A stretch of DNA of 64,000 nucleotides from an uncultured Lachnospiraceae bacterium. GTDB lineage: Bacteria > Bacillota > Clostridia > Lachnospirales > Lachnospiraceae. The position numbers were made by a program, and so were the translations under genes. The number at the start of each line of letters is the position of its first letter. Positions within the stretch are counted from its first letter, which is position 1. Shown in pieces: positions 1-64,000 of the stretch. Under the pieces are notes generated by a model. The model did no database searches. It worked only from the letters and a program-made list of their open reading frames with translations, and was not told the DNA's origin. Location: positions 1-64,000 of the forward strand of contig CANRFZ010000009.1 in NCBI GenBank assembly GCA_947630025.1, in the 5' to 3' direction.

Positions 1-18
1 TATATATCTGCAGTTTTC

Positions 19-42
19 AAGGTGCCTCGGTGCCTTTTTTCT
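19..42 (+). terminator. Possible terminator tail at window edge
   Basis: AAGG and CCTT arms enclose an inner CC/GG pair and are followed by six T. The upstream gene lies outside the window, so this may be the end of its transcript. The stem is short and interrupted. Confidence 0.4.
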
Positions 43-258
43 TTACCTCAGACTTTCATAAATTACTTGACACTACCACCGCGAGGCCGCTTTATACACT
101 AGAATACCCTCTCTTTCCCCAAAATGCAAGGCAAAAAGACCGGGCATTATATTCGCACATTATATTCGCACAACTAAAAAAACCATTGATTATTGTGCGA
201 AAATATATTAACATAGTATATGAAATTTGTCGATTTAGGCAAGGGGGATATTCTTTCG

Positions 259-531
259 ATGGATGGCTTAAAAAATATGATGGAGGAGGCGGTAGAATAT
301 CAGTTGGACAAAGTCCTCGCGACTATGCCCAATGTATGTTCCTGTGAGGAATGCCGTCTGGATATGGCTTCGTTTGCGCTCAACAGACTGCCGGCACAGT
401 ATGTCAGAACCGACGCCGGCGCCCTTTTTCAGAAGCTGAACAATTCGTCCCAGCAGGCCGAAGTGGAAGTGCTGACCGCGGTCATGTCGGCCATCAACAT
501 CATAAGCGCCCACCCCAACCACCACAAATAA
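259..531 (+). CDS. ComFB-like late competence development family protein
   Basis: Small protein of 90 residues resembling the ComFB family. The central motif CSCEECRLDMASFALNRLP, followed by the Y-V-x-T stretch, is the family signature, and the two cysteines probably bind metal. In Bacillus comFB sits in the comF operon but its role is poorly defined. No other competence gene is seen here, so it is a stand-alone copy. The ATG at 259 was chosen because AAGGGGG lies 11 bases upstream; the in-frame ATG at 220 has no ribosome site. A strong hairpin terminator follows. The family call is good; the function is unknown. Confidence 0.75.
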   Translation: MDGLKNMMEEAVEYQLDKVLATMPNVCSCEECRLDMASFALNRLPAQYVRTDAGALFQKLNNSSQQAEVEVLTAVMSAINIISAHPNHHK

Positions 532-583
532 CCGCCGAGAACAACCTATGGCGGAAAATCCTGGCATCAGAGATAGAGATTAT

Positions 584-619
584 AATAAGAGCAGACAAAT
601 GCCTGCTCTTATTTTTTAC
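584..619 (+). terminator. Intrinsic terminator after the ComFB-like gene
   Basis: The arms AATAAGAGCAG and CTGCTCTTATT form a perfect 11-bp stem with an 8-base loop, followed by a T run. It ends the plus-strand ComFB-like transcript. It could also act on the minus-strand CarD gene, although the T run on that side is weaker. Confidence 0.85.
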
Positions 620-623
620 TCTT

Positions 624-675
624 GTTTCTATTTTTTGTTTCTATTTTTTGTTCCTATTCTTCGTTCTTATCCTTA
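624..675. repeat. T-rich array of four 13-bp repeats (locus A)
   Basis: Two exact copies of GTTTCTATTTTTT (624-636, 637-649) are followed by two diverged 13-base units, GTTCCTATTCTTC and GTTCTTATCCTTA. The array ends one base before the stop codon of the minus-strand CarD gene. On that gene's mRNA it is an A-rich, AGGA-containing tail. A similar array lies at 48721-48772. Confidence 0.75.
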
Positions 676-676
676 C

Positions 677-1186
677 TTATTTTTCTTTGCGGTGAACCGC
701 CGCGGTGATGTACTGCTCCACGTCTTCCTTGGGAATGGAGAGCGCCAGCGACATCTCACTGTAGAGAAGTTCTTCGGCCTTGCGCAGATACTGCTCGTCG
801 GAGGAGAGCACCTTTTTGCCTTCCTTGATGCGGTCCTGCCTGCGCAGATAGAGCGTCTTGATGATCTGCACGAGACTGCGGCAGTCGTAAGTCCGAATCG
901 CCTCTTTATACATCTGCTCCCGGCCTTTTTCCTCCTGAATCCAGACGGTCTCGATCCCCGTGATTCCATCGACCAGCTCCTCGGCCTCTGCCCTGTTCAT
1001 GATCCGGCGCATCACAACCTTGTCGTTGTCCACCGGCATATACACTGTGCTTCCCTTTTCAAATACCGGCTCCAAGACATAATATTTGCGCTCTTTATCC
1101 ATTCTGTCGATGGGATTGTCAATAATGTTGACAACGCGGCAGACACCGTGCCCGCCGCACATGATCAATTCATTTTTTTTAAACAT
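677..1186 (-). CDS. CarD family transcriptional regulator
   Basis: Protein of 169 residues with an N-terminal CarD/CdnL RNA-polymerase-interacting domain (about residues 1-60; the segments LIMCGGHGVCRVV and STVYMPVDN are typical) and a helical C-terminal half. CarD proteins bind the RNA polymerase beta subunit and stabilise open promoter complexes; some clostridial members act on particular stress or nutrient genes. The start follows GGAGGG at a good distance. A perfect 15-base palindrome lies about 55 bases upstream. The gene is monocistronic, and its stop abuts a T-rich 13-bp repeat array. Confidence 0.85.
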   Translation of the reverse strand: MFKKNELIMCGGHGVCRVVNIIDNPIDRMDKERKYYVLEPVFEKGSTVYMPVDNDKVVMRRIMNRAEAEELVDGITGIETVWIQEEKGREQMYKEAIRTYDCRSLVQIIKTLYLRRQDRIKEGKKVLSSDEQYLRKAEELLYSEMSLALSIPKEDVEQYITAAVHRKEK

Positions 1187-1239
1187 ATTTCCCTCCGTCT
1201 CTGGCCCTGATATATACCGACAATTCCCCCTACTATATA

Positions 1240-1254
1240 TTAGTGTAACACTAA
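1240..1254. promoter_or_regulatory. Palindrome upstream of the CarD gene
   Basis: TTAGTGTAACACTAA has arms TTAGTGT and ACACTAA around one base. It lies next to AT-rich promoter-like sequence upstream of the CarD start and could be an operator. The binding protein is unknown. Confidence 0.4.
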
Positions 1255-1362
1255 ATTTCTTCTTTAGTAAGCATTTTCGGAATATTTATAAAATTTTCGG
1301 CACATTCTCTGACAAAACAGGGAAACATTTTGTGCAAACCTTATATTTCCGCAGAACCCATC

Positions 1363-2610
1363 TTATAACGCATAGCTATTGAGGTACTTTTCCTGCTCCG
1401 GCGTCAGCACGTCGATCTCTTTGCCGAGGAACGCCAGCTTCCGCTGCGCCACATCCCTGTCCACTTCCTCCGGCACGTCGATCAGCTTCTCCTGAAGCTC
1501 GCTGCCGTGCTCCACGAGATACTTTGCGGAGAGCGCCTGAATCGCAAAACTCATATCCATGATCTCCGCCGGGTGTCCGTCGCCTGCCGCCAGATTCACC
1601 AGGCGCCCCTCTGCCAGCACGAAAATCCACTGGCCCGAAGGCAGCTTGTAACCCATAATATTCTTGCGCTGCTCTTTCATCTCCACCGCGTTTGCCTTCA
1701 GCCACGCCATGTCGATCTCACAGTCAAAGTGTCCGGCGTTGCAGAGGATCGCGCCCTCTTTCATCACCGCAAAGTCTTCTTTGTCGATGACGCCCTCGCA
1801 GCCCGTCACGGTGATAAAGAAGTCGCCGACCTTCGCCGCCTCCTTCATCGGCATCACGTCGAAACCGTCCATGACCGCTTCGATCGCCTTGATCGGATCG
1901 ATCTCGGTCACGATCACGCGCGCGCCCAAGCCCTTGGCCCGCATCGCCGTGCCTTTGCCGCACCAGCCGTACCCGGCCACGACCACGATCTTGCCCGCCA
2001 CGATCAGATTCGTCGTTCTGTTGATGCCGTCCCAGACGGATTGGCCCGTACCGTAGCGGTTGTCAAAAAAGTGCTTGCAGGACGCATTGTTGACGCGCAC
2101 CATCGGGAACTGCAGCTCGCCCGCCTTGTTCATCGCCTCCAGACGGATAATGCCCGTCGTCGTCTCCTCGCATCCGCCGATGATATTCGGGATCAGGTGG
2201 CGCATTTCCTTGTGCACCATATTGACCAGATCGCCGCCGTCGTCGATGATGATATTCGGCCCGGCCTCCAGCGCATGGCGGATGTGCGTCTCATATTCCT
2301 CCGGCGTCGCGTCGTACCATGCGTGAACTTCCAGCCCCGCCTTCACCAGCGCCGCCGCCACGTCGTCCTGCGTGGACAGCGGATTGGAGCCCGTGACATA
2401 CATATCCGCGCCGCCTGCCGCCAGCACCAGACACAGATAGGCGGTCTTTGCCTCCAGATGGACGGACAGGGTGATCTTCTTGCCCGCAAAAGGCTTGCTT
2501 GCGCTAAACTCTTTTTCCAGCGTGCGCAGCAGGTCGCAGTTGCGCTTCACCCATTCGATCTTTCTCTCACCCGATTCGGCAAGATTAATGTCTCTGATTT
2601 CACTTCCCAT
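1363..2610 (-). CDS. ahcY: Adenosylhomocysteinase (S-adenosylhomocysteine hydrolase)
   Basis: Cytosolic, NAD-dependent enzyme that splits S-adenosylhomocysteine into adenosine and homocysteine, recycling the product of methylation reactions. The 415-residue length fits the short bacterial/archaeal form, and it lacks the KPDHYRY-type tail of the long form. Visible motifs include SVHLEAKTA near the N-terminus, the substrate stretch VNNASCKHFFDNRYGTGQS, and the NAD-binding GYGWCGKG. The start follows GGAGGAAAC. It has its own sigma-A-like promoter and a short leader, leaving no room for an SAH riboswitch. Confidence 0.95.
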   Translation of the reverse strand: MGSEIRDINLAESGERKIEWVKRNCDLLRTLEKEFSASKPFAGKKITLSVHLEAKTAYLCLVLAAGGADMYVTGSNPLSTQDDVAAALVKAGLEVHAWYDATPEEYETHIRHALEAGPNIIIDDGGDLVNMVHKEMRHLIPNIIGGCEETTTGIIRLEAMNKAGELQFPMVRVNNASCKHFFDNRYGTGQSVWDGINRTTNLIVAGKIVVVAGYGWCGKGTAMRAKGLGARVIVTEIDPIKAIEAVMDGFDVMPMKEAAKVGDFFITVTGCEGVIDKEDFAVMKEGAILCNAGHFDCEIDMAWLKANAVEMKEQRKNIMGYKLPSGQWIFVLAEGRLVNLAAGDGHPAEIMDMSFAIQALSAKYLVEHGSELQEKLIDVPEEVDRDVAQRKLAFLGKEIDVLTPEQEKYLNSYAL

Positions 2611-2647
2611 TTTCGTTTCCTCCTAAACAGTAATCAGCCGAATTTTT

Positions 2648-2676
2648 ATTATAGTGATGGTCGTCTGTCCTGTCAT
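2648..2676 (-). promoter_or_regulatory. Promoter of ahcY
   Basis: On the minus strand ATGACA (-35, 2676-2671) and TATAAT (-10, 2653-2648) are separated by 17 bases, close to the vegetative sigma-A consensus. The leader to the ahcY start is only about 30 bases. Confidence 0.7.
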
Positions 2677-2693
2677 CACTGATGGTTTTATCT

Positions 2694-3914
2694 TTAAAAG
2701 AACATTTCCTTATACCACGATACCGCCGTGGTATAAGCGCGATACACCGTATCGACGTCCACGTTCTTTACGATCAGCATCCGGCATACCTCCTGCCAGT
2801 CGGCGCTCTCGTAAGAGATGACGAAGCCGTAGAGATCCGCCAGCTCGCCTTTGCGGTTGATTAACGCCTCCGAAATATCCTTGGACACATTCACCCTGCC
2901 CAGCGCCTCCGCAAGCGGCACGTTCAGGATGATATCCAGCACCGAGAACAGGCCCATCAGGAACGACTCCGATTCCTTCATCGCCAGACCGAACGCCGGC
3001 GACAACGCCTCCGCGAATTTGGCCCGCAGCAGGGACAGTCTCGTGATCTCGTTAGGCTTATCCGCGCACAGTTCCTTGGTAATCACCGTGTTGATCCATT
3101 TCTTCAGCTCCCGCTGGCCGAGAATCGCCGCCGCATGGCGGATGGACGTCACTTCCGAATTGACGGCGATGCGGTTTACCATCTCCAACAGCGACAGGAC
3201 TAACGCCGTATCTCTGCCGATGATGTCCGCGGCCTGCGTCAGCTCGTAATCTTCGTCGTTTACGATCTTCATCAGCTCCAGATAATTGACCTTCAACGGC
3301 TCTATCGTCGTCTGCCCTCTGGTGACGGGTATCCGGTAGAACGCGCCCTCGAACATATGAAACGCCTCGTCGTCCTTGAGCCGGTCAAAGGTTTCCTGAT
3401 TCTCTATATTGCCGACGCAGATCTTGATATTCGGGTACTGGTGTGAAAAGTAGATCTTCGCTTTCATCACATCCACGTGCTTGCAGTCCAAGATCATATA
3501 ATCGATCGAATCCAGAATCGCCCGGTAGTTCTCAAACTCCGCCACCGGCAGCTTCATCATGGCCAGCGTGTAGCCGTTATCCTTGAGCTGCCGCAGCCTC
3601 CGGGCGTAATCCTCGGTATTGGCGATGGAACGGTCGAACAGGAGCACCAGCCGGTCTTTCATATCCGCCGACTGCTCCTCGATATCCGCAAAGACATTGA
3701 TCGGGCCCACCGGGAGAAACACCTTGGAATCCGGCGACAACGTATCGATGCCGATGCTCTGTATGATGTCCAGCCCGCTTACCCGGCCCGCTCCGTCGAG
3801 CAGCGCGGAACTCTGCCGCTCCGGGTTGAGCAGATAATTTTCCTTCTGAGAAAAAAGAGAATAAGCGCTCACCTTCATGTTTCTATCAAAAAACGGTATC
3901 AGTGTTGCCAGCAT
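2694..3914 (-). CDS. EAL-HDOD domain protein (YuxH-like)
   Basis: Protein of 406 residues with an N-terminal EAL-like domain (about 1-200) and a C-terminal HDOD domain (about 205-400), the architecture of Bacillus YuxH. Active EAL domains hydrolyse cyclic di-GMP, but the usual E-L-L-x-R stretch is replaced here by YSLFSQ, so the EAL part is probably catalytically dead and used for binding or scaffolding. The HDOD part also lacks the HD metal site, as is normal for that family. The start at 3914 follows a strong AGGGGAGG; a 65-codon in-frame extension upstream has no ribosome site. A good promoter precedes it. Confidence 0.85.
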   Translation of the reverse strand: MLATLIPFFDRNMKVSAYSLFSQKENYLLNPERQSSALLDGAGRVSGLDIIQSIGIDTLSPDSKVFLPVGPINVFADIEEQSADMKDRLVLLFDRSIANTEDYARRLRQLKDNGYTLAMMKLPVAEFENYRAILDSIDYMILDCKHVDVMKAKIYFSHQYPNIKICVGNIENQETFDRLKDDEAFHMFEGAFYRIPVTRGQTTIEPLKVNYLELMKIVNDEDYELTQAADIIGRDTALVLSLLEMVNRIAVNSEVTSIRHAAAILGQRELKKWINTVITKELCADKPNEITRLSLLRAKFAEALSPAFGLAMKESESFLMGLFSVLDIILNVPLAEALGRVNVSKDISEALINRKGELADLYGFVISYESADWQEVCRMLIVKNVDVDTVYRAYTTAVSWYKEMFF

Positions 3915-3969
3915 AGTAACCTCCCCTTTCGGCAAAACGATCATCCTTAGATACAATGTTCCTGCGAAC

Positions 3970-3998
3970 ATTATAACAAATAATCTCTGTCTTGACAA
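3970..3998 (-). promoter_or_regulatory. Promoter of the EAL-HDOD gene
   Basis: TTGTCA (3998-3993) and TATAAT (3975-3970) on the minus strand are separated by 17 bases. They lie about 55 bases upstream of the ATG at 3914. Confidence 0.7.
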
Positions 3999-4171
3999 AT
4001 AGGGAGAAAGAAAATGTCCGCATTTTCTTAATGAAAAATCAGAACAGAAGCCCGCACACTCTCCGCAGAGACGGATCAGACGGAAAATCAAAAGAAAATA
4101 GATCCTCACACTAGGAAAAAAAGCGGCGTTGTGTTAAAATATTGCCATCACATAAAGGGAGGAACATCCGA

Positions 4172-5131
4172 ATGAAACTGGTGGTTTTGGAGAGAAACAG
4201 CGTGGGAACCGACGTAGACGTTTCCTGTCTGGAAAAATTCGGGGAAGTCATCTGCTACCCCAATACCGTGGCGGACAATACCGCCCAGCGCGTAAAAGAC
4301 GCGGATATCATTATCGCCAACAAAGCGCCGCTTAACGAGACGACTCTGCGGGACGCCCCCAATGTCAGGCTGATCTGTCTCTTTGCGACGGGATATGACA
4401 ACGTGGATCTGGCATACTGCAGGACGCGCGGCATCAAAGTGGCCAACGTCGTCAATTACTGCACCCCCGCCGTGGCGCAGCACACACTGCTGCTGGCCAT
4501 GATGCTGACGGAAAAGATCGCCTTTTATGACACCTATGTCAAGTCCGGCGCATACGGCGCACAGGACAGATTTTCCAACTTCGACCGGCCTTTTCACGAT
4601 CTGGAAGGCCAGACATGGGGCATCGTCGGCATGGGGAACATCGGCCGCCGCGTAGCGGGGCTGGCGCAGGCTTTCGGGTGCAGAGTCATCTTTTACTCCG
4701 CTTCGGGCCATAGCACCTGTACCGACTATGCGCGGGTGGACTTCGACACGCTGCTGCAGGAATCCGATATTCTGTCCCTGCACTGCCCTCTGACCGACCG
4801 CACGAGGGGCCTGATCGACGCCGCTGCCTTTACCAAAATGAAAAAGACGGCGATCCTCATCAACGTAGCGCGCGGCCCGGTGGTGGACACGCAGGCGCTC
4901 TATGACGCGCTGACAGAAGACAGAATCGCCGCCGCAGGACTGGATGTTCTGGAAAAGGAGCCCATCGCCGCGGACAACCCGCTGGGCCGGATACAGGACA
5001 GCACCAAACTGGTCATCACGCCCCATATGTCTTGGGCCAGCACCGAATCCCGCACACGGCTGGTGGCGGAAGTGGCGCTGAATATCGAGGCATTCTTAGC
5101 CGGAAAGTCCCGCAATATCGTCAATGATTAA
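4172..5131 (+). CDS. D-isomer specific 2-hydroxyacid dehydrogenase
   Basis: NAD(P)-dependent oxidoreductase of 319 residues that interconverts a 2-oxoacid and a D-2-hydroxyacid; the exact substrate (glycerate, lactate or other) cannot be read from sequence. It shows the Rossmann motif GMGNIGRRVAG at mid-protein and the family's catalytic Arg (NVARGPVVD), Glu (LDVLEKEP) and His (ITPHMSWAS). The start at 4172 was chosen for GGGAGG 9 bases upstream; the in-frame codon at 4142 lacks a site. The gene converges on the next gene, and their stop codons overlap by four bases (5128-5131). Confidence 0.92.
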   Translation: MKLVVLERNSVGTDVDVSCLEKFGEVICYPNTVADNTAQRVKDADIIIANKAPLNETTLRDAPNVRLICLFATGYDNVDLAYCRTRGIKVANVVNYCTPAVAQHTLLLAMMLTEKIAFYDTYVKSGAYGAQDRFSNFDRPFHDLEGQTWGIVGMGNIGRRVAGLAQAFGCRVIFYSASGHSTCTDYARVDFDTLLQESDILSLHCPLTDRTRGLIDAAAFTKMKKTAILINVARGPVVDTQALYDALTEDRIAAAGLDVLEKEPIAADNPLGRIQDSTKLVITPHMSWASTESRTRLVAEVALNIEAFLAGKSRNIVND

Positions 5132-7113
5132 AGCTGCTCCAAATAGAGGGCCGGATCTTCAAACTCGCCACGCTCGCTGACCATAAAGTGCAGAACCGGC
5201 CCAGTGGCCTGTCCGGTCGCCCCTACGGTGGCGATCTTCTGTCCGCGCTTCACCTCATCGCCTTCTCCCACGGTAATCTCCCGGCAGTGGCAGTAATAGG
5301 TCACCTGCCCGTTACTGTGGGCCAGCACCACGTAGTTGCCGTATACCGCCGAAAAGCCGACGGCATATACGGTGCCGTCATGTCCCGCTGTCACATCCGT
5401 GCCCTCCGGCGCGGCAAAATCGATTCCTTCATGCCGAATCGTCTCGCCGGTATCGGGGTTCGTCCTCTCCCCGAACGTATCGCTGATTCTCGCATTCGCG
5501 CAGGGCGTTTCAAAAAGAATCCCGTAACTGTCAACCGCACTGTCTGCAAACGGGTCCATCGGAAAAATGTCATCTGCGTCAGACGCCGCCGATTCCACCG
5601 TCTCCGGCTCCGCCTGCAGCGTTGCCAGCAGCGTCTCCAGCGCCTCCCGCTCCCTGTGCAGTTCGTCCGCCGCCGTCCCGATCTGATCCAGCTCCTGCCG
5701 GACAGCCTCCTGCCCGCTCCCTTCCGGCAGCTCGCCAAGAAGCGCTTCCAGCTCCGCCGCCCTCTGCTGCAACTCCTCCTCCACGGCGGCGATCTGCGTG
5801 ACTGCCTGCTGCACTTCCTCTGCCTCCGCGGTTTTCTGCTGCTGCAGCTCCTCCTCCGCCCTGCGTATCGCGTCTTCCGCCGCCTGCAGCGCATCGGTCT
5901 CCTGCGGCGCCGCCGTCTCTCCGGCTGCCTTATCCGCCAGCGGAACCGCAGCCGCCCCTGTCTTCCCGACGGTTTCGTCTGCCACCGGAGCCGTGTCCGC
6001 TCCTGTCTCCACGGATGTCTCGTCCGCCGCCGGCGCTATATCTGCCTGTGTCGTCTCCGCTCCTGTAAATGCGCATCCCGCAGCCGCCAGCATCACGACG
6101 GCTGCCAGCGCACCGGCCCAAATCCTGCTATTGTTTTCTTTTGTCACGAGCTGAATCCTCCTTTTCAATTCGGATCTCCCCGGACGAAGCAGCGTGCCGT
6201 AAGGATAGATCCGCTTCCTTTCCATATTTCCCGCCAGAGCCAGCAGCATCTCGCCGTATGCCGGCCCCTCCTGCCGCCCCAGACGTCTGACGGTTCCATA
6301 GTCGCAGGCAAGCTCCCCGTCTCTCACGGAGCGTGCCGCCGCCAGCCACACCAGCGGATGAAACCAGTAGACCGCAACCAGAAGCCCGCGCAGCAGCGCC
6401 CACAGATGATCCCGGTGCAGCCAGTGCACCTTCTCATGGAGAACCGCATAGCGGAAACAGTCGGAACGGACGTCCAGATCTTCCCCGACGTAAACCGCCG
6501 GACGGAACGTTCCCACGAGACAGGGCGACGCCAGATTCTTCACCCGGTAGACGGGAAGCGGCGCGATGCTCTCCGCACTCTCCAGCGGCCCGGTATACAG
6601 GGTTCGCGTCCTGCGAAGCCTCCGGACGAACCGGAGTTTCGCGCCGAGCAGGAAGCCGCCTGCGGCCAAAGCGCCGACAAGCCAGAGAACCGTCAGAACG
6701 ACCGCTATCGGAAACCTCTGTCCCGCCGCGCCCCGCACCGTGCGATCCGCCGCGCCATCCGGCATATCCGTCCGATCGGCTCGGCCGCCCGCTATGCCGC
6801 CGATCACATCCGTGAAATCGCTCCCCGAAAACTCTGTGTCGATGCCAGCCGCAAAACCGCCCGCCGCATTTTCATCCAGCCCCTGAGCGGCCCGCGCGTT
6901 GTACCATGTCAGCCGCTCCTGCACGGAATGTAACGCCTGCGCGACGCCTACCGGACTCTCCGCCACATGGAACGGCAGCACGAGCCGCAGCACGACAGGC
7001 AGCCACAACGCATAGCGGACATAGACATGAAGCCTGTCGCCAAACGCTTTTTGAATCAAAAGAACCGCCGCGATCAAAAACGACGCTTGTGTCACTATTT
7101 CCAATGCTGTCAT
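5128..7113 (-). CDS. BlaR1-like M56 metallopeptidase fused to an M23 domain
   Basis: A 661-residue membrane protein. Residues 1-350 form an M56/BlaR1-type part: several membrane segments, zinc motif HEKVH at 226-230 and a likely third ligand in GELACD near 267, then a last membrane segment near 335-350. Next come a low-complexity linker, a Glu/Gln-rich coiled coil (about 410-505) and a C-terminal M23/LytM domain (about 545-655). M56 proteins are sensor proteases that inactivate a BlaI-type repressor, and that repressor is encoded just upstream. In the M23 domain H561, D565 and H609 are present and H642 is kept, but the first His of the usual HxH is Val640. The domain may therefore bind cell wall without cutting it. 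The ATG follows AGGAGGTG. Confidence 0.85.
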   Translation of the reverse strand: MTALEIVTQASFLIAAVLLIQKAFGDRLHVYVRYALWLPVVLRLVLPFHVAESPVGVAQALHSVQERLTWYNARAAQGLDENAAGGFAAGIDTEFSGSDFTDVIGGIAGGRADRTDMPDGAADRTVRGAAGQRFPIAVVLTVLWLVGALAAGGFLLGAKLRFVRRLRRTRTLYTGPLESAESIAPLPVYRVKNLASPCLVGTFRPAVYVGEDLDVRSDCFRYAVLHEKVHWLHRDHLWALLRGLLVAVYWFHPLVWLAAARSVRDGELACDYGTVRRLGRQEGPAYGEMLLALAGNMERKRIYPYGTLLRPGRSELKRRIQLVTKENNSRIWAGALAAVVMLAAAGCAFTGAETTQADIAPAADETSVETGADTAPVADETVGKTGAAAVPLADKAAGETAAPQETDALQAAEDAIRRAEEELQQQKTAEAEEVQQAVTQIAAVEEELQQRAAELEALLGELPEGSGQEAVRQELDQIGTAADELHREREALETLLATLQAEPETVESAASDADDIFPMDPFADSAVDSYGILFETPCANARISDTFGERTNPDTGETIRHEGIDFAAPEGTDVTAGHDGTVYAVGFSAVYGNYVVLAHSNGQVTYYCHCREITVGEGDEVKRGQKIATVGATGQATGPVLHFMVSERGEFEDPALYLEQL

Positions 7114-7157
7114 GCCACACCTCCTATGCCGATTCTATGCAGTCCTTAGCTGCCGGC

Positions 7158-7556
7158 TTACTTCCTGCGCGCCCGCGCCTCGTTGATGATACGGTATAGC
7201 TCCTCCATCTCCTCATCGGAGACCTCCTGCTTCTTTACAAGCGTGTTTACCAATAGTCCCAGGCTGCCGTTGTAAATGCGGTTGAGAAAATGGCTCGTCT
7301 CCGACTCCACCACTTCCTCCCGCTTCAGCACCGCGTAATATTCCCGCGCCTTCTCGCCTTCCCGGTATGCGATGTATCCTTTCTGCTCCATGCGTCTGAG
7401 AATCGTCTTCGTGGTGCTCTTGGCCCAGCCGGTCTCCTCCTCCATCGCCCGGATCAACTGCGTCGCGGTCTTTGGCGACGAATCCCATAGATTTTCCATA
7501 ATATACCATTCACTGTTTGATAGGCTTGCTACTTTTTCTTCCATAAAAAATCTCAT
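7158..7556 (-). CDS. BlaI/MecI family transcriptional repressor
   Basis: DNA-binding repressor of about 132 residues: N-terminal winged helix (to about residue 80, with SEWYIMENLW and KSTTKTILRRMEQKGYI) and a C-terminal dimerisation region. Such proteins repress their own operon until cleaved after signalling from the partner M56 protease, encoded 44 bases downstream. Two palindromic operators surround its promoter. Two start codons are possible, 7556 (MRFF) or 7544 (MEEK); neither has a convincing ribosome site, and a GC-rich repeat lies in the leader. The inducing signal is unknown; no beta-lactamase gene is adjacent. Confidence 0.88.
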   Translation of the reverse strand: MRFFMEEKVASLSNSEWYIMENLWDSSPKTATQLIRAMEEETGWAKSTTKTILRRMEQKGYIAYREGEKAREYYAVLKREEVVESETSHFLNRIYNGSLGLLVNTLVKKQEVSDEEMEELYRIINEARARRK

Positions 7557-7574
7557 TCGGTGCGTCAGCGCGGC

Positions 7575-7592
7575 GGGGCGGGGCGGGGCGGG
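7575..7592 (+). repeat. GGGGC tandem repeat (G-quadruplex motif) in the blaI-like leader
   Basis: Four G runs (GGGG, GGGG, GGGG, GGG) separated by single C form a 5-bp tandem repeat and a textbook G4 motif on the plus strand. It lies 19 bases upstream of the 7556 start, so the repressor mRNA carries the C-rich complement. Its GC content contrasts sharply with the AT-rich flanks. Confidence 0.8.
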
Positions 7593-7638
7593 CGGCGCGT
7601 CTACGCGATATTTTACTTTTTAATTTTTGGGGACGGTG

Positions 7639-7694
7639 GGTTACTTTTGTAACCTTTTAGATTAGAATAGCACGAGGGGTTACAGTTGTCAACC
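7639..7694 (-). promoter_or_regulatory. BlaI-type promoter with two palindromic operators
   Basis: On the minus strand TTGACA (7692-7687) and TATTCT (7669-7664) are 17 bases apart. One palindrome, GGTTACTTTTGTAACC (7639-7654), lies at the expected transcription start. A second, GGTTACAGTTGTCAACC (7678-7694), covers the -35 box. The ACA/TGT core of the second resembles known BlaI/MecI operators. This arrangement fits autorepression of the repressor-sensor pair. Confidence 0.75.
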
Positions 7695-7802
7695 AGATTT
7701 TTATCATTTTAATCTTCATTTTAATTTTCATTCCAGAGCGTCACAAATTCCCATGTGAAAGATCAGCACATCAGTGTGATTTTTTACACTATACCTGTTT
7801 TC

Positions 7803-8357
7803 TCATGACCGTTTGTTGTACTTTTTTCTCAGTTTATGCAGCTTTAATCCGCAATAAAGGACAATGTAAAGATACAGGAGAAACAACAGTGCAAATGCGA
7901 TTGTCAAAAAATCTGCAAGAGGATCACTTTCGTTGATACATCTGATTAAGTTCGGCAGCACGCAGCAGAAAAAGATAATCACGAGCGGCAGCAGCCTTGT
8001 TTTGATAATGTGATCGACCATATCCATACGGGAAACATCGTCAGAGAAAATCTCGGCATCCTGTTCTGTATCCGTCTCCGAAACCGGTTTGCGGAAGTAT
8101 AGCCAGCCCAGATAACGGTTAAAACACTCCCAGCCATAATCCTGAAACAACTGAAAATAATCTCTGTTTTCCGTATTGTTCTTATAGTCCAGCCGATAGA
8201 CGACATCTTCCGGCGCGCAGCTTTCAAAGACATAAAAACAAGGCGGAAACGTTTTGACCAATTTCCAGCCATTCTTATGCCTCTCACGCAGCCAGATTTC
8301 CTCCTCCTCATAATCTGCTACGGTAAAAAAACGGACGCTCCATTTTTGGCTATTCAT
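7803..8357 (-). CDS. DUF2812 membrane protein
   Basis: Protein of 184 residues with a soluble N-terminal DUF2812-type part (about 1-105; F-x-V-x-D-Y-E-x-E, K-N-G-W-K-L and F-x-x-Y-G-W-E motifs) and two C-terminal membrane helices (about 120-142 and 148-170). The molecular function of DUF2812 is not known, but these genes commonly pair with PadR regulators, as here: the start overlaps the PadR stop by 8 bases and follows GAGGGGAG. It is likely a PadR-controlled membrane protein. Confidence 0.8.
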   Translation of the reverse strand: MNSQKWSVRFFTVADYEEEEIWLRERHKNGWKLVKTFPPCFYVFESCAPEDVVYRLDYKNNTENRDYFQLFQDYGWECFNRYLGWLYFRKPVSETDTEQDAEIFSDDVSRMDMVDHIIKTRLLPLVIIFFCCVLPNLIRCINESDPLADFLTIAFALLFLLYLYIVLYCGLKLHKLRKKYNKRS

Positions 8358-8673
8358 TTACATTCTCCCCTCTGCTGTTTTTATAAAGGCGTTCAATGCG
8401 ATGAAGTTCAAGGTTCAAAATTTCTGTTCCAAGGGATGTAACCTGATACAATTTTCGCTTCTCATCCTCCCGCACAAAGGCAATCAACCCATCTTTTTCC
8501 ATTTTGGAAAGAGTGCCATACATAGTGCCGGCACTGATGACCAGCTCCCCGCCTGTCATTTGTTTGACCTGCTGACAGATCCCGTAGCCATGCTGCGGCT
8601 GCTGCAGGCAATACAGAATATAGAAACCGCTCTCCGTCATGGGGACGTAGATGCGTCTGATTTTATGATCCAT
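8350..8673 (-). CDS. PadR family transcriptional regulator
   Basis: Winged-helix regulator of 107 residues. Typical PadR motifs are visible: ESGFYILYCLQQPQHGYGICQ, the ISAGTMYGTLSKMEKDGLI recognition region, and KRKLYQVTSLG in the wing. It is the first gene of a two-gene operon with the DUF2812 protein. Its promoter is covered by a palindrome, so it probably represses itself and its partner. The start follows AGGAG. The ligand is unknown. Confidence 0.9.
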   Translation of the reverse strand: MDHKIRRIYVPMTESGFYILYCLQQPQHGYGICQQVKQMTGGELVISAGTMYGTLSKMEKDGLIAFVREDEKRKLYQVTSLGTEILNLELHRIERLYKNSRGENVNE

Positions 8674-8696
8674 AAATTCTCCTGACTATCTTGATT

Positions 8697-8748
8697 CGAT
8701 ACATTGAGGTTCGATATATATTGTATCGGGCCTTGATAGAAATGTCAA
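8697..8748 (-). promoter_or_regulatory. Promoter and operator of the PadR-DUF2812 operon
   Basis: TTGACA (8748-8743) and TACAAT (8725-8720) are 17 bases apart on the minus strand. The inverted repeat CGATACA (8697-8703) and TGTATCG (8722-8728) overlaps the -10 box and the transcription start. This is a plausible autoregulatory PadR site. Confidence 0.7.
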
Positions 8749-8828
8749 TGGATTTCTGAAAAAATAAGTTCCTACCGAAAAGGGACAAATATTTCCCAAA
8801 ACTCATTGATAAATTATCTAAAAACCTA

Positions 8829-8863
8829 TTGATTAAAGTCCTATATAGTACTATACTATATAG
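8829..8863 (+). promoter_or_regulatory. Promoter and operator of the MarR gene
   Basis: TTGATT (8829-8834) and TATACT (8852-8857) are 17 bases apart. A perfect 10-bp inverted repeat, CTATATAGTA (8841-8850) and TACTATATAG (8854-8863), covers the -10 box. It is a good candidate MarR operator, directly followed by the ribosome site AGGAGGTGA. Confidence 0.75.
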
Positions 8864-8877
8864 TAGGAGGTGAGAGG

Positions 8878-9333
8878 ATGCAAACGACAAACGGCGGGTT
8901 TCTCATTACGAAAATCAAGCAGATACAGGGGCGTGTGTTTGAAAAACTGCTCTGCGAATATGGGATCGACGAGTTTAACGGAGCGCAGGGACGCATCCTG
9001 TTCGTGTTGTGGGAAAAGGACGACATTCCTATATGGGAACTGTCGGAAAAAACAGGGCTGGCCAAAACCACGCTTACAAGTATGCTTGACAGACTGGAGA
9101 AGTCGGGGCATATTACGCGCGCGGGCGATTGCTCCGACCGAAGAACTGTGCGGATCAGACTTACGGCGGGCGCGCGTTCTCTGAAAAAAAAATACGACGA
9201 GGTTTCTGCAAAAATGAACGAAATCTTTTACAGGGGGTTCAGCGAAGATGAAATACTCGCCTTGGAAACGGCTCTTGGGAAAATTCTTGAAAATCTACTC
9301 GAAAAGGAGAAGGAAAATGGACGGAAAAATTAA
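8878..9333 (+). CDS. MarR family transcriptional regulator
   Basis: Winged-helix regulator of 151 residues with the MarR core: LSEKTGLAKTTLTSMLDRLE as recognition helix and SDRRTVRIRLT as wing. MarR proteins typically repress a neighbouring resistance or redox gene until they bind a ligand or are oxidised. The downstream flavin/PLP-oxidase-like gene overlaps its end by 17 bases and is the likely target. A strong palindrome overlaps its own promoter. Confidence 0.9.
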   Translation: MQTTNGGFLITKIKQIQGRVFEKLLCEYGIDEFNGAQGRILFVLWEKDDIPIWELSEKTGLAKTTLTSMLDRLEKSGHITRAGDCSDRRTVRIRLTAGARSLKKKYDEVSAKMNEIFYRGFSEDEILALETALGKILENLLEKEKENGRKN

Positions 9334-9760
9334 AAAAGAAATACGCGCCCTGCGCGAAAGTGCAAACGTGGCGTATGTGGGTTCGGTAAACGAAAACGGC
9401 TTTCCTCAAATAAAGGGAATGCTCGTGCTGGAGGACGAGGACAAGCGCTCGCTTGTAACGCATTTCTTTTCCACAAATTACAGTTCCAAGCGTGTCAAAC
9501 AGTTCCTTGCGAACCCGAAAGCGTGCGTTTATTACGTCGATGATACCAAGGACAAGTACAAAGGCGCGCTTTTTACCGGTACGATCGAAGTGTGTACCGA
9601 CCACGACACCAAAGCTATGCTCTGGCGAAGCGGCTGCGAAATTTACTATCCGAAAGGCGTAGACGACGACGATTACTGCGTATACAAATTCACAGCCGAA
9701 ACAGTAAATTACTACTTTGGTTTATCCAATAAGACGTTTGCCATAGAGGAAATCCTTTGA
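9317..9760 (+). CDS. Pyridoxamine 5'-phosphate oxidase-like (split barrel FMN-binding) protein
   Basis: Protein of 147 residues resembling the general-stress/PNPOx-like split-barrel family, which binds FMN or a related cofactor. Visible elements are an N-terminal helix, VAYVGSVNENGFPQIKGML as the first barrel strands, THFFSTNYSSKRVKQFLANP and KACVYYVDD. The substrate is unknown. The start at 9317 follows AGGAGAAGG, inside the end of the MarR gene, indicating translational coupling. The pair looks like a redox or xenobiotic response unit. Confidence 0.82.
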   Translation: MDGKIKKEIRALRESANVAYVGSVNENGFPQIKGMLVLEDEDKRSLVTHFFSTNYSSKRVKQFLANPKACVYYVDDTKDKYKGALFTGTIEVCTDHDTKAMLWRSGCEIYYPKGVDDDDYCVYKFTAETVNYYFGLSNKTFAIEEIL

Positions 9761-9909
9761 TGGAACACGGTTCGTCTTCTTTATTTCACACAAGCGAAGA
9801 AGGACGGTTTATACCATAAGAAAAACGGTTCGTAACAAAAGAAGAACGATTCACAACAAACCTATTGATTCCGGTAAATTTTTGTACGATAAACGTTATA
9901 AAAGGACGG

Positions 9910-9933
9910 CATTACGGCGAGATGGCCGTAATG
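9910..9933 (+). promoter_or_regulatory. Hairpin in the leader of the unrecognised three-gene unit
   Basis: CATTACGGC (9910-9918) and GCCGTAATG (9925-9933) form a 9-bp stem with a 6-base loop, about 50 bases upstream of the first gene. No T run follows, so it is not a terminator. A weak promoter-like pair, TTGATT and GATAAA, lies upstream. Confidence 0.5.
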
Positions 9934-9982
9934 GAAAACAGAAACGGAGTTCAAAGCGGCCGGATTCAAGGAGGAAAAACTT

Positions 9983-10909
9983 ATGGCAAGGATCAACGAG
10001 TATAGTGATTTTAGCGACTATGCAAGCAGGTACAATACGAATTTTGACTATTCCGCACTGTTTGGCGGCGGCGCCCCTTACATTGACAATAGCATGGGCG
10101 GGATCAATGTGTCGGACTATGCCATGATCAAAAACGGAAGCTATGGGAAGCTGATGAAGTCTTATTATGCGAAACAGGATGCGGATAAACTGTCACAGTA
10201 CGGCGATTCTTCCCAATCGCTGACGCTGATGCGTTCCAAAGCAGACTCTCTGCAAAAGTCCGCGGAGGCGCTGGGCGACGCCTCGCTTTATGAGAGAAAG
10301 AAATTCACAAGAAAAGACGAAGAAACCGGAGAAGAAATCGAAGTCGAAGATTACGACTGGGACGCCATCACAAAAGCGGTCAAGACCTTTGTGGACGATT
10401 ACAATGCCGTGGTGGAGCAGGCGGGCAAATCGGATACAAAGAATGTGCTGCGCGACGCATCAAGGATGACCGGCATAACGGGAAGTGTGAGCAAGCTGCT
10501 TTCTAAAATAGGAATTACCATCGGCAGCGGCAATAAGCTGGAGTTTGATGAGGAAGCCCTGAAAAAGAAAACAACGCTCGGAAAGAGCAGCGTCGAGATG
10601 GACAATATCCCTACTTTAAAAACCTTGTTCTCGGGATACGGTTCTTTTGCGGATAAGATCGCGCAGAAAGCGCAGGGGATTTCGAGAGCGGCGGCTAACG
10701 CGGCTGCAAAGGCCGGTTCCGCCGGATCGATATACACCAGAAAAGGCTCTTATTCCGATACGTTGTCTGAGCTGTTTTCCAGTACGATCGATGAAAAAGT
10801 AGGCGGGCAGGACAAAGAGAAATCCTGGTGGGAAAAAGAGTTGGAGAAAAGAAAAGACGCCTTCACACCGATCCCCAATCCGGAAGAAGACGAGGACGAG
10901 GAATCCTGA
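9983..10909 (+). CDS. Unrecognised protein with FliD-C-terminal-like segment
   Basis: Acidic protein of 308 residues, first of three plus-strand genes of unknown function. The N-terminus (1-60) is rich in Asn, Tyr, Ser and Gly and has no signal peptide. The middle, about residues 130-195, reads like the C-terminal region of flagellar hook-associated protein 2 (FliD): AVKTFVDDYNAVVEQAG, then a helical stretch, then KIGITIGSGNKLEFDEEALK. LFSGYGSFADKIAQKAQGI near 213 also fits that pattern. The rest of FliD is missing and the tail is Glu/Asp rich. A strong AGGAGG precedes the start. The FliD relation is inferred by eye. Confidence 0.6.
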   Translation: MARINEYSDFSDYASRYNTNFDYSALFGGGAPYIDNSMGGINVSDYAMIKNGSYGKLMKSYYAKQDADKLSQYGDSSQSLTLMRSKADSLQKSAEALGDASLYERKKFTRKDEETGEEIEVEDYDWDAITKAVKTFVDDYNAVVEQAGKSDTKNVLRDASRMTGITGSVSKLLSKIGITIGSGNKLEFDEEALKKKTTLGKSSVEMDNIPTLKTLFSGYGSFADKIAQKAQGISRAAANAAAKAGSAGSIYTRKGSYSDTLSELFSSTIDEKVGGQDKEKSWWEKELEKRKDAFTPIPNPEEDEDEES

Positions 10910-10927
10910 CAACCGATGTCTCAAGAT

Positions 10928-10979
10928 GCGCGGAGATTCGGATGAGAAATATCTGCGAAAGCAGCTCCGAATCTCGCGC
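10928..10979 (+). promoter_or_regulatory. Intergenic hairpin in the three-gene unit
   Basis: GCGCGGAGATTCGGA (10928-10942) pairs with TCCGAATCTCGCGC (10966-10979), leaving one bulged G. It lies between the first and second genes and has no T run. It may stabilise or process the mRNA, giving the genes different expression. Confidence 0.6.
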
Positions 10980-11019
10980 TAAGACTCACAGGCGAGCCTT
11001 CTATAAAGGAGATGGTATT

Positions 11020-11664
11020 GTGAATGTGACAAGATTTCAGACTTCGCCAGACGCAGGAAAGTCCATATTTGCGGGAAATCTTCCCATGATGCGGAGAATG
11101 GGCCTAAAAAGTGCGCAGGACAGGGCGGAACGCCAGCAGAAGGCGCAAGACCAGATCGCATTTTGGGAGAACCGGAAAGAAAACCTGAAAAATATGGAGT
11201 GCGACACGCTGGAAGCGATCGGCAAAAAACTGGAACTGTTTCATTCCTATGAAAATGAAATTGCCGCCGTCAAAACGCAGTACAATCAGGAACAGATGTG
11301 GCACGTCATGGACGAGGCGCAAGAGCTTGGCGAGAAGATTGCCGAGGAAGCCGAAAAATTCGAGCCGAAGACCGCCGAAGAAAGACGCGAGGATATGGCG
11401 GAAGAAGCGCTGGGAACAGACGAAAACAAGGGCGCGCTGACGGAAAGCATGGAAGAAATGCAGGAAGAAATGGCCAAGCTGACGGAAGATGCGAACCGGA
11501 CGATGGAAGAAGCCGCGGAATCTGCGGAAGAAACTTGCGACAACCTGACAGAAGAAAACATGGAAGCAGCAGAGGCCGCCGCCAGCGCTGAAATGCCTGC
11601 GGGCAGCGCAGCGCTTTTGCCGGAGCAGGCCGTAAAATATAAGAAGATCGATGTTTTCGTTTAG
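11020..11664 (+). CDS. Unrecognised coiled-coil protein, second gene of the unit
   Basis: Protein of 214 residues that I do not recognise. It is almost entirely helical and charged. Residues 30-95 look like a coiled coil (Q-D-Q-I-A-F-W-E-N-R-K-E-N-L and later L-E-L-F-H-S-Y-E-N-E-I), and residues 110-195 are very rich in Glu, Ala and Met. There is no signal peptide or membrane segment. The start is a GTG at 11020 with AAAGGAG 8 bases upstream; a longer in-frame reading from 10828 would overlap the previous gene and lacks a site. It could be a chaperone-like or structural partner of its neighbours, but that is speculation. Confidence 0.6.
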   Translation: MNVTRFQTSPDAGKSIFAGNLPMMRRMGLKSAQDRAERQQKAQDQIAFWENRKENLKNMECDTLEAIGKKLELFHSYENEIAAVKTQYNQEQMWHVMDEAQELGEKIAEEAEKFEPKTAEERREDMAEEALGTDENKGALTESMEEMQEEMAKLTEDANRTMEEAAESAEETCDNLTEENMEAAEAAASAEMPAGSAALLPEQAVKYKKIDVFV

Positions 11665-11708
11665 CGGATTGATAAGTTGTCAGAGCGCCGGAAACGGGAG
11701 GAAAGACT

Positions 11709-12548
11709 ATGCGGATCAATCATTTGTTTGATTTCAGGAATTATAATTTATGGAACCAGTCTTCTTTGGTTTCAAGACTTTTGGGGAGCAAAAATGTCGG
11801 CAGCCGGAATCTCACGAACAGGAATATTGCAAGTAAAAACACCATGCCGAATTTTATGGACGGCGTTGTTTACAGCAAGGGCAGCAGACGCGCCGCTTTC
11901 AGACCTTACACGAGGCAGGGGGTATTGGAGGGCGTAAGACCGAACCGGCATCCGGAGCAAAGAAAGACGTTTTATTCGGGACAGGAAATACTGGATGCCA
12001 TCGGAAAATATGACGGCTATATCCTCGGCTATGATGGGAAATCGGCTTATCTTCAGGGCACGGAATATGTGTATAGCAACACCAGCAGATACCCGGTAGA
12101 AAGCCGTCCCGTGGGCGAAAAGATGTATTTTAATCCGGCTGATGTCAATGATGCGCTGGGAATCCACAATCCCAAACAGATGTCCGTGAAAGACAACGAA
12201 GTGCGTTTTGACAGTTATTCCTATTATCAGTTTCAGGGAAAGGACGGCAGAAACCATAGAGTACTTTCGATGGGTTCGTCCCTGAGCGCGAACACCTTTG
12301 CCGACTTTCAATATCACACATCTGACAAGGAAGCGGTAGAGTACGCCGATTTTTGGGAAAGACTGTCAAGGAACAGCACTTACGGATTGTCACAAGATTA
12401 CAGTCAGAAAGAAATCCGGCAGAAGTTGACGGATGCCGGTATTCAGAACGGCTTTTTCACGGTGACGGTCGGCGGGAAAGAGTATGTCCTGAACGAACAT
12501 AAAGGGATTGATATTGAATACGGGGCGGATGTCTATTTAGGGGTATAA
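11709..12548 (+). CDS. Unrecognised protein, third gene of the unit
   Basis: Protein of 279 residues with no family I can name. The N-terminus is rich in Asn, Arg and Ser (MRINHLFDFRNYNLWN, then a basic Ser/Asn stretch), recalling the Asn-rich start of the first gene in this unit. The rest looks like a compact globular domain with many Tyr and Gly. There is no signal peptide or membrane helix. The start follows GGGAGG and lies 44 bases after the previous stop, so the three genes are probably one operon. Confidence 0.6.
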   Translation: MRINHLFDFRNYNLWNQSSLVSRLLGSKNVGSRNLTNRNIASKNTMPNFMDGVVYSKGSRRAAFRPYTRQGVLEGVRPNRHPEQRKTFYSGQEILDAIGKYDGYILGYDGKSAYLQGTEYVYSNTSRYPVESRPVGEKMYFNPADVNDALGIHNPKQMSVKDNEVRFDSYSYYQFQGKDGRNHRVLSMGSSLSANTFADFQYHTSDKEAVEYADFWERLSRNSTYGLSQDYSQKEIRQKLTDAGIQNGFFTVTVGGKEYVLNEHKGIDIEYGADVYLGV

Positions 12549-12599
12549 TAAAAAACCAAACATGAGCCAACCGACAAACGCCGCCCATCGCTTATCAGC

Positions 12600-13037
12600 T
12601 TAAAAGATTCCCATAATCTTTTCCTGAAATGCGCCGCAGATCTCGTCGTATGTCTCATACCGGATATTGCCGTTGCGGAATCTCGCCGCCCATGTCTCCC
12701 TGAGCCGTTCCGCGACCAGCGGAGCCTCCCCGCTCCCTGTCAATAGCAGCGCCGGGAATACATAATATACCATAAAAAGGTTCAGATCTGCCTGCGTCCG
12801 CGGTTTGATCTTCCCTTTCTTGGCAAACGCGCCCTCCACCGCATCCACAAAGCGCGCCGCGACCTCTCCGGCGGCGGCTTCCCTGTCTGCGCCCTGCCGC
12901 GTATACGCCGTCATTTCCTCCAGAAAATGTCCATTCTGCTGCCGGAATGCCTCCATATTCTTCTGATAGGAGGCTTTTTTCAAATTCTGCAGCTTTTCCG
13001 TCATTTTATCAAACATCATTTCCACATGATCCAGCAT
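12600..13037 (-). CDS. Hypothetical helical protein
   Basis: Protein of 145 residues that I do not recognise. It begins with an amphipathic helical stretch (MLDHVEMMFDKMTEKLQNLKK) and has one hydrophobic segment, LFMVYYVFPALLL, near residue 90. The start follows GGAGGG, so translation is credible. It converges on the three-gene unit, and its upstream region is filled with palindromic repeats. Confidence 0.6.
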   Translation of the reverse strand: MLDHVEMMFDKMTEKLQNLKKASYQKNMEAFRQQNGHFLEEMTAYTRQGADREAAAGEVAARFVDAVEGAFAKKGKIKPRTQADLNLFMVYYVFPALLLTGSGEAPLVAERLRETWAARFRNGNIRYETYDEICGAFQEKIMGIF

Positions 13038-13062
13038 AATACCCTCCGTTGCGCCCGCTTCT

Positions 13063-13283
13063 CTCTGATGCCAGTAGCATAAATCATTTCAGAAGAATTG
13101 CGAAGCAATTCTTTAGAGTTAATTGCGCAGCAATTTACTCTTGTTTATTGCGAAGCAATTTACTCATGTTTATTGCGCAGCAATTTACTCATATTAAATT
13201 ATGTTCTCTGATGCCAGTAACGTAAATCATTTCGGAAGAATTGCGAAGCAATTCTTTAGAGTTAATTGCGGAGCAATTTACTC
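13063..13283. repeat. Cluster of short palindromic repeats in two 78-bp direct copies
   Basis: The 352-base stretch between genes holds six copies of the palindrome-like unit ATTGCGNAGCAAT (starting near 13096, 13121, 13147, 13172, 13239 and 13264). Two 78-base segments, 13063-13140 and 13206-13283, are near-identical direct repeats, each with two units. Each unit is typically followed by TTTACTC. A further copy lies at 30730. They look like REP-type elements. Confidence 0.85.
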
Positions 13284-13327
13284 ATATTATATCACATTTT
13301 CTGCTGCCCCCGCTTTTTATTTTTTTG

Positions 13328-13362
13328 TTGACTTTATTTATGTATTATAATATACTTAGTAT
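13328..13362 (+). promoter_or_regulatory. Promoter and possible operator of the second PadR gene
   Basis: TTGACT (13328-13333) and TATACT (13351-13356) are 17 bases apart. The small palindrome ATACTTAGTAT (13352-13362) overlaps the -10 box, a plausible site for the PadR protein encoded just downstream. Confidence 0.65.
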
Positions 13363-13388
13363 TACAAGATATATGAGGAATAACCTTT

Positions 13389-13736
13389 ATGAATGACAAA
13401 TATGAAAAACAGATGAAAAAAGGGCTCTTGGAGATGCTGGTTCTGAAGCTGCTCTGCGACGGGCCCAAATACGGTTACCAGATCATTCAGGAGATGAAAG
13501 AAAAAAGCGAAGATACCTTTCTTTTAAAGGACGGAACGCTCTACCCGATCCTCTACCGCCTAGAGGACGACGGGCTGGCCGTCAGCGAGTGGAGCGAGGC
13601 GGAGGGCAGACAGGTATCGCGCAAATATTACAAAATCACGCATCAGGGGCAGCTTGCGCTGGACGAGACAGAAGCCGTGTGGAGGCGCATCTCCCGGGGC
13701 GTGTCCCGCATACTGGAAGATACCTATCCCCAATAA
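13389..13736 (+). CDS. PadR family transcriptional regulator
   Basis: Winged-helix regulator of 115 residues: GLLEMLVLKLLCDGPKYGYQ, then LKDGTLYPILYRLEDDGL in the recognition region and SRKYYKITHQG in the wing. In Clostridia such genes usually sit before a membrane protein with a DUF1700-type N-terminus, and here one starts 35 bases downstream. It likely controls that pair, perhaps in response to envelope stress. Confidence 0.9.
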   Translation: MNDKYEKQMKKGLLEMLVLKLLCDGPKYGYQIIQEMKEKSEDTFLLKDGTLYPILYRLEDDGLAVSEWSEAEGRQVSRKYYKITHQGQLALDETEAVWRRISRGVSRILEDTYPQ

Positions 13737-13771
13737 TACAACCCGCGCGGCAGCGCAGAAACGGAGTGAAA

Positions 13772-14419
13772 ATGACCGCAGAAAACTATGTGAAACAGAT
13801 CGTAAAGAAAATACAGTGCGACTCAAAGAGAAAACAGGACATCACGAAACAATTATTGGCCGAAATCCGCGAACGCACCGACGCAGGCGCGGATCTGAAC
13901 ACCGTCTTGAACGAGATGGGTAATGTCCGCGAGATCGCGGAGGAGTTTAACGAAGAAATTTCCGCCGAGGACAGGCGTCGGTACAGAAGGAACCGGCGGC
14001 TGAAAATAGCGCTGCCGATTCTCGTAGTTCTTGCTGCCCTGACTGCGGCGGTTGTCTGGTGGTTTCCTAAGTCCAACGACCTCGCAGGCAGCAGTTATTT
14101 TGACAAAGATACGGTGGAGCAGTCGCTGATGAACGTTATCTCGCTTCTCGAAGCGGGCAGCTACGACGCGCTGCAGGATCTGTCCACCGATTCCATGTCC
14201 GCCGTTATGTCCGCCGATTCCATGGAGTCCGTAAAACAGTCTTTCGGCATCGATTTCGGAGAGCGGACTTCCGTCGGCACGATCTATAGCGCGGAAATCC
14301 GGCAGATGGGAAAGCATTTCGCCGTCTGCGAGGTCAGCGTGACCTACGGCGCCGCCAATGTCACTTACACGGTCTCTTTTGATGAAAATATGAAGCTGGC
14401 GGGACTATACATGAAGTAA
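13772..14419 (+). CDS. PadR-linked membrane protein with DUF3887-like C-terminus
   Basis: Protein of 215 residues. The N-terminal 75 residues are helical and resemble the DUF1700/HAAS-like region found in PadR partner proteins (VLNEMGNVREIAEEFNEE). One membrane helix follows at about 77-95 (IALPILVVLAALTAAVVWWF). The outer C-terminal domain (about 110-215) resembles DUF3887, a small cystatin-like fold. Start at 13772 follows CGGAGTG; a longer in-frame reading has no site. The function is unknown; probably a PadR-regulated signalling or envelope protein. Confidence 0.7.
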   Translation: MTAENYVKQIVKKIQCDSKRKQDITKQLLAEIRERTDAGADLNTVLNEMGNVREIAEEFNEEISAEDRRRYRRNRRLKIALPILVVLAALTAAVVWWFPKSNDLAGSSYFDKDTVEQSLMNVISLLEAGSYDALQDLSTDSMSAVMSADSMESVKQSFGIDFGERTSVGTIYSAEIRQMGKHFAVCEVSVTYGAANVTYTVSFDENMKLAGLYMK

Positions 14420-14544
14420 TATCTTGCGCACAAATCCACTTGTATTATAATGAACTTATCAGGAAATATTCTGCTTTCCAATGCCATTAGAAAATGCCTT
14501 TAAAAAAAGAGATTGTTGGAAAGATACCCCGGAAAGGAGTCCTC

Positions 14545-15504
14545 ATGAGCGATCTGCTGATCAGAATCAAAGAAAACGTATCCAAAGTCATCATCGGAAA
14601 GGAAGACGTCATCGAGCTGCTGCTGGCGGCGCTGGCCGCGGGCGGACACGTGCTGCTGGAAGACGTACCCGGCACCGGCAAGACCGTCCTCGCCAAATCG
14701 CTGGCCAAATCCATGGCTTTTTCGTTTGGCCGGATTCAGTTTACGCCCGATCTGCTCCCCAGCGATGTGACAGGTCTGTCATATTATAATCAGGAAAAGG
14801 GAACTTTTGTTTTCAAAGAGGGCCCTGTCTTTACAAATCTGCTGCTGGCGGACGAGATCAACCGCGCCACGCCGCGCACCCAATCCAGCCTGCTGGAGTG
14901 CATGGGCGAGGGACAGGTGACGGTGGACGGCGTGACCAGAACGCTGGCGGTCCCTTTCTTTGTCATGGCCACGCAGAATCCGGTGGAGACGCTGGGCTGC
15001 TATCCGCTGCCGGAGGCGCAGATGGATCGTTTTATGATGCAGATCCGCATGGGAAGTCTGACGAAAGAGCAGGAACGGCAGATGGTTGACCGGTTTATCG
15101 CTGACGAGCCGTTAAATGCGGTAACGCCCGTATGCTCCGCCGAGGAAATCATCGCGCTGCAGCGGGACTGCCGGAACATCTATGTCCATAGCGATCTGCG
15201 GGACTATATCGTCGCTCTCGTGCAGGGCACCAGAAAATACGGCGCGGTCTCCGCGGGCACGGATCGCCGCATCAGCGAAGGCGTCAGTCCCCGCGGAACA
15301 CTCGCCCTGCTCCGCGCATCGCAGGGCTACGCGATGGTACAGGGGCGCGACTATGTTGTGCCGGAAGACATTAAGGCGGTCGCCGTTTCCGTGCTGGCCC
15401 ACAGGATGATCTCCGAAACCGTTCAGTCGGCGGAGAAAGAAACTTTTATACAGGGGCTGCTCGGCAGCGTCGCGCTTCCTACGGAGGATTGGGCCAAACC
15501 ATGA
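14545..15504 (+). CDS. MoxR family AAA+ ATPase
   Basis: AAA+ ATPase of 319 residues: Walker A EDVPGTGKTVLAK, Walker B LLADEINRATPRTQ, sensor region FFVMATQNPVE, and a C-terminal lid domain. MoxR ATPases act as chaperones that mature or activate partner proteins, often in operons with DUF58 and transglutaminase/DUF4129 proteins, as here. The start at 14545 follows AAAGGAG; 17 upstream in-frame codons lack a site. The stop overlaps the next start (ATGA). Confidence 0.93.
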   Translation: MSDLLIRIKENVSKVIIGKEDVIELLLAALAAGGHVLLEDVPGTGKTVLAKSLAKSMAFSFGRIQFTPDLLPSDVTGLSYYNQEKGTFVFKEGPVFTNLLLADEINRATPRTQSSLLECMGEGQVTVDGVTRTLAVPFFVMATQNPVETLGCYPLPEAQMDRFMMQIRMGSLTKEQERQMVDRFIADEPLNAVTPVCSAEEIIALQRDCRNIYVHSDLRDYIVALVQGTRKYGAVSAGTDRRISEGVSPRGTLALLRASQGYAMVQGRDYVVPEDIKAVAVSVLAHRMISETVQSAEKETFIQGLLGSVALPTEDWAKP

Positions 15505-16625
15505 TCAGTTTGTTTCTTCTGGGATTGCTTGTTCTTATATTTGTCTGGAACCTGTACTACGCCCGCCGCTGGAACCACAACCTGACGGTTGCGCTTGATT
15601 TTGCGCAGGGCTATGTCTATGCGGGCGAGCAGGCGCAGATAACCGAGCGGATCGAAAACCGCAAGCGGATGATGCTGCCCGTTCTGGAAGTCGCCTTTCA
15701 TATGGACAGGCGGCTTGTCTTCCACGACTGTGAGAATACAAGCGTCAGTGATTTTGTCTACAAAAGGGATATTTTCGCGCTGCTCGGAAACCAGCGCATC
15801 ACCAGAACGCTGACGGTAGACTGCACGCAGCGGGGATATTACCATATCGACCGGTCGGATCTGACCGCCTACTCGCTTCTCCATGACAGGCGTTTCTCCG
15901 CAGAGCATCCCGCCGACACTTCCCTGTATGTGTACGCCGCGGGAACGGATGTCTCTGATATCGCCATAGTCTGCGAGAAACTGATGGGAAATATCCAGTG
16001 CGCCAGACGTCTCTATGAAGATCCGTTCGCCTTTGCCTCGATCCGGGAATATACGCTCACCGATCCGATGAAAACAATCAACTGGAAGGCCAGCGCGCGG
16101 ACGGGTGCGCTGATGGTAAATACGTTTGAATCGACGCTGACGGAAAAGGCGCTGATCTATCTGGATATGGAAGACCGCGGCATCCTGAAATACGAACATC
16201 TGACAGAGGCGTCCGTCTCCATCGCGGCGTCCCTCGCCAGACATCTGATCCGCCGCGGCATGGAAGTGGGCGTCTATACCAATTCCCGCACGGATGCGGA
16301 CGAGGCTGCCCTGCCGGATCATGCGGCGCCTGCCGGCGGCCCCGGTCAGCTTGCCTGCATCGAGCGGCTTCTGGCCAAATGCACCGGCGGCGAGCGGACG
16401 CTTCCTTTCGATGCGGCTCTGTCCGCGTGCCATGATGTGCCGGAGGACGCCGTGCTTATCTTTATCTCCAAAAATACCGCCTCCGGCGGCTCCGCGATCG
16501 AGCGGTTTACGGGCCGCAGCAGACAGGCTTTGTGGGTTATGCCGTACACTGCCGGCGACGAGGCGTGCCGCATAGATACTCCGGACAATATCCGGCTCAT
16601 CAGATGGGAGGTGGCGGCGACATGA
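15501..16625 (+). CDS. DUF58 domain protein (MoxR operon)
   Basis: Protein of 374 residues with one or two N-terminal membrane segments (ISLFLLGLLVLIFVWNL) and a DUF58 core around residues 180-220, where YTLTDPMKTINWKASARTG is the hallmark. The C-terminal part is von Willebrand A-like, as usual in the family. It is encoded between MoxR and a DUF4129-like protein with four-base ATGA overlaps on both sides, so all three are translated together. It is a probable client of the MoxR ATPase at the membrane. Confidence 0.88.
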   Translation: MISLFLLGLLVLIFVWNLYYARRWNHNLTVALDFAQGYVYAGEQAQITERIENRKRMMLPVLEVAFHMDRRLVFHDCENTSVSDFVYKRDIFALLGNQRITRTLTVDCTQRGYYHIDRSDLTAYSLLHDRRFSAEHPADTSLYVYAAGTDVSDIAIVCEKLMGNIQCARRLYEDPFAFASIREYTLTDPMKTINWKASARTGALMVNTFESTLTEKALIYLDMEDRGILKYEHLTEASVSIAASLARHLIRRGMEVGVYTNSRTDADEAALPDHAAPAGGPGQLACIERLLAKCTGGERTLPFDAALSACHDVPEDAVLIFISKNTASGGSAIERFTGRSRQALWVMPYTAGDEACRIDTPDNIRLIRWEVAAT

Positions 16626-17857
16626 GGATGCGAATCAAAAAGATGGCGGAGTGGACGCACGCCGCGCTTATTCTCGCGATGATTCTGCCGTTAGTCTATT
16701 CGCTGGGCGCAGAGCAGCCGGACACGGTCGGTCAGGCGTTATATTATAAATGTCTCATCGTTATACTTCCGATCGCCGCCACGGATCTGGCCATCGGAAA
16801 ATGCAAGCGGCTTCTGTCCTATCTGGCCGCCTCTGCCGTTATCTTTATAGCCACCGCCGCGCTGGGCACCGCCGTGGCAGCTTCCATGAGACAGAGCCAA
16901 TTATATTGGGGCTATCTGTTCGTCCTGCTGGCGGAGACCGCATTTGTGATTCTGCAGCGGATGGCGGGCCGTCTGCGCACGGACAAGGATCAAAAAAACG
17001 CCGACATGGACGATCCTTCTTGGCGGCCTTATCAGGACAGCCTGAAAACTCCGGCGCTGCCTGTGCTGCTCTTTTTTGCAGTCGCCTATGCAGCGGCGCT
17101 CAATCTGAACAATCCCGACGTCTGCAACGCCGCGTTATTTGCCGCCATACTCTACACGCTGATTACGCTTCTGTACCGCCATATCTGCGAAACGGAAACG
17201 TATCTCGGCATGAACAGACGCACCTGCAACCTGCCTTCCAGAAGAATCTACGGCATCGGCAACGCCATGCTCGCGATCTTTGTCCTGCTGCTCCTGCTCG
17301 TTGTCCTGCCCTCGCTCCTCACCGCCGGACACCGCCACTACCGCGATCTGCGCAAATCCACGGCCCGCATCCAGTTTGACTGGTCGGAAGTAGAACCGGG
17401 CCGGCAGCCGGAATACAATGCCGAAATCTATCCGCCGGAAATGCTGACGGAACAGTTCGGCGAAGCGGGGCCGACTCCCGCGTGGGTAACCGCCCTGTCC
17501 TATCTTCTGGAGGCATCCGTCGTAATCGCGCTGATAGCCGCGCTGATCCGCGTCATCTATAACACTTTCCATGCGTTCCGCGAGGCGGCGGACGATAACG
17601 GGGATATCGTGGAGGAGCTGACAGACACAAACGAGGCCGTCCGCATCCGGGAACCGGCAGAACCCCGCCGCAGACTGTCGGAGCGGGAGCGTATGCGCAG
17701 AGAATACCGCAGATATATCAGACGTTACCGCAAGGAACGCCCGGCGCGGTACGAATCTCCCACAGAAATAGAAATCAACGCGGGCGTCGCGGATCACGAA
17801 GAATGTCGGGAACTGCATAAACGATACGAATTGGCAAGATATAAACAGGAAAACTAA
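16622..17857 (+). CDS. Membrane protein with DUF4129-like C-terminus (MoxR operon)
   Basis: Protein of 411 residues. Five or six hydrophobic segments occupy about residues 12-200. A larger loop of about 70 residues follows, then a membrane helix (SYLLEASVVIALIAALIRVIY) and a basic cytoplasmic tail ending in MRREYRRYIRRYRKERPARY followed by SPTEIE. That tail resembles DUF4129, found at the end of membrane transglutaminases of MoxR operons. The transglutaminase domain itself is absent, so this is a shortened variant of unknown role. Confidence 0.75.
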   Translation: MRMRIKKMAEWTHAALILAMILPLVYSLGAEQPDTVGQALYYKCLIVILPIAATDLAIGKCKRLLSYLAASAVIFIATAALGTAVAASMRQSQLYWGYLFVLLAETAFVILQRMAGRLRTDKDQKNADMDDPSWRPYQDSLKTPALPVLLFFAVAYAAALNLNNPDVCNAALFAAILYTLITLLYRHICETETYLGMNRRTCNLPSRRIYGIGNAMLAIFVLLLLLVVLPSLLTAGHRHYRDLRKSTARIQFDWSEVEPGRQPEYNAEIYPPEMLTEQFGEAGPTPAWVTALSYLLEASVVIALIAALIRVIYNTFHAFREAADDNGDIVEELTDTNEAVRIREPAEPRRRLSERERMRREYRRYIRRYRKERPARYESPTEIEINAGVADHEECRELHKRYELARYKQEN

Positions 17858-18639
17858 TCTTGGCCGCGCCACCACGCGATCGCCCTGACGAACCGCTGGG
17901 GAATCTCATGAAAATGACCGCCCTCGTTCCATTCCAGAGATACTCTGGGTAGACGCCCTGCGGCAAAAGCGCCGCCCGCTCCCGCCTGTGCGGACGCTGC
18001 GCCTTCCTCCGCCTCCGTGGGCGCCTCGCCCTCCTCTAACTGCCCGCGCAGAATCTCCTGCGCCAGACGGGTGCATTCCCCGACCGCCGCCATCCGCGGA
18101 TTCTTGCTTCGTTCTTCCTTTTTCCCTAAAGAAAGATATATCCTGAGATCCGGATTCCGCGGCGTATGCTGCCGCATATAATCGCAGAACCCGTCGTACC
18201 AGAGAGAGCCCGACAGACTTCCCACCGCGCCGAACAAATCCGTTCGATAGGCCGCATACAACGCCGCGAGCCCGCCCAGAGAATACCCGAATAGCGCGGT
18301 ATGCCGCGGCTCCGGCATCGTCCGGTAGCGGGCGTCGATATCGGGCTTGACCTGCCCGGCCAGACGGCTCAGATAGTCGTCGGCTCTGCCTGCGGGCGCA
18401 GCTTCGCTGCTGCGGAACGGCGCGGCGCTCCAAGGCGTAAAATCGTCGTTCCAGCTTGCCGGTTCTATGCCGAGCATCAGAAAATCCATCCGCAGGCCCG
18501 CTTTTACGACCTCGGCAGCCACTTCCTCCGTCTGCCCGCCGCCGTTGATATAGAGCACGGGATAGCGGCGACTGGATTCCTCGTAATCCTGCGGCAGCAC
18601 AAGTGTGCAGGACAGGCCGCCCGCCTGAAATTTTTCCAT
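17854..18639 (-). CDS. Putative alpha/beta-hydrolase esterase
   Basis: Protein of 261 residues resembling the esterase D/enterochelin-esterase-like family. YPVLYINGGG is an N-terminal strand and loop, FGYSLGGLAALYA carries the nucleophile Ser (G-x-S-x-G), and the C-terminal GGHFHEIPQ supplies the likely catalytic His. An Ala/Glu/Gly-rich insertion lies near residues 195-225. No signal peptide is seen, so it is probably cytosolic. A siderophore-ester role is possible given the iron operon next door but is not shown. The start at 18639 follows GGAGG; the 3' end overlaps the previous gene by 4 bases. Confidence 0.78.
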   Translation of the reverse strand: MEKFQAGGLSCTLVLPQDYEESSRRYPVLYINGGGQTEEVAAEVVKAGLRMDFLMLGIEPASWNDDFTPWSAAPFRSSEAAPAGRADDYLSRLAGQVKPDIDARYRTMPEPRHTALFGYSLGGLAALYAAYRTDLFGAVGSLSGSLWYDGFCDYMRQHTPRNPDLRIYLSLGKKEERSKNPRMAAVGECTRLAQEILRGQLEEGEAPTEAEEGAASAQAGAGGAFAAGRLPRVSLEWNEGGHFHEIPQRFVRAIAWWRGQD

Positions 18640-18663
18640 ACTACTGCCTCCTCCACGATTCGC

Positions 18664-18699
18664 AAAAGCACAAGCCCGCTCTCGCGGGCCTGTGCTTTG
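18664..18699 (-). terminator. Terminator of the feo operon
   Basis: A long stem pairs AAAGCACAAGCCCGC with GCGGGCCTGTGCTTT, with one mismatch and a 4-base loop, and is followed by TTTT on the minus strand. It lies just after the small Cys-rich gene and ends the feo transcript. Confidence 0.85.
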
Positions 18700-18740
18700 T
18701 GTCAAGTCTTATAACATAGGAATCGGTAATTCCGTGTAAA

Positions 18741-18872
18741 TCAGTGGCATCTGCTGCAGTGCGAACAGTCGCCGCACTGCACCGATTTCCCGGCTTTTTT
18801 ATCTCTGATGATGCTGCGCACCGCAAGCGCCGCCGCGCCCGCCACCACCAGCAGTACAATCGCAGTTCCCAT
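18741..18872 (-). CDS. FeoB-associated Cys-rich membrane peptide
   Basis: Small gene of 43 residues. An N-terminal membrane helix (GTAIVLLVVAGAAALAVRSI) is followed by a basic turn and a Cys-rich tail, QCGDCSHCSRCH. This is the pattern of the FeoB-associated Cys-rich membrane protein family, encoded after feoB in many Firmicutes and thought to assist ferrous iron transport. GGAG lies about 11 bases upstream. It sits 71 bases after the feoB stop and before a strong terminator. Confidence 0.88.
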   Translation of the reverse strand: MGTAIVLLVVAGAAALAVRSIIRDKKAGKSVQCGDCSHCSRCH

Positions 18873-18943
18873 AAAAATCAGCTCCTTAATTATTATTATA
18901 TTACGCTAACGGTATCTTTGACAAGTCTGCCGCCGCTTTTCCG

Positions 18944-21109
18944 CTATTTTACCGCATCGGCGGCCTTTGCCGCGGAAACCTGCGTTCTGCCCTTTCCCTC
19001 TTTGGCCGGCCTAAAGAGCAGATACAGGAAACCGATCACCAGCAGCACCGCCGCCACCGTTCCGATGCCAAAGCTACCGCCGGTCGCAAAAGTTCCAAGC
19101 TGATAGATGCACAGTGCCACTACATAGGCCAATGCACATTGGTAACCGATCGCAAACCAGAACCATTTGGCATTGTTCATCTCCCGCTTGATCGCGCCCA
19201 TGGCCGCAAAGCAGGGTGCGCACAACAGATTGAATGTCAGGAAGCCGAAAGCCGCAACCGGCGTCATGACCGCCGCCAGACTGCCCCAGACTTCCGCGCC
19301 GTCCTCCGCCACTTCCGCAAAGCCGAACAGCATACCGAACGTGGCGACGACGTTTTCCTTGGCGATCAGTCCGGTTACTGCGGCAACCGCCATCTTCCAG
19401 CCTTCGCCCGCCTGCGTCCATCCCAGCGGGCCGAAGATCCACGCGATCAGGCTTCCGATTCTCGCCAGAATACTTTCGTTCAGCTCCTCCGCCTCCAGCA
19501 TTCCGAAGCCGCCGTCTCTCCAGCCAAAGGTCATTAAGAACCACAGGACAATCGTAGACAACAGAATGATCGTACCGGCCTTTTTGATAAACGACCAGCC
19601 TCTCTCCCACATACTTCTGAGCACCGCGCCCGCCGTCGGCCAGTGATACGCCGGAAGCTCCATGACGAAAGGCGCCGGATCGCCTGCAAACATCTTTGTC
19701 TTTTTTAAAATAATGCCCGAGCAGACAATCGCCGCGATACCGATCAGGAATGCGCCCCATGCCACCGCGCCGGAATTGTTGAAAAATGCGCCGGCAATCA
19801 GTGCGATGATAGGCAGCTTCGCGCCGCACGGAATAAACGTCGTCGTCATAATCGTCATCTTGCGGTCTCTGTCATTCTCGATCGTTCTCGACGCCATGAT
19901 TCCCGGCACGCCGCAGCCCGTTCCGATCAGAATCGGGATGAAGGACTTGCCGGACAGTCCGAATTTACGGAAAACCCTGTCCATGATAAACGCCACGCGC
20001 GCCATATATCCGCAGGATTCCAGAAAGGCGAGGAAAAGAAACAACACGAGCATCTGCGGCACAAAGCCGAGCACCGCGCCCACGCCCGCTACGATTCCGT
20101 CCAGAATCAGCCCTTGCAGCCAGTCGGCACAGTGAATGCTCACCAGCAGGCTTTCGATCGCCGGCGGAATGATCTCGCCGAACAGTACGTCGTTCGTCCA
20201 GTCTGTCAGGAACGCGCCCACCGTCGTTACCGACACATAGTATACGACGAACATGACCGCCGCAAAAATCGGCAGCGCCAGCCACCTGTTGGTCACGATC
20301 CTGTCTATCTTGTCGGAAGTCGTCATCCCGCGTTTATCATTCTTTGCGACGCTGTCTTTTATCATGGAAGTAATATAGACATACCGCTCATTCGTGATGA
20401 TACTCTCCGTGTCGTCATCGAACGCTTCCTCCAGCTCTGCGATCTGGGCGCTGACATCCGGCACAACCGCCATCTGCTCCTCGATCTTGGCATCTTTTTC
20501 CAATAGCTTAATCGCAAAAAATCTCCTGCGGTCTTCCTCGATATCTCCGAGCAGCGCGGATACATCGGCTATGGCGTTTTCCACCTTCGCATCAAACCTA
20601 TGTACCGCTGCCTGCGTCTTTTGTCCTGCCAGCGCCACCGCTTTGTCCGCCGCCTCCTGCACGCCCGTGCCCTTCAGCGCGGATATCTCTATCACCTCGC
20701 AGCCCAATTTTTCACTCAACTTCCGCAGCGAGATCCTGTCGCCGTTCTTATTGACGAGGTCGATCATGTTGACCGCTACCAGAACGGGAATCCCCAGCTC
20801 CAATAGCTGCGTGGACAGATACAGGTTTCTCTCGATATTCGTGCCGTCCACGATATTGATGATAACGTCGGGCCGCTCACTGATCAGATAGTTCCGCGCC
20901 ACCACCTCCTCCAGTGTGTAGGGCGACAGGGAATAAATCCCCGGCAGATCCGTGATTACGACATCTTTATGCCCTTTTAATTTACCCTCTTTCTTCTCCA
21001 CCGTGACGCCCGGCCAGTTGCCTACGAACTGGTTCGAGCCTGTCAGCGCGTTAAAAAGTGTTGTCTTGCCGCAGTTCGGGTTGCCTGCGAGCGCTATTTT
21101 TACTGACAT
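18944..21109 (-). CDS. feoB: Ferrous iron transport protein B
   Basis: GTP-driven ferrous iron importer of 721 residues. The N-terminal G domain (1-165) shows GNPNCGKTT (G1), LPGIYSLSPYTLEE (G3 region) and NMID (G4); a helical GDI-like spacer follows, then two Gate-type membrane halves from about residue 280 to the C-terminus. The start at 21109 follows GGAGGAAAGG; the first 20 codons of the longer frame lack support. It forms an operon with two feoA genes upstream and the Cys-rich peptide downstream, probably repressed by iron through DtxR-like boxes. Confidence 0.97.
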   Translation of the reverse strand: MSVKIALAGNPNCGKTTLFNALTGSNQFVGNWPGVTVEKKEGKLKGHKDVVITDLPGIYSLSPYTLEEVVARNYLISERPDVIINIVDGTNIERNLYLSTQLLELGIPVLVAVNMIDLVNKNGDRISLRKLSEKLGCEVIEISALKGTGVQEAADKAVALAGQKTQAAVHRFDAKVENAIADVSALLGDIEEDRRRFFAIKLLEKDAKIEEQMAVVPDVSAQIAELEEAFDDDTESIITNERYVYITSMIKDSVAKNDKRGMTTSDKIDRIVTNRWLALPIFAAVMFVVYYVSVTTVGAFLTDWTNDVLFGEIIPPAIESLLVSIHCADWLQGLILDGIVAGVGAVLGFVPQMLVLFLFLAFLESCGYMARVAFIMDRVFRKFGLSGKSFIPILIGTGCGVPGIMASRTIENDRDRKMTIMTTTFIPCGAKLPIIALIAGAFFNNSGAVAWGAFLIGIAAIVCSGIILKKTKMFAGDPAPFVMELPAYHWPTAGAVLRSMWERGWSFIKKAGTIILLSTIVLWFLMTFGWRDGGFGMLEAEELNESILARIGSLIAWIFGPLGWTQAGEGWKMAVAAVTGLIAKENVVATFGMLFGFAEVAEDGAEVWGSLAAVMTPVAAFGFLTFNLLCAPCFAAMGAIKREMNNAKWFWFAIGYQCALAYVVALCIYQLGTFATGGSFGIGTVAAVLLVIGFLYLLFRPAKEGKGRTQVSAAKAADAVK

Positions 21110-21197
21110 TTCCTTTCCTCCGTTTCGCTCCGTCTCTGATAAATATAAAAATGGCTTCGTGCCTCTCATGCCGCCTGTGCGGATCGGCGTCCGCCGC

Positions 21198-21419
21198 CTA
21201 TTCCACTTGAATCATTTCCGCATCCGCCTTGCGCAGCGACAGTTCATAGCCCCGCACCGTCACCTCCACCGGATCGCCTAACGGCGCAACCTTGCGCACG
21301 AATATGCTGACTCCTTTGGTAATTCCCATGTCCATGATTCTTCTCTTGACCGGGCCTTCACCGGACAGCCGGCTGACTGTCACGGTCTCGCCGCAGGGCA
21401 CTTCTCGTAATGTTTTCAT
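21198..21419 (-). CDS. feoA: FeoA family protein
   Basis: SH3-like protein of 73 residues, accessory to FeoB. The typical pattern is GETVTVSRLSGEGPVKRRIMDMGI followed by VTVRGYELSLRKADAEMI. It has good GGAGGAG spacing to the ATG at 21419. It is the second of two FeoA genes in tandem and lies 88 bases before feoB. Confidence 0.93.
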   Translation of the reverse strand: MKTLREVPCGETVTVSRLSGEGPVKRRIMDMGITKGVSIFVRKVAPLGDPVEVTVRGYELSLRKADAEMIQVE

Positions 21420-21471
21420 CGTCTCCTCCTCCATTTTTAGTTAGTCATAACTTACTGCTTGGCAAAATAAA

Positions 21472-21681
21472 TCAAACCATGATGCGGCTCGCCATATCCC
21501 GGCCAATCGCCACTCTGGAATCCTTGATATTGACGATCAGATTGCCGCCCGTCGCGGAGATCACCGTCACCGCCGCCCCTACCACGAATCCGAGATTCTC
21601 GAGGAACTGTCTGACATCCTCCCTGCCGCCGATTTTCTTGATGGAAGAAACCTCTCCCTCTTTTGCAAATGTCAATGGCAT
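21472..21681 (-). CDS. feoA: FeoA family protein (first copy)
   Basis: Protein of 69 residues, SH3-like FeoA fold: REDVRQFLENLGFVVGAAVTVIS and GNLIVNIKDSRVAIGRDMASRI. It is the first gene of the operon, after AGGAGGAG. The two FeoA proteins differ considerably, suggesting separate roles rather than a recent duplication. Confidence 0.92.
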   Translation of the reverse strand: MPLTFAKEGEVSSIKKIGGREDVRQFLENLGFVVGAAVTVISATGGNLIVNIKDSRVAIGRDMASRIMV

Positions 21682-21753
21682 ATGCTCATCTCCTCCTGTC
21701 CGCCTGCCGATGATGTACCATGCTGCTATATGGAGTGGCAGGCGTTGTCTGTT

Positions 21754-21812
21754 GGTTAGTGTAAGCTAACCTTTGCGTATTATAGGTTAGCACAAACTAA
21801 CCGGTGTGTCAA
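21754..21812 (-). promoter_or_regulatory. feo promoter region with two DtxR-like boxes
   Basis: Two sites of form GGTTAG-N6-CTAACC lie at 21754-21771 and 21785-21802. They match the half-site spacing (TTAG-N6-CTAA) of DtxR/IdeR/MntR-type metal repressors and flank a TATAAT box (21784-21779, minus strand). TTGACA lies at 21812-21807, 22 bases from TATAAT, which is longer than usual; TAACCT inside the box would give 17. Iron-dependent repression is likely. Confidence 0.75.
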
Positions 21813-21897
21813 TATCTTTTTTTCAAAAAAGTCAAGCATAAACGTCATGCTTTTATAAAGAAAAGTGCAGCTATAAAATCAGCATTGTCTCAGGCGC

Positions 21898-23865
21898 TTA
21901 CTTTTCTTCATAGATTGCCTTGACTGACATTCCGCCCTCCGATACCGGCAATTCTATATTTTCCCCCTGAATCACCTTTGTCTGGCGGGCGTCCTTTACT
22001 TCCCACTCGACAAAACGATATCCTTCGTTGGCAGAAGCCGTCAGCGTAATCGGATAGTCCGTATAATATTCTCCGCTCCATTTTCCGTTTTCGTCAAAAG
22101 GCGGCTCTATTGTATTCAGCACAACCTTACCCGCAGCCGTATCGTTCACTTCCAATACCACGGACGCAAGTGATCCCGTCAGGCCAAATTCCTCTTTGAG
22201 ATATTGCACAATATAAGGTCGGCGGCAATCCAAAAAATTCTGCACATCCGCCACCGCATCCAGGAACACGGTTGTATCTTCCGAACCCCAGAAGCGTTTT
22301 CGATGCACCTGCATCGGCTCTGTCATCAGTTCCGTATATTCCTGCACGATAGCATCTACGCGCTCCCGCGCAAAGGTTGTATTAGCCAGATCCATGAAAG
22401 TAATCACAAACTGTTTTTGAAAATCGGGATTTTGGCATAAATTATTAAAAACTGCTGAATGTTCTATCCCAGATCTTGTGGATGCTATCGTATTTGCATC
22501 GATTAAATTGGAAGACAACGCGCCGGAATTGACATCAAACAACATCCATCTCCATTTTCCATCGCCATATCTACTATCTTCATCCTTTTCCCGAACGCGC
22601 CACAATCCTTCATTTCCACTCGGCCAATCATTATACCGCCCTATATATATCTCCGAGGCATAATAATCAATATAACTCTGCATATCTATCAGTTCACAGG
22701 CATATTGATAATTGCCCTCGTCTTTCATATCTGTATTCACCATATATTTCAATATCTGCTCTACATAAAGCTCATTATCCTCCTCGTTTCCCTCTGCGAG
22801 CGTCGTAGATTTAATCATGATAACATTATTCTTTTTTACATTATAATAATAACCCAGATACGCATCATCATATTTTTCGGTAAGCCAGTACACACCCCAA
22901 TACTCGCCGTCCAAAAACATGGCACAGGGAATATAATGCATCGTGGCAAAGGCCCTGCCTTCTGTCAGCCGGGCCATCAGCATATCCCTGAACTTGGATA
23001 CCCTATCGTCCCCTCCCGCAAACAGAGTAATGGTATCTGCCATGTAACCGCTGCCAAAGAGATCAATATAAAACCTTCCTTCTCCGTCATATATGTCTCT
23101 GGCATATATATTCATGCTCCTCGGCACATTTCCCCGGGAACCGCCGCCCTGTATCCGGATGCCGCAGCTTTTCCTTTGAATAAGCTGCCTGTCCGCATCA
23201 AACAGTTGGACATCGGCGATTCGCTCCCATTCTAACCCTCTTTGGTGATAATTGGCATTCCACCACCACCAATATTCATCCAGCCCTGCAGAACGCTCCG
23301 TTTCCTGAAAAATATTGCCCAATACATAAATCCCCGTCTCCTCATCAAACAAATGATCGGGATCTGTCACGATGGACATCACATAGATATCATCGTAACC
23401 TATTTTATTGTCAAACCCTACAAAATAATTTTCTGTTTTGGTCTCACTGAAATTCCCGTCCGCATCCCTGTATGCAGCCCTGACAACCGTGCACTTATCG
23501 ACCGGATAATCCGGAACGGCATACTGTGGATCAGATTTGCTATAACGCGCTATTTTTTCTGTCAAAAAACCGGCGGACACATCTGTCCGCATGGAATATA
23601 CATTTTCATTTTCCGTCGCATCGGTGATGGAAATCGGCCCGGCATACTTGATTGCATTTTCATCCGGTTCCGAACCGTCCAAAGTATAGTAAATCTCTGT
23701 TCCCGGCGGCGCAGAGATTTTCAAGGTAAACGGTTGCTCATAAAAGCCGGATTCTCTTGAAAATGTCAACTCTGTCACGGCAGATTTATCTCCCGTCAAA
23801 AGCATTATGCCCAAGCATATGCACATAGCCGTTAAGAGCATTAAAATTTTCTGGCGCTTTATCAT
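21898..23865 (-). CDS. CotH kinase family protein (first copy)
   Basis: Exported protein of 655 residues. An N-terminal membrane anchor/signal (ILMLLTAMCICLGIMLL) is followed by a beta-rich domain with PGTEIYYTLDGSEPDENA, a chitobiase/hexosaminidase-C-like pattern. A CotH-type kinase domain (about 150-540) contains GGGSRGNVPRSMNIYARD, EYWGVYWLTEKYDD and the acidic motif WRWMLFDVNSGA. A C-terminal Ig/InlB-repeat-like stretch follows. CotH proteins of Bacillus spores are atypical protein kinases; here the target is unknown. The ATG overlaps the DUF4956 stop (ATGA), completing a VTC-DUF4956-CotH operon. Confidence 0.87.
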   Translation of the reverse strand: MIKRQKILMLLTAMCICLGIMLLTGDKSAVTELTFSRESGFYEQPFTLKISAPPGTEIYYTLDGSEPDENAIKYAGPISITDATENENVYSMRTDVSAGFLTEKIARYSKSDPQYAVPDYPVDKCTVVRAAYRDADGNFSETKTENYFVGFDNKIGYDDIYVMSIVTDPDHLFDEETGIYVLGNIFQETERSAGLDEYWWWWNANYHQRGLEWERIADVQLFDADRQLIQRKSCGIRIQGGGSRGNVPRSMNIYARDIYDGEGRFYIDLFGSGYMADTITLFAGGDDRVSKFRDMLMARLTEGRAFATMHYIPCAMFLDGEYWGVYWLTEKYDDAYLGYYYNVKKNNVIMIKSTTLAEGNEEDNELYVEQILKYMVNTDMKDEGNYQYACELIDMQSYIDYYASEIYIGRYNDWPSGNEGLWRVREKDEDSRYGDGKWRWMLFDVNSGALSSNLIDANTIASTRSGIEHSAVFNNLCQNPDFQKQFVITFMDLANTTFARERVDAIVQEYTELMTEPMQVHRKRFWGSEDTTVFLDAVADVQNFLDCRRPYIVQYLKEEFGLTGSLASVVLEVNDTAAGKVVLNTIEPPFDENGKWSGEYYTDYPITLTASANEGYRFVEWEVKDARQTKVIQGENIELPVSEGGMSVKAIYEEK

Positions 23866-24536
23866 CCTGCTTTTTCTCCCGATTCCACAACGCAATTTAC
23901 TGACTGCACGCCCGGAACCGCGGCCAGTTCATCTATAAAGGAAGCCTCCAGCTCTCCCTTCGTTTTGATCTCCATAATAATTTCCTGATAAGCATCTCTT
24001 TTGTTGATTGTCCGGATCTGCTGGCTGACAACATGAGCGCGCAGCTTCTTCTGAAAATCTTCCTGATCAATCCCCGCTTCTGTGCCTGTCACCACCAGCA
24101 GATAGCGGTTCCATATCCCCGGCGTCTTGCTGGAAATAATCAGTACAATCGCGATAAACAGTACCGAGGTAAACGTCATGCGGTAATTCTGGGAACTTAC
24201 GCACAACCCTTCCGCCATCGCCCAAAAGATAAACATGGTGTCCCTGCCGTCTTTGACGGCTGTCCGGAAACGCACAATCGACAACGCGCCCACCATGCCG
24301 AGCGATACCGCAATATTACTGCTGATCGTCATCATAACAATTACCGTCACTAACAACATGATAACCAACGACCAGTTAAATTTTCTGTTATATACGATTT
24401 TTTCCGATGTAATGTAATAGGTAAAATAGATTATCATTCCTGCCAAGAGCCCGCATAGCAGCATGGCAAAAGTTCTTTTAATTCCATAGGCGGTACTGTT
24501 TGTATAAAAATAACTTAAAATTTCCTCTTTTGACAT
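23862..24536 (-). CDS. DUF4956 membrane protein (first copy)
   Basis: Protein of 224 residues with about four membrane helices and the highly conserved DUF4956 centre VSLGMVGALSIVRFRTAVKD, followed by a small cytosolic ferredoxin-like domain (about 150-224). It is co-encoded with a VTC-type polymerase and a CotH protein. The function is unproven; a role in making or moving a cell-surface or storage polyphosphate-like product is an inference from the neighbours. Confidence 0.88.
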   Translation of the reverse strand: MSKEEILSYFYTNSTAYGIKRTFAMLLCGLLAGMIIYFTYYITSEKIVYNRKFNWSLVIMLLVTVIVMMTISSNIAVSLGMVGALSIVRFRTAVKDGRDTMFIFWAMAEGLCVSSQNYRMTFTSVLFIAIVLIISSKTPGIWNRYLLVVTGTEAGIDQEDFQKKLRAHVVSQQIRTINKRDAYQEIIMEIKTKGELEASFIDELAAVPGVQSVNCVVESGEKAG

Positions 24537-24547
24537 TCCTTTTCCTC

Positions 24548-25240
24548 CTATTGTATAAAATCATAGTAACTCTGGCGCCCTGCACAGTATTTACTATAAG
24601 ATTCCTGTGTCAACTGAAACTGTCCAAGAACATCGGAAATAAAGCCTGTCATTTTTTCATTATATTTCACTTCCAATATCGCCTGTCCCTGCAGAACCGG
24701 CGTGCAAATAAGATCCGATGCAAAAATATCCATATTGGACTCCGACGCCCGCACGTTTCTGTCCAGTGTGATTCTTGTATCATATAGCGGATACTGCCAA
24801 GCAGTCCTGTCATATTCTATCTGCACCGCAGGCCGATAGCAGTCCCGCGACATAGCCGCATATAAAGTAACGCTGAAAGGAACTTCTTTAAAATACTTTT
24901 TTAATATGTCTGTTTCTCCAAGGGATAATTGATGTGCATCGCCGCTGTCCACAATAAAACTTTCTTTATCCTGCAACTCTCCGGTCTTCTGTTTCACTTC
25001 TAATTTGCACAGAGAACAATCTTGATTATAAATACGAAGCCGGAGCTTTTTCCTCCGCTCTATTCCGGCGATTTTGTCCCAGTAGTCCGTATTATTAACC
25101 GTATCAAAATAAAGACTCCTTATCGTGTACGCACTGTCTATACAGTGCGCGTCTCTTGCAAGCAGCCGGTCTAATTTCTGCTCTATGGCATACGCTGTCT
25201 GTAATGGTACAATGTACTTTATTTCTTTTCGCAGCGCCAT
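24548..25240 (-). CDS. VTC domain protein (polyphosphate polymerase-like)
   Basis: Protein of 230 residues with the VTC/CYTH tunnel fold: N-terminal RKEIKYIVP, the basic strand RKKLRLRIYN, CKLEVKQK, and the C-terminal acidic strand ILEVKYNEKM. In yeast Vtc4 this domain polymerises phosphate from ATP, and bacterial relatives are annotated as polyphosphate polymerases. The metal-binding Glu and the Lys/Arg residues appear intact. It is the first gene of the operon with DUF4956 and CotH. Confidence 0.87.
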   Translation of the reverse strand: MALRKEIKYIVPLQTAYAIEQKLDRLLARDAHCIDSAYTIRSLYFDTVNNTDYWDKIAGIERRKKLRLRIYNQDCSLCKLEVKQKTGELQDKESFIVDSGDAHQLSLGETDILKKYFKEVPFSVTLYAAMSRDCYRPAVQIEYDRTAWQYPLYDTRITLDRNVRASESNMDIFASDLICTPVLQGQAILEVKYNEKMTGFISDVLGQFQLTQESYSKYCAGRQSYYDFIQ

Positions 25241-25289
25241 CGCTCTCTGTCATAGGCCCCTTTCTGCATAGCAAAACTGCACTGCAGAA

Positions 25290-25318
25290 ATTGTAACATA
25301 ATCAAAATGTCTTTTCAA
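25290..25318 (-). promoter_or_regulatory. Promoter of the VTC-DUF4956-CotH operon
   Basis: TTGAAA (25318-25313) and TACAAT (25295-25290) on the minus strand are 17 bases apart, about 50 bases upstream of the VTC gene start. Confidence 0.7.
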
Positions 25319-25455
25319 CAAATATATCATATTTAATTATGCCATTCCCATCTGATTGTCTATTAAAATATGTTATAACTTTCTGTATATGTTTACCGCA
25401 CACAGTCGGTGCGGCAGATCTGACGTCTGGAATAATAGGAAAGGGCGGAAGCAAA

Positions 25456-25779
25456 TTGGAGGAGTTCGTAAGAAACCGTATTACGCAGTTACGCTTAGAC
25501 AAAGGTGTGTCCGAATATCAAATGAGTTATGCGCTTGGCCATAGCCGTGGATATATCTATAATATTTCTTCCGGCAAGGCTCTGCCTTCCATGTCGGAAT
25601 TTTTCTCTATCTGTGACTACTTCGGGATCAGTCCGGGCGCTTTTTTTGATACAAAACAGAAAAATCCGGTACTGATGGATAAACTTATGGACGAAATCAA
25701 AACGCTTTCCGATGACGACATTATCCTGCTGCTCACATTGATTCACCGATTGAATCATAACGCCGGAAACACTCCGTGA
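25456..25779 (+). CDS. XRE family helix-turn-helix protein
   Basis: Protein of about 107 residues with an N-terminal helix-turn-helix (RITQLRLDKGVSEYQMSYAL, then HSRGYIYNISSGKALPSMSEF) and a C-terminal helix that may mediate dimerisation (LMDEIKTLSDDDIILLLTLI). The chosen start is TTG at 25456, preceded by AAAGGGCGG. The same frame is open back to an ATG at 25339, but the upstream codons look non-coding, with Cys-rich hydrophobic residues. Target unknown. Confidence 0.75.
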   Translation: MEEFVRNRITQLRLDKGVSEYQMSYALGHSRGYIYNISSGKALPSMSEFFSICDYFGISPGAFFDTKQKNPVLMDKLMDEIKTLSDDDIILLLTLIHRLNHNAGNTP

Positions 25780-25899
25780 GCCCGTCCGCCCTGTTTCACC
25801 TATCTCTGTGCGCAAAGTCACCCTGCCTGTCTAAATATTCCGTAAATTTCTCCTCTTTTTGTGTTGTCGTAATTTCGTTTATTATTTTTAAAAAATACA

Positions 25900-25928
25900 T
25901 TGACTAACTCTCTGCCGCCTGTTATGAT
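25900..25928 (+). promoter_or_regulatory. Promoter upstream of the Rpn-type gene
   Basis: TTGACT (25900-25905) and TATGAT (25923-25928) are 17 bases apart, about 100 bases before the start codon at 26027. Confidence 0.65.
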
Positions 25929-26026
25929 AATAGTACAGTAAGGCAGTTCATTATGTTTGTTATTTCGTTTATCTTGGAGTTGCGACATTTCACGGCACTG
26001 CTGCCTTTAAGGGAGGGGAATGATAC

Positions 26027-27046
26027 ATGGATATTGATCATGTGGTATTTTATGATTCTGAAAAAAATTTTATCATACAACGCCAAATGAGAGAACTTGG
26101 AGTCAGCCTTCAAATATATTCCTCTTATTGGCAGCTCCTAAAGAAATATTTAACCCGACCGGCGGCCTCCCTGCCTGACGCGCCGGAGGCCAAGCCCGTT
26201 TACCGCTCCTATAAGGATCGTGTTTTCAGGCTGCTCTTTCAGGATAAAAAGCGCCTGCTGGAATTATATAATGCTCTGAACGATACGCAGTATACTAATA
26301 TTGACGACCTAGAAATTAATACGCTGGATAATGCAATTTTTATGAATATGAAGAATGATGTTTCCTTCATCATCGATTTCCATATGAATCTGTATGAACA
26401 CCAGTCTTCATACTGCCCTAATATGCCGCTTAGAGGACTGCTCTATCTTGCCGATCTTTACAAAAAGATTCTTGGCAGCACCGAGCTGAGCGGCAGGACA
26501 TTGATAAAAATTCCCACCCCGCAGTTTATCGTCTTTTATAATGGTATAGAACATCAGGAAGACGAACGGATTCAAAAGTTATCTGACGCTTATACAGGAA
26601 AGCGGCCGGGATGTCTGGAATTGACTGTCCGCATGATCAACATCAACTACGGCCATAATCGGGCGCTGATGGAAAAGTGTAAAGCGTTGTCCGATTATGC
26701 GGCGTTTATAGCCTGTATCCGAAAAAATCTTGAATCCATGACGCCCGAACCGGCAGTCCGGCTTGCAGTTAATACTTGTATTGAACAGAACATTTTAAAG
26801 GCGTTCCTGTTGGAACAGAAATCGGAGGTAATCGCTATGTCAATCTATGAATATGATGAGGAAAAAGCACACAAATACTACTTTTCGGAAGGGTATACGG
26901 ATGGCCAGCTCTATGGCAAATCCTACACTTTAATGGACAATGTAACCGCCCTGATGAAAAATCTCAACGTCGGGCTTGCCAAAGCCTGTGAGTTACTGGG
27001 CGTTACGGAGGAAGATTACAATCTGGCCCTGCAGAAACTGTCCTGA
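26027..27046 (+). CDS. Rpn/PDDEXK family nuclease or transposase-like protein
   Basis: Protein of 339 residues of the recombination-promoting nuclease (Rpn) / putative transposase family common in Clostridia. The PDDEXK-like core is at about residues 60-170: YKDRVFRLLFQDKKRLLELYNALN, VSFIIDFHMNLYEHQSSYC and PTPQFIVFYNG. The C-terminal part carries the acidic helical tail typical of the family (LKAFLLEQKSEVIAM, then the GLAKACELLGVTEEDY repeat-like end). Such proteins are linked to horizontal DNA uptake or phage defence, but the role is not settled. The start follows GGGAGGGG. No inverted repeats flank it. Confidence 0.82.
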   Translation: MDIDHVVFYDSEKNFIIQRQMRELGVSLQIYSSYWQLLKKYLTRPAASLPDAPEAKPVYRSYKDRVFRLLFQDKKRLLELYNALNDTQYTNIDDLEINTLDNAIFMNMKNDVSFIIDFHMNLYEHQSSYCPNMPLRGLLYLADLYKKILGSTELSGRTLIKIPTPQFIVFYNGIEHQEDERIQKLSDAYTGKRPGCLELTVRMININYGHNRALMEKCKALSDYAAFIACIRKNLESMTPEPAVRLAVNTCIEQNILKAFLLEQKSEVIAMSIYEYDEEKAHKYYFSEGYTDGQLYGKSYTLMDNVTALMKNLNVGLAKACELLGVTEEDYNLALQKLS

Positions 27047-27096
27047 AACCATTCCCATATGGGACAAGCCGGTTCATGATTATCCTTATGGGGACA

Positions 27097-27131
27097 AAAT
27101 GCCGCCCCGCAAACGCAGGACGGCATTTCTT
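27097..27131. terminator. Bidirectional terminator between the Rpn-type gene and pgi
   Basis: AATGCCG and CGGCATT, with further C/G pairs inside, form a stem with T runs on both outer sides. It lies between two convergent genes and can end both transcripts. Confidence 0.8.
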
Positions 27132-27186
27132 TCTGTCTTCTCTGATTTTCCCTGCCCGGATTTGCTTCCGGTTGTTATCTTCAATC

Positions 27187-28533
27187 TTACAGTCTCTTGA
27201 GCAGTTCCTCTCTCTGCGCCTCGTAACCCGGCTTGCCGAGAAGTGCAAACATATTCTTCTTGTAGCTCTCGACGCCCGGCTGGTTGAACGGGTTCACGCC
27301 CAGCAGATAGCCGCTGACGCCGCACGCAAATTCAAAGAAGTAGAACAACTGTCCTAAATAATATTCGTTCACTTCGGGAACGTTGATCATCAGATTCGGC
27401 ACCTGACCGTCGGTATGCGCCAGAATCGTTCCGTTCATCGCGCTTTTATTGACGAAATCAACGCTCTTGCCCGCCAGATAATTCAATCCATCCAGATCTG
27501 TCGGTTCTTCGCCAATAATAATCTCCTCTCTGCTCGTCTCGATATTGATTACGGTCTCAAACAGATTGCGGGAGCCGTCCTGAATGAACTGCCCCATAGA
27601 GTGCAGGTCTGTGGTCAGATCGACGCTTGCCGGGAAGATACCCTTCTGGTCTTTGCCTTCGGACTCACCGTAAAGCTGCTTCCACCATTCGGACACATAA
27701 TGAACGGCAGGCTCATAGTTGGCCAGAATCTCGATGGCTTTTCCTTTTCTGAGCAGAATATTGCGCAGTGCCGCATACTGCAGCGCGTCGTTTTCTTCAA
27801 AAGGCTTCTCCAGCGCCAGTCTTCTGCCTTCCGCAGCGCCCTCCATCAGTTTGTCGATGTCCGCGCCGGAGACCGCGATCGGGAGCAGTCCCACCGCCGT
27901 CAGTACGGAGAAACGTCCGCCCACATCATCGGGAACGACGAAGCTCTCATAGCCTTCTTCGTTGGCGAGGTTTTTCAGGGAGCCTCTGGCTCTGTCAGTC
28001 GTCGCGTAGATTCTCTTTGCCGCGCCTTCCTTGCCGTATTTCTTTTCTGCCATCTCCTTAAACACGCGGAACGCAATCGCAGGCTCAGTGGTCGTGCCGG
28101 ATTTGGAAATCATGTTGATGGAAAAATCCCTGTCGCCGATTACGTCGATCAGATGTTTCAGGTATGTAGAGCTGATGGAATTGCCGGCAAAATAAATTTC
28201 CGGCGTCTTTCTGACGGACTTATCCACTACATTATAGAAGCTATGGCGCAGAAACTCGATCGCCGCCCGCGCGCCCAGATAGGAACCGCCGATGCCGATT
28301 ACGACCAGCACCTCGGAATCGCTCTGGATTTTCGCCGCCGCCTTTTTGATTCGGGCAAATTCTTCCTTGTCATACTCCTCCGGAAGATTGATCCAGCCTA
28401 AGAAATCACTGCCCGCTCCTTTTTTGCTCACAAGGAGTTCTTTTGCGTCCAACGCGAGCTTTTTCATGGATTCTACTTCATTCTCCCGGACAAAAGCCGA
28501 CGCCTTGGAATAATCAAATGTCACTTTGCTCAT
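27187..28533 (-). CDS. pgi: Glucose-6-phosphate isomerase
   Basis: Cytosolic glycolytic enzyme of 448 residues converting glucose-6-phosphate and fructose-6-phosphate. Visible motifs are [14 protein letters not shown], the phosphate-binding [32 protein letters not shown] and the catalytic Glu region [10 protein letters not shown]. Length fits the short Gram-positive type. The start at 28533 follows GAGGAGA; 28 codons further upstream in frame lack a ribosome site. It has its own promoter and terminator. Confidence 0.97.
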
Positions 28534-28598
28534 TGTTTTTTCTCCTCTTTTTGGTCTATTTCTTCCCGCCGCAGCGGGATTGCCGCTCGTTATCCATA

Positions 28599-28627
28599 AG
28601 TGTATCATTGTATACACGGTTTTTCAA
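28599..28627 (-). promoter_or_regulatory. Promoter of pgi
   Basis: TTGAAA (28627-28622) and TACACT (28604-28599) on the minus strand are 17 bases apart, about 65 bases before the pgi start. Confidence 0.65.
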
Positions 28628-28682
28628 GCCTATTCCGCTTTTCCGCCACTTATTCCGCGTTTCCGCCATTTATTGCCGCCAT

Positions 28683-29777
28683 TTATGCCTGTGCAGCTTT
28701 TCCGCCGCTTGTGCCTGCCGCTTCCTCGATCAGCCCGAGAATCGTTCCGATGGCGTCGCGCTGGCTGCTCCTTCCCATCGCGTCTATATAGGAAAATCTG
28801 TTGAAATACAACTCCTGTATCTTTTCCAACAGGAGCTTATTGGTCAGATCGTCCTCATCGATTACGATGCTGAAGCCCTGCGATTCAAACGACTTTGCAT
28901 TCAGGATCTGGTCGCCCCGGCTGCTCGCCGCCGGCAGCGGAATCAGGATGTTGGGCTTTTTCAGCGCCAGAAGCTCGCTGATCGCATTGGCGCCCGCTCT
29001 GGAGATCACGATATCCGCCATCGCGAAAACATCTTTCATTTCCGCCTTGACATACTCAAACTGCTTATAGCCGGGCGTCGTCAGCAGCAGATTGTCTATC
29101 TTTTCCTTACCGCACAGGTGGACTACTTGGAAATCTTTCAGAAGCTCCGGCAGAATATCCCTGACGGCCTGATTGATCGACGCAGAGCCCAGACTGCCTC
29201 CCACAACCATGATGACCGGCTTGGAAGCGTCGAAGCCGCATAGCTTATACCCGGCCTCTTTGCTCCCGGCAGTCAGCTCCTTTCGGATCGGAGATCCTGT
29301 CAGCACCGCTTTGTCGGCGGGCAGCATACGGAACGTTTCCGGAAAATTGCAGCACACCTTCCAAGCCACCGGAATACATAGCTTATTGGCCAGCCCCGGC
29401 GTCATGTCCGACTCATGGATGATGCAGGGAATCTTCAAAGATGCCGCCGCGCGCACCACGGGAACGCTGACGAACCCTCCCTTGGAAAAGACGACGTTCG
29501 GCTTGATTTCCTTGAGATATTTTTTGGCCTCCCGCACCCCTTTTAGGACGCGGAACGGATCGGAAAAGTTCTTGGGATCGAAGTACCGCCTGAACTTACC
29601 CGTGGCGATTCCGTAATAGGGAATGTCAAAATCTTCCATCAGTTTTTTTTCGATCCCGTCATAGGAACCCATATATGCGATCTCATATTGCAAATTCCGC
29701 AGTCCGGGGATCAGCGCCATATTCGGCGTCACGTGTCCGGCTGTTCCCCCGCCGGTCAATACGATTTTTTTATTCAT
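28683..29777 (-). CDS. murG: Undecaprenyldiphospho-muramoylpentapeptide GlcNAc transferase
   Basis: Membrane-associated enzyme of 364 residues that adds GlcNAc to lipid I to form lipid II, the peptidoglycan precursor. GGGTAGHVTPNMAL is the N-terminal glycine-rich loop, and GGSLGSASIN and SRAGANAISELLALKKPNIL form the UDP-GlcNAc site. It lies alone rather than in the division/cell-wall cluster, where murG usually sits. The start follows TGGAG. Confidence 0.95.
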   Translation of the reverse strand: MNKKIVLTGGGTAGHVTPNMALIPGLRNLQYEIAYMGSYDGIEKKLMEDFDIPYYGIATGKFRRYFDPKNFSDPFRVLKGVREAKKYLKEIKPNVVFSKGGFVSVPVVRAAASLKIPCIIHESDMTPGLANKLCIPVAWKVCCNFPETFRMLPADKAVLTGSPIRKELTAGSKEAGYKLCGFDASKPVIMVVGGSLGSASINQAVRDILPELLKDFQVVHLCGKEKIDNLLLTTPGYKQFEYVKAEMKDVFAMADIVISRAGANAISELLALKKPNILIPLPAASSRGDQILNAKSFESQGFSIVIDEDDLTNKLLLEKIQELYFNRFSYIDAMGRSSQRDAIGTILGLIEEAAGTSGGKAAQA

Positions 29778-29802
29778 AGCCAGTCTCCATTCCGAAGCGT
29801 TT

Positions 29803-29842
29803 TTGTGTGAAAAATAGTGCCTTCCTATGATTTTTCACACAA
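29803..29842. promoter_or_regulatory. Perfect 13-bp inverted repeat upstream of murG
   Basis: TTGTGTGAAAAAT (29803-29815) and ATTTTTCACACAA (29830-29842) are exact complements with a 14-base spacer. They lie between the PHP phosphatase stop and the murG start. No separate T run follows, so it may be a transcript hairpin, a weak terminator or an operator. Confidence 0.6.
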
Positions 29843-29862
29843 ATCTTCTGCTTCTTTTCTTT

Positions 29863-30711
29863 TTATATTTCCACAAAATAAGCCTTGTGCTTTTTGAAAT
29901 AGCATACCCGGTCAAAGCCCGCCGCACGCGCGATCGCAAAGCCGTCGGCGATATTTTTCCCCAGATCCTCGACATTATGCGCATCCGAGCCTACCGTAAC
30001 CAGCCTGCCGCCGAGGTCGCGAAAGAGCTTCACATATTTCAGGGAGGGAAAGCAGTCGCCGAATCCCTGACGGAGACCGGATGTGTTGATCTCAATGCCT
30101 TTGTCTTTGGCGATAAGTTCCCGAAAACTTTCGGCGATGATCTCGTCAAAGCGGCTTATATCCGGTTCGATCCCGAAACGGCGCTTCATATACCGCATCG
30201 AGTAGGTAAGATGGCCGAGAACGTCAAACTTTCCCCATTTGCAGAGTTCATAGATCTCATGAAAATATCGGTTCAGCAGGGAAAGAATCTCATCTTCCGT
30301 CATTTCTTGGTAGTCGATGTAGTAAAAATCTTTTTCGCCCCGAAGCTGGTGGAGCGAACCAATCGTAAAATCAAGCCGCTCATCCGATACTGCTTTTTCA
30401 GCCGCTTCCATGTCATGCGTGGCCTGACCGAGTTCCGTGCCGCAGATCAGATTGATTTTTTGTCCGTATTCTTCTTTCAGCGCGGTAACGGCTTGGAGAG
30501 AGCGCTCAAAATCCGCCGCATAGTGGAAATGATCAAAACATTCCGTCTCGGTATAATGTTCTTTCGGATACCACGTGCTGCACTCACAATGATCCGTGAT
30601 GGCGTATGCCGCCAGATCAAGCGCGATAGCGCGTTCAATCATCGCGCGGATATCCGCCTCGGAATCTACAGAAAACTGTGTATGCGTGTGGCAGTCTATG
30701 TATCTCATCAC
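29863..30711 (-). CDS. PHP-domain histidinol-phosphatase
   Basis: Metal-dependent phosphatase of 282 residues. MRYIDCHTHTQFSVDSE has the D-x-H-x-H metal site; further motifs are ITDHCE, TELGQATH, GSLHQL, DVLGHLTYSMR and GSDAHNVEDLG, all PHP ligands of the HisK/HisJ family. The family role is removing phosphate from L-histidinol phosphate in histidine synthesis; no other his genes are near, so the true substrate may differ. It ends 86 bases before murG and is read in the same direction. Confidence 0.88.
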   Translation of the reverse strand: MMRYIDCHTHTQFSVDSEADIRAMIERAIALDLAAYAITDHCECSTWYPKEHYTETECFDHFHYAADFERSLQAVTALKEEYGQKINLICGTELGQATHDMEAAEKAVSDERLDFTIGSLHQLRGEKDFYYIDYQEMTEDEILSLLNRYFHEIYELCKWGKFDVLGHLTYSMRYMKRRFGIEPDISRFDEIIAESFRELIAKDKGIEINTSGLRQGFGDCFPSLKYVKLFRDLGGRLVTVGSDAHNVEDLGKNIADGFAIARAAGFDRVCYFKKHKAYFVEI

Positions 30712-30729
30712 ATCACCCTCCCACCAAAT

Positions 30730-30770
30730 AATTGCGAAGCAATTCGCTCATATTGTATCATATTTTCCGA
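30730..30770. repeat. Isolated copy of the palindromic repeat
   Basis: AATTGCGAAGCAATT at 30730-30744 is followed by CGCTCATATTGTATCATA. It matches the unit and its 3' flank at 13264-13300 (about 34 of 41 positions). It lies just upstream of the PHP phosphatase gene. Confidence 0.75.
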
Positions 30771-30920
30771 AAATATAATAGCCCGCCTGCGGAATCCCTG
30801 TTCTTTTGAAGAAATTTGGCGACGCCTTACGGCTTTTGGTTTGGCGGCAGTCTAATATAATAAAAGTATACTTATTTTTGCGGTTACTTCGTTCGGTATC
30901 AAAGAAAGGACGTCACGGAA

Positions 30921-31562
30921 ATGCTTGCTTTACTGTTCCGGCATCGATATTTTATGACCGGCATTCTGGCGCTTATATCTGCCAGTATTATATGCCGTAT
31001 CGCCACGGGGGTGATCTATCACCGTCTCATCTGGGAGACGGAGCATATGTCCACCACCACCAGCAAATCGCTGCAGCAGCTGAAATTAAAATTTACAGGG
31101 CGCAGCAAAATCAATGAAAAAGTCGTCAATGTTCCCGTCTTTGTGGACAAGTATCTGTGCCGGCTCAAATTCGGCGGCATCCCGCTGGCAGTTCTGTGCC
31201 ATCTCTCCGGACAGTTTATGCTGCTCTCCGTTCTGGTAGCCGGGATCGGCGCCTGTCTGGGTATCATCCATAACGAGAGCCTGCCGTCTATCGCGCCGTT
31301 CTATGTGGTCAGTTTTCTGGGCCTGTACTGTTATTTTGCGGTGTCGTCCTTAGTCGATATCCCCGGCCAAACCAATATCCTGCGGATCAATCTCATCGAC
31401 TATCTGGAGAACCATCTGGCCGGCAGGCTGGATCAGACCGCGCTGGACATCCAGATGGTGCAGCCGCCGAAGGAGCCGCCCGCCGAAGAAAAAAGCTCTC
31501 CCGTTTTCTCCAAATCAGAGATGGCAGAGCTTGAACTGCTATTGCAGGAATTATTATCGTAA
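30921..31562 (+). CDS. Hypothetical membrane protein
   Basis: Protein of 213 residues that I do not recognise. It has an N-terminal membrane helix (about 12-32), a basic stretch at 45-70, two further helices (about 93-113 and 117-136) and a hydrophilic acidic tail. GGACGTCACGG before the ATG is a weak ribosome site, but the composition and codon pattern look coding. It is divergent from the PHP gene and convergent with the DegV gene (5-base gap). Confidence 0.65.
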   Translation: MLALLFRHRYFMTGILALISASIICRIATGVIYHRLIWETEHMSTTTSKSLQQLKLKFTGRSKINEKVVNVPVFVDKYLCRLKFGGIPLAVLCHLSGQFMLLSVLVAGIGACLGIIHNESLPSIAPFYVVSFLGLYCYFAVSSLVDIPGQTNILRINLIDYLENHLAGRLDQTALDIQMVQPPKEPPAEEKSSPVFSKSEMAELELLLQELLS

Positions 31563-31567
31563 AACCG

Positions 31568-32455
31568 TTATTTTGTTGCCGCAGGTCTGTCTTCGTCGCC
31601 CAGAAAAATAAGCGCCACCGCGCCGGGGCCGGAATGCACGCCGATGCTGGGGCTGATGGGCCTGATCACAATGTCCGTATACCCGAATCTCTCCGTGATC
31701 ATATTCGCCACATACCGGGCATCCATCTCACAGTCGCCGTGGACGATCCCGATAAATACCTGCCGGTTCCTGTATGCGCCCAGCCGCTTCGCCATACGGT
31801 CAACCAGCGTCGTCAGCGCGTTCTTGCGGCCCCGCACTTTACCGGCAAATACCAGCCGGCCTTCCTTGTTAAACGCAAGAAGGGGTTTCTGATTGAGGAC
31901 GGTGCCGAAAATCGCAGACGACCGTGACAGTCGGCCTCCCCGGTACAAAAAATTCAGATCGTCCACCGTAAATTCAATATTCAGATGCGGCGCCTGCTCG
32001 CGTATCCACTCCGCGGTCTCCTCCAACGACCGGCCATCCCGCTTCATTTCAACCGCCTTGCGGATCATGATGCCCTCGCCCAGAGACACCGCCTGCGTAT
32101 CGATGACGACGATCTTCGTCTCCGGGTATTGCTCCGTCACTTCCCCGGCGGCTCCTGCCGCGTGCTCATAGGATGTGCTGAGGGCGGACGACAGGCTGAT
32201 ATGGAGAATGTCCCTGCCCTGCTTTGCATATTCTTCAAAACGCGCCCTGATGGATTCTTGGCTGCTGGATTTGGTGGTCGCTTTCTTGCCCTCGCGGAGC
32301 CTGTCATAGAACTCCGATATCGGCAGTTCCTGATCTTCCCCGTATACTTCCCCCTCCACCGTATAGTAATGCGGAATCACTGCAACCCCGTTATTGCGCA
32401 GGTACGCCGGGTCCATATCGCAGTTGCTATCGGTTGTTATTACAAATTCTCGCAT
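31568..32455 (-). CDS. DegV family fatty-acid-binding protein
   Basis: Protein of 295 residues that binds a fatty acid in the DegV fold. Motifs are ITTDSNCDMDP at the N-terminus, TKSSSQESIRARFEEY, and VVIDTQAVSLGEGIMI. In Gram-positive bacteria FakB proteins of this family present exogenous fatty acids to the FakA kinase; no fakA is nearby, so the exact role is inferred. The start at 32455 (MREF) follows AAGGCGA; a 13-codon extension is less likely. Confidence 0.92.
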   Translation of the reverse strand: MREFVITTDSNCDMDPAYLRNNGVAVIPHYYTVEGEVYGEDQELPISEFYDRLREGKKATTKSSSQESIRARFEEYAKQGRDILHISLSSALSTSYEHAAGAAGEVTEQYPETKIVVIDTQAVSLGEGIMIRKAVEMKRDGRSLEETAEWIREQAPHLNIEFTVDDLNFLYRGGRLSRSSAIFGTVLNQKPLLAFNKEGRLVFAGKVRGRKNALTTLVDRMAKRLGAYRNRQVFIGIVHGDCEMDARYVANMITERFGYTDIVIRPISPSIGVHSGPGAVALIFLGDEDRPAATK

Positions 32456-32609
32456 TATATTCGCCTTTTCACAAAATTCTTTCCAGACAACCACTCTTTT
32501 TACAGTGTAGCATAAAAATATATTATCGGGTAGTCATTTTGTGAAAAAATATGCAGCCTAAAAATATGTAGCCTGCCGTTCCTCTGCCTGCGGAACTCTG
32601 CCGCGGAGT

Positions 32610-33278
32610 TTACTGAAAAATCTCCTGCTCCAGCACATAGAGCGCCCGCTCGTTTTCTTCCTGACAGTAGGCGGTCACTGTGTCCGCGTCGCTATAGGCG
32701 AGGGCGGATATGTCGCCGCCGAGCTGCACAAAGCAGACGTAATCTTCGATGGTCTCCATGCGGGACGCCTCCGCTTTGCACAGATTTTCCGGATCGTCTC
32801 CGCTCCGGCCGATCACATCCTCGCGGTACGCTTCCAGCGCCCGCTCCACCTCGCCCACATGGGCCTCCTTCGCATGAATAATAATCATGGTATCTACCGC
32901 GGCATCCGCCGCCTGCCGCTCCGCGAGGAAATCCACGTACATATTCTCCGTGATTCCGGTCATCTTCTCCAGCTCCTCCTCCGTGAGCGCCGCATCCGGC
33001 CAGTACTGGCCGCCCAGCAGTTCCTTTACGCTGTCACGCAGTCCGGCAGCCGTCACGAAATGATCTTCCTCCTCATCCGCCGCCTGCGGAAAACGGAAAT
33101 TTCCGGCCTGCAGATCCTCCGCGGTCGCCGTCTCATACGCCCTGTGATCGACCAGCTCATCCTCCGGCAGCGAGTCCCCGCATCCGGTCAGCAGACATAC
33201 GGCTGCCGCGGACAGTGCCGCCGCCAGTCTGTGAAAGGTGCTCCGGTGCCGTCCGCCTTCTGTTCTGTGTATCGCCAT
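32610..33278 (-). CDS. DUF4358 lipoprotein
   Basis: Exported lipoprotein of 222 residues: signal peptide with lipobox LLTGC near residue 33, an acidic linker, then a DUF4358-like domain (about 110-222; MYVDFLAERQAADAAVDTMI, AHVGEVERALEAY, YVCFVQLGG). DUF4358 function is unknown. It is divergent from an MBOAT/SGNH pair, and these families often occur together in Clostridia, suggesting a shared role in modifying a surface polymer. Confidence 0.78.
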   Translation of the reverse strand: MAIHRTEGGRHRSTFHRLAAALSAAAVCLLTGCGDSLPEDELVDHRAYETATAEDLQAGNFRFPQAADEEEDHFVTAAGLRDSVKELLGGQYWPDAALTEEELEKMTGITENMYVDFLAERQAADAAVDTMIIIHAKEAHVGEVERALEAYREDVIGRSGDDPENLCKAEASRMETIEDYVCFVQLGGDISALAYSDADTVTAYCQEENERALYVLEQEIFQ

Positions 33279-33438
33279 ATGCAGTCTCCTTCCCTGTCTT
33301 TTCGCAGTTGTTTTGCCCGTGCGTATTTGTTATACTGTATCTGTCCGGCGGCAGCGTTCCCGCCGCACTGTAGATACTGTTTTTAGTTTCTTCCATGATC
33401 GGAAAAAATATGTATCGGGAAAGGATTTCCGTTATTTT

Positions 33439-34947
33439 ATGTTGTTTAACTCCTACATTTTTATCTTTTTGTTTCTGCCGCTGGCGCTGCTTGGGTGGTA
33501 CGGCCTGAATTATGCCGGAAAATACCGGGCGGCCAGTCTGTTTCTGGCCGCCATGTCGTTGTGGTTCTATGCGTATTTCAATGTGGGCTATCTGGCGCTT
33601 ATCGCAGCCAGCATCGGGCTGAACTATCTGCTGAGCTTCCTGCTCACCAGACTGCCCGACACCGGATTATGCCGGCGCAGCGTCCTGTCCGCGGGAATTG
33701 TACTGAATCTGGGGATTTTGTTTTATTTCAAATATTATGATTTCTTCGTGGAAAATATCAACCGGGCGTTTGGCGCCGATTTCACCCTGAAACACATCCT
33801 GCTGCCGCTGGGCATCAGCTTTTTTACGTTCCAGCAGCTCTCCTTTGTCATCGATCGGTGTCTCGGCAGATGCAGGCATTATCCGTTTCTCGACTATGTT
33901 ACGTTTGTGACCTTTTTCCCGCAGTTGATCGCGGGGCCGATCGTCCTGCACAGTGAGCTGATCCCGCAGTTTGAAGACGTTTCCCGGCGGCGGTTTGACG
34001 CCGCTTCTTTTGCAGGCGGCATCAGCCTGTTTGTGCTGGGACTAGCCAAAAAAGTGCTGCTCGCCGATACGTTTGCGCTGATGGCCAACTACGGATTCTC
34101 CCAGCCGTATTATCTGGACACGCCGGCCACGGTCGTGACTGTCCTTGCCTATACTTTTGAGTTGTATTTTGATTTCAGCGGCTATTCCGATATGGCGATC
34201 GGTCTGGGCAGAATGTTCCATATCGAACTGCCCGTCAACTTTGATTCGCCCTACCGTTCCCATAGCATCAAGGAATTTTGGCGGCGGTGGCACATCACCC
34301 TGTCGCGGTTCTTCCTCAACTACGTGTATATCCCGCTGGGCGGCAGCCGCCGGGGACTTGCACGCACGCTGCTGAATACGTTTCTCGTCTTTCTGCTGAG
34401 CGGCCTGTGGCACGGCGCGGCGTGGACTTACGTGGCGTGGGGCGCCATGCACGGCATTCTCGTCGTCTGCGGCGCCCTCCTTGCAAACGACAGGGCACGC
34501 AGCGAAACGCCCGACGGAACACGCTCCGCGCGTTTCCGCCTCCCGGCGTGGATCAAATGGCTCGGCACGTTTACGCTGGTCAGCTTAGCGTGGATTTTCT
34601 TCCGAAGCCCCGACATGGACGCGGCGCTTCGTATGTTCCAAAATCTGGCGGCGTTAAGCAATACGGGCAAAGTATGGGATATCGCGGCGCAGCTTCAGAT
34701 CTCCGAGATCTACGCGCTGCGGCAGGCGTTAGAGATGGTATCGCCCGCCTATACCGCCTATCTGTATATGGCGGTCATGCTCCTTCTGTTTGCGCTGGCT
34801 TTCCGGCTGATCTTCCGGCCCAACGCCTATGAGCGGACGCGGGACGGCGCGCTTACTTCCAAGAGGTGCTGGCTGCTCAGCATCCTGTTTGTATGGTGCA
34901 TCGTATCGTTGTCGCACGTGAGCACCTTTTTATACTTTAACTTTTAA
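33439..34947 (+). CDS. MBOAT family O-acyltransferase (AlgI/DltB-like)
   Basis: Multi-helix membrane enzyme of 503 residues. FNSYIFIFLFLPLALLGWYG is the first helix; HILLPLGISFFTFQQLSFVID, the FDFSGYSDMAIGLGRM motif, and the catalytic His in LSGLWHGAAWTYVAWG are hallmarks. It moves an acyl (usually acetyl) group across the membrane onto a surface polymer, with an SGNH-type partner encoded next. The start at 33439 follows AAAGGA; a 67-codon upstream extension is out of character (basic, low hydrophobicity). Confidence 0.92.
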   Translation: MLFNSYIFIFLFLPLALLGWYGLNYAGKYRAASLFLAAMSLWFYAYFNVGYLALIAASIGLNYLLSFLLTRLPDTGLCRRSVLSAGIVLNLGILFYFKYYDFFVENINRAFGADFTLKHILLPLGISFFTFQQLSFVIDRCLGRCRHYPFLDYVTFVTFFPQLIAGPIVLHSELIPQFEDVSRRRFDAASFAGGISLFVLGLAKKVLLADTFALMANYGFSQPYYLDTPATVVTVLAYTFELYFDFSGYSDMAIGLGRMFHIELPVNFDSPYRSHSIKEFWRRWHITLSRFFLNYVYIPLGGSRRGLARTLLNTFLVFLLSGLWHGAAWTYVAWGAMHGILVVCGALLANDRARSETPDGTRSARFRLPAWIKWLGTFTLVSLAWIFFRSPDMDAALRMFQNLAALSNTGKVWDIAAQLQISEIYALRQALEMVSPAYTAYLYMAVMLLLFALAFRLIFRPNAYERTRDGALTSKRCWLLSILFVWCIVSLSHVSTFLYFNF

Positions 34948-34973
34948 CGGCCTGCTGCCGGCAGGACGGCGAC

Positions 34974-35054
34974 AGATGACACGGGCGGCAGACAAAAAAC
35001 AAACTGTCCTACCCTGCAGGTATAGATGACGCGGGCGAACAAAAAACAAACTGT
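34974..35054. repeat. Short imperfect direct repeat between MBOAT and SGNH genes
   Basis: AGATGACACGGGCGGCAGAC plus an A-rich end (34974-35007) recurs as AGATGACGCGGGCGAAC plus the same end (35024-35054). Both finish with CAAACTGT. The second copy directly precedes the ribosome site of the next gene. Confidence 0.65.
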
Positions 35055-35071
35055 TATGGAGACGATACGGT

Positions 35072-36130
35072 ATGAGCAAAGAAATGCGTTTTATCAGATC
35101 CTTTTTCCTGCGGACGCTGCTGCTGCTGGCGGCGGCGGTGGCTATTGTCGCGGTCGTCGATCCCTTTTTCCAGTACCACAAGCCGCTGCCGGGTTTAAAA
35201 GCCGTGTTGAGTGAAAAGGAATACCAGTGCGTCGGCACGCTCCGCACGTTTGACTACGACGCGCTGATCGTGGGCTCCTCGGTCTGCGAGAATTACAATA
35301 ACCGCTGGTTCGACGAAGGCTACGGCTGCACCGCGGTCAAGGCGATCCGCGCCTACGGCTCCATCGCCGACCTGTGTTATTTTGTAGATACCGCCTATGA
35401 GTCCCATGACCTGAAATATGTCTTCTTCAATATCGATCCGGCCTCCCTGCCGGCGGGCACGGATACGACGTTTGAAGCCACCGGATGTCCGGTCTATCTG
35501 TACGATCGGAATGTCTGGAACGACTACCCTTATCTTCTCAATAAGGATATCCTGTTTGAAAAAATCCCCTATATGCTGGCCTATTCATGGATCGGCGATT
35601 ATGACGAGGGCAATTCCTACAACTGGGCGCAGTGGAAAACCTTTGACGGCGATCAGGCCAAAGCCCTGTATGCGCGTCTGCCCGAACCGCAGCGGATGCA
35701 GCCGGAAACCGTAAATGCGCGGGAACTGGACGGCAATATCGGCCTGCTGGCCTCTATGGTGGAAGCACATCCCGACACGCATTTCCTGTTTTTCTTCTCG
35801 CCGTATTCGATGCTCTGGTGGGATAATTCGTACAGATATGGAGAGCGCGACGCCGTTCTTTATAACGAAAAGCAGGTGATCGCGTCCCTTCTCCCTTATG
35901 AAAATGTGGAAATCCGCTATTTTCAGGACGACGAAACCATCATCACGGATCTGGACAATTACATGGATGTGATCCATTTTTCAAAGGATATCAACTACTG
36001 CCTGTATGAAAGAATGGTAAACGGCGAAGACCGCCTGACGCCCGAAAATTACGAGGAACGTCTGGAGCATATGCGCAGCCTGTCGCAGCGGATCGTGGAA
36101 AAAGATATTCTGGCATACTATCCGCAGTAA
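35072..36130 (+). CDS. SGNH-like partner of the MBOAT acyltransferase
   Basis: Exported or membrane-anchored protein of 352 residues. The N-terminal helix RSFFLRTLLLLAAAVAIVAV anchors it outside. ALIVGSSVCENYNN carries the likely catalytic Ser and the block-I Asn. DNYMDVIHFSKDIN near residue 300 supplies the Asp-x-x-His pair. This is the DltD/AlgX-like type that completes polymer acylation outside the membrane. It begins 125 bases after MBOAT, after TGGAG. The polymer is unknown; no dlt or alginate genes are present. Confidence 0.78.
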   Translation: MSKEMRFIRSFFLRTLLLLAAAVAIVAVVDPFFQYHKPLPGLKAVLSEKEYQCVGTLRTFDYDALIVGSSVCENYNNRWFDEGYGCTAVKAIRAYGSIADLCYFVDTAYESHDLKYVFFNIDPASLPAGTDTTFEATGCPVYLYDRNVWNDYPYLLNKDILFEKIPYMLAYSWIGDYDEGNSYNWAQWKTFDGDQAKALYARLPEPQRMQPETVNARELDGNIGLLASMVEAHPDTHFLFFFSPYSMLWWDNSYRYGERDAVLYNEKQVIASLLPYENVEIRYFQDDETIITDLDNYMDVIHFSKDINYCLYERMVNGEDRLTPENYEERLEHMRSLSQRIVEKDILAYYPQ

Positions 36131-36158
36131 GACGCGGCACAGGCAGCCTTGTGCGGTC

Positions 36159-37130
36159 TTATATCGTATAGCCCCACAAATTTTTGATCTGGTAGTGGAG
36201 TTCGTCGAATGTCCACCGCCTGCGGCTCCGCGCCACGCAGTTCGGATCGTTCACCATCAGCCCGTCGCTGTCGTATCCGTATATGACGATAAAATGTCCG
36301 GCGGTGGTGAAATCGCCGCGCCCCATGGAGCAGACGACTACGCCGCCGCTGTCTAGCACGGCGTGAATACTGTTTTCCTGTGCGCTCAGCTTAGTGACCT
36401 TGATGCCGTACCGCGCGGGGACATCCTCCATCAGCGCCCACGCCGTACCCATTCCGTCCATATAATACCCGTTTTCCATACTGTACTCAGCCATCGCGCC
36501 GGGCGTCAGCCTTTCGTCGCGCGTCAGATAAAATAACGCCATCGACAGACAGGCGGGGCCGCAGCCCGCCAGTCCGATGCAGCTATCCGTTCCGTAGGAC
36601 TGATAGCCCCAGCGGGCATCCCACTGCAAAAACAACGGAAATTCCTCCCGCTTCTCCGCATCGGTAAGGCTGCCGCTGCTATTGGCCTTGCCGGGAGAGT
36701 ACCCCGCCACAAAATCCGCCATTTCCGGATTGTTGGCCAGCGCCGCCAGCATTTCATCGGAATAGGCCGAACTGTTTTCACAGATCTGCGCGATCGTTTC
36801 GTTATCCTCCGCCAGCTCCTTTAACCGCTGCAGCGCCTCCTCCGGCGTTCTCTCCACCGGACGTTCCACCGCGTAGTCTTCCACGACGTCCGCGGGCTCT
36901 GTTATCTCCTGTCCTTCCTCCGTGATGACTTCCGTCTGCCGCTGCTTCTCCAGCCTCACCACGGCATCCTGCATCCTGTCCAGTCTGGCGTAGAGATTCC
37001 TGATGCAGAAAATCAGAACGACGACGATGCCCGAAAGGATCAGGCGGAACAGTCTGTCCCGCATTTCCCGCTTTTTTCTTCTGTATGCCTGCTGCCGGCT
37101 CACCTGCCGGACTTGTCTGTTGTTGGCCAT
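36159..37130 (-). CDS. C39-family (Peptidase_C39_2-like) cysteine peptidase, membrane-anchored
   Basis: Protein of 323 residues. A basic N-terminus and one membrane helix (LILSGIVVVLIFCIRNLY, about 28-46) are followed by a coiled-coil region, then a papain-like domain (about 190-323). SCIGLAGCGPACLSMALFYL has the active Cys, GHFIVIYGYDSDGLMVNDPN the His and Asp. This type lacks a transporter and probably trims or binds cell-surface peptides. The start at 37130 follows GAGGAAC. It is on the same strand as the sigma factor pair, 173 bases downstream. Confidence 0.82.
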   Translation of the reverse strand: MANNRQVRQVSRQQAYRRKKREMRDRLFRLILSGIVVVLIFCIRNLYARLDRMQDAVVRLEKQRQTEVITEEGQEITEPADVVEDYAVERPVERTPEEALQRLKELAEDNETIAQICENSSAYSDEMLAALANNPEMADFVAGYSPGKANSSGSLTDAEKREEFPLFLQWDARWGYQSYGTDSCIGLAGCGPACLSMALFYLTRDERLTPGAMAEYSMENGYYMDGMGTAWALMEDVPARYGIKVTKLSAQENSIHAVLDSGGVVVCSMGRGDFTTAGHFIVIYGYDSDGLMVNDPNCVARSRRRWTFDELHYQIKNLWGYTI

Positions 37131-37303
37131 CTTGTTCCTCATACGCGGCGCCGCCTGTCCGCCCGGCGCTATGCCGCACAGACGGGCACGCACGACGCAT
37201 CGCACAGACAGGAGCTCGTCCGGCGCTGCGTCCGCGCAAACCGAAAGTGGTATGTTACACAGATCGTACCATACCACTCTCTAAAAAGTCTCTATGCCTG
37301 CTT

Positions 37304-38176
37304 CTATTCCGCGCCGTCCTGATTAACGACACGTCCGTCCGCCGCATCCAGCGTACAGAAATACATGGTGTGATCCTCCGGATTCTGAAAGATAACGTTA
37401 TAGACGAGATCTCCTTTCAGCTCGTAGTCCGTATATTCCTTCACCGCGCTCAGATCCACCAGCGTCACGGAGACATCGGTTTTGCCGTCCGCCGCCGCGT
37501 CTCCGATCGAAGCGCGCATCTGCTCCTCGGCAATCCGCAGCGCCTCCTCCGCGTCGATTCCTCCGTCCTCCGCTACCCTGTCCTGCAGCTGCGCCTGCTC
37601 CGCCGCCATCTCCTCTCTCGCCGCCTGCGCCGCGGGACTCTGCTCTATGGCATAGCTCATGGCGTGCTGGAAATCTATGATTTCCAAAAGTTCCTCGTCG
37701 GTCATCTCATGATCCGGCAGACAGAAATAGCCCGTGTCATTGGCATAGCAGAGCGTATCGGCGGGCGCATCGTCCACACTGTCCACCTGCAGAATCTCCT
37801 GCGCCGGAAAAGTGCCGTTCTCATATGCCTGCCACAGTTCCTTGTTCCGTTTTGCCTCGCCGTCGGTGTACTCTCTGGTAAATCCGTCCGCCTCCGTCCG
37901 CTGCGCCTGGATCGTCTCGGCGAGCTCCTCCACTTCCGCCTCCGGCTTCCTGTCCATCCGCTCTTTGACCAGATCCCGGACCAGCGCGTGCGCCGGAATG
38001 CCGACAATACCCGCCGACACGATCAAAACCGCGGCGGCAGCAGCCGTCTTTTTCCGGCGTTCTCTCTTACTGTTTTTCCGCTCCATACGCTCCTGAACAT
38101 TCATAATGATATCCTCCTGCATCTGCGCCGAAATATTGATATGTTCCATTAGTTCCTTTACATCCGATTTTTTCAT
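37304..38176 (-). CDS. Anti-sigma-factor-like membrane protein
   Basis: Protein of 290 residues. The N-terminal cytosolic part (1-45) is followed by a membrane helix (TAAAAAVLIVSAGIVGIPAHA, about 44-66), then a large extracellular acidic region (about 70-290) with many Glu/Ala. It starts at the base after the sigma factor stop codon, the usual position for an anti-sigma protein that holds the sigma factor until a signal is sensed outside. The N-terminus does not show a clear zinc anti-sigma motif, so assignment is by context. Confidence 0.72.
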   Translation of the reverse strand: MKKSDVKELMEHINISAQMQEDIIMNVQERMERKNSKRERRKKTAAAAAVLIVSAGIVGIPAHALVRDLVKERMDRKPEAEVEELAETIQAQRTEADGFTREYTDGEAKRNKELWQAYENGTFPAQEILQVDSVDDAPADTLCYANDTGYFCLPDHEMTDEELLEIIDFQHAMSYAIEQSPAAQAAREEMAAEQAQLQDRVAEDGGIDAEEALRIAEEQMRASIGDAAADGKTDVSVTLVDLSAVKEYTDYELKGDLVYNVIFQNPEDHTMYFCTLDAADGRVVNQDGAE

Positions 38177-38650
38177 TTAAAGCCCTTCTTCTTTCACAAT
38201 AGTCAACATCTGTTCCCTGCCGCGCTGCAGCCGCATTTTGACCGCGCCCTCGCTGATCTTCAGGATCTCTGCGATCTCTTTTATGCGGTATCCCTCCACA
38301 TAGTGCAGATAGATAACGGTTCTCTGTCTGACCGGCAGCTCCAAAAGCTCCCGAAGCGTCTCCCTCTGCTCCGGCGCTGCGAGACTGTCTTCCAGCCCGT
38401 CGATACAGATCTTGGGGTGCCGCATCTTAAACCGCAGCATATCGCGGCATCTGTTGGTGGCCACGCGGATCAGCCACGCCTTCTCATGTTCTTCGTCATG
38501 AAACACAGGCTTTTTCTCCAGATACCGGCAGAATGTGTCCTGTATGGCGTCCTGCGTATCCTGTTCGTCGCACAGTATGACAATACAGATCTTATAGAGC
38601 GTGTTGCCGTATTTCATCACCGCATTTCTCAGGTTCTTTTTGACATCCAA
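38177..38650 (-). CDS. ECF-type RNA polymerase sigma factor
   Basis: Protein of 157 residues with regions 2 (QDAIQDTFCRYLEK, EKAWLIRVATNRCRD) and 4 (LPVRQRTVIYLHYVEGYRIKEI, then ISEGAVKMRLQRGREQM). The start read from the sequence is a TTG at 38650; an in-frame TAA lies not far upstream, and no better codon occurs before ATG at 38617. Its targets probably include its own operon, and perhaps the nearby peptidase gene. Confidence 0.9.
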   Translation of the reverse strand: MDVKKNLRNAVMKYGNTLYKICIVILCDEQDTQDAIQDTFCRYLEKKPVFHDEEHEKAWLIRVATNRCRDMLRFKMRHPKICIDGLEDSLAAPEQRETLRELLELPVRQRTVIYLHYVEGYRIKEIAEILKISEGAVKMRLQRGREQMLTIVKEEGL

Positions 38651-38840
38651 TCTCCGTGTTTCACCTCCTCTGTCTTATACACGAATCAGCAGGAATAAAA
38701 GTAACAATTATATTTTTCATCTTTTAACCCTATTTACAAACCATGCACTTTGGGGTTGCCATCTGCCTTTTCAAATCATGCACTCTCGGCTTACTATTCA
38801 CCCTTATTTACCTTCTCAAACCACACGCCTATTGTTCCAA

Positions 38841-38902
38841 AATAAAAATTTATCGAAAATCAATAAATTTTTATTGACATTCGCTTTTTGCCGTGTTATG
38901 TT
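38841..38902 (+). promoter_or_regulatory. Promoter with large palindrome upstream of DUF2975-XRE-DUF4173
   Basis: AATAAAAATTTAT (38841-38853) and ATAAATTTTTATT (38863-38875) form a perfect 13-bp inverted repeat. The right arm runs into TTGACA (38874-38879), which is 17 bases from TATGTT (38897-38902). A likely operator for the XRE protein of this operon. Confidence 0.7.
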
Positions 38903-38935
38903 ATGCTTATCAAAGATAAGAAAGGACTTTCGGAT

Positions 38936-39382
38936 ATGAAAGACAAACTGACTCTGTTTACGAAACTGCTGCTGGACATCATGTTCTATGGCGGGCTGCT
39001 GGTGACCGTCACGCTGCCGCTCTCGATCAAAGCGTACGGCAGATACAACAGTTACTTTGCCGACAACTACTATCCCCTGTGGCTGATCTTTTTTCTGTCC
39101 GGCATTTTTGCGATCCTGATTATCCAGCAGTTACGCCGGATGTTCCGCACGGTCATCGACAACGACTGCTTTATTCGGGAGAACGTCGTGAGTCTTGAAA
39201 AAATGAGCATTTATAGCTTTTTGATCGCCTTGATTACGGCGTGCCGCCTTTTTATCTACCTGACGCCGGCGGTGCTCGTGATCATACTGGTGTTTGTGAT
39301 CGCGGGCCTGTTCAGCCGGGTGCTGGCGGGCGTATTCGACAAGGCGGTAACTTATAAGCAGGAAAACGATTTAACGATATAG
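38936..39382 (+). CDS. DUF2975 membrane protein
   Basis: Membrane protein of 148 residues with about four helices and the DUF2975 centre FRTVIDNDCFIRENVVSLEKM. Such genes are nearly always followed by a small YozG-type XRE regulator, as here (11-base gap). Function unknown; possibly membrane-stress related. The start at 38936 follows AGAAAGGA. Confidence 0.85.
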   Translation: MKDKLTLFTKLLLDIMFYGGLLVTVTLPLSIKAYGRYNSYFADNYYPLWLIFFLSGIFAILIIQQLRRMFRTVIDNDCFIRENVVSLEKMSIYSFLIALITACRLFIYLTPAVLVIILVFVIAGLFSRVLAGVFDKAVTYKQENDLTI

Positions 39383-39393
39383 AAGGAGACACC

Positions 39394-39630
39394 ATGGCAA
39401 TCATTATCAATCTGGACGTCATGATGGCGATGCGCAAGAAAGGACTGACCGAACTGGCAGGCGAAATCGACATTACCCTTGCGAATCTGTCCATCCTAAA
39501 AAATAACAAAGCAAAAGCAGTGCGTCTCTCCACGCTGAACGAGATCTGCAAGGCGCTGGAATGTCAGCCGGGCGATATTCTGCAGTATGTGGAAGACGAG
39601 GAAGGAGATTCTCATGGAACAGAACAATAA
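39394..39630 (+). CDS. YozG-like XRE helix-turn-helix regulator
   Basis: Protein of 78 residues: IIINLDVMMAMRKKGLTELA and ITLANLSILKNNKAKAVRLSTL form the helix-turn-helix, ending in ALECQPGDILQYVED, the typical family C-terminus. It probably represses its own operon through the palindrome at 38841. The ATG follows AAGGAG; its end overlaps the next start by 17 bases. Confidence 0.92.
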   Translation: MAIIINLDVMMAMRKKGLTELAGEIDITLANLSILKNNKAKAVRLSTLNEICKALECQPGDILQYVEDEEGDSHGTEQ

Positions 39631-41212
39631 CGTATATCCCAACAATCCTAATCCCTGTCAGCCTGTGGCCGTCGTGACCAAAAAAGAAGACAGCGTCTTC
39701 ACGAAAAGGCTGCGGCAGCAGTATCCCTATTTCGGCATCGGCAGCGCGGTATATGCCCTTTTTTACACCTTCTGCCTGTATAAGAACGCCTCGGGGATCA
39801 CCTACCCTTTTTTCGTCGCAGGAACCCTTTGCTATTTCTTCTTCTCTATACAAAAGTTAGGGGTTCCATACAAAAGAGACAGCTTGTTTTACATAGCCGC
39901 CATCGTGCTGCTGGGCGCATCCAACTGTCTGACGGCCTCGACGCCGTTACTCCTCATGAATAAGTGCGGCATCTTTCTGCTGACGCTGATTCTGATGCTC
40001 CACACGGTATATGCGGACGGCAGGTGGAATCTTCCGAAGTATCTCGGCGCGGTCTGTACGCTGATCGGAACGGCGGTTTCATGCCTTTTGCGGCCCTTGT
40101 CCGACATGGTCTTTTATTTTGATGCCCAAAAACAGGGAAAACCGGGCAAAAAGAACTATACCCTCCCGATTCTGGCAGGCGTCTCGATCACGGTTCCGCT
40201 GCTTTTTGTCACCACGCTCCTGCTGGCCAGCGCCGACGCCGTATTTCTGGATATCACGAGGCGTTTCCTGCAGACACTGGATGTGGCCAATATTTTTGGG
40301 GTGCTGGCGCTGACAGTCGTTGTGTTTTTCTGCTCGTATGCGGTATATGCGGGACTTAGCATGAAGAATATCAGCGAAGACGTGCGCGACCTGCGCACTT
40401 GGGAGCCGGTCACGGCGATTATCATCACGGCGGCGCTTTCCGTTCTGTATCTGATGTTCAGCGTGATCCAAATCCTGTATCTCTTTATCGGCAGGATGCA
40501 GCTTCCGGCGGGGTACACTTACGCAAGCTACGCCAGAGAGGGCTTTTTCCAGCTTCTGGCGGTGTGCGTCCTGAATCTGGCCCTTGTGCTGATCTGCCTC
40601 CATCTGTTTCGGGAAAATACCGTGCTGAAGGCGATTCTGACCGTTATCAGCGCGTGCACGTTCATCATGATCCTGTCCAGCGCGCTGCGTATGCTTATGT
40701 ATATCAACCGCTACAACCTGACTTTTCTGCGGGTATTCGTACTGTGGGCGCTGGCGGTGATTTTCCTGCTGATGGCCGGCGTGACGGTCTCCATCTATAT
40801 GGAACGCTTCCCGCTTTTTACCTATAGCGTCGCTATCGTCACGGTATGTTACATCGGCCTGTCCTTCGCCCACCCGGACTACTGGATCGCCAAGTACAAC
40901 CTGTCGCCCGCGCATCTGGAATATCTGGACGACTATGACGTCTTTGACAATAAGCGGTACCTGTGCGGCCTGTCCGCAGACGCCGCCCCGGTTCTGTTAG
41001 ACGAACAGAAAAACCCCTATCTGCACGCAGGGACAGAGACGGAAAACGATGCCGCTGACTATAGCGATATAGCGCGGTACTCCGAGCAGGGCGTTACCGA
41101 AGATCTGGACTGGCTGGGGCGCTACTGTGGCAAGATCACGGCGCTGCGGGAAGATATGTATCTGCGGAACTTTAACTTCTCCGTTTACACCGCCGGCAGA
41201 TATCTGCGTTAA
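39614..41212 (+). CDS. DUF4173 membrane protein
   Basis: Membrane protein of 532 residues with about ten helices and a DUF4173-like segment around residues 200-420 (FCSYAVYAGLSM, then LQILYLFIG-type helices). A short N-terminal Asn/Pro-rich tail precedes. It is the third gene of the DUF2975-XRE operon, translated from GAAGGAG inside the XRE gene end. Function unknown. It converges on the MATE gene with a four-base overlap. Confidence 0.8.
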   Translation: MEQNNNVYPNNPNPCQPVAVVTKKEDSVFTKRLRQQYPYFGIGSAVYALFYTFCLYKNASGITYPFFVAGTLCYFFFSIQKLGVPYKRDSLFYIAAIVLLGASNCLTASTPLLLMNKCGIFLLTLILMLHTVYADGRWNLPKYLGAVCTLIGTAVSCLLRPLSDMVFYFDAQKQGKPGKKNYTLPILAGVSITVPLLFVTTLLLASADAVFLDITRRFLQTLDVANIFGVLALTVVVFFCSYAVYAGLSMKNISEDVRDLRTWEPVTAIIITAALSVLYLMFSVIQILYLFIGRMQLPAGYTYASYAREGFFQLLAVCVLNLALVLICLHLFRENTVLKAILTVISACTFIMILSSALRMLMYINRYNLTFLRVFVLWALAVIFLLMAGVTVSIYMERFPLFTYSVAIVTVCYIGLSFAHPDYWIAKYNLSPAHLEYLDDYDVFDNKRYLCGLSADAAPVLLDEQKNPYLHAGTETENDAADYSDIARYSEQGVTEDLDWLGRYCGKITALREDMYLRNFNFSVYTAGRYLR

Positions 41213-42570
41213 TCCGCGTCGTCCGCCGCGCGCATCTCACGGATCACGCTGAAGCCGATGGGAATCGAAACCGTGAGGGCGCATACGTCCGACACCGCCT
41301 GACAGATTTCCACGCCGGTCAGCCCCAATAAATGCGGCAGAATCGCAATTAACGGCAGGAAAAAGATGCCCTGTCTGGCCGACGCCACGATAGAGGCTTT
41401 CAGCCCTTTGCCGATAGACTGCAGCATCATGTTGCACATGACCATCCATGAGCTCAGCGGAAAAGCGATTACCGTATAGCGCAGCGCCGCCGTGCCCACC
41501 GCGATGACCTCCGCGTCATCCCTGCGGAAAGCGGTGACAAACTGCGGCGCCAGCAGATAGACGATTACCGCCAGAACCAGCAGAACCGCGAGAGACAGCT
41601 TGACGCAGAACCAGAACGCTTTTAACACTCTCTTGTACTTGCCCGCGCCGTAGTTGAAGCCGCATACCGGCTGGAACCCCTGACCGAAACCGATCAACGC
41701 GGAGTTGGCAAACATCATGATGCGGTTGACGATGGACATCCCCGCAATCGCCGCATCGCCGTACACGCCCGCGGCGTGGTTTAGACAGATCGTGGCGACG
41801 CTGGCAAGCCCCTGCCGGAACAGGGAGGGGCTGCCGCCTCTGACGATCTCCTTGTAAAAATGCAGACTTGGTTTAAAGTTGCGGAACCGAATGCGGATAT
41901 TGCCGCCTTTGGTCGCCATAACCAGCAGGAAGCAGAAGCTGATGTACTGGCTGACCGTGGTGGCCAGCGCAGCGCCCGCCACGCCCATGCCGCAGGCAAA
42001 GATCAGCAGCGGATCGAGCACAATATTGATCACCGCCCCTGATACGATACCGATCATCGCATAGAAGGCACTGCCCTGAAACCGCATCTGGTTATTGAGA
42101 ACCAGCGACGCCGTCATCGCGGGCGCGCCGAACAGAATGATCCTGAGATACGCCACGGTATACGGCTGGATCGTCGGCGTGGAGCCCAGCGCATAGGAAA
42201 GCGGCTGGATAAAAAAGATGCAGGCCGCCATGATAACGATCCCCGCCAGAAACGACGTAAAAAATCCCACCGCGGACATCTTTTCCGCTTCTTCCGTATT
42301 CCCCGCGCCTAACTGTCTGGAAATATAATTGCCGGAACCGTGCCCGAAGAAAAATCCCACCGCCTGAATGATCGCCATCAGCGAGAAGACGACGCCCACC
42401 GCCGCCGTTGACTGCGTATCCAGCTTCCCTACAAAAAACGTGTCCGCCATATTGTAAAAGGAAGTTACGAGCATACTCATGATCGTCGGCACCGCCAGGC
42501 GGCACACCAGCTTCTCCACCGGCTGCTCCGTCATATAAATTCTTTTCTGTTCCACACTTTCAAACTGCAT
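41209..42570 (-). CDS. MATE family efflux transporter
   Basis: Integral membrane transporter of 453 residues with the twelve-helix MATE pattern: LAVPTIMSMLVTSFYNMADTFFVG at the start, GHGSGNYISRQLGAG, and second-half FANSALIGFGQGFQPVCGFNYGAG. MATE proteins export drugs or other organic compounds using Na+ or H+. It lies 16 bases after an ABC exporter gene on the same strand, likely one operon. Confidence 0.93.
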   Translation of the reverse strand: MQFESVEQKRIYMTEQPVEKLVCRLAVPTIMSMLVTSFYNMADTFFVGKLDTQSTAAVGVVFSLMAIIQAVGFFFGHGSGNYISRQLGAGNTEEAEKMSAVGFFTSFLAGIVIMAACIFFIQPLSYALGSTPTIQPYTVAYLRIILFGAPAMTASLVLNNQMRFQGSAFYAMIGIVSGAVINIVLDPLLIFACGMGVAGAALATTVSQYISFCFLLVMATKGGNIRIRFRNFKPSLHFYKEIVRGGSPSLFRQGLASVATICLNHAAGVYGDAAIAGMSIVNRIMMFANSALIGFGQGFQPVCGFNYGAGKYKRVLKAFWFCVKLSLAVLLVLAVIVYLLAPQFVTAFRRDDAEVIAVGTAALRYTVIAFPLSSWMVMCNMMLQSIGKGLKASIVASARQGIFFLPLIAILPHLLGLTGVEICQAVSDVCALTVSIPIGFSVIREMRAADDAD

Positions 42571-42586
42571 TTCGCTATCGCCTCTT

Positions 42587-44353
42587 TCACTTTAATTCGT
42601 TGGCCGTCACATAAAAATGATGGTAGATCCCGTCCTGCGCCAGCAGACTCTCGTGGGTACCTTCCTCGACGATGCCCTCCTCTGTCAGCACCAGTATCCT
42701 GTCGGAATTGCGGATGCTGGAGAGTCTGTGGGCTATCGTGATCGTAGTCCTGCCCTGCGCCAATGCCTGCAGCGACTTTGCCACCTGAAACTCACTCTCA
42801 TTGTCCAGCGCGGAAGTCGCCTCGTCCATAATCAGAATCGGCGGGTTTTTTAAAAATACTCTGGCAATACTGATACGCTGCTTCTGCCCGCCGGACAATT
42901 TCACGCCCCGCTCGCCGACATAAGTGTCATATCCGTCCTTTAACGCCGTGATGAACTCATGCGCCCCGGCGCGTTTCGCCGCCTCTACCACTTCCTCCAT
43001 CGCTGCGTTTTCTTTACCATATGCGATATTTTCATAAACCGTGCCCGAAAAAAGATATACGTCCTGCTGCACCATGCCGATATTCTGCCGCAGGCTCTTT
43101 AACGTGTAATGACGGATATTTTCCCCGTCCAGCAGGATCTCGCCCTCGTCGATGTCATAGAACCGCGGAATCAGATTGCACAACGTTGTCTTGCCGCCGC
43201 CGGAAGGCCCCACGATGGCGACCTTTTCTCCCTCGCGAATCCGGAGGTTGAGCCCCTTAAAGACAACATTGTGGTCGTCCGGATAGGCAAAACTCACCTG
43301 CCGGAACTCGATATTTCCATGCGGACTCACGCAGGGCACCGCGCCCGGCTCGTCAAAGATCTCGATATCGCTGTCCATGATCTGCACGAATCTCTCAATC
43401 CCCGTCATGCCGCGCTGAAACTGCTCCGCAAATTCGATGATCCGGCGGATCGTCGCAATCAGCGTGCTCACGTACATCACATAGGCCACCAGATCGCCGG
43501 GCAGAATCCTGCCCTTCACCATAAAGATACCGCCCGCCACTAGCAGCACCAGATACATCAGCCCGTCGAAGGCTCTCGTCGTCGTCTGGAATGCCGCCAT
43601 GAACCGGTAAGTCTCCTTTTTGATGGCAAAAAAGTTCTGGTTGTCCTCCTCGAACTTCGCCTTCTCCTTTTCCTCGTTGGTAAACGCCTTCACAACTTTC
43701 TGTCCGAGAAGACTGTCCTCGATACGGGCGTTCAGCTCTCCGATCTGCACGCGCTGCCTGCGGAACGCCTCCCGCATACGCAGGTTGATCGCGATGCAGG
43801 TGACTGCCATAACAGGCACCACCGCAAATAAAATAAGCGTCAGCGGCAGGCTGATGCGCGCCAGTATGATAAACGAAATCACCGCCTTGATGCCCGCGAT
43901 AAAAAACTCCTCCGGGCAGTGGTGGGAAAATTCCGTCACATCGAACAGATCGTTGGTGATGCGCCCCATAATCTGCCCGACCTTCGTATTGTTGTAGTAT
44001 GTATCGGACAACATCTGCAGATGCGAATAGGCGTCGCGCCGCATATCCGTCTCGATGCGCGTACCCATCACGTGTCCCGTGTACGCCATATAAAAATTCG
44101 CCATGGTGTCCACAACCCGCAGGCAGAGATAGAGCACGCCCAGCCGCAGGATGACCGATACGGTCAATGACGCCAGATCGCTCATGCCCGTGTTGGTGAT
44201 ATAGCGCATAATCATAGGCAGCACCAGCTCACAGATCGTCGTGAGCCCGGCACAGAACAGATCTATCACTACAATATACAGATATTTTTTGTAATAAGGG
44301 AGAAACCGCCTTAACAGTTCTCCCGACCGATAAGCTCTCGTCTCGCTCTGCAT
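42587..44353 (-). CDS. ABC transporter, fused permease and ATP-binding domains
   Basis: Half-type ABC exporter of 588 residues: six-helix membrane domain (1-about 310) and nucleotide-binding domain with Walker A GPSGGGKTT, signature LSGGQKQRISIARV, Walker B ILIMDEATSALD and H-loop IAHRLSS. It probably works as a homodimer exporting lipids, peptides or drugs; substrate unknown. Co-encoded with a MATE transporter. Confidence 0.94.
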   Translation of the reverse strand: MQSETRAYRSGELLRRFLPYYKKYLYIVVIDLFCAGLTTICELVLPMIMRYITNTGMSDLASLTVSVILRLGVLYLCLRVVDTMANFYMAYTGHVMGTRIETDMRRDAYSHLQMLSDTYYNNTKVGQIMGRITNDLFDVTEFSHHCPEEFFIAGIKAVISFIILARISLPLTLILFAVVPVMAVTCIAINLRMREAFRRQRVQIGELNARIEDSLLGQKVVKAFTNEEKEKAKFEEDNQNFFAIKKETYRFMAAFQTTTRAFDGLMYLVLLVAGGIFMVKGRILPGDLVAYVMYVSTLIATIRRIIEFAEQFQRGMTGIERFVQIMDSDIEIFDEPGAVPCVSPHGNIEFRQVSFAYPDDHNVVFKGLNLRIREGEKVAIVGPSGGGKTTLCNLIPRFYDIDEGEILLDGENIRHYTLKSLRQNIGMVQQDVYLFSGTVYENIAYGKENAAMEEVVEAAKRAGAHEFITALKDGYDTYVGERGVKLSGGQKQRISIARVFLKNPPILIMDEATSALDNESEFQVAKSLQALAQGRTTITIAHRLSSIRNSDRILVLTEEGIVEEGTHESLLAQDGIYHHFYVTANELK

Positions 44354-44380
44354 AAATAAATACTCCCCGCTTGCTGCCTG

Positions 44381-44397
44381 TCACGGCGCTGCCGTGA
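44381..44397. repeat. Small perfect hairpin upstream of the ABC exporter
   Basis: TCACGGC and GCCGTGA are 7-bp arms with a 3-base loop. It lies in the 97-base gap between the small Cys-rich gene and the exporter. No T run follows, so a terminator role is unlikely. Confidence 0.45.
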
Positions 44398-44450
44398 TCC
44401 GTCGCAACGGCCTGCCTCTGCTCGTCACAGTGGTGCTCTCCCTCTGCTTA

Positions 44451-44726
44451 TCACGGCGCCATTCCTTCCTCTGACGCCCGCAATTTACATCCGTTGTCGT
44501 AGGAACCGATCTCGCAGACCTCCGCGCGGTTCCTGTGCAGGCAGAGCGCACAGGACGGACACGCCTTCTCCACGCCCGCGAAATCCCGCGGTACGGCGTC
44601 CAGCTTTTCATTATGCCTGCAGTCGCTGCACCAGCAGACCGCGCACTGCGCAAACAGGCGCACCGGCGCCGCGGCTTCGGTCATATAGTCAAAGAGACTG
44701 ATCTGACCGTCTATCTGTTTTCCCAT
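44451..44726 (-). CDS. Cys-rich small hypothetical protein
   Basis: Protein of 91 residues with nine or ten cysteines in CxxC-type spacing (FAQCAVCWCSDCRHN, CPSCALCLH, EVCEIGS, NGCKLR). It probably binds zinc or an iron-sulfur cluster. I do not recognise the family. It begins with the QxxLFxF-like stretch GQISLFDYM, which recalls sliding-clamp-binding peptides, but this is only suggestive. The start at 44726 follows TGGAG; it sits upstream of the ABC exporter on the same strand. Confidence 0.6.
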   Translation of the reverse strand: MGKQIDGQISLFDYMTEAAAPVRLFAQCAVCWCSDCRHNEKLDAVPRDFAGVEKACPSCALCLHRNRAEVCEIGSYDNGCKLRASEEGMAP

Positions 44727-44804
44727 GTAAAACTCCATTCCGATCAAAAAAGAATTTACTTCGATTTTAACACCATTTGGAAAAATAGCAAAGAGACAAC
44801 CACT

Positions 44805-45092
44805 TTAAAATCCATATTTCGCCCTCATATCACGAGAAACCTCTGCCGCATCTTTATACATCCCATGCGCGGCGTGCTCACGCGATTTTTCCAGCTTCTC
44901 CAACAGTTCACGCTCTGTCAGCGCCGCATATGGATTTGCCCTTTTTATTTCAAACGGAAAACCATTTACCGCCAATGCCTGCGTTAAGAACATCCGAATC
45001 GCCGTCGTAGTGTCCGTACCCAGATCCTTAAACAAGGCATCCGATTTTGCTTTTAAATCATCATCCACTCTTACCTGAATCGTACTTGCCAT
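44805..45092 (-). CDS. RelB/DinJ family antitoxin
   Basis: Protein of 95 residues with the ribbon-helix-helix N-terminus STIQVRVDDDLKAKSDALFK, GTDTTTAIRMFL, and the family motif NGFPFEIKR. Antitoxins of this family neutralise YafQ/RelE mRNA-cutting toxins and repress their own operon. No toxin gene is adjacent on either side (the 266 bases upstream are AT-rich and hold nothing I can support). It therefore looks orphaned. The start follows GGGAGG. Confidence 0.85.
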   Translation of the reverse strand: MASTIQVRVDDDLKAKSDALFKDLGTDTTTAIRMFLTQALAVNGFPFEIKRANPYAALTERELLEKLEKSREHAAHGMYKDAAEVSRDMRAKYGF

Positions 45093-45358
45093 TCATGCCG
45101 CCTCCCATGTCCATTTTATCTTTACTTTCTGAATCACAATTTATCACTTTATTTTCATTCTTATTCCTGAATTGCATTCACTTTTCTTTATTATATGCCA
45201 TCTTTATTATAAGAGCAACAAAATAATAATGCCAAATCAATACATTTGTAATGATCTAGCACTATTATGTGTTTTGCTTATCGCAATTGTGAAAATTATA
45301 CTTTTCTCAGGGCTTATCTCAATTTCTTAACAGGGTGAATAGCAGGTCAAGAGATTTT

Positions 45359-46408
45359 CTACTCTTTTCCGTCCGCTTTTTCCTCCTCCACGCCGTTCGT
45401 CTCTGCGGCAGCGTCCGCTTCCTCACTTTTCTTCTTCTTTTTATCCAAGTCACAATGATCTATGACAATCGCCGCGATCCCACATAGCAGTCCGCCCACG
45501 GAATAGGTGACCGCCGCACCGATACCCCATTCTCCGAAACAGAATCCCTCGATCAGATAAATGATGGTGGCAGCGATCATAATGCAGGCGCATATTGTGC
45601 CTGTCAGTTTATCTTTCCTGTAGGCCTCCGAGGTCTTGTCGTGCATTTCGTTCCAGTTGTCAATATGGTACTTCGCACTCTGTGTGCCTGCATAGACAAA
45701 CAGAGAAACCGCCACGGTAAGAAGCAAAAAGAAGAAAGCAGCCATCAGGTTGTCTCCGGCGGCGCTGTTATCTAACACCGGGAAGAACGAATCCACGCCC
45801 GTCATGATGATGACATCGATCAAAATCAGGGTAACGCCTGCCGCGATCATCGCGGTATACCGATTCCGAAATGCCCTAATCTCCTCCCTGCGGTATAGCT
45901 GCGGCAGATACGGATGCTCCTCCCAGAAATTGCCGTGCCGTAACCCCGCCACGATGAACAAAGCCACCGCCGCCGCCACGAAAATCAAAAGCACAAACGC
46001 AAAGATGCCTTCCCGTCCCGCTCTGACAGACTGCCCGAGGACGTCATCATAATACTCCTCACAAAACCAGAGGAATCTGGCGTTCAGCCCTTCCAGAAAG
46101 AACATCATGCTCAGTCCGAACAGGATCAGTCCCACGCCCGCCGTAACCATTTTGCTAAAACCGTTCATGTGCGTTTCATATTCCGCCTGATCGCCGGCAT
46201 AGACTGTGCTCACATCATTCCGCACCAAATCGTCCATGCTGACGTGGAATAACTCGCACATCTGCAGGATTTTCTCCATCTCCGGGTACGCCTGATCCGA
46301 TTCCCATTTGGAGACGGATTGGCGTGACACCTCCAGCCGCTCCGCGAACTGCTCCTGTGTAATATTTTCTTTTTTCCGCAAAAACTGCAGATTTTCTCCT
46401 AAACTCAT
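45359..46408 (-). CDS. XRE regulator with membrane domain
   Basis: Protein of 349 residues. The N-terminal helix-turn-helix (1-60; LGENLQFLRKKENITQEQFAE, RQSVSKWESDQAYPEMEK) is fused to a membrane part with about six helices (about 85-330) and a charged tail. Such fused regulators are common in Clostridia and may sense the membrane. The start follows AGGAGG. Target unknown. Confidence 0.85.
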   Translation of the reverse strand: MSLGENLQFLRKKENITQEQFAERLEVSRQSVSKWESDQAYPEMEKILQMCELFHVSMDDLVRNDVSTVYAGDQAEYETHMNGFSKMVTAGVGLILFGLSMMFFLEGLNARFLWFCEEYYDDVLGQSVRAGREGIFAFVLLIFVAAAVALFIVAGLRHGNFWEEHPYLPQLYRREEIRAFRNRYTAMIAAGVTLILIDVIIMTGVDSFFPVLDNSAAGDNLMAAFFFLLLTVAVSLFVYAGTQSAKYHIDNWNEMHDKTSEAYRKDKLTGTICACIMIAATIIYLIEGFCFGEWGIGAAVTYSVGGLLCGIAAIVIDHCDLDKKKKKSEEADAAAETNGVEEEKADGKE

Positions 46409-46652
46409 GATAAGATAGCCTCCTTTTGCATTTCCTGTCTTATGTCCGCATATGCAGGCGCGCCACTAAAGAAGCCGCCATATCATGAGGACATATTCCA
46501 CCTATTTTCTGTGTTCTCACTCTCCCGCGCAGTCAAATGATGCTTTTATCATAGCCGCGCACGGATGTAAAGGCTATACATTTTCTGTTGCTTTTTGGTT
46601 TTTTCATGTAAAGTGTGGGTTGCATACCGCGTAATCAGGCGGTTTTTGGAAA

Positions 46653-47756
46653 CTAAATCATCCATATCGGTACGATATAGTGATCCGCATCGATCGCGGA
46701 GAGCTCGGGCCTCATACATAGAACGGCCCCTTTTCCCCTTGGCACGGTACTTTTGTCCAGAACGGAAAAAGTGTTGACCGTTTCCTTGCCGGGATTCACA
46801 GAACGTTTGATCTCCAGCGGGTGCAGTTGTCCGTTACTCTCCATAATCATGTCGATTTCGCGGTTGCTCTTGTCACGATAATACCAGAGCAGACAATCCT
46901 GTACTGCATTGTGATAGGTTTTGATAATCTCCGAAACCACATAATTTTCCAAAATCGCACCGCTCAGCGCACCGTTCTGCAAGATTTCAGGAGAGACATA
47001 ATATGTCAAATACGCCGCCAGCCCTGTGTCAAAAAAGTAGAGTTTCGGCGTTTTTATAGTCCGCTTCAGCAGATTATTGGAATAGGAGCGCAGATAGAAA
47101 ATAATATCGGATTTTTCCAAAATCTGAAGCCAGCGCTTCGCCGTATCGTCGGAAACACCGACATCTTTTGCGATATCATGAATATTTAACATCTGGCCGA
47201 TACGACAGGCCGCCGCACGGATAAAATCCTGAAACTGCAGCTTGTCCGTAAGCGCTGCGAGATCGCTCACATCCCGGTCAATGTAAGTCTGCAGATAACT
47301 GGAATAAAACACGCTGCGGTCTGTATATTTTCCGCTGATATACCCGGGCATGGAACCCGACCAGATCCGTTTATAGATGGCGTTCATATCTGCGGACGCG
47401 CCGATCCGTTTTCTCGTTTTCAGCGCATCCAGATCAACGGTGAACGGCACATTTTTCCCGCTGCCGTATATTTCATGCTGGGACAAGGCAGACATATGAA
47501 GTATCGCCACACGCCCGGCCAATGATTCCTGCGCCAGCTCCATCATCCGGAATGCCTGCGAGCCGGTCAGCCAGAAAGAGCCCGGAGCCGCACCGTTATC
47601 AACTGCGATTTTAATATAAGAAAATAATTCCGGCGCATACTGCACTTCATCGATCAGGATCGGCGTATCATGCACCTGCAGAAACAATGCCGGATCGCGC
47701 TTGGCCATACGCCGTTCTTCCAGATCGTCCAGCGTAACATATGTGCGCTCCGGCAC
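46653..47756 (-). pseudogene. 5'-truncated AAA ATPase with DUF4143 domain
   Basis: The open frame encodes 367 residues of an AAA_14/DUF4143 protein. The beginning is missing: intact members start about 40 residues earlier with a P-loop (GxRQVGKT). Here the frame begins with PERTYVTLDDLEERRMAK directly after an in-frame TGA, which would lie between the P-loop and Walker B (ILIDEVQYAP, present). A GTG at 47756 could start translation but has no ribosome site. Without the P-loop it cannot bind ATP normally, so it is probably a decayed gene. A nearby inverted repeat (GACTAA/TTAGTC, about 47785-47815) may mark the deletion. Confidence 0.75.
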
Positions 47757-47836
47757 AAATTCCCATTTGATATTTCAAAATTTGACTAATATACGATCTA
47801 ATCTCATTTTAGTCATATTATAAAAAACAGTCAAGC

Positions 47837-48694
47837 CTAAATCCCAAACCTCTCCGCCGCCTGCTGCCAGTACCGCTCGTCGATATCCGGCCAGCGGACG
47901 CTCCCCTCGGCCTCCTCGCATAGCTTCATGGCAAGCTGCAGGCAGGATGTGGAGTAGTCCTCCCCCGTTTCCAGTGTGTGTACGGCAAGTCTTGCCCAGA
48001 AGTGCGCCTTTTCATAGATGCCAGAGATTTCAAATTCTTTTTTCACCGCCTCCACATCATAGGGGAGCTGATAAAATTCTTCCTCCCAGCCCAGTTCTGT
48101 ACCGTGCAGCATCATATACTGCGTCTTCCCGCCGTAATACCACGGAAGGCCCACAGAGCCGGGATGCAGGAGTCTTTTATTTCCGTATGTCCTGCCCTCC
48201 TGAATATGTGTGTGCCCGCTGACCAGCAGCTCCGTGTCCAGCGCGGCCATACAGACCGCCGTATGTTCGTTTTCCGGAATCAGCAGTTCATTAGAGGAAG
48301 CCGGAGAGCCATGGCAGTAGCGGAAAGGCGGATATCCCTCCCGTTGATAGACGCCCTGAATCTCCAGACCGGCGAAGAAATCCAGATCCTCATCCGTCAG
48401 ATTTTCATAAGTGTAGAGCAGATTGCCGCTGGCGGAAGAAAATGTCCACCGCTCCGCGGGGTCCGCCCTGTGCCGCAGCATATAGTCTTCCCGGTTTCCG
48501 CGGATAAAATGACAGGGAAAGCGCCGCCGCATCTCGTAAATGATTTGCATCGTCTTCTGTGGGAAAGGGCAGTCGCTGATATAATCTCCCAGAAAAAGAA
48601 ATTCGTCTGCGCCCTGTGCGAGCGCATGACGAATACAAGTCTCCAATGCGGTATGATTACTGTGAATATCTCCGATTACTGCCAGATGAAACAT
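47837..48694 (-). CDS. Metallophosphoesterase
   Basis: Protein of 285 residues of the calcineurin-like phosphoesterase superfamily: VIGDIHSNHTALETCI (D-x-H), FLGDYISD (GD-x-x-D), IRGNREDYML (GN-x-E), VSGHTHIQEGR and LHPGSVGLP. It resembles YfcE-type phosphodiesterases of unknown substrate. The start at 48694 follows GAGGAAC. A 13-bp repeat array lies just upstream. Confidence 0.9.
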   Translation of the reverse strand: MFHLAVIGDIHSNHTALETCIRHALAQGADEFLFLGDYISDCPFPQKTMQIIYEMRRRFPCHFIRGNREDYMLRHRADPAERWTFSSASGNLLYTYENLTDEDLDFFAGLEIQGVYQREGYPPFRYCHGSPASSNELLIPENEHTAVCMAALDTELLVSGHTHIQEGRTYGNKRLLHPGSVGLPWYYGGKTQYMMLHGTELGWEEEFYQLPYDVEAVKKEFEISGIYEKAHFWARLAVHTLETGEDYSTSCLQLAMKLCEEAEGSVRWPDIDERYWQQAAERFGI

Positions 48695-48720
48695 CGCGTT
48701 CCTCACATACTGTCCTTTGT

Positions 48721-48772
48721 GTTATCTTTTCCTGTTATCTTTTCCTGTTTTCTATTCCTATTTTTTATTCCT
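48721..48772. repeat. T-rich array of four 13-bp repeats (locus B)
   Basis: Two exact copies of GTTATCTTTTCCT (48721-48733, 48734-48746) are followed by GTTTTCTATTCCT and ATTTTTTATTCCT. The last unit contains the stop codon of the minus-strand CotH gene (48765-48767). The period, base composition and position after a stop match locus A at 624-675. Confidence 0.75.
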
Positions 48773-50492
48773 GTTCCACGATTCTCGCACAACAGTAGAC
48801 ATCTTCATAGACAGGACGCATGGTGGAATATTCGTGATCAATAAATTTTCCGGCGTTTTGATCCCAATAATACCACCCGATATATTTTTCTTCATCCAAT
48901 GCGGGAAGTTCCGAGAGGCAGCTTCCATCCAAAACCGTTCTTTCTTCCATCGTTATACCGTCTAGGCTTTTAAAATATATCGTATGATATTCTCCCGTAC
49001 TTTCCGGTGATTGAAAAGAATGCCCTTCTATTCCCCACAGATCATTTAAATAATTCAAGCGATGGGCCAAAAAATATTTCAAATATTTAGTGCGGCTATC
49101 CCATTCATCATAGATAAACAAATACGGTACATCCCGCTCATATAGTACTTCGTCCATCGCCTCCGATGCCTGAATCCACTCCGCATATTGGTCTATTTCT
49201 TGATATAAAATATTTTCAAACTCAGGAAGAAGTTCCACATAAGTATCTTGCATTGACGTATAAAAATCAACGTCCTGATACAAAATATCATACCACGTTC
49301 CCATATTGTTAGGCCTTCCTTCCAAGGATGTATTATAATTTGGCAGTGCCAATCCGCACGCTTGATCGTAATCCCAAGAAGGACCTGCATAAATCTTATT
49401 TTCCTGCTGATCTAAATAATAAAACGTACTCGCCCACATCGCGTCATTTTCCATGAATATCTTATCTAACAAATATTGTTTTGCCAAGGAATCGATATCT
49501 ATATATTCTTTATAGGTATCATCTCCCGATAATAGGGCAGTTTCCGTTTTCTGAACAAAATTTTCAGTTTCTTTCATTTCCTCCGACGATAGCTTTTCAG
49601 GGCTATCATATTTAAACAGATAGTGTGCGTAATCTGTTTCAAAAAACGGTTCACCATATTTCAACTGAAAGTCTACGGCTTTCTCAAATAATATGCCGGA
49701 TGTATTCTTATACTTCTCCGATACATCTCCTGTCAGCAAATACAATCCCTGATACTCTCCGCAGCAGTACAAATCTACCCATGTGCATTCCGGTGTTCCG
49801 GTGAATCCTATCTTACGGGCCGTGTCAAGAATAATCTTAGAGTGCATTTTATCATATTCATAATAGAGTGCCAGCAGTTTCCAATTTTTAGCGGAACTCA
49901 AATCACATAGCGGATAACTGTCTTTTAAAGAAATCGCATAAGGTTTTTTGGCGGCCTGCCATGTCATATTCCCACGGCCTGATATTTTATTCAAGTTTCC
50001 CGTATATTCTATATGTCCGTCTTTTTCAATGATTGTCAGCGATCCTGTTTCTTCATACTCTTTATCCGCCCATACGGAATCCATATTTCCACTGGAAGTA
50101 TAAATAAAAAAAGCCGGCAGATTTTCGGATTTCATAAAAGTGATCCGCATGAAATCGCCATCTATCCTCAGAGAATAGATTCTATCTTTCTCCCACACCC
50201 ATTTTGCCCTTTTATGTATCTTATTTCCGTCTATCTCTACGCTATGCCGGGACGAATCAAAATAAACGGTTTCATCATTCACACAAGAAGGCAGAAAAAA
50301 ATAATAGACGCCTTGTGTCTCGTCGTACCAGGGCATTATTTTTTGCGTGCTCTCGTCCGCTTTTACAGAAACATAAAAATTTCCGCCGTCATCTACAACA
50401 AACTGGGTTTTTCTTTTACTTTCGGAAATCAGGAAGCCCAGCATACACAGAAAAATCAGAAAAATCCCTAATAGCGCAATTCTCTTTTTCAT
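48765..50492 (-). CDS. CotH kinase family protein (second copy)
   Basis: Exported protein of 575 residues. The signal/anchor helix is KKRIALLGIFLIFLCMLGFLI. The CotH domain (about 140-500) includes GRGNMTWQAAKKPYAISLKD, CGEYQGLYLLTGDV and AGPSWDYDQACGLALPNY with the conserved Asp residues. It is clearly related to the first copy but diverged and lacks the N-terminal chitobiase-like part. The start at 50492 lies one base after the DUF4956 stop; the upstream alternative (50516) is possible. Confidence 0.85.
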   Translation of the reverse strand: MKKRIALLGIFLIFLCMLGFLISESKRKTQFVVDDGGNFYVSVKADESTQKIMPWYDETQGVYYFFLPSCVNDETVYFDSSRHSVEIDGNKIHKRAKWVWEKDRIYSLRIDGDFMRITFMKSENLPAFFIYTSSGNMDSVWADKEYEETGSLTIIEKDGHIEYTGNLNKISGRGNMTWQAAKKPYAISLKDSYPLCDLSSAKNWKLLALYYEYDKMHSKIILDTARKIGFTGTPECTWVDLYCCGEYQGLYLLTGDVSEKYKNTSGILFEKAVDFQLKYGEPFFETDYAHYLFKYDSPEKLSSEEMKETENFVQKTETALLSGDDTYKEYIDIDSLAKQYLLDKIFMENDAMWASTFYYLDQQENKIYAGPSWDYDQACGLALPNYNTSLEGRPNNMGTWYDILYQDVDFYTSMQDTYVELLPEFENILYQEIDQYAEWIQASEAMDEVLYERDVPYLFIYDEWDSRTKYLKYFLAHRLNYLNDLWGIEGHSFQSPESTGEYHTIYFKSLDGITMEERTVLDGSCLSELPALDEEKYIGWYYWDQNAGKFIDHEYSTMRPVYEDVYCCARIVEQE

Positions 50493-50493
50493 G

Positions 50494-51178
50494 CTAGATC
50501 CGATACTCCCCATCATGCTTCACCAGATGAACCTGGTCAAATTTATATTTTTTATGGAGATCGTTTACCAGATCCGCCTCTCTGGAAGTTTTGATTTCAT
50601 AAATCACTTCCGTCTGGCTGTTTTTCAAACTGCGGGATTTTTCTTTATGATATTTTGAATATTTTTTTATTTCCTCACTGATCTGTTTCCAATCAATATT
50701 TTCATCGCACGAACACAGTACGAGGAGCGCCGGCGCTTTGGAATTGGGAACACGATCCAAAGCAGCCAGCATAACCGTCATAACAATACACAGACAGAAA
50801 GCCAGTATGGACAACCCGACGCCGCATATGATACCCGCGCTGACTGCCCAGAACAGATAGAGCAGATCCAATGGATTTTTGATGGCGCTGCGGAACCTGA
50901 CAATGGAGAGCGCACCGACCATACCCAGTGAAACGATCAGATTGGACTGCATCGCAATCATGATCGCCGCAACGATCACCGGCATTCCTGCCATTGTGAT
51001 ATTCAGATCTTTGGAATAAAACGCCGCTTTACTGGTCAGCTTATAAACGGCAAATATGTATAACCCGATCAGGCAGGACAGAAGCAATATAACGAGAATG
51101 CTTCTGGCTGATAGACTCGTCCCCCCCCCCTAAGCTATTGTAAATGCTTGATTTTATCACATCTTTTACCGATAGCAT
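50494..51178 (-). pseudogene. DUF4956 membrane protein (second copy), frame broken at a G10 tract
   Basis: Reading from ATG 51178, placed 3 bases after the gyrA stop and preceded by GAGGAATAAGG, gives 16 codons (MLSVKDVIKSSIYNSL), then a run of ten G (51130-51121). With ten G the frame shifts and stops soon after. With nine G (or twelve) it joins the rest: TSLSARSILVILLLS, then the DUF4956 core VSLGMVGALSIVRFRSAIKN. The restored protein has about 227 residues, matching the 224 of the first copy. Either the gene is phase-variable, inactivated, or the run length is a sequencing error. A TTG at 51087 would give a shortened form of 197 residues. Confidence 0.8.
51121..51130 (-). repeat. G10 homopolymer tract in the DUF4956 gene
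   Basis: Ten C on the plus strand (ten G in the coding strand) lie within the first 20 codons. It is the only single-base GC homopolymer this long that I noticed. Slippage by one base restores the reading frame. Confidence 0.85.
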
Positions 51179-51181
51179 ACC

Positions 51182-53755
51182 TTATTCCTCATCTTCCTCT
51201 TTCGGCAGCGTTACTTCTTTATCATCGTCTTCCACGGGAAGATGGTATCGCTCCTCCTCCGGGATATCTTCCATCGCGTCCTCGATATTCTCAAACTCCT
51301 GATTGCCGTCGCTGATCTTCTCGCGCACTTTGGCGATTTTTGCGACCTTCACATTCTGGTCGAGATTGATCATCTTGACGCCGGAAGTGATTCTTCCCAG
51401 AGTGGAAATATCTTCCATGCGAAGCTGTATGATAATGCCCTCCGTTGTAATCATCATGATTTCATGGTCGTCGTTGACTGCCTTGACGCCCACCACGTCG
51501 CCTGTCTTTTCCGTGATCTTATAGCATTTCACGCCCTTACCGCCGCGTTTCTGTACCGTAAATTCATTCAGATAGGTGCGCTTTCCGAGGCCGTTCTCCG
51601 AGACAATCAGCAGGGAGTCGCCCTGATGGTCTAACTGCATTCCTACGATCTCGTCCTGATCTGAGAGATTCATGCCGATAACGCCCATAGAGGAACGTCC
51701 CGTCGGGCGCACATCCGTCTCCTTGAAACGGATACACATACCGTGCTTTGTCACAAGGAAAATCTCTGTCTCCGCGGACGTGGTCTTCACTTCGATCAGC
51801 TCGTCGTCGTCGCGCAGATTGATAGCCATTAGGCCGTTTTTCCTGACATGGCTGAACTCCATCACGGAAGTTTTCTTTACCGTGCCTTTCTTAGTGACCA
51901 TAAAAAGGTTCTTGTTTTCTTCATATTCCTTGATCGGAATCATCGCCGTGATCTTTTCGCCCGGATTTAACTGCAGGATATTAACGATGGCAATCCCTCT
52001 GGACGTCCTGCTCGACTCCGGAATCTCGTAAGCCTTCAGTCTGTAAACCCGTCCCAGATTGGTAAAGAACATCAGATAGTGATGGGTTGTCGTCATCAGC
52101 AGGTCTTCTATATAATCCTCCTCGATGGTCTGCATTCCCTTGATGCCCTTGCCGCCGCGGTTCTGCGCCTTGAAATTGTCTACGGTCATGCGTTTCACAT
52201 AGCCCAGACTGGTCATGGCGATCACGGTATTTTCCCTCGGAATCAGATCTTCCATGTTGATGTCATAGACGTCGAAACCGATCTGGCTTCTTCTGTCGTC
52301 GCCGTACTTCTCGGCGATCATCAGCATTTCTTCTTTGATCACGCCGAGCAGCAGCTTCTCATCCGCCAGAATCGCCTTTAATTCCGCGATCTTCTCCATC
52401 AATTCCTTATGTTCATTCTCGATCTTCTCCCGCTCCAGACCTGTCAGCGCGCGCAGACGCATATCCACGATAGCCTGTGCCTGTGCGTCGGACAGTTTGA
52501 AACGCTCCATCAGCCTTTCTTTTGCGATCTGGGTAGTCTGGCTGTTTCGGACGATCTGGATCACTTCGTCGATATGGTCTAGGGCAATCAGCAGACCTTG
52601 CAAAATATGATCCCTCTCCTCGGCCTTATTCAGATCATACTTCGTCCTTCTGGTGACGATTTCCTCCTGATGCTTCAGATAATGAGTAAGCATATCGAGA
52701 AGATTCATCACCTTGGGCTCGTTATTCACAAGCGCCAGCATAATCACGCCGAAGGAATCCTGCATCTGCGTGTGTTTATAGAGCTGATTCAGAATCACAT
52801 TGGCGTTGGCGTCCCTGCGGAGCTCGATCACGATCCGCATTCCTTCGCGGTTCGTCTCATCGCGGAGATCCGTGATGCCGTCGATTTTTTTCATTTTTAC
52901 CAGATCGGCGATCTTGAGGATCAGATTTGCCTTGTTTACCATATAGGGCAGTTCCGTGACGATGATCTGCGTCTTGCCGTTGGGGAGCGTTTCGATATCC
53001 GTCACCGCGCGCACGCGCACTTTGCCGCGCCCGGTGCGATAGGCTTCCTCCGCCCCTCTCGTGCCGAGAATAATACCACCCGTCGGAAAATCCGGCGCTT
53101 TGACGATATTCAGGATTTCATCGATATCGGTCTGCCGGTTTTCATTCACCCTGTTGTCGATAATCTTGACGACGGCATTCGTCACCTCACGCAGATTGTG
53201 GGGCGGGATATTGGTAGCCATGCCGACGGCGATACCGGAAGTGCCGTTTACCAGCAGATTCGGATAACGGCTCGGCAGTACGACAGGCTCCTTCTCCGTA
53301 TCGTCAAAGTTGGGAACGAAATCCACCGTATCCTTGTTGATATCGGCGAGAAGTTCCATCGAAATCTTGCTCAGTCTCGCCTCCGTGTAACGCATCGCCG
53401 CGGCGCCGTCGCCGTCCTCGGAGCCGAAATTGCCGTGGCCATCCACCAGCGGATAGCGGGTAGACCATTCCTGCGCCATATTGACTAACGCGCCGTAGAT
53501 CGAACTGTCGCCGTGAGGGTGATATTTACCCATCGTATCACCGACGATACGTGCGCTCTTTCTGTGCGGCTTGTCCGGACCGTTATTCAACTCGATCATA
53601 GAGTACAGAACGCGCCTCTGCACCGGCTTCAGGCCGTCTCTCACATCGGGAAGCGCACGAGCGGCGATAACGCTCATGGCATAATCAATGTAAGAGTCTT
53701 CCATTTTTTTCTTGAGGTCTACTTCCTCGATTTTGTCAAATATTTTATCGTCCAT
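51182..53755 (-). CDS. gyrA: DNA gyrase subunit A
   Basis: Type II topoisomerase subunit of 857 residues that cuts and rejoins DNA to introduce negative supercoils, together with Gyr[23 protein letters not shown] opens the winged-helix region, [20 protein letters not shown] spans the quinolone-resistance region, and [10 protein letters not shown] carries the active Tyr. The C-terminal beta-pinwheel repeats include [11 protein letters not shown] (GyrA box). The tail is acidic. The ATG follows a weak GAGTGAGG. Confidence 0.97.
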
Positions 53756-53810
53756 GATATATCCTCACTCCGAAACGTTTTCGTGTTTCTTTGCACTTTA
53801 CCGCGCGCCG

Positions 53811-56883
<3,073 letters not shown>

Positions 56884-56884
<1 letters not shown>

Positions 56885-57093
56885 CAGTTTTCTACCTTAA
56901 CCTGCTGCCCTTCATACTCGATCACATCACCGGCGTATAATTTCTTACCGCGTTGTAACTCCGTCTTACCGTTTACTTTAACCGCGCCTTCCTGTATTCT
57001 GAACTTGGCTTCAACGCCGGAATCAACCAGTCCCGCGAGTTTCATCGCCTGACCGAGTTTGATAAATTCATCTTTAATTTTGATTGTCTTCAT
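56884..57093 (-). CDS. S4 domain RNA-binding protein (YaaA/RlbA-like)
   Basis: Protein of 69 residues with an S4 RNA-binding domain (FIKLGQAMKLAGLVDSGVEAK, VNGKTELQRGKKLYAGDVIEY). It is found between dnaN and recF in many Firmicutes and is thought to act in ribosome assembly or RNA binding. The start at 57093 has only a weak ribosome site; a TTG three codons upstream is possible. Confidence 0.9.
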
Positions 57094-57108
57094 CTTTACC
57101 AATCTGTC

Positions 57109-58218
57109 CTATGCCACTGTCGTAAAGTTGACGGGAAGAATAACGTAAATATAACTTTCTTCACTGTTTCTGATAAAGCAGGGCGCTTTCGGGTTCACCA
57201 TATAGAGATCCACTTCCTCATCGTCTATCACACGGAGGGCTTCTATCAGGAATTTCGGATTGAATCCTATCATCAGATCCTTTCCTTCCTTCGTTATATC
57301 AATTTCTTCGTCCATACTTCCCATTGTGGAATTTAGTTTTAGTTCCATCGAAAGATCGGAAATATTGATGATAACGGGCTTTTTATCTCCCTCTTTGACC
57401 AGTACGGTAGCTCTGTCGATACAGTCAAGCAGCTCTTTTTTATTGATTTTTACTTTTGTCTCATAATCGTTGGAAAGCATCTGGTCGATATTGAAATATT
57501 CGCCCTCGATCAGCCTCGATACAACGATGGTTCTGTCAAATTCAAACAGGATATGTTTGTCCGTAAAATAAATGTTGACGTCTTTGTCCATATCGCCGGA
57601 CAGGATCTTGCTGATCTCGTTGAGCGTTTTGCCCGGCACTACGACTTTTTTATGTTCATAAGAATTTTTAAGAGCAATCTTTCTGACGGATATTCTGTGT
57701 CCGTCGAGAGAAACCACTTTCAGCATATCGTCGTTGATTTCAAAAAGTTCTCCCGTCATCAGCCTGTTATTGTCGTTATCGGCGATGGAGAAGATTGTCT
57801 GTCTGATCACTTCTTTCAAAGTAAACTGAGAGATGACAACACTGTCATTTTTTTCTACTTCAGGAAGAAATGAAAATTCTTCTCCCGATTTGCCGGGAAT
57901 CGTCATTTTTGATTTTTCACACAAAATCTTTGTCATAAGAGAATCGTCCGTCTCCACCGTGATGTCGCTGTCGGGAAGTTTTCTGACGATATCGGAAAAG
58001 ATCTTAGAGTCTAAGGCTACCATTCCCTTTTCTACAATCTCACCGTCGATCACGGTCTCTATGCCAAGCTCCATATCATTGGCCGTCAGTTTGATCACTC
58101 CGCTTCTCGTATCTATGAGAATACATTCCAGAATAGACATCGTCGTCTTGCTGGGAACGGCTTTGGATACGGTCTGAATCCCGTTTAGTAAGTTGGATTT
58201 TGAACATACAATCTTCAT
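57109..58218 (-). CDS. dnaN: DNA polymerase III subunit beta (sliding clamp)
   Basis: Ring-shaped clamp of 369 residues that tethers DNA polymerase III. The three-domain pattern is seen, with MKIVCSKSNLLNGIQTVSKAV at the start, LMTGELFEI and DGHRISVRK in the middle, and the C-terminal end SYIYVILPVNF. Preceded by AAAGGA. Confidence 0.97.
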   Translation of the reverse strand: MKIVCSKSNLLNGIQTVSKAVPSKTTMSILECILIDTRSGVIKLTANDMELGIETVIDGEIVEKGMVALDSKIFSDIVRKLPDSDITVETDDSLMTKILCEKSKMTIPGKSGEEFSFLPEVEKNDSVVISQFTLKEVIRQTIFSIADNDNNRLMTGELFEINDDMLKVVSLDGHRISVRKIALKNSYEHKKVVVPGKTLNEISKILSGDMDKDVNIYFTDKHILFEFDRTIVVSRLIEGEYFNIDQMLSNDYETKVKINKKELLDCIDRATVLVKEGDKKPVIINISDLSMELKLNSTMGSMDEEIDITKEGKDLMIGFNPKFLIEALRVIDDEEVDLYMVNPKAPCFIRNSEESYIYVILPVNFTTVA

Positions 58219-58516
58219 CTGTGCATAAATTCCTTTCTTGTTTTTGACAAAAATGAGCGCCGCCTTAAAACAATTTATAAATAAATAATTTCGTAATCTT
58301 AATCATAAAGGATGTTGATATGTGTATAACCTTATCTATTATACTATTTTTCAGCCGAAATGAAAACGATTAAGATGTTAAAAACTCAGGATAACTATAA
58401 AAAAAATTGTGAATTATCAACATACGGCTTTTTTTCATCCGGAAGGCATTCCGGTGAAAATTAAGGATATCAACATTTTTTCTGTCAAATGTGGAAAAAT
58501 AAGAGGATAAAAAGTT
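58219..58516. other. oriC: Intergenic origin element between dnaA and dnaN
   Basis: AT-rich stretch of 298 bases with no gene. DnaA-box-like sequences: TGTGTATAA (58321-58329; TTATACACA on the other strand), TTATCAACA (58414-58422) and TGTGGAAAA (58490-58498). It matches the second half of a bipartite Firmicutes origin. Confidence 0.65.
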
Positions 58517-59899
58517 TTAGGAAGGATTTATCTTCTTTTTGATGATATCCACTTTATTCTTAATGTCTTCATCCGTCTCGATCTCTGTCGTGATCTTCTT
58601 AATGCCGTGAATCACGGTAGTGTGATCTTTCTTTTCAAGGAGCTTCGCAATATCCGTCAGGGACATTCCTATGATATTCCTGCAGAGATACATAACGATC
58701 TGCCGCGGCAGCACAAATTCCGAATTTCTTTTTTTGGACGTAATATCACCGGGATCTACTCCAAAATGTTCGGCGACCACTTCTATAATAAGAGAAGGCG
58801 TCACTTTCTTGGGCTGGTTCGGATAGATGACATCTTTCAGGGCTTCTTCCGCATTTTCAAGGTTGATCTCCACGTTATTTAACTTGGAAAACGCTATGAT
58901 CTTATTAAAAGCGCCTTCCAGCTCCCTGATGTTGGATTTGATGTTGTTGGCAATATACTGAAATATTTTATCGTCTATCTTCTTATTATATATGTCAGCA
59001 TTTTTTCGCAGGATGGCCATTCTCGTCTCATAGTCGGGCGGCTGGATATCCGCGATCAGGCCCCACTCAAATCGGGAACGGAAACGCTCCTCCAGCGTTT
59101 CCATATCTTTAGGAGGTTTGTCCGATGAGAGAATCACTTGTTTTCCGACGGAATGGAGCGCGTTGAACGTGTGGAAAAATTCTTCCTGGGTACTCTCTTT
59201 TCCTATGATAAATTGAATATCGTCTATCATTAGGACATCTACTGTCCTATATTTTTCCCTTAATTTATTCATCTTGGAGGCGTCGCCGCTTCGGATGCAG
59301 TCGATCACCTCGTTTGTGAAGGCTTCGGAAGTGACATAGAGCACCTTCATCTCAGGATTCTGTTCCAGAATAAAATGTCCGATGGAGTGCATCAAATGCG
59401 TTTTGCCCAGTCCGGCGCCTCCGTATATATAGAGAGGGTTGTAGACTTTGCCGGGGGATTCCGCCACTGCGAGGGAGGCGGAATGTGCAAATTTATTGTT
59501 GCTGCCGACAACGAACGTGTCAAAAATATATTTCGGGTTCAAGTTGGCATTTTCATAATTGATATTATAGGTAGTCTTATTATTTAGGGCGGAAATACTG
59601 TCAGAGTCATCCCCCTGCGCGTCTTTTTCCAAAATAAAAGTAACGTCGTATGTGTGATTCATCATTTCAGAGATCGTGACCTGAAAAAAAATCCTGTATT
59701 TGGACGAAATGTAATTCAGCGCGTGGGCCTGATCGGAAGGGATCATAATCGTCACAACGTCGTCCTTGACCTGATGAAAAGTAAGAGGTTTGATCCAGGT
59801 ATTATAAGAAATGTCGGAAAGGTCATACTCCTTCCGCAGCGTTTCCTTGATTAAGTCCCAGTTTTCCCTGATAGAATCCTTTTCTTTGATAGAATCCAT
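58517..59899 (-). CDS. dnaA: Chromosomal replication initiator protein DnaA
   Basis: Protein of 460 residues that binds DnaA boxes and opens the origin. Domain I is at 1-80, the AAA+ domain has GGAGLGKTHLMHSIGH and VDVLMIDDIQFI, and the C-terminal DNA-binding domain ends in LEKKDHTTVIHGIKKI. Start at 59899 follows GGTGGG; a GTG four codons upstream is possible. Confidence 0.97.
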   Translation of the reverse strand: MDSIKEKDSIRENWDLIKETLRKEYDLSDISYNTWIKPLTFHQVKDDVVTIMIPSDQAHALNYISSKYRIFFQVTISEMMNHTYDVTFILEKDAQGDDSDSISALNNKTTYNINYENANLNPKYIFDTFVVGSNNKFAHSASLAVAESPGKVYNPLYIYGGAGLGKTHLMHSIGHFILEQNPEMKVLYVTSEAFTNEVIDCIRSGDASKMNKLREKYRTVDVLMIDDIQFIIGKESTQEEFFHTFNALHSVGKQVILSSDKPPKDMETLEERFRSRFEWGLIADIQPPDYETRMAILRKNADIYNKKIDDKIFQYIANNIKSNIRELEGAFNKIIAFSKLNNVEINLENAEEALKDVIYPNQPKKVTPSLIIEVVAEHFGVDPGDITSKKRNSEFVLPRQIVMYLCRNIIGMSLTDIAKLLEKKDHTTVIHGIKKITTEIETDEDIKNKVDIIKKKINPS

Positions 59900-59977
59900 T
59901 ACAAAACCCACCCGTACAAAATAGTGCCGCGGCCCCGCCTGCGGTTATGTTATGATATCGAAACTAACCTACATTAT

Positions 59978-60006
59978 ATAATAATATAAATATATTAAAA
60001 ATTCAA
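59978..60006 (-). promoter_or_regulatory. Candidate dnaA promoter
   Basis: TTGAAT (60006-60001) and TATTAT (59983-59978) on the minus strand are 17 bases apart, about 80 bases before the dnaA start. The region is so AT-rich that chance matches are possible. Confidence 0.5.
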
Positions 60007-60244
60007 ATGATAAGTTATGAGAAAGATATCGGGATTTTTACACATAAGTTTACATATTCTGTATTTTATGATTTTATCATGTGTATAACAGAAGCAAAAG
60101 TTATAAACATCTCTGTCTATTTGTTTTATATGGGGATTTTCGGCAGAGATTTCTATTTATAAACATGGCTAAGATAAGTTATACACAAGTTATACACATT
60201 ATGTGGATATATTTATGTAAAGTGGATAAAAAAGACAGAATACC

Positions 60245-60281
60245 ATATCTTGATTTATTTTTTTCTTTTTAATCAAGATAT
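60245..60281. repeat. Inverted repeat in the origin region
   Basis: ATATCTTGATT (60245-60255) and AATCAAGATAT (60271-60281) are exact 11-bp complements around a T-rich loop, just past the DnaA boxes. Confidence 0.65.
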
Positions 60282-60342
60282 AGATCCAAAAAAAATTAAT
60301 TTTTTTCAGGATTTTTTCATCACAAAAAATCCCTGTATTTAC

Positions 60343-60371
60343 TTGACGTTTGGCATTTAATTATATATAAT
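60343..60371 (+). promoter_or_regulatory. Promoter of the rpmH operon
   Basis: TTGACG (60343-60348) and TATAAT (60366-60371) are 17 bases apart, near-consensus sigma-A, 82 bases before rpmH. Confidence 0.8.
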
Positions 60372-60453
60372 CAAACTGTTGTTTTTCCAATGAAATGAAT
60401 CAGAATGACTGCCTTATAGATGTGTTAAGGTTTGGAAAAGGGAGGTGCATCGT

Positions 60454-60588
60454 ATGAAAATGACTTATCAGCCCAAGAAAAGACATAGGGCTAAGGTTCA
60501 CGGCTTCAGAAAGAGAATGAGCACGAAGGGCGGAAGAAAAGTATTGGCAGCCAGACGTGCAAAAGGAAGAAAGAGATTATCAGCATAG
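60454..60588 (+). CDS. rpmH: 50S ribosomal protein L34
   Basis: Small basic ribosomal protein of 44 residues, [20 protein letters not shown] followed by [20 protein letters not shown], the universal L34 pattern. Preceded by GGGAGGTG. First gene of the rpmH-rnpA-yidD-yidC-jag-mnmE series. Confidence 0.98.
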
Positions 60589-60649
60589 GCCGCAGATTTG
60601 TGGCCTATTTTTCTCCGATAAAATAGGTCGCGGAAAGGTACGGTTCCAG

Positions 60650-61009
60650 ATGATATTTTCGGAATCCTTAAAAAAGACAAGAGATTTCCAGAATGTTTAC
60701 AAAAAAGGAAAGAGTTACGCGAATAAGTATCTGGTAATGTATGTATGGAAAAACAACACGGAGAGAAACAGACTGGGAATAAGCGCCAGTAAAAAGATCG
60801 GCAACAGTGTGGTGAGACACAGGTTTGCCAGACTGGTGAGAGAGAGTTACCGGCTACACGAAAATATATTTAATAGTGGTTTAGATATAGTAGTCGTTGC
60901 TAGAAAAAGTGCTGCCCTCGCGGGATATCGTGAGATTGAGGCGGCGTTGTTACATCTTTCAAAGCTCCACCGTATCATTCAGGTTTCTTGTTACGGTGAA
61001 GAACATTAG
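60650..61009 (+). CDS. rnpA: Ribonuclease P protein component
   Basis: Basic protein of 119 residues that helps the RNase P RNA mature tRNA 5' ends. The signature [20 protein letters not shown], then RLVRESYR, is the RNase P protein motif. The start at 60650 follows GGAAAGG; an upstream in-frame start at 60557 lies inside rpmH and is unlikely. Confidence 0.96.
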
Positions 61010-61017
61010 AAATTGAT

Positions 61018-61227
61018 ATGAAAAAAGCACTAATTTATCTTATTAAATTCTATAAAAAATATATTTCTCCGATGAAAAGCACGAAGTGCCCTTATTTTCC
61101 TACCTGCTCGGACTACGGACTGGAAGCGGTCGAGAAATACGGCGCCGTCAAGGGAGGACTCTTGGCCCTGTGGAGAATATGCAGATGTAATCCTTTTTCA
61201 AAAGGCGGTTATGATCCCGTTCCGTGA
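61018..61227 (+). CDS. yidD: Membrane protein insertion efficiency factor YidD
   Basis: Protein of 69 residues with the conserved pattern [30 protein letters not shown] and GGYDPVP. It assists YidC-dependent membrane insertion. It lies 8 bases after rnpA. Confidence 0.96.
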
Positions 61228-61262
61228 CGGAGCGGAAAAGAGTTTAAGGAGGTAATTTTATC

Positions 61263-62579
61263 GTGTCAGTTATGTTGTTGACCCAGTATCAAGGTAAAAT
61301 TGCGGGGCCTATCGCAAAATTGCTGGGTTATATTATGGAAGGCATTTTTTTCCTTTTGGACAAGATCGGCCTTCCGAACATCGGACTTTCCATTATCCTG
61401 TTCACGATTGTGATCTATCTTCTGCTGATGCCTCTCACGATCAAGCAGCAGAAGTTTTCCAAGTTATCGACCAAGATGAGTCCCGAACTGCAGGCGATTC
61501 AGGCTAAGTATAAAGGAAAAACCGATAATGAGTCCATGATGGCGATGCAGACGGAGACGAAGGCCGTCTATGCAAAATACGGCGTATCGCCGTCCGGAAG
61601 CTGCGTGCAGCTTTTGATTCAAATGCCTATTCTGCTGGCGTTGTATCGCGTTATCTACAATATGCCCGCTTACGTAGGCAAAATTAAAGAGGCTTTTTTC
61701 CCGCTGGTAGACAAACTGATCGCGCAGAAGGGAAGCGCTGATTTTATTCAGACCTTTTCTCAGGCAGGGATGTATTCCAAGCAGTTTACCAACGAATCGT
61801 TTACGGGCGGTGTGACTTCTTATGTGCAGAACACTTTTATCGATGTATTAAATAAGGCGTCCTCCGCGGAATGGCTCAGTATCAAGGATAAGTTTCCGAC
61901 GCTTTCTTCGGACGTGGATCAGACGCTTTCCCTGCTGAACCGTTATAACAGTTTTTTGGGGCTGAATATCGCAAACTCTCCTTCTTATATGATGAAGGAG
62001 GCGATTTCTTCCAGATCTTTTCTTCTGGTGATCGCGGCGCTTTCGATTCCTGTCCTTGCGGCGGCAACACAGTGGATCAACGTCAAGCTGATGCCCCAGC
62101 AGCCCACGGATCAGAATAACAAGAATGCCAACGACCAGCAGAACGCCATGATGCAGTCCATGAAGACAATGAATATGGTTATGCCTATCATGTCGGCGTT
62201 CTTCTGCTACACGCTTCCTTCCGGTATGGGACTGTACTGGGTGGCAGGCGCGGTCGTAAGAAGCGTCCAGCAGGTCGTGATCAATAAGCACATCGACAAG
62301 ATGGATCTGGACGAAGTCATTAAGAATAATGAGGCGAAAGCCAAAAAGAAAATGCAGAAGCTGAACGAGAGAAACGAAAAAATGGCGGCTTATGCAAACA
62401 TGAATACCAAAAATGTGTCGGGTATTCCCAAGAGCCAGTCAAAACCGGGCATGACGCAGCAGGAAAAAGAAGAAGCGGTGAAGAAATCCACGGAATACTA
62501 CAACCGGAATGCGAAACCCGGCAGTATGATGTCCAAGGCGAACATGGTAAAACAGTATAACGAGAAAAATAATAAGTAA
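61263..62579 (+). CDS. yidC: Membrane protein insertase YidC/Oxa1
   Basis: Membrane insertase of 438 residues of the Gram-positive type. The start is a GTG with AAGGAGG 10 bases before. Membrane segments include a first helix about 20-40, LSIILFTIVIYLLLMPLTIKQ, a hydrophobic pair around 100-130, and the later LLVIAALSIPVLAAATQW and MNMVMPIMSAFFCYTLPSG. The tail is Lys/Asn/Gln-rich and binds ribosomes. No lipobox is evident at the N-terminus, unlike Bacillus SpoIIIJ, and a long loop lies between segments (about 145-230). Confidence 0.95.
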   Translation: MSVMLLTQYQGKIAGPIAKLLGYIMEGIFFLLDKIGLPNIGLSIILFTIVIYLLLMPLTIKQQKFSKLSTKMSPELQAIQAKYKGKTDNESMMAMQTETKAVYAKYGVSPSGSCVQLLIQMPILLALYRVIYNMPAYVGKIKEAFFPLVDKLIAQKGSADFIQTFSQAGMYSKQFTNESFTGGVTSYVQNTFIDVLNKASSAEWLSIKDKFPTLSSDVDQTLSLLNRYNSFLGLNIANSPSYMMKEAISSRSFLLVIAALSIPVLAAATQWINVKLMPQQPTDQNNKNANDQQNAMMQSMKTMNMVMPIMSAFFCYTLPSGMGLYWVAGAVVRSVQQVVINKHIDKMDLDEVIKNNEAKAKKKMQKLNERNEKMAAYANMNTKNVSGIPKSQSKPGMTQQEKEEAVKKSTEYYNRNAKPGSMMSKANMVKQYNEKNNK

Positions 62580-62594
62580 GAGGAGGAACTGACA

Positions 62595-63236
62595 ATGGAA
62601 GAATATATCGAAGTATCGGCAAAAACGCTCGACGACGCCATCACGGAGGCGTGCCAGAGACTGACGGTGACAAGCGATAAACTGGAGTATGAGGTGGTTG
62701 AGGAAGGTTCTTCGGGATTCCTCGGAATCGGCTCCAAGCCATTTGTGATCCGCGCGAAAGCGAAATGTTCCGTGGAAGATAACGCGAAAGATTTCCTGAA
62801 AAGCGTGTTCGAGGCGATGAACCTGACGGTAGTCGTAGATGTGAAGTATGACGAAGCCGAGAGCAGCATGGAGATCAATTTAAACGGCGACGACATGGGC
62901 GTGCTGATCGGCAAGAGAGGACAGACATTGGATTCCCTGCAGTATCTCGTCTCTCTGGTAGTCAATAAAGGCGCGGAAAATTATATCAGAGTCAAAGTAG
63001 ATACGGAGAATTACCGCGAGAGAAGAAAAGAAACCCTCGAAAACCTTGCGAAGAATATTTCTTATAAGGTTAAGAGAACCAAACGCCCCGTCTCTCTGGA
63101 GCCGATGAATCCTTATGAGAGAAGAATCATCCACTCTGCGCTCCAGAACGATAAATATGTGACGACCTACAGTGAAGGGGAAGAACCTTTCCGGCACGTG
63201 GTAGTCGTTCTGAAGAAATATGAGAGAAATGCGTAA
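62595..63236 (+). CDS. jag: Jag/KhpB RNA-binding protein
   Basis: Protein of 213 residues: Jag-N domain (1-55; EEYIEVSAKTLDDAITEACQ, GSSGFLGIGSKPF), a KH-like domain (about 85-155; GVLIGKRGQTLDSLQYLVS) and R3H (about 155-213; LEPMNPYERRIIHSALQ). It binds RNA and works with YidC and cell-division or cell-wall functions in Firmicutes. Ribosome site GAGGAGG lies before the ATG. Confidence 0.95.
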   Translation: MEEYIEVSAKTLDDAITEACQRLTVTSDKLEYEVVEEGSSGFLGIGSKPFVIRAKAKCSVEDNAKDFLKSVFEAMNLTVVVDVKYDEAESSMEINLNGDDMGVLIGKRGQTLDSLQYLVSLVVNKGAENYIRVKVDTENYRERRKETLENLAKNISYKVKRTKRPVSLEPMNPYERRIIHSALQNDKYVTTYSEGEEPFRHVVVVLKKYERNA

Positions 63237-63293
63237 TATGAAGAACTGATTTGTCATACAAAGACATATCATACAGGAATATAAGAAAGTGTC

Positions 63294-63328
63294 AGAAGGC
63301 GGCGGGATGATAGGTCTGTCGCCTTTTC
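63294..63328 (+). terminator. Weak terminator-like hairpin after jag
   Basis: AAGGCG (63296-63301) and CGCCTT (63320-63325) with an 18-base loop are followed by TTCTTT. Six pairs only, so strength is doubtful. Confidence 0.4.
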
Positions 63329-63442
63329 TTTCCCATAGGCAGAAAGAGCAGGCTATAGTAAGCGCATATCCATCCGGCGGATGCTATGGGATGAGATGTT
63401 ATGGATTGATTCAGGCCGGTACGGAAGGAGGTTGTTTTTCCT

Positions 63443-64000
63443 ATGAAAAATACATCTGTTTCGGATTGCGGAAAAAGAGAAGATACGATCGCCGCGATCG
63501 CTACGGGTATGTCCGGGTCCGGTATCGGCATCGTGCGGATCAGCGGCGGCAGCGCCATTGAAATTGCAGATAAAGTATATAGAAACAAGAAAAATGAAAA
63601 AGTTCTGAAAGAATATGATACACATACAATTCATTACGGTTTTGCCGTGGACAAAAAAGGAAACATCATCGACGAAGTGATGGTTTCCGTCATGAAGGCG
63701 CCAGCCAGCTATACGGCGGAAGATACGGTTGAGATTAACTGTCACGGCGGCGTCATGGTAATGCGTAAGGTACTGGAACTCGTCATGGAGGCAGGCGCCC
63801 GCGTCGCCCAGCCCGGAGAATTTACCAAGCGCGCTTTTTTAAACGGAAGAATCGATCTGTCCGAGGCGGAGGCGGTGATGGATCTGATTCATGCCAAAAA
63901 TGAATTTGCCCTGCAGTCCTCCGTGAGACAACTGAAAGGATCTGTGTCGGTTATTGTCAGGGAGCTGCGGGAAAAGCTTCTGCATGAGATCGCCTTTATC
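63443..64000 (+). CDS. mnmE: tRNA modification GTPase MnmE (5' part only)
   Basis: The open frame continues past the window end (186 codons visible). MKNTSVSDCGKREDTIAAIA then GIGIVRISGGSA, TIHYGFAVD, EDTVEINCHGG and PGEFTKRAFLNGRIDLSEAEAV are the N-terminal folate-binding and central-helical start of MnmE, which with MnmG modifies tRNA wobble uridine. The G domain lies outside the window. The start follows AAGGAGG, 8 bases upstream. Confidence 0.95.
   Translation, partial: MKNTSVSDCGKREDTIAAIATGMSGSGIGIVRISGGSAIEIADKVYRNKKNEKVLKEYDTHTIHYGFAVDKKGNIIDEVMVSVMKAPASYTAEDTVEINCHGGVMVMRKVLELVMEAGARVAQPGEFTKRAFLNGRIDLSEAEAVMDLIHAKNEFALQSSVRQLKGSVSVIVRELREKLLHEIAFI

Follow-up and report, generated by a model that had tools for sequence, protein, structure and literature searches.

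The window, a 64,000-nucleotide stretch analysed as a whole (positions 1 to 64,000 of contig CANRFZ010000009.1, from an uncultured Lachnospiraceae bacterium), carries gyrA on its minus strand (51182..53755), directly upstream of a DUF4956 gene that is cut by a poly-G tract. The start codon of this gene, ATG 51178, and its first 16 codons (MLSVKDVIKSSIYNSL; 51131..51178, minus strand), an N-terminus that recurs in relatives, lead into ten G (51121..51130, minus strand) that stand where a Gly-Gly-Gly motif is conserved, the minus-strand context being TTA-(G)10-ACG with the run read from 51130 to 51121. Behind it, the remaining DUF4956 frame (50494..51120, minus strand), which matches Pfam PF16316 at 49.2 bits against a curated cut-off of 30.6, continues for 208 codons without interruption to its stop at 50494. 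As assembled, this frame lies one base out of register with the start, and reading from ATG 51178 ends at a TAA stop after 45 residues. The ten-G run that, according to an earlier note on this DNA, breaks the second DUF4956 gene after gyrA is present in the assembled sequence, with frames and coordinates in agreement; the rejoining at nine or twelve G claimed there is borne out as well, the two frames meeting only when the tract length is divisible by three, and the proposed restored length of about 227 corresponds to 16 + 3 + 208 = 227 codons in the joined gene. A change of tract length by one base shifts the reading frame of a gene that is otherwise open. The G10 is the single G/C run of at least eight in the window; 0.07 runs of its kind are expected by chance in a window of the same composition, and one was present in 4 of 100 shuffles. 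With its position directly after codon 16, it has a hallmark of poly-G phase-variable loci, namely at least eight G/C inside or just before a gene.

Because only three bases separate the gyrA stop (51182) from the DUF4956 start, the two genes probably share a transcript. On the downstream side, a CotH-kinase gene (48765..50492, minus strand; Pfam PF08757) likely starts at ATG 50492, the start in the open reading frame list being an earlier in-frame ATG at 50516. A single base lies between the DUF4956 stop and this likely CotH start, and DUF4956 and CotH are probably coupled in translation. Given such proximity, CotH should fall when the upstream translation is lost, and a polar loss of CotH in the out-of-frame state of DUF4956 appears plausible.

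The paralogue that the earlier note had used for comparison (23862..24536, minus strand), situated beside a VTC gene (24548-25240) and a CotH gene (21898-23895), is indeed intact, but it is just 28% identical to the interrupted gene, and a nearer paralogue, also intact and 61% identical, exists on contig 4 of the same genome (C4:91719-92303). In other genomes, a VTC gene is found near DUF4956 in 103 of 109 loci, with a CotH match in the flank of some. The position behind gyrA occurs in none of these 109 loci, a count in which some loci are cut by contig ends and the genome sets overlap. Compared with the VTC-DUF4956-CotH cassette, the locus described here retains CotH as a neighbour, and VTC is not adjacent, gyrA standing in its place. 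A DUF4956-CotH pair directly behind gyrA (window 50494-53755) is, among the loci compared, peculiar to this genome. The Pel exopolysaccharide loci of streptococci and clostridia are accompanied by CotH, a polyphosphate polymerase and DUF4956, as described in the accessible text of PMC7112168, and a surface role for the DUF4956-CotH pair would fit with this association.

Conservation of the start region and the glycine motif

DUF4956 was searched for in the window's genome and in 115 relatives, 116 genomes in all, of which 89 gave matches; the tract site was compared in the 29 best-scoring loci from other species, which all belong to the same genus. The earlier note had made its reading depend on an in-frame N-terminal extension in sibling genomes, and this extension is there: the pattern M-S-x-K-D-V-I-K-x-S-V-Y-E-S-L is found in 27 of the 29 loci, the N-terminus of the 28th is recognised by eye behind a different start codon, and that of the 29th is cut off by a contig end. 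At the tract position, 25 of the 27 pattern-matched loci have Gly-Gly-Gly, the remaining two having GVG and GGS. None of the 27 encodes these glycines by an unbroken G run, the longest G run being six, and a G tract at the same DUF4956 site was looked for in all 29 sibling loci and found in none. The paralogue on contig 4 keeps the N-terminus and has Gly-Gly-Gly-Gly in mixed codons. The codon GGG accounts for 15% of glycine codons in the long frames of the window. Since relatives keep both the N-terminus and the Gly-Gly-Gly at the tract site, the start at ATG 51178 is real, and the tract falls on a conserved motif, its ten-G allele being a frameshifted form of a genuine gene. Three glycines turning into nine G is one of the birth routes listed for Campylobacter tracts in the accessible portion of PMC6321876, and the DUF4956 tract may illustrate how conserved glycine codons give rise to a switch.

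G runs across the genome

The assembly (2.64 Mb in 30 contigs, 81.6% complete) contains, on both strands together, 10 runs of eight G, 63 of nine and 8 of ten, hence 81 of at least eight, and not one of exactly seven. Long G tracts exceed chance genome-wide, with a sharp peak at nine and a gap at seven. In a 464-kb sample consisting of the window and 20 further stretches, G/C runs number 1416 at length four, 184 at five, 4 at six and 0 at seven. The A/T runs of the same sample thin out gradually: there are 2750 of length four, 116 of seven, 20 of eight and 2 of nine. This decay with no hump at nine bases rules out a general taste for homopolymers. Glycine codons as the general cause of the tracts are likewise ruled out, the 28 two-sided tracts with G in the sense strand starting 7, 13 and 8 times in the three codon phases; tracts outside genes also contradict such an origin. 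Hypermutable tracts show just such a gap at seven followed by a second peak at nine, as in Campylobacter, for which the accessible text of PMC6321876 gives peaks at nine (53%) and ten (26%) among G/C tracts, with seven and eight less common.

At the ends of contigs 11 and 27 (L159:2180-2288 and L179:1900-2033), there is a very G-rich repeat whose G runs are 8-10 long. It is perhaps collapsed, and its tracts, included in the 81, are perhaps not ordinary ones.

Reading frames at the tracts

A codon model trained on the long frames of the window was used to ask, for each side of a tract, whether the DNA is coding and in which frame. Confident coding on both sides allowed 30 of the 81 tracts to be scored; the other 51 were left unscored, and the window's own G10 stands outside the 30, its left piece being too short for the rule. 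The two sides were in frame at 22 of the 30 tracts and out of frame at 8. Controls subjected to the same test were out of frame in 7 of 126 cases for G5, 44 of 1038 for G4 and 0 of 2 for G6, and in 6 of 153 for A6, 1 of 30 for A7 and 1 of 6 for A8 (8 of 189 for A6-A8 pooled). The test thus has a baseline at which 4-6% of G4 and G5 controls score as broken, and the tracts exceed it (one-sided Fisher p of 0.002 against G5, 5e-5 against G4 and 3e-4 against pooled A6-A8). Under other thresholds, restricted to the G-sense strand, the out-of-frame count becomes 9 of 31, 4 of 19 or 3 of 17, and the strictest of these (3 of 17) shows no clear difference from the G5 control taken at default thresholds (p 0.10). 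The sense strand carries the G in 28 of these 30 tracts, compared with 94 of the 126 G5 runs (p 0.02). The consequence for a single gene is seen in an acyltransferase that falls into two pieces at its tract: the one on the left matches profile positions 2-96, and the one on the right, in another frame, positions 90-325.

Genes and promoters carrying tracts

Genes or gene pieces in or just behind 51 other tracts, then 7 more, were scanned against Pfam. Families that by name transfer or modify glycosyl, acyl or polysaccharide groups were found at 13 of the 51 tracts: acyltransferase 3 (2), MBOAT (3), GT4, GT10, GT61, PMT_2, polysaccharide pyruvyl transferase, WcbI, UDP-GlcNAc 2-epimerase and polysaccharide deacetylase. 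FkbM methyltransferases occur at 4 further tracts of the 51, one of them under the curated cut-off, and a Pfam match was absent for 9 of the 51 tract genes. The 7 further tract genes include no glycan or FkbM family. The background of 20 random long frames holds one glycan family (GT11) when a Mur ligase is left uncounted, giving one-sided Fisher p values of 0.045 (13/51), 0.010 (17/51), 0.07 (13/58) and 0.02 (17/58); with the Mur ligase counted in the background, the same four comparisons give 0.13, 0.04, 0.19 and 0.07. The grouping is our own reading of Pfam names, the background is small (20), and the signal fades under stricter counting. The enrichment of surface-glycan genes among tract genes is therefore modest and is considered a lead rather than proof. 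Further tract genes encode YfhO, CotH, solute-binding proteins, a chemotaxis receptor, a response regulator and a FabA-like protein; sulfatase-like proteins at tracts score at or below the cut-off. Regulators are also touched by tracts (L043, L152 and L168 of genome G000): one tract lies within an AraC-domain response regulator, another at the end of a histidine kinase, and a third upstream of a chemotaxis receptor.

Promoters were scanned at 108 tracts (the 81 of this genome and the first 27 of a related species of the same genus, G055), with 300 shuffles of the flanks for comparison. Six of the 108 are flanked by a -35-like box on one side and a -10-like box on the other at a score of at least 10; the shuffles average 0.22 and never exceed 2. 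Two of the six, located a short distance apart (L202), are near-copies of each other. When the score is relaxed to 8, the number is 17 against a mean of 8.2.

Tracts in a related species and across the genus

The related species G055 has, in the DNA around its nine-G hits, 67 tracts of at least eight, made up of 60 nines, 6 tens and 1 eight, with eights sought only around those hits; runs of exactly seven G number zero in its genome. The frame test placed 3 of 19 readings out of frame, a count in which one tract may figure on both strands and which shows no clear difference from the G5 control (p 0.13). A YfhO gene of this species is split at its tract into a left piece covering positions 4-114 (25.3 bits, below cut-off) and a right piece in another frame covering 124-629. 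The closest DUF4956 matches in G055 are only 34% identical to the interrupted gene.

Two of the 67 tract sites are common to both species. At one (L154:1940-2080, with its match in L273), each species has a nine-G run in a 19-base promoter spacer that separates TTGACA from a -10-like box, and other letters of the spacer differ; the small membrane-protein gene that follows is the same in the two. The second lies in a gene for a DUF6020 protein whose residues 92-543 are 89% identical between the species; the frame is kept here and broken in G055. The tract has nine G in both species, and a neighbouring one-base difference sets the frame. Three other tract sites of G055 could be aligned, and none has a run of at least eight in the window's genome. 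As just 2 of 67 sites are shared, the turnover of tract sites looks fast.

Across 75 genomes of the genus, the window's own included, positions of overlapping nine-G matches were set against runs of exactly seven, a count in which overlapping positions overstate long runs. Nines outnumber sevens in 65 of the 75 genomes, the medians being 25 nine-G positions and 5 exact sevens, and in 2 of 20 genomes from other genera of the family. At least 10 nine-G positions together with at least three times the number of exact sevens are present in 46 of the 75, compared with 0 of the 20. The MutL gene of the window's genome has an intact frame with 643 codons open, which rules out MutL loss as the cause of high slippage here; a MutL match above cut-off is found in 72 of the 75 members of the genus.

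Discussion

On the collective evidence, we regard it as very likely that the G10 acts as a contingency locus, undergoing slipped-strand phase variation, and that the assembly shows it in its OFF form. The earlier note had recognised a phase-variation tract in this run, and its reading draws support from the nine-G peak with zero sevens, the excess of frame breaks, the tracts in promoter spacers and the two sites in common with the related species, which together suggest a genome-wide set of switches. Membership of the G10 in a Campylobacter-like poly-G set of a Lachnospiraceae genus appears to be the best explanation of these features. In mechanistic terms, slippage of the DNA polymerase would add or remove G at a high rate, and cells would alternate between the full-length DUF4956 membrane protein, made when the tract length is divisible by three, and a dead end of 45 residues. 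In the OFF state, translation would break off roughly 550 bases short of the likely CotH start, with CotH probably reduced as a result. The DUF4956-CotH pair would act at the cell surface, within a set of switchable surface-glycan and envelope genes. In the broader form of the proposal, which we consider likely, a gut Lachnospiraceae genus known mostly from metagenomes runs a poly-G phasome of Campylobacter scale with MutL intact and switches surface-glycan and envelope genes through reading frame and promoter spacing, the DUF4956 tract being a young switch that arose from three conserved glycine codons.

An assembly or sequencing error, with a true length of nine G and a gene that is simply intact, is the alternative that deserves the most attention, yet we hold it to be unlikely. 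In its favour, a stretch of ten G could plausibly be miscalled by one base, the assembly is fragmentary, and the accessible text of a Bifidobacterium study (PMC9187656) describes tract lengths in a deposited genome that differed from those found by deep sequencing. At nine G, however, the tract would still belong to the genome-wide class that peaks at nine and has zero sevens, and an error of one base cannot create such a class; moreover, out-of-frame tracts recur in this genome, less often in G055. One could also imagine an extra DUF4956-CotH pair behind gyrA in the course of being lost, its frameshift a one-way event at a chance G run. The intact 61% identical paralogue, the absence of the gene behind gyrA from all 109 loci of other genomes and the lack of a VTC neighbour would suit such a decaying duplicate, which nonetheless appears quite improbable: all 208 codons are open apart from the tract, the CotH gene that follows is open as well, and a lone event of decay leaves 80 other tracts unexplained.

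Two further possibilities would leave the DNA unchanged. A run of ten identical bases is slippery, and the RNA polymerase or the ribosome could slip on it to give a fixed fraction of full-length product, for which the transcriptional slippage that appears to rescue some poly-A tracts of Buchnera, as described in the accessible text of PMC2831843, provides a precedent. Programmed re-framing, however, can play no part at the nine-G runs that occur in promoter spacers or outside genes, and as the explanation of the locus it is judged very improbable, even though it may add leaky expression. The reading to which we assign the smallest probability of all takes nine-G runs for fixed functional DNA elements, either a protein site or a G-quadruplex, that are not hypermutable. 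The very narrow length peak and the bias of G toward the sense strand in two-sided coding tracts (28:2 as compared to 94:32 for G5) speak in its favour; the existence of lengths 8 and 10, the out-of-frame tracts inside genes and the use of all three codon phases speak against it.

Slipped-strand phase variation has been catalogued mostly in Gram-negative pathogens. A phase-variable poly-G locus is of a known kind, and we found no report of poly-G phase variation in Lachnospiraceae in the open-access literature, most subscription papers lying outside the scope of the search. The closest likeness is to the poly-G phasome of Campylobacter (PMC6321876), with which the present set has in common the nine-G peak, tracts both in genes and in promoters and, for the DUF4956 tract, a possible origin from glycine codons; in that organism, according to the accessible text, most tracts lie in genes and some act via promoters. 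Campylobacter is, however, Gram-negative and GC-poor, and isolate-level evidence of variation exists for some strains, whereas the tracts described here belong to a Lachnospiraceae bacterium with roughly 50% GC in the window and MutL present, and are known from sequence alone. In Bifidobacterium breve, another gut commensal, the length of a G tract in the first gene of a sortase-pilus operon sets the frame and downstream expression, and the in-frame length is enriched in mice, as reported in the accessible part of PMC9187656. That switch is supported by deep sequencing and concerns the pilus operons of an actinobacterium, unlike the roughly 80 tracts in many kinds of gene that we read from the assembled DNA only. 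The accessory genes of Gram-positive Pel loci (PMC7112168) resemble the present locus in the pairing of DUF4956 with CotH, there tied to exopolysaccharide loci; here, by contrast, the pair stands behind gyrA without VTC, and the accessible text on Pel loci mentions no tract.

If the proposal is true, commensal gut Lachnospiraceae diversify their surface cell by cell, which bears on phage resistance, immune recognition and strain typing, and some of the apparent pseudogenes in metagenome assemblies of this kind would be genes switched off. Beyond the family, a run of at least 22 G was noted in a genome from another family of the order (G255:C23:372-393) and may be an assembly artefact. Some genomes in other families of the order (f5, f18, f19 and part of f11, including f11/g80) are rich in runs of at least nine G, partly with many sevens as well, reaching up to 407 nine-G positions with 29 exact sevens in G088, and these G-rich genomes may be further phasomes.
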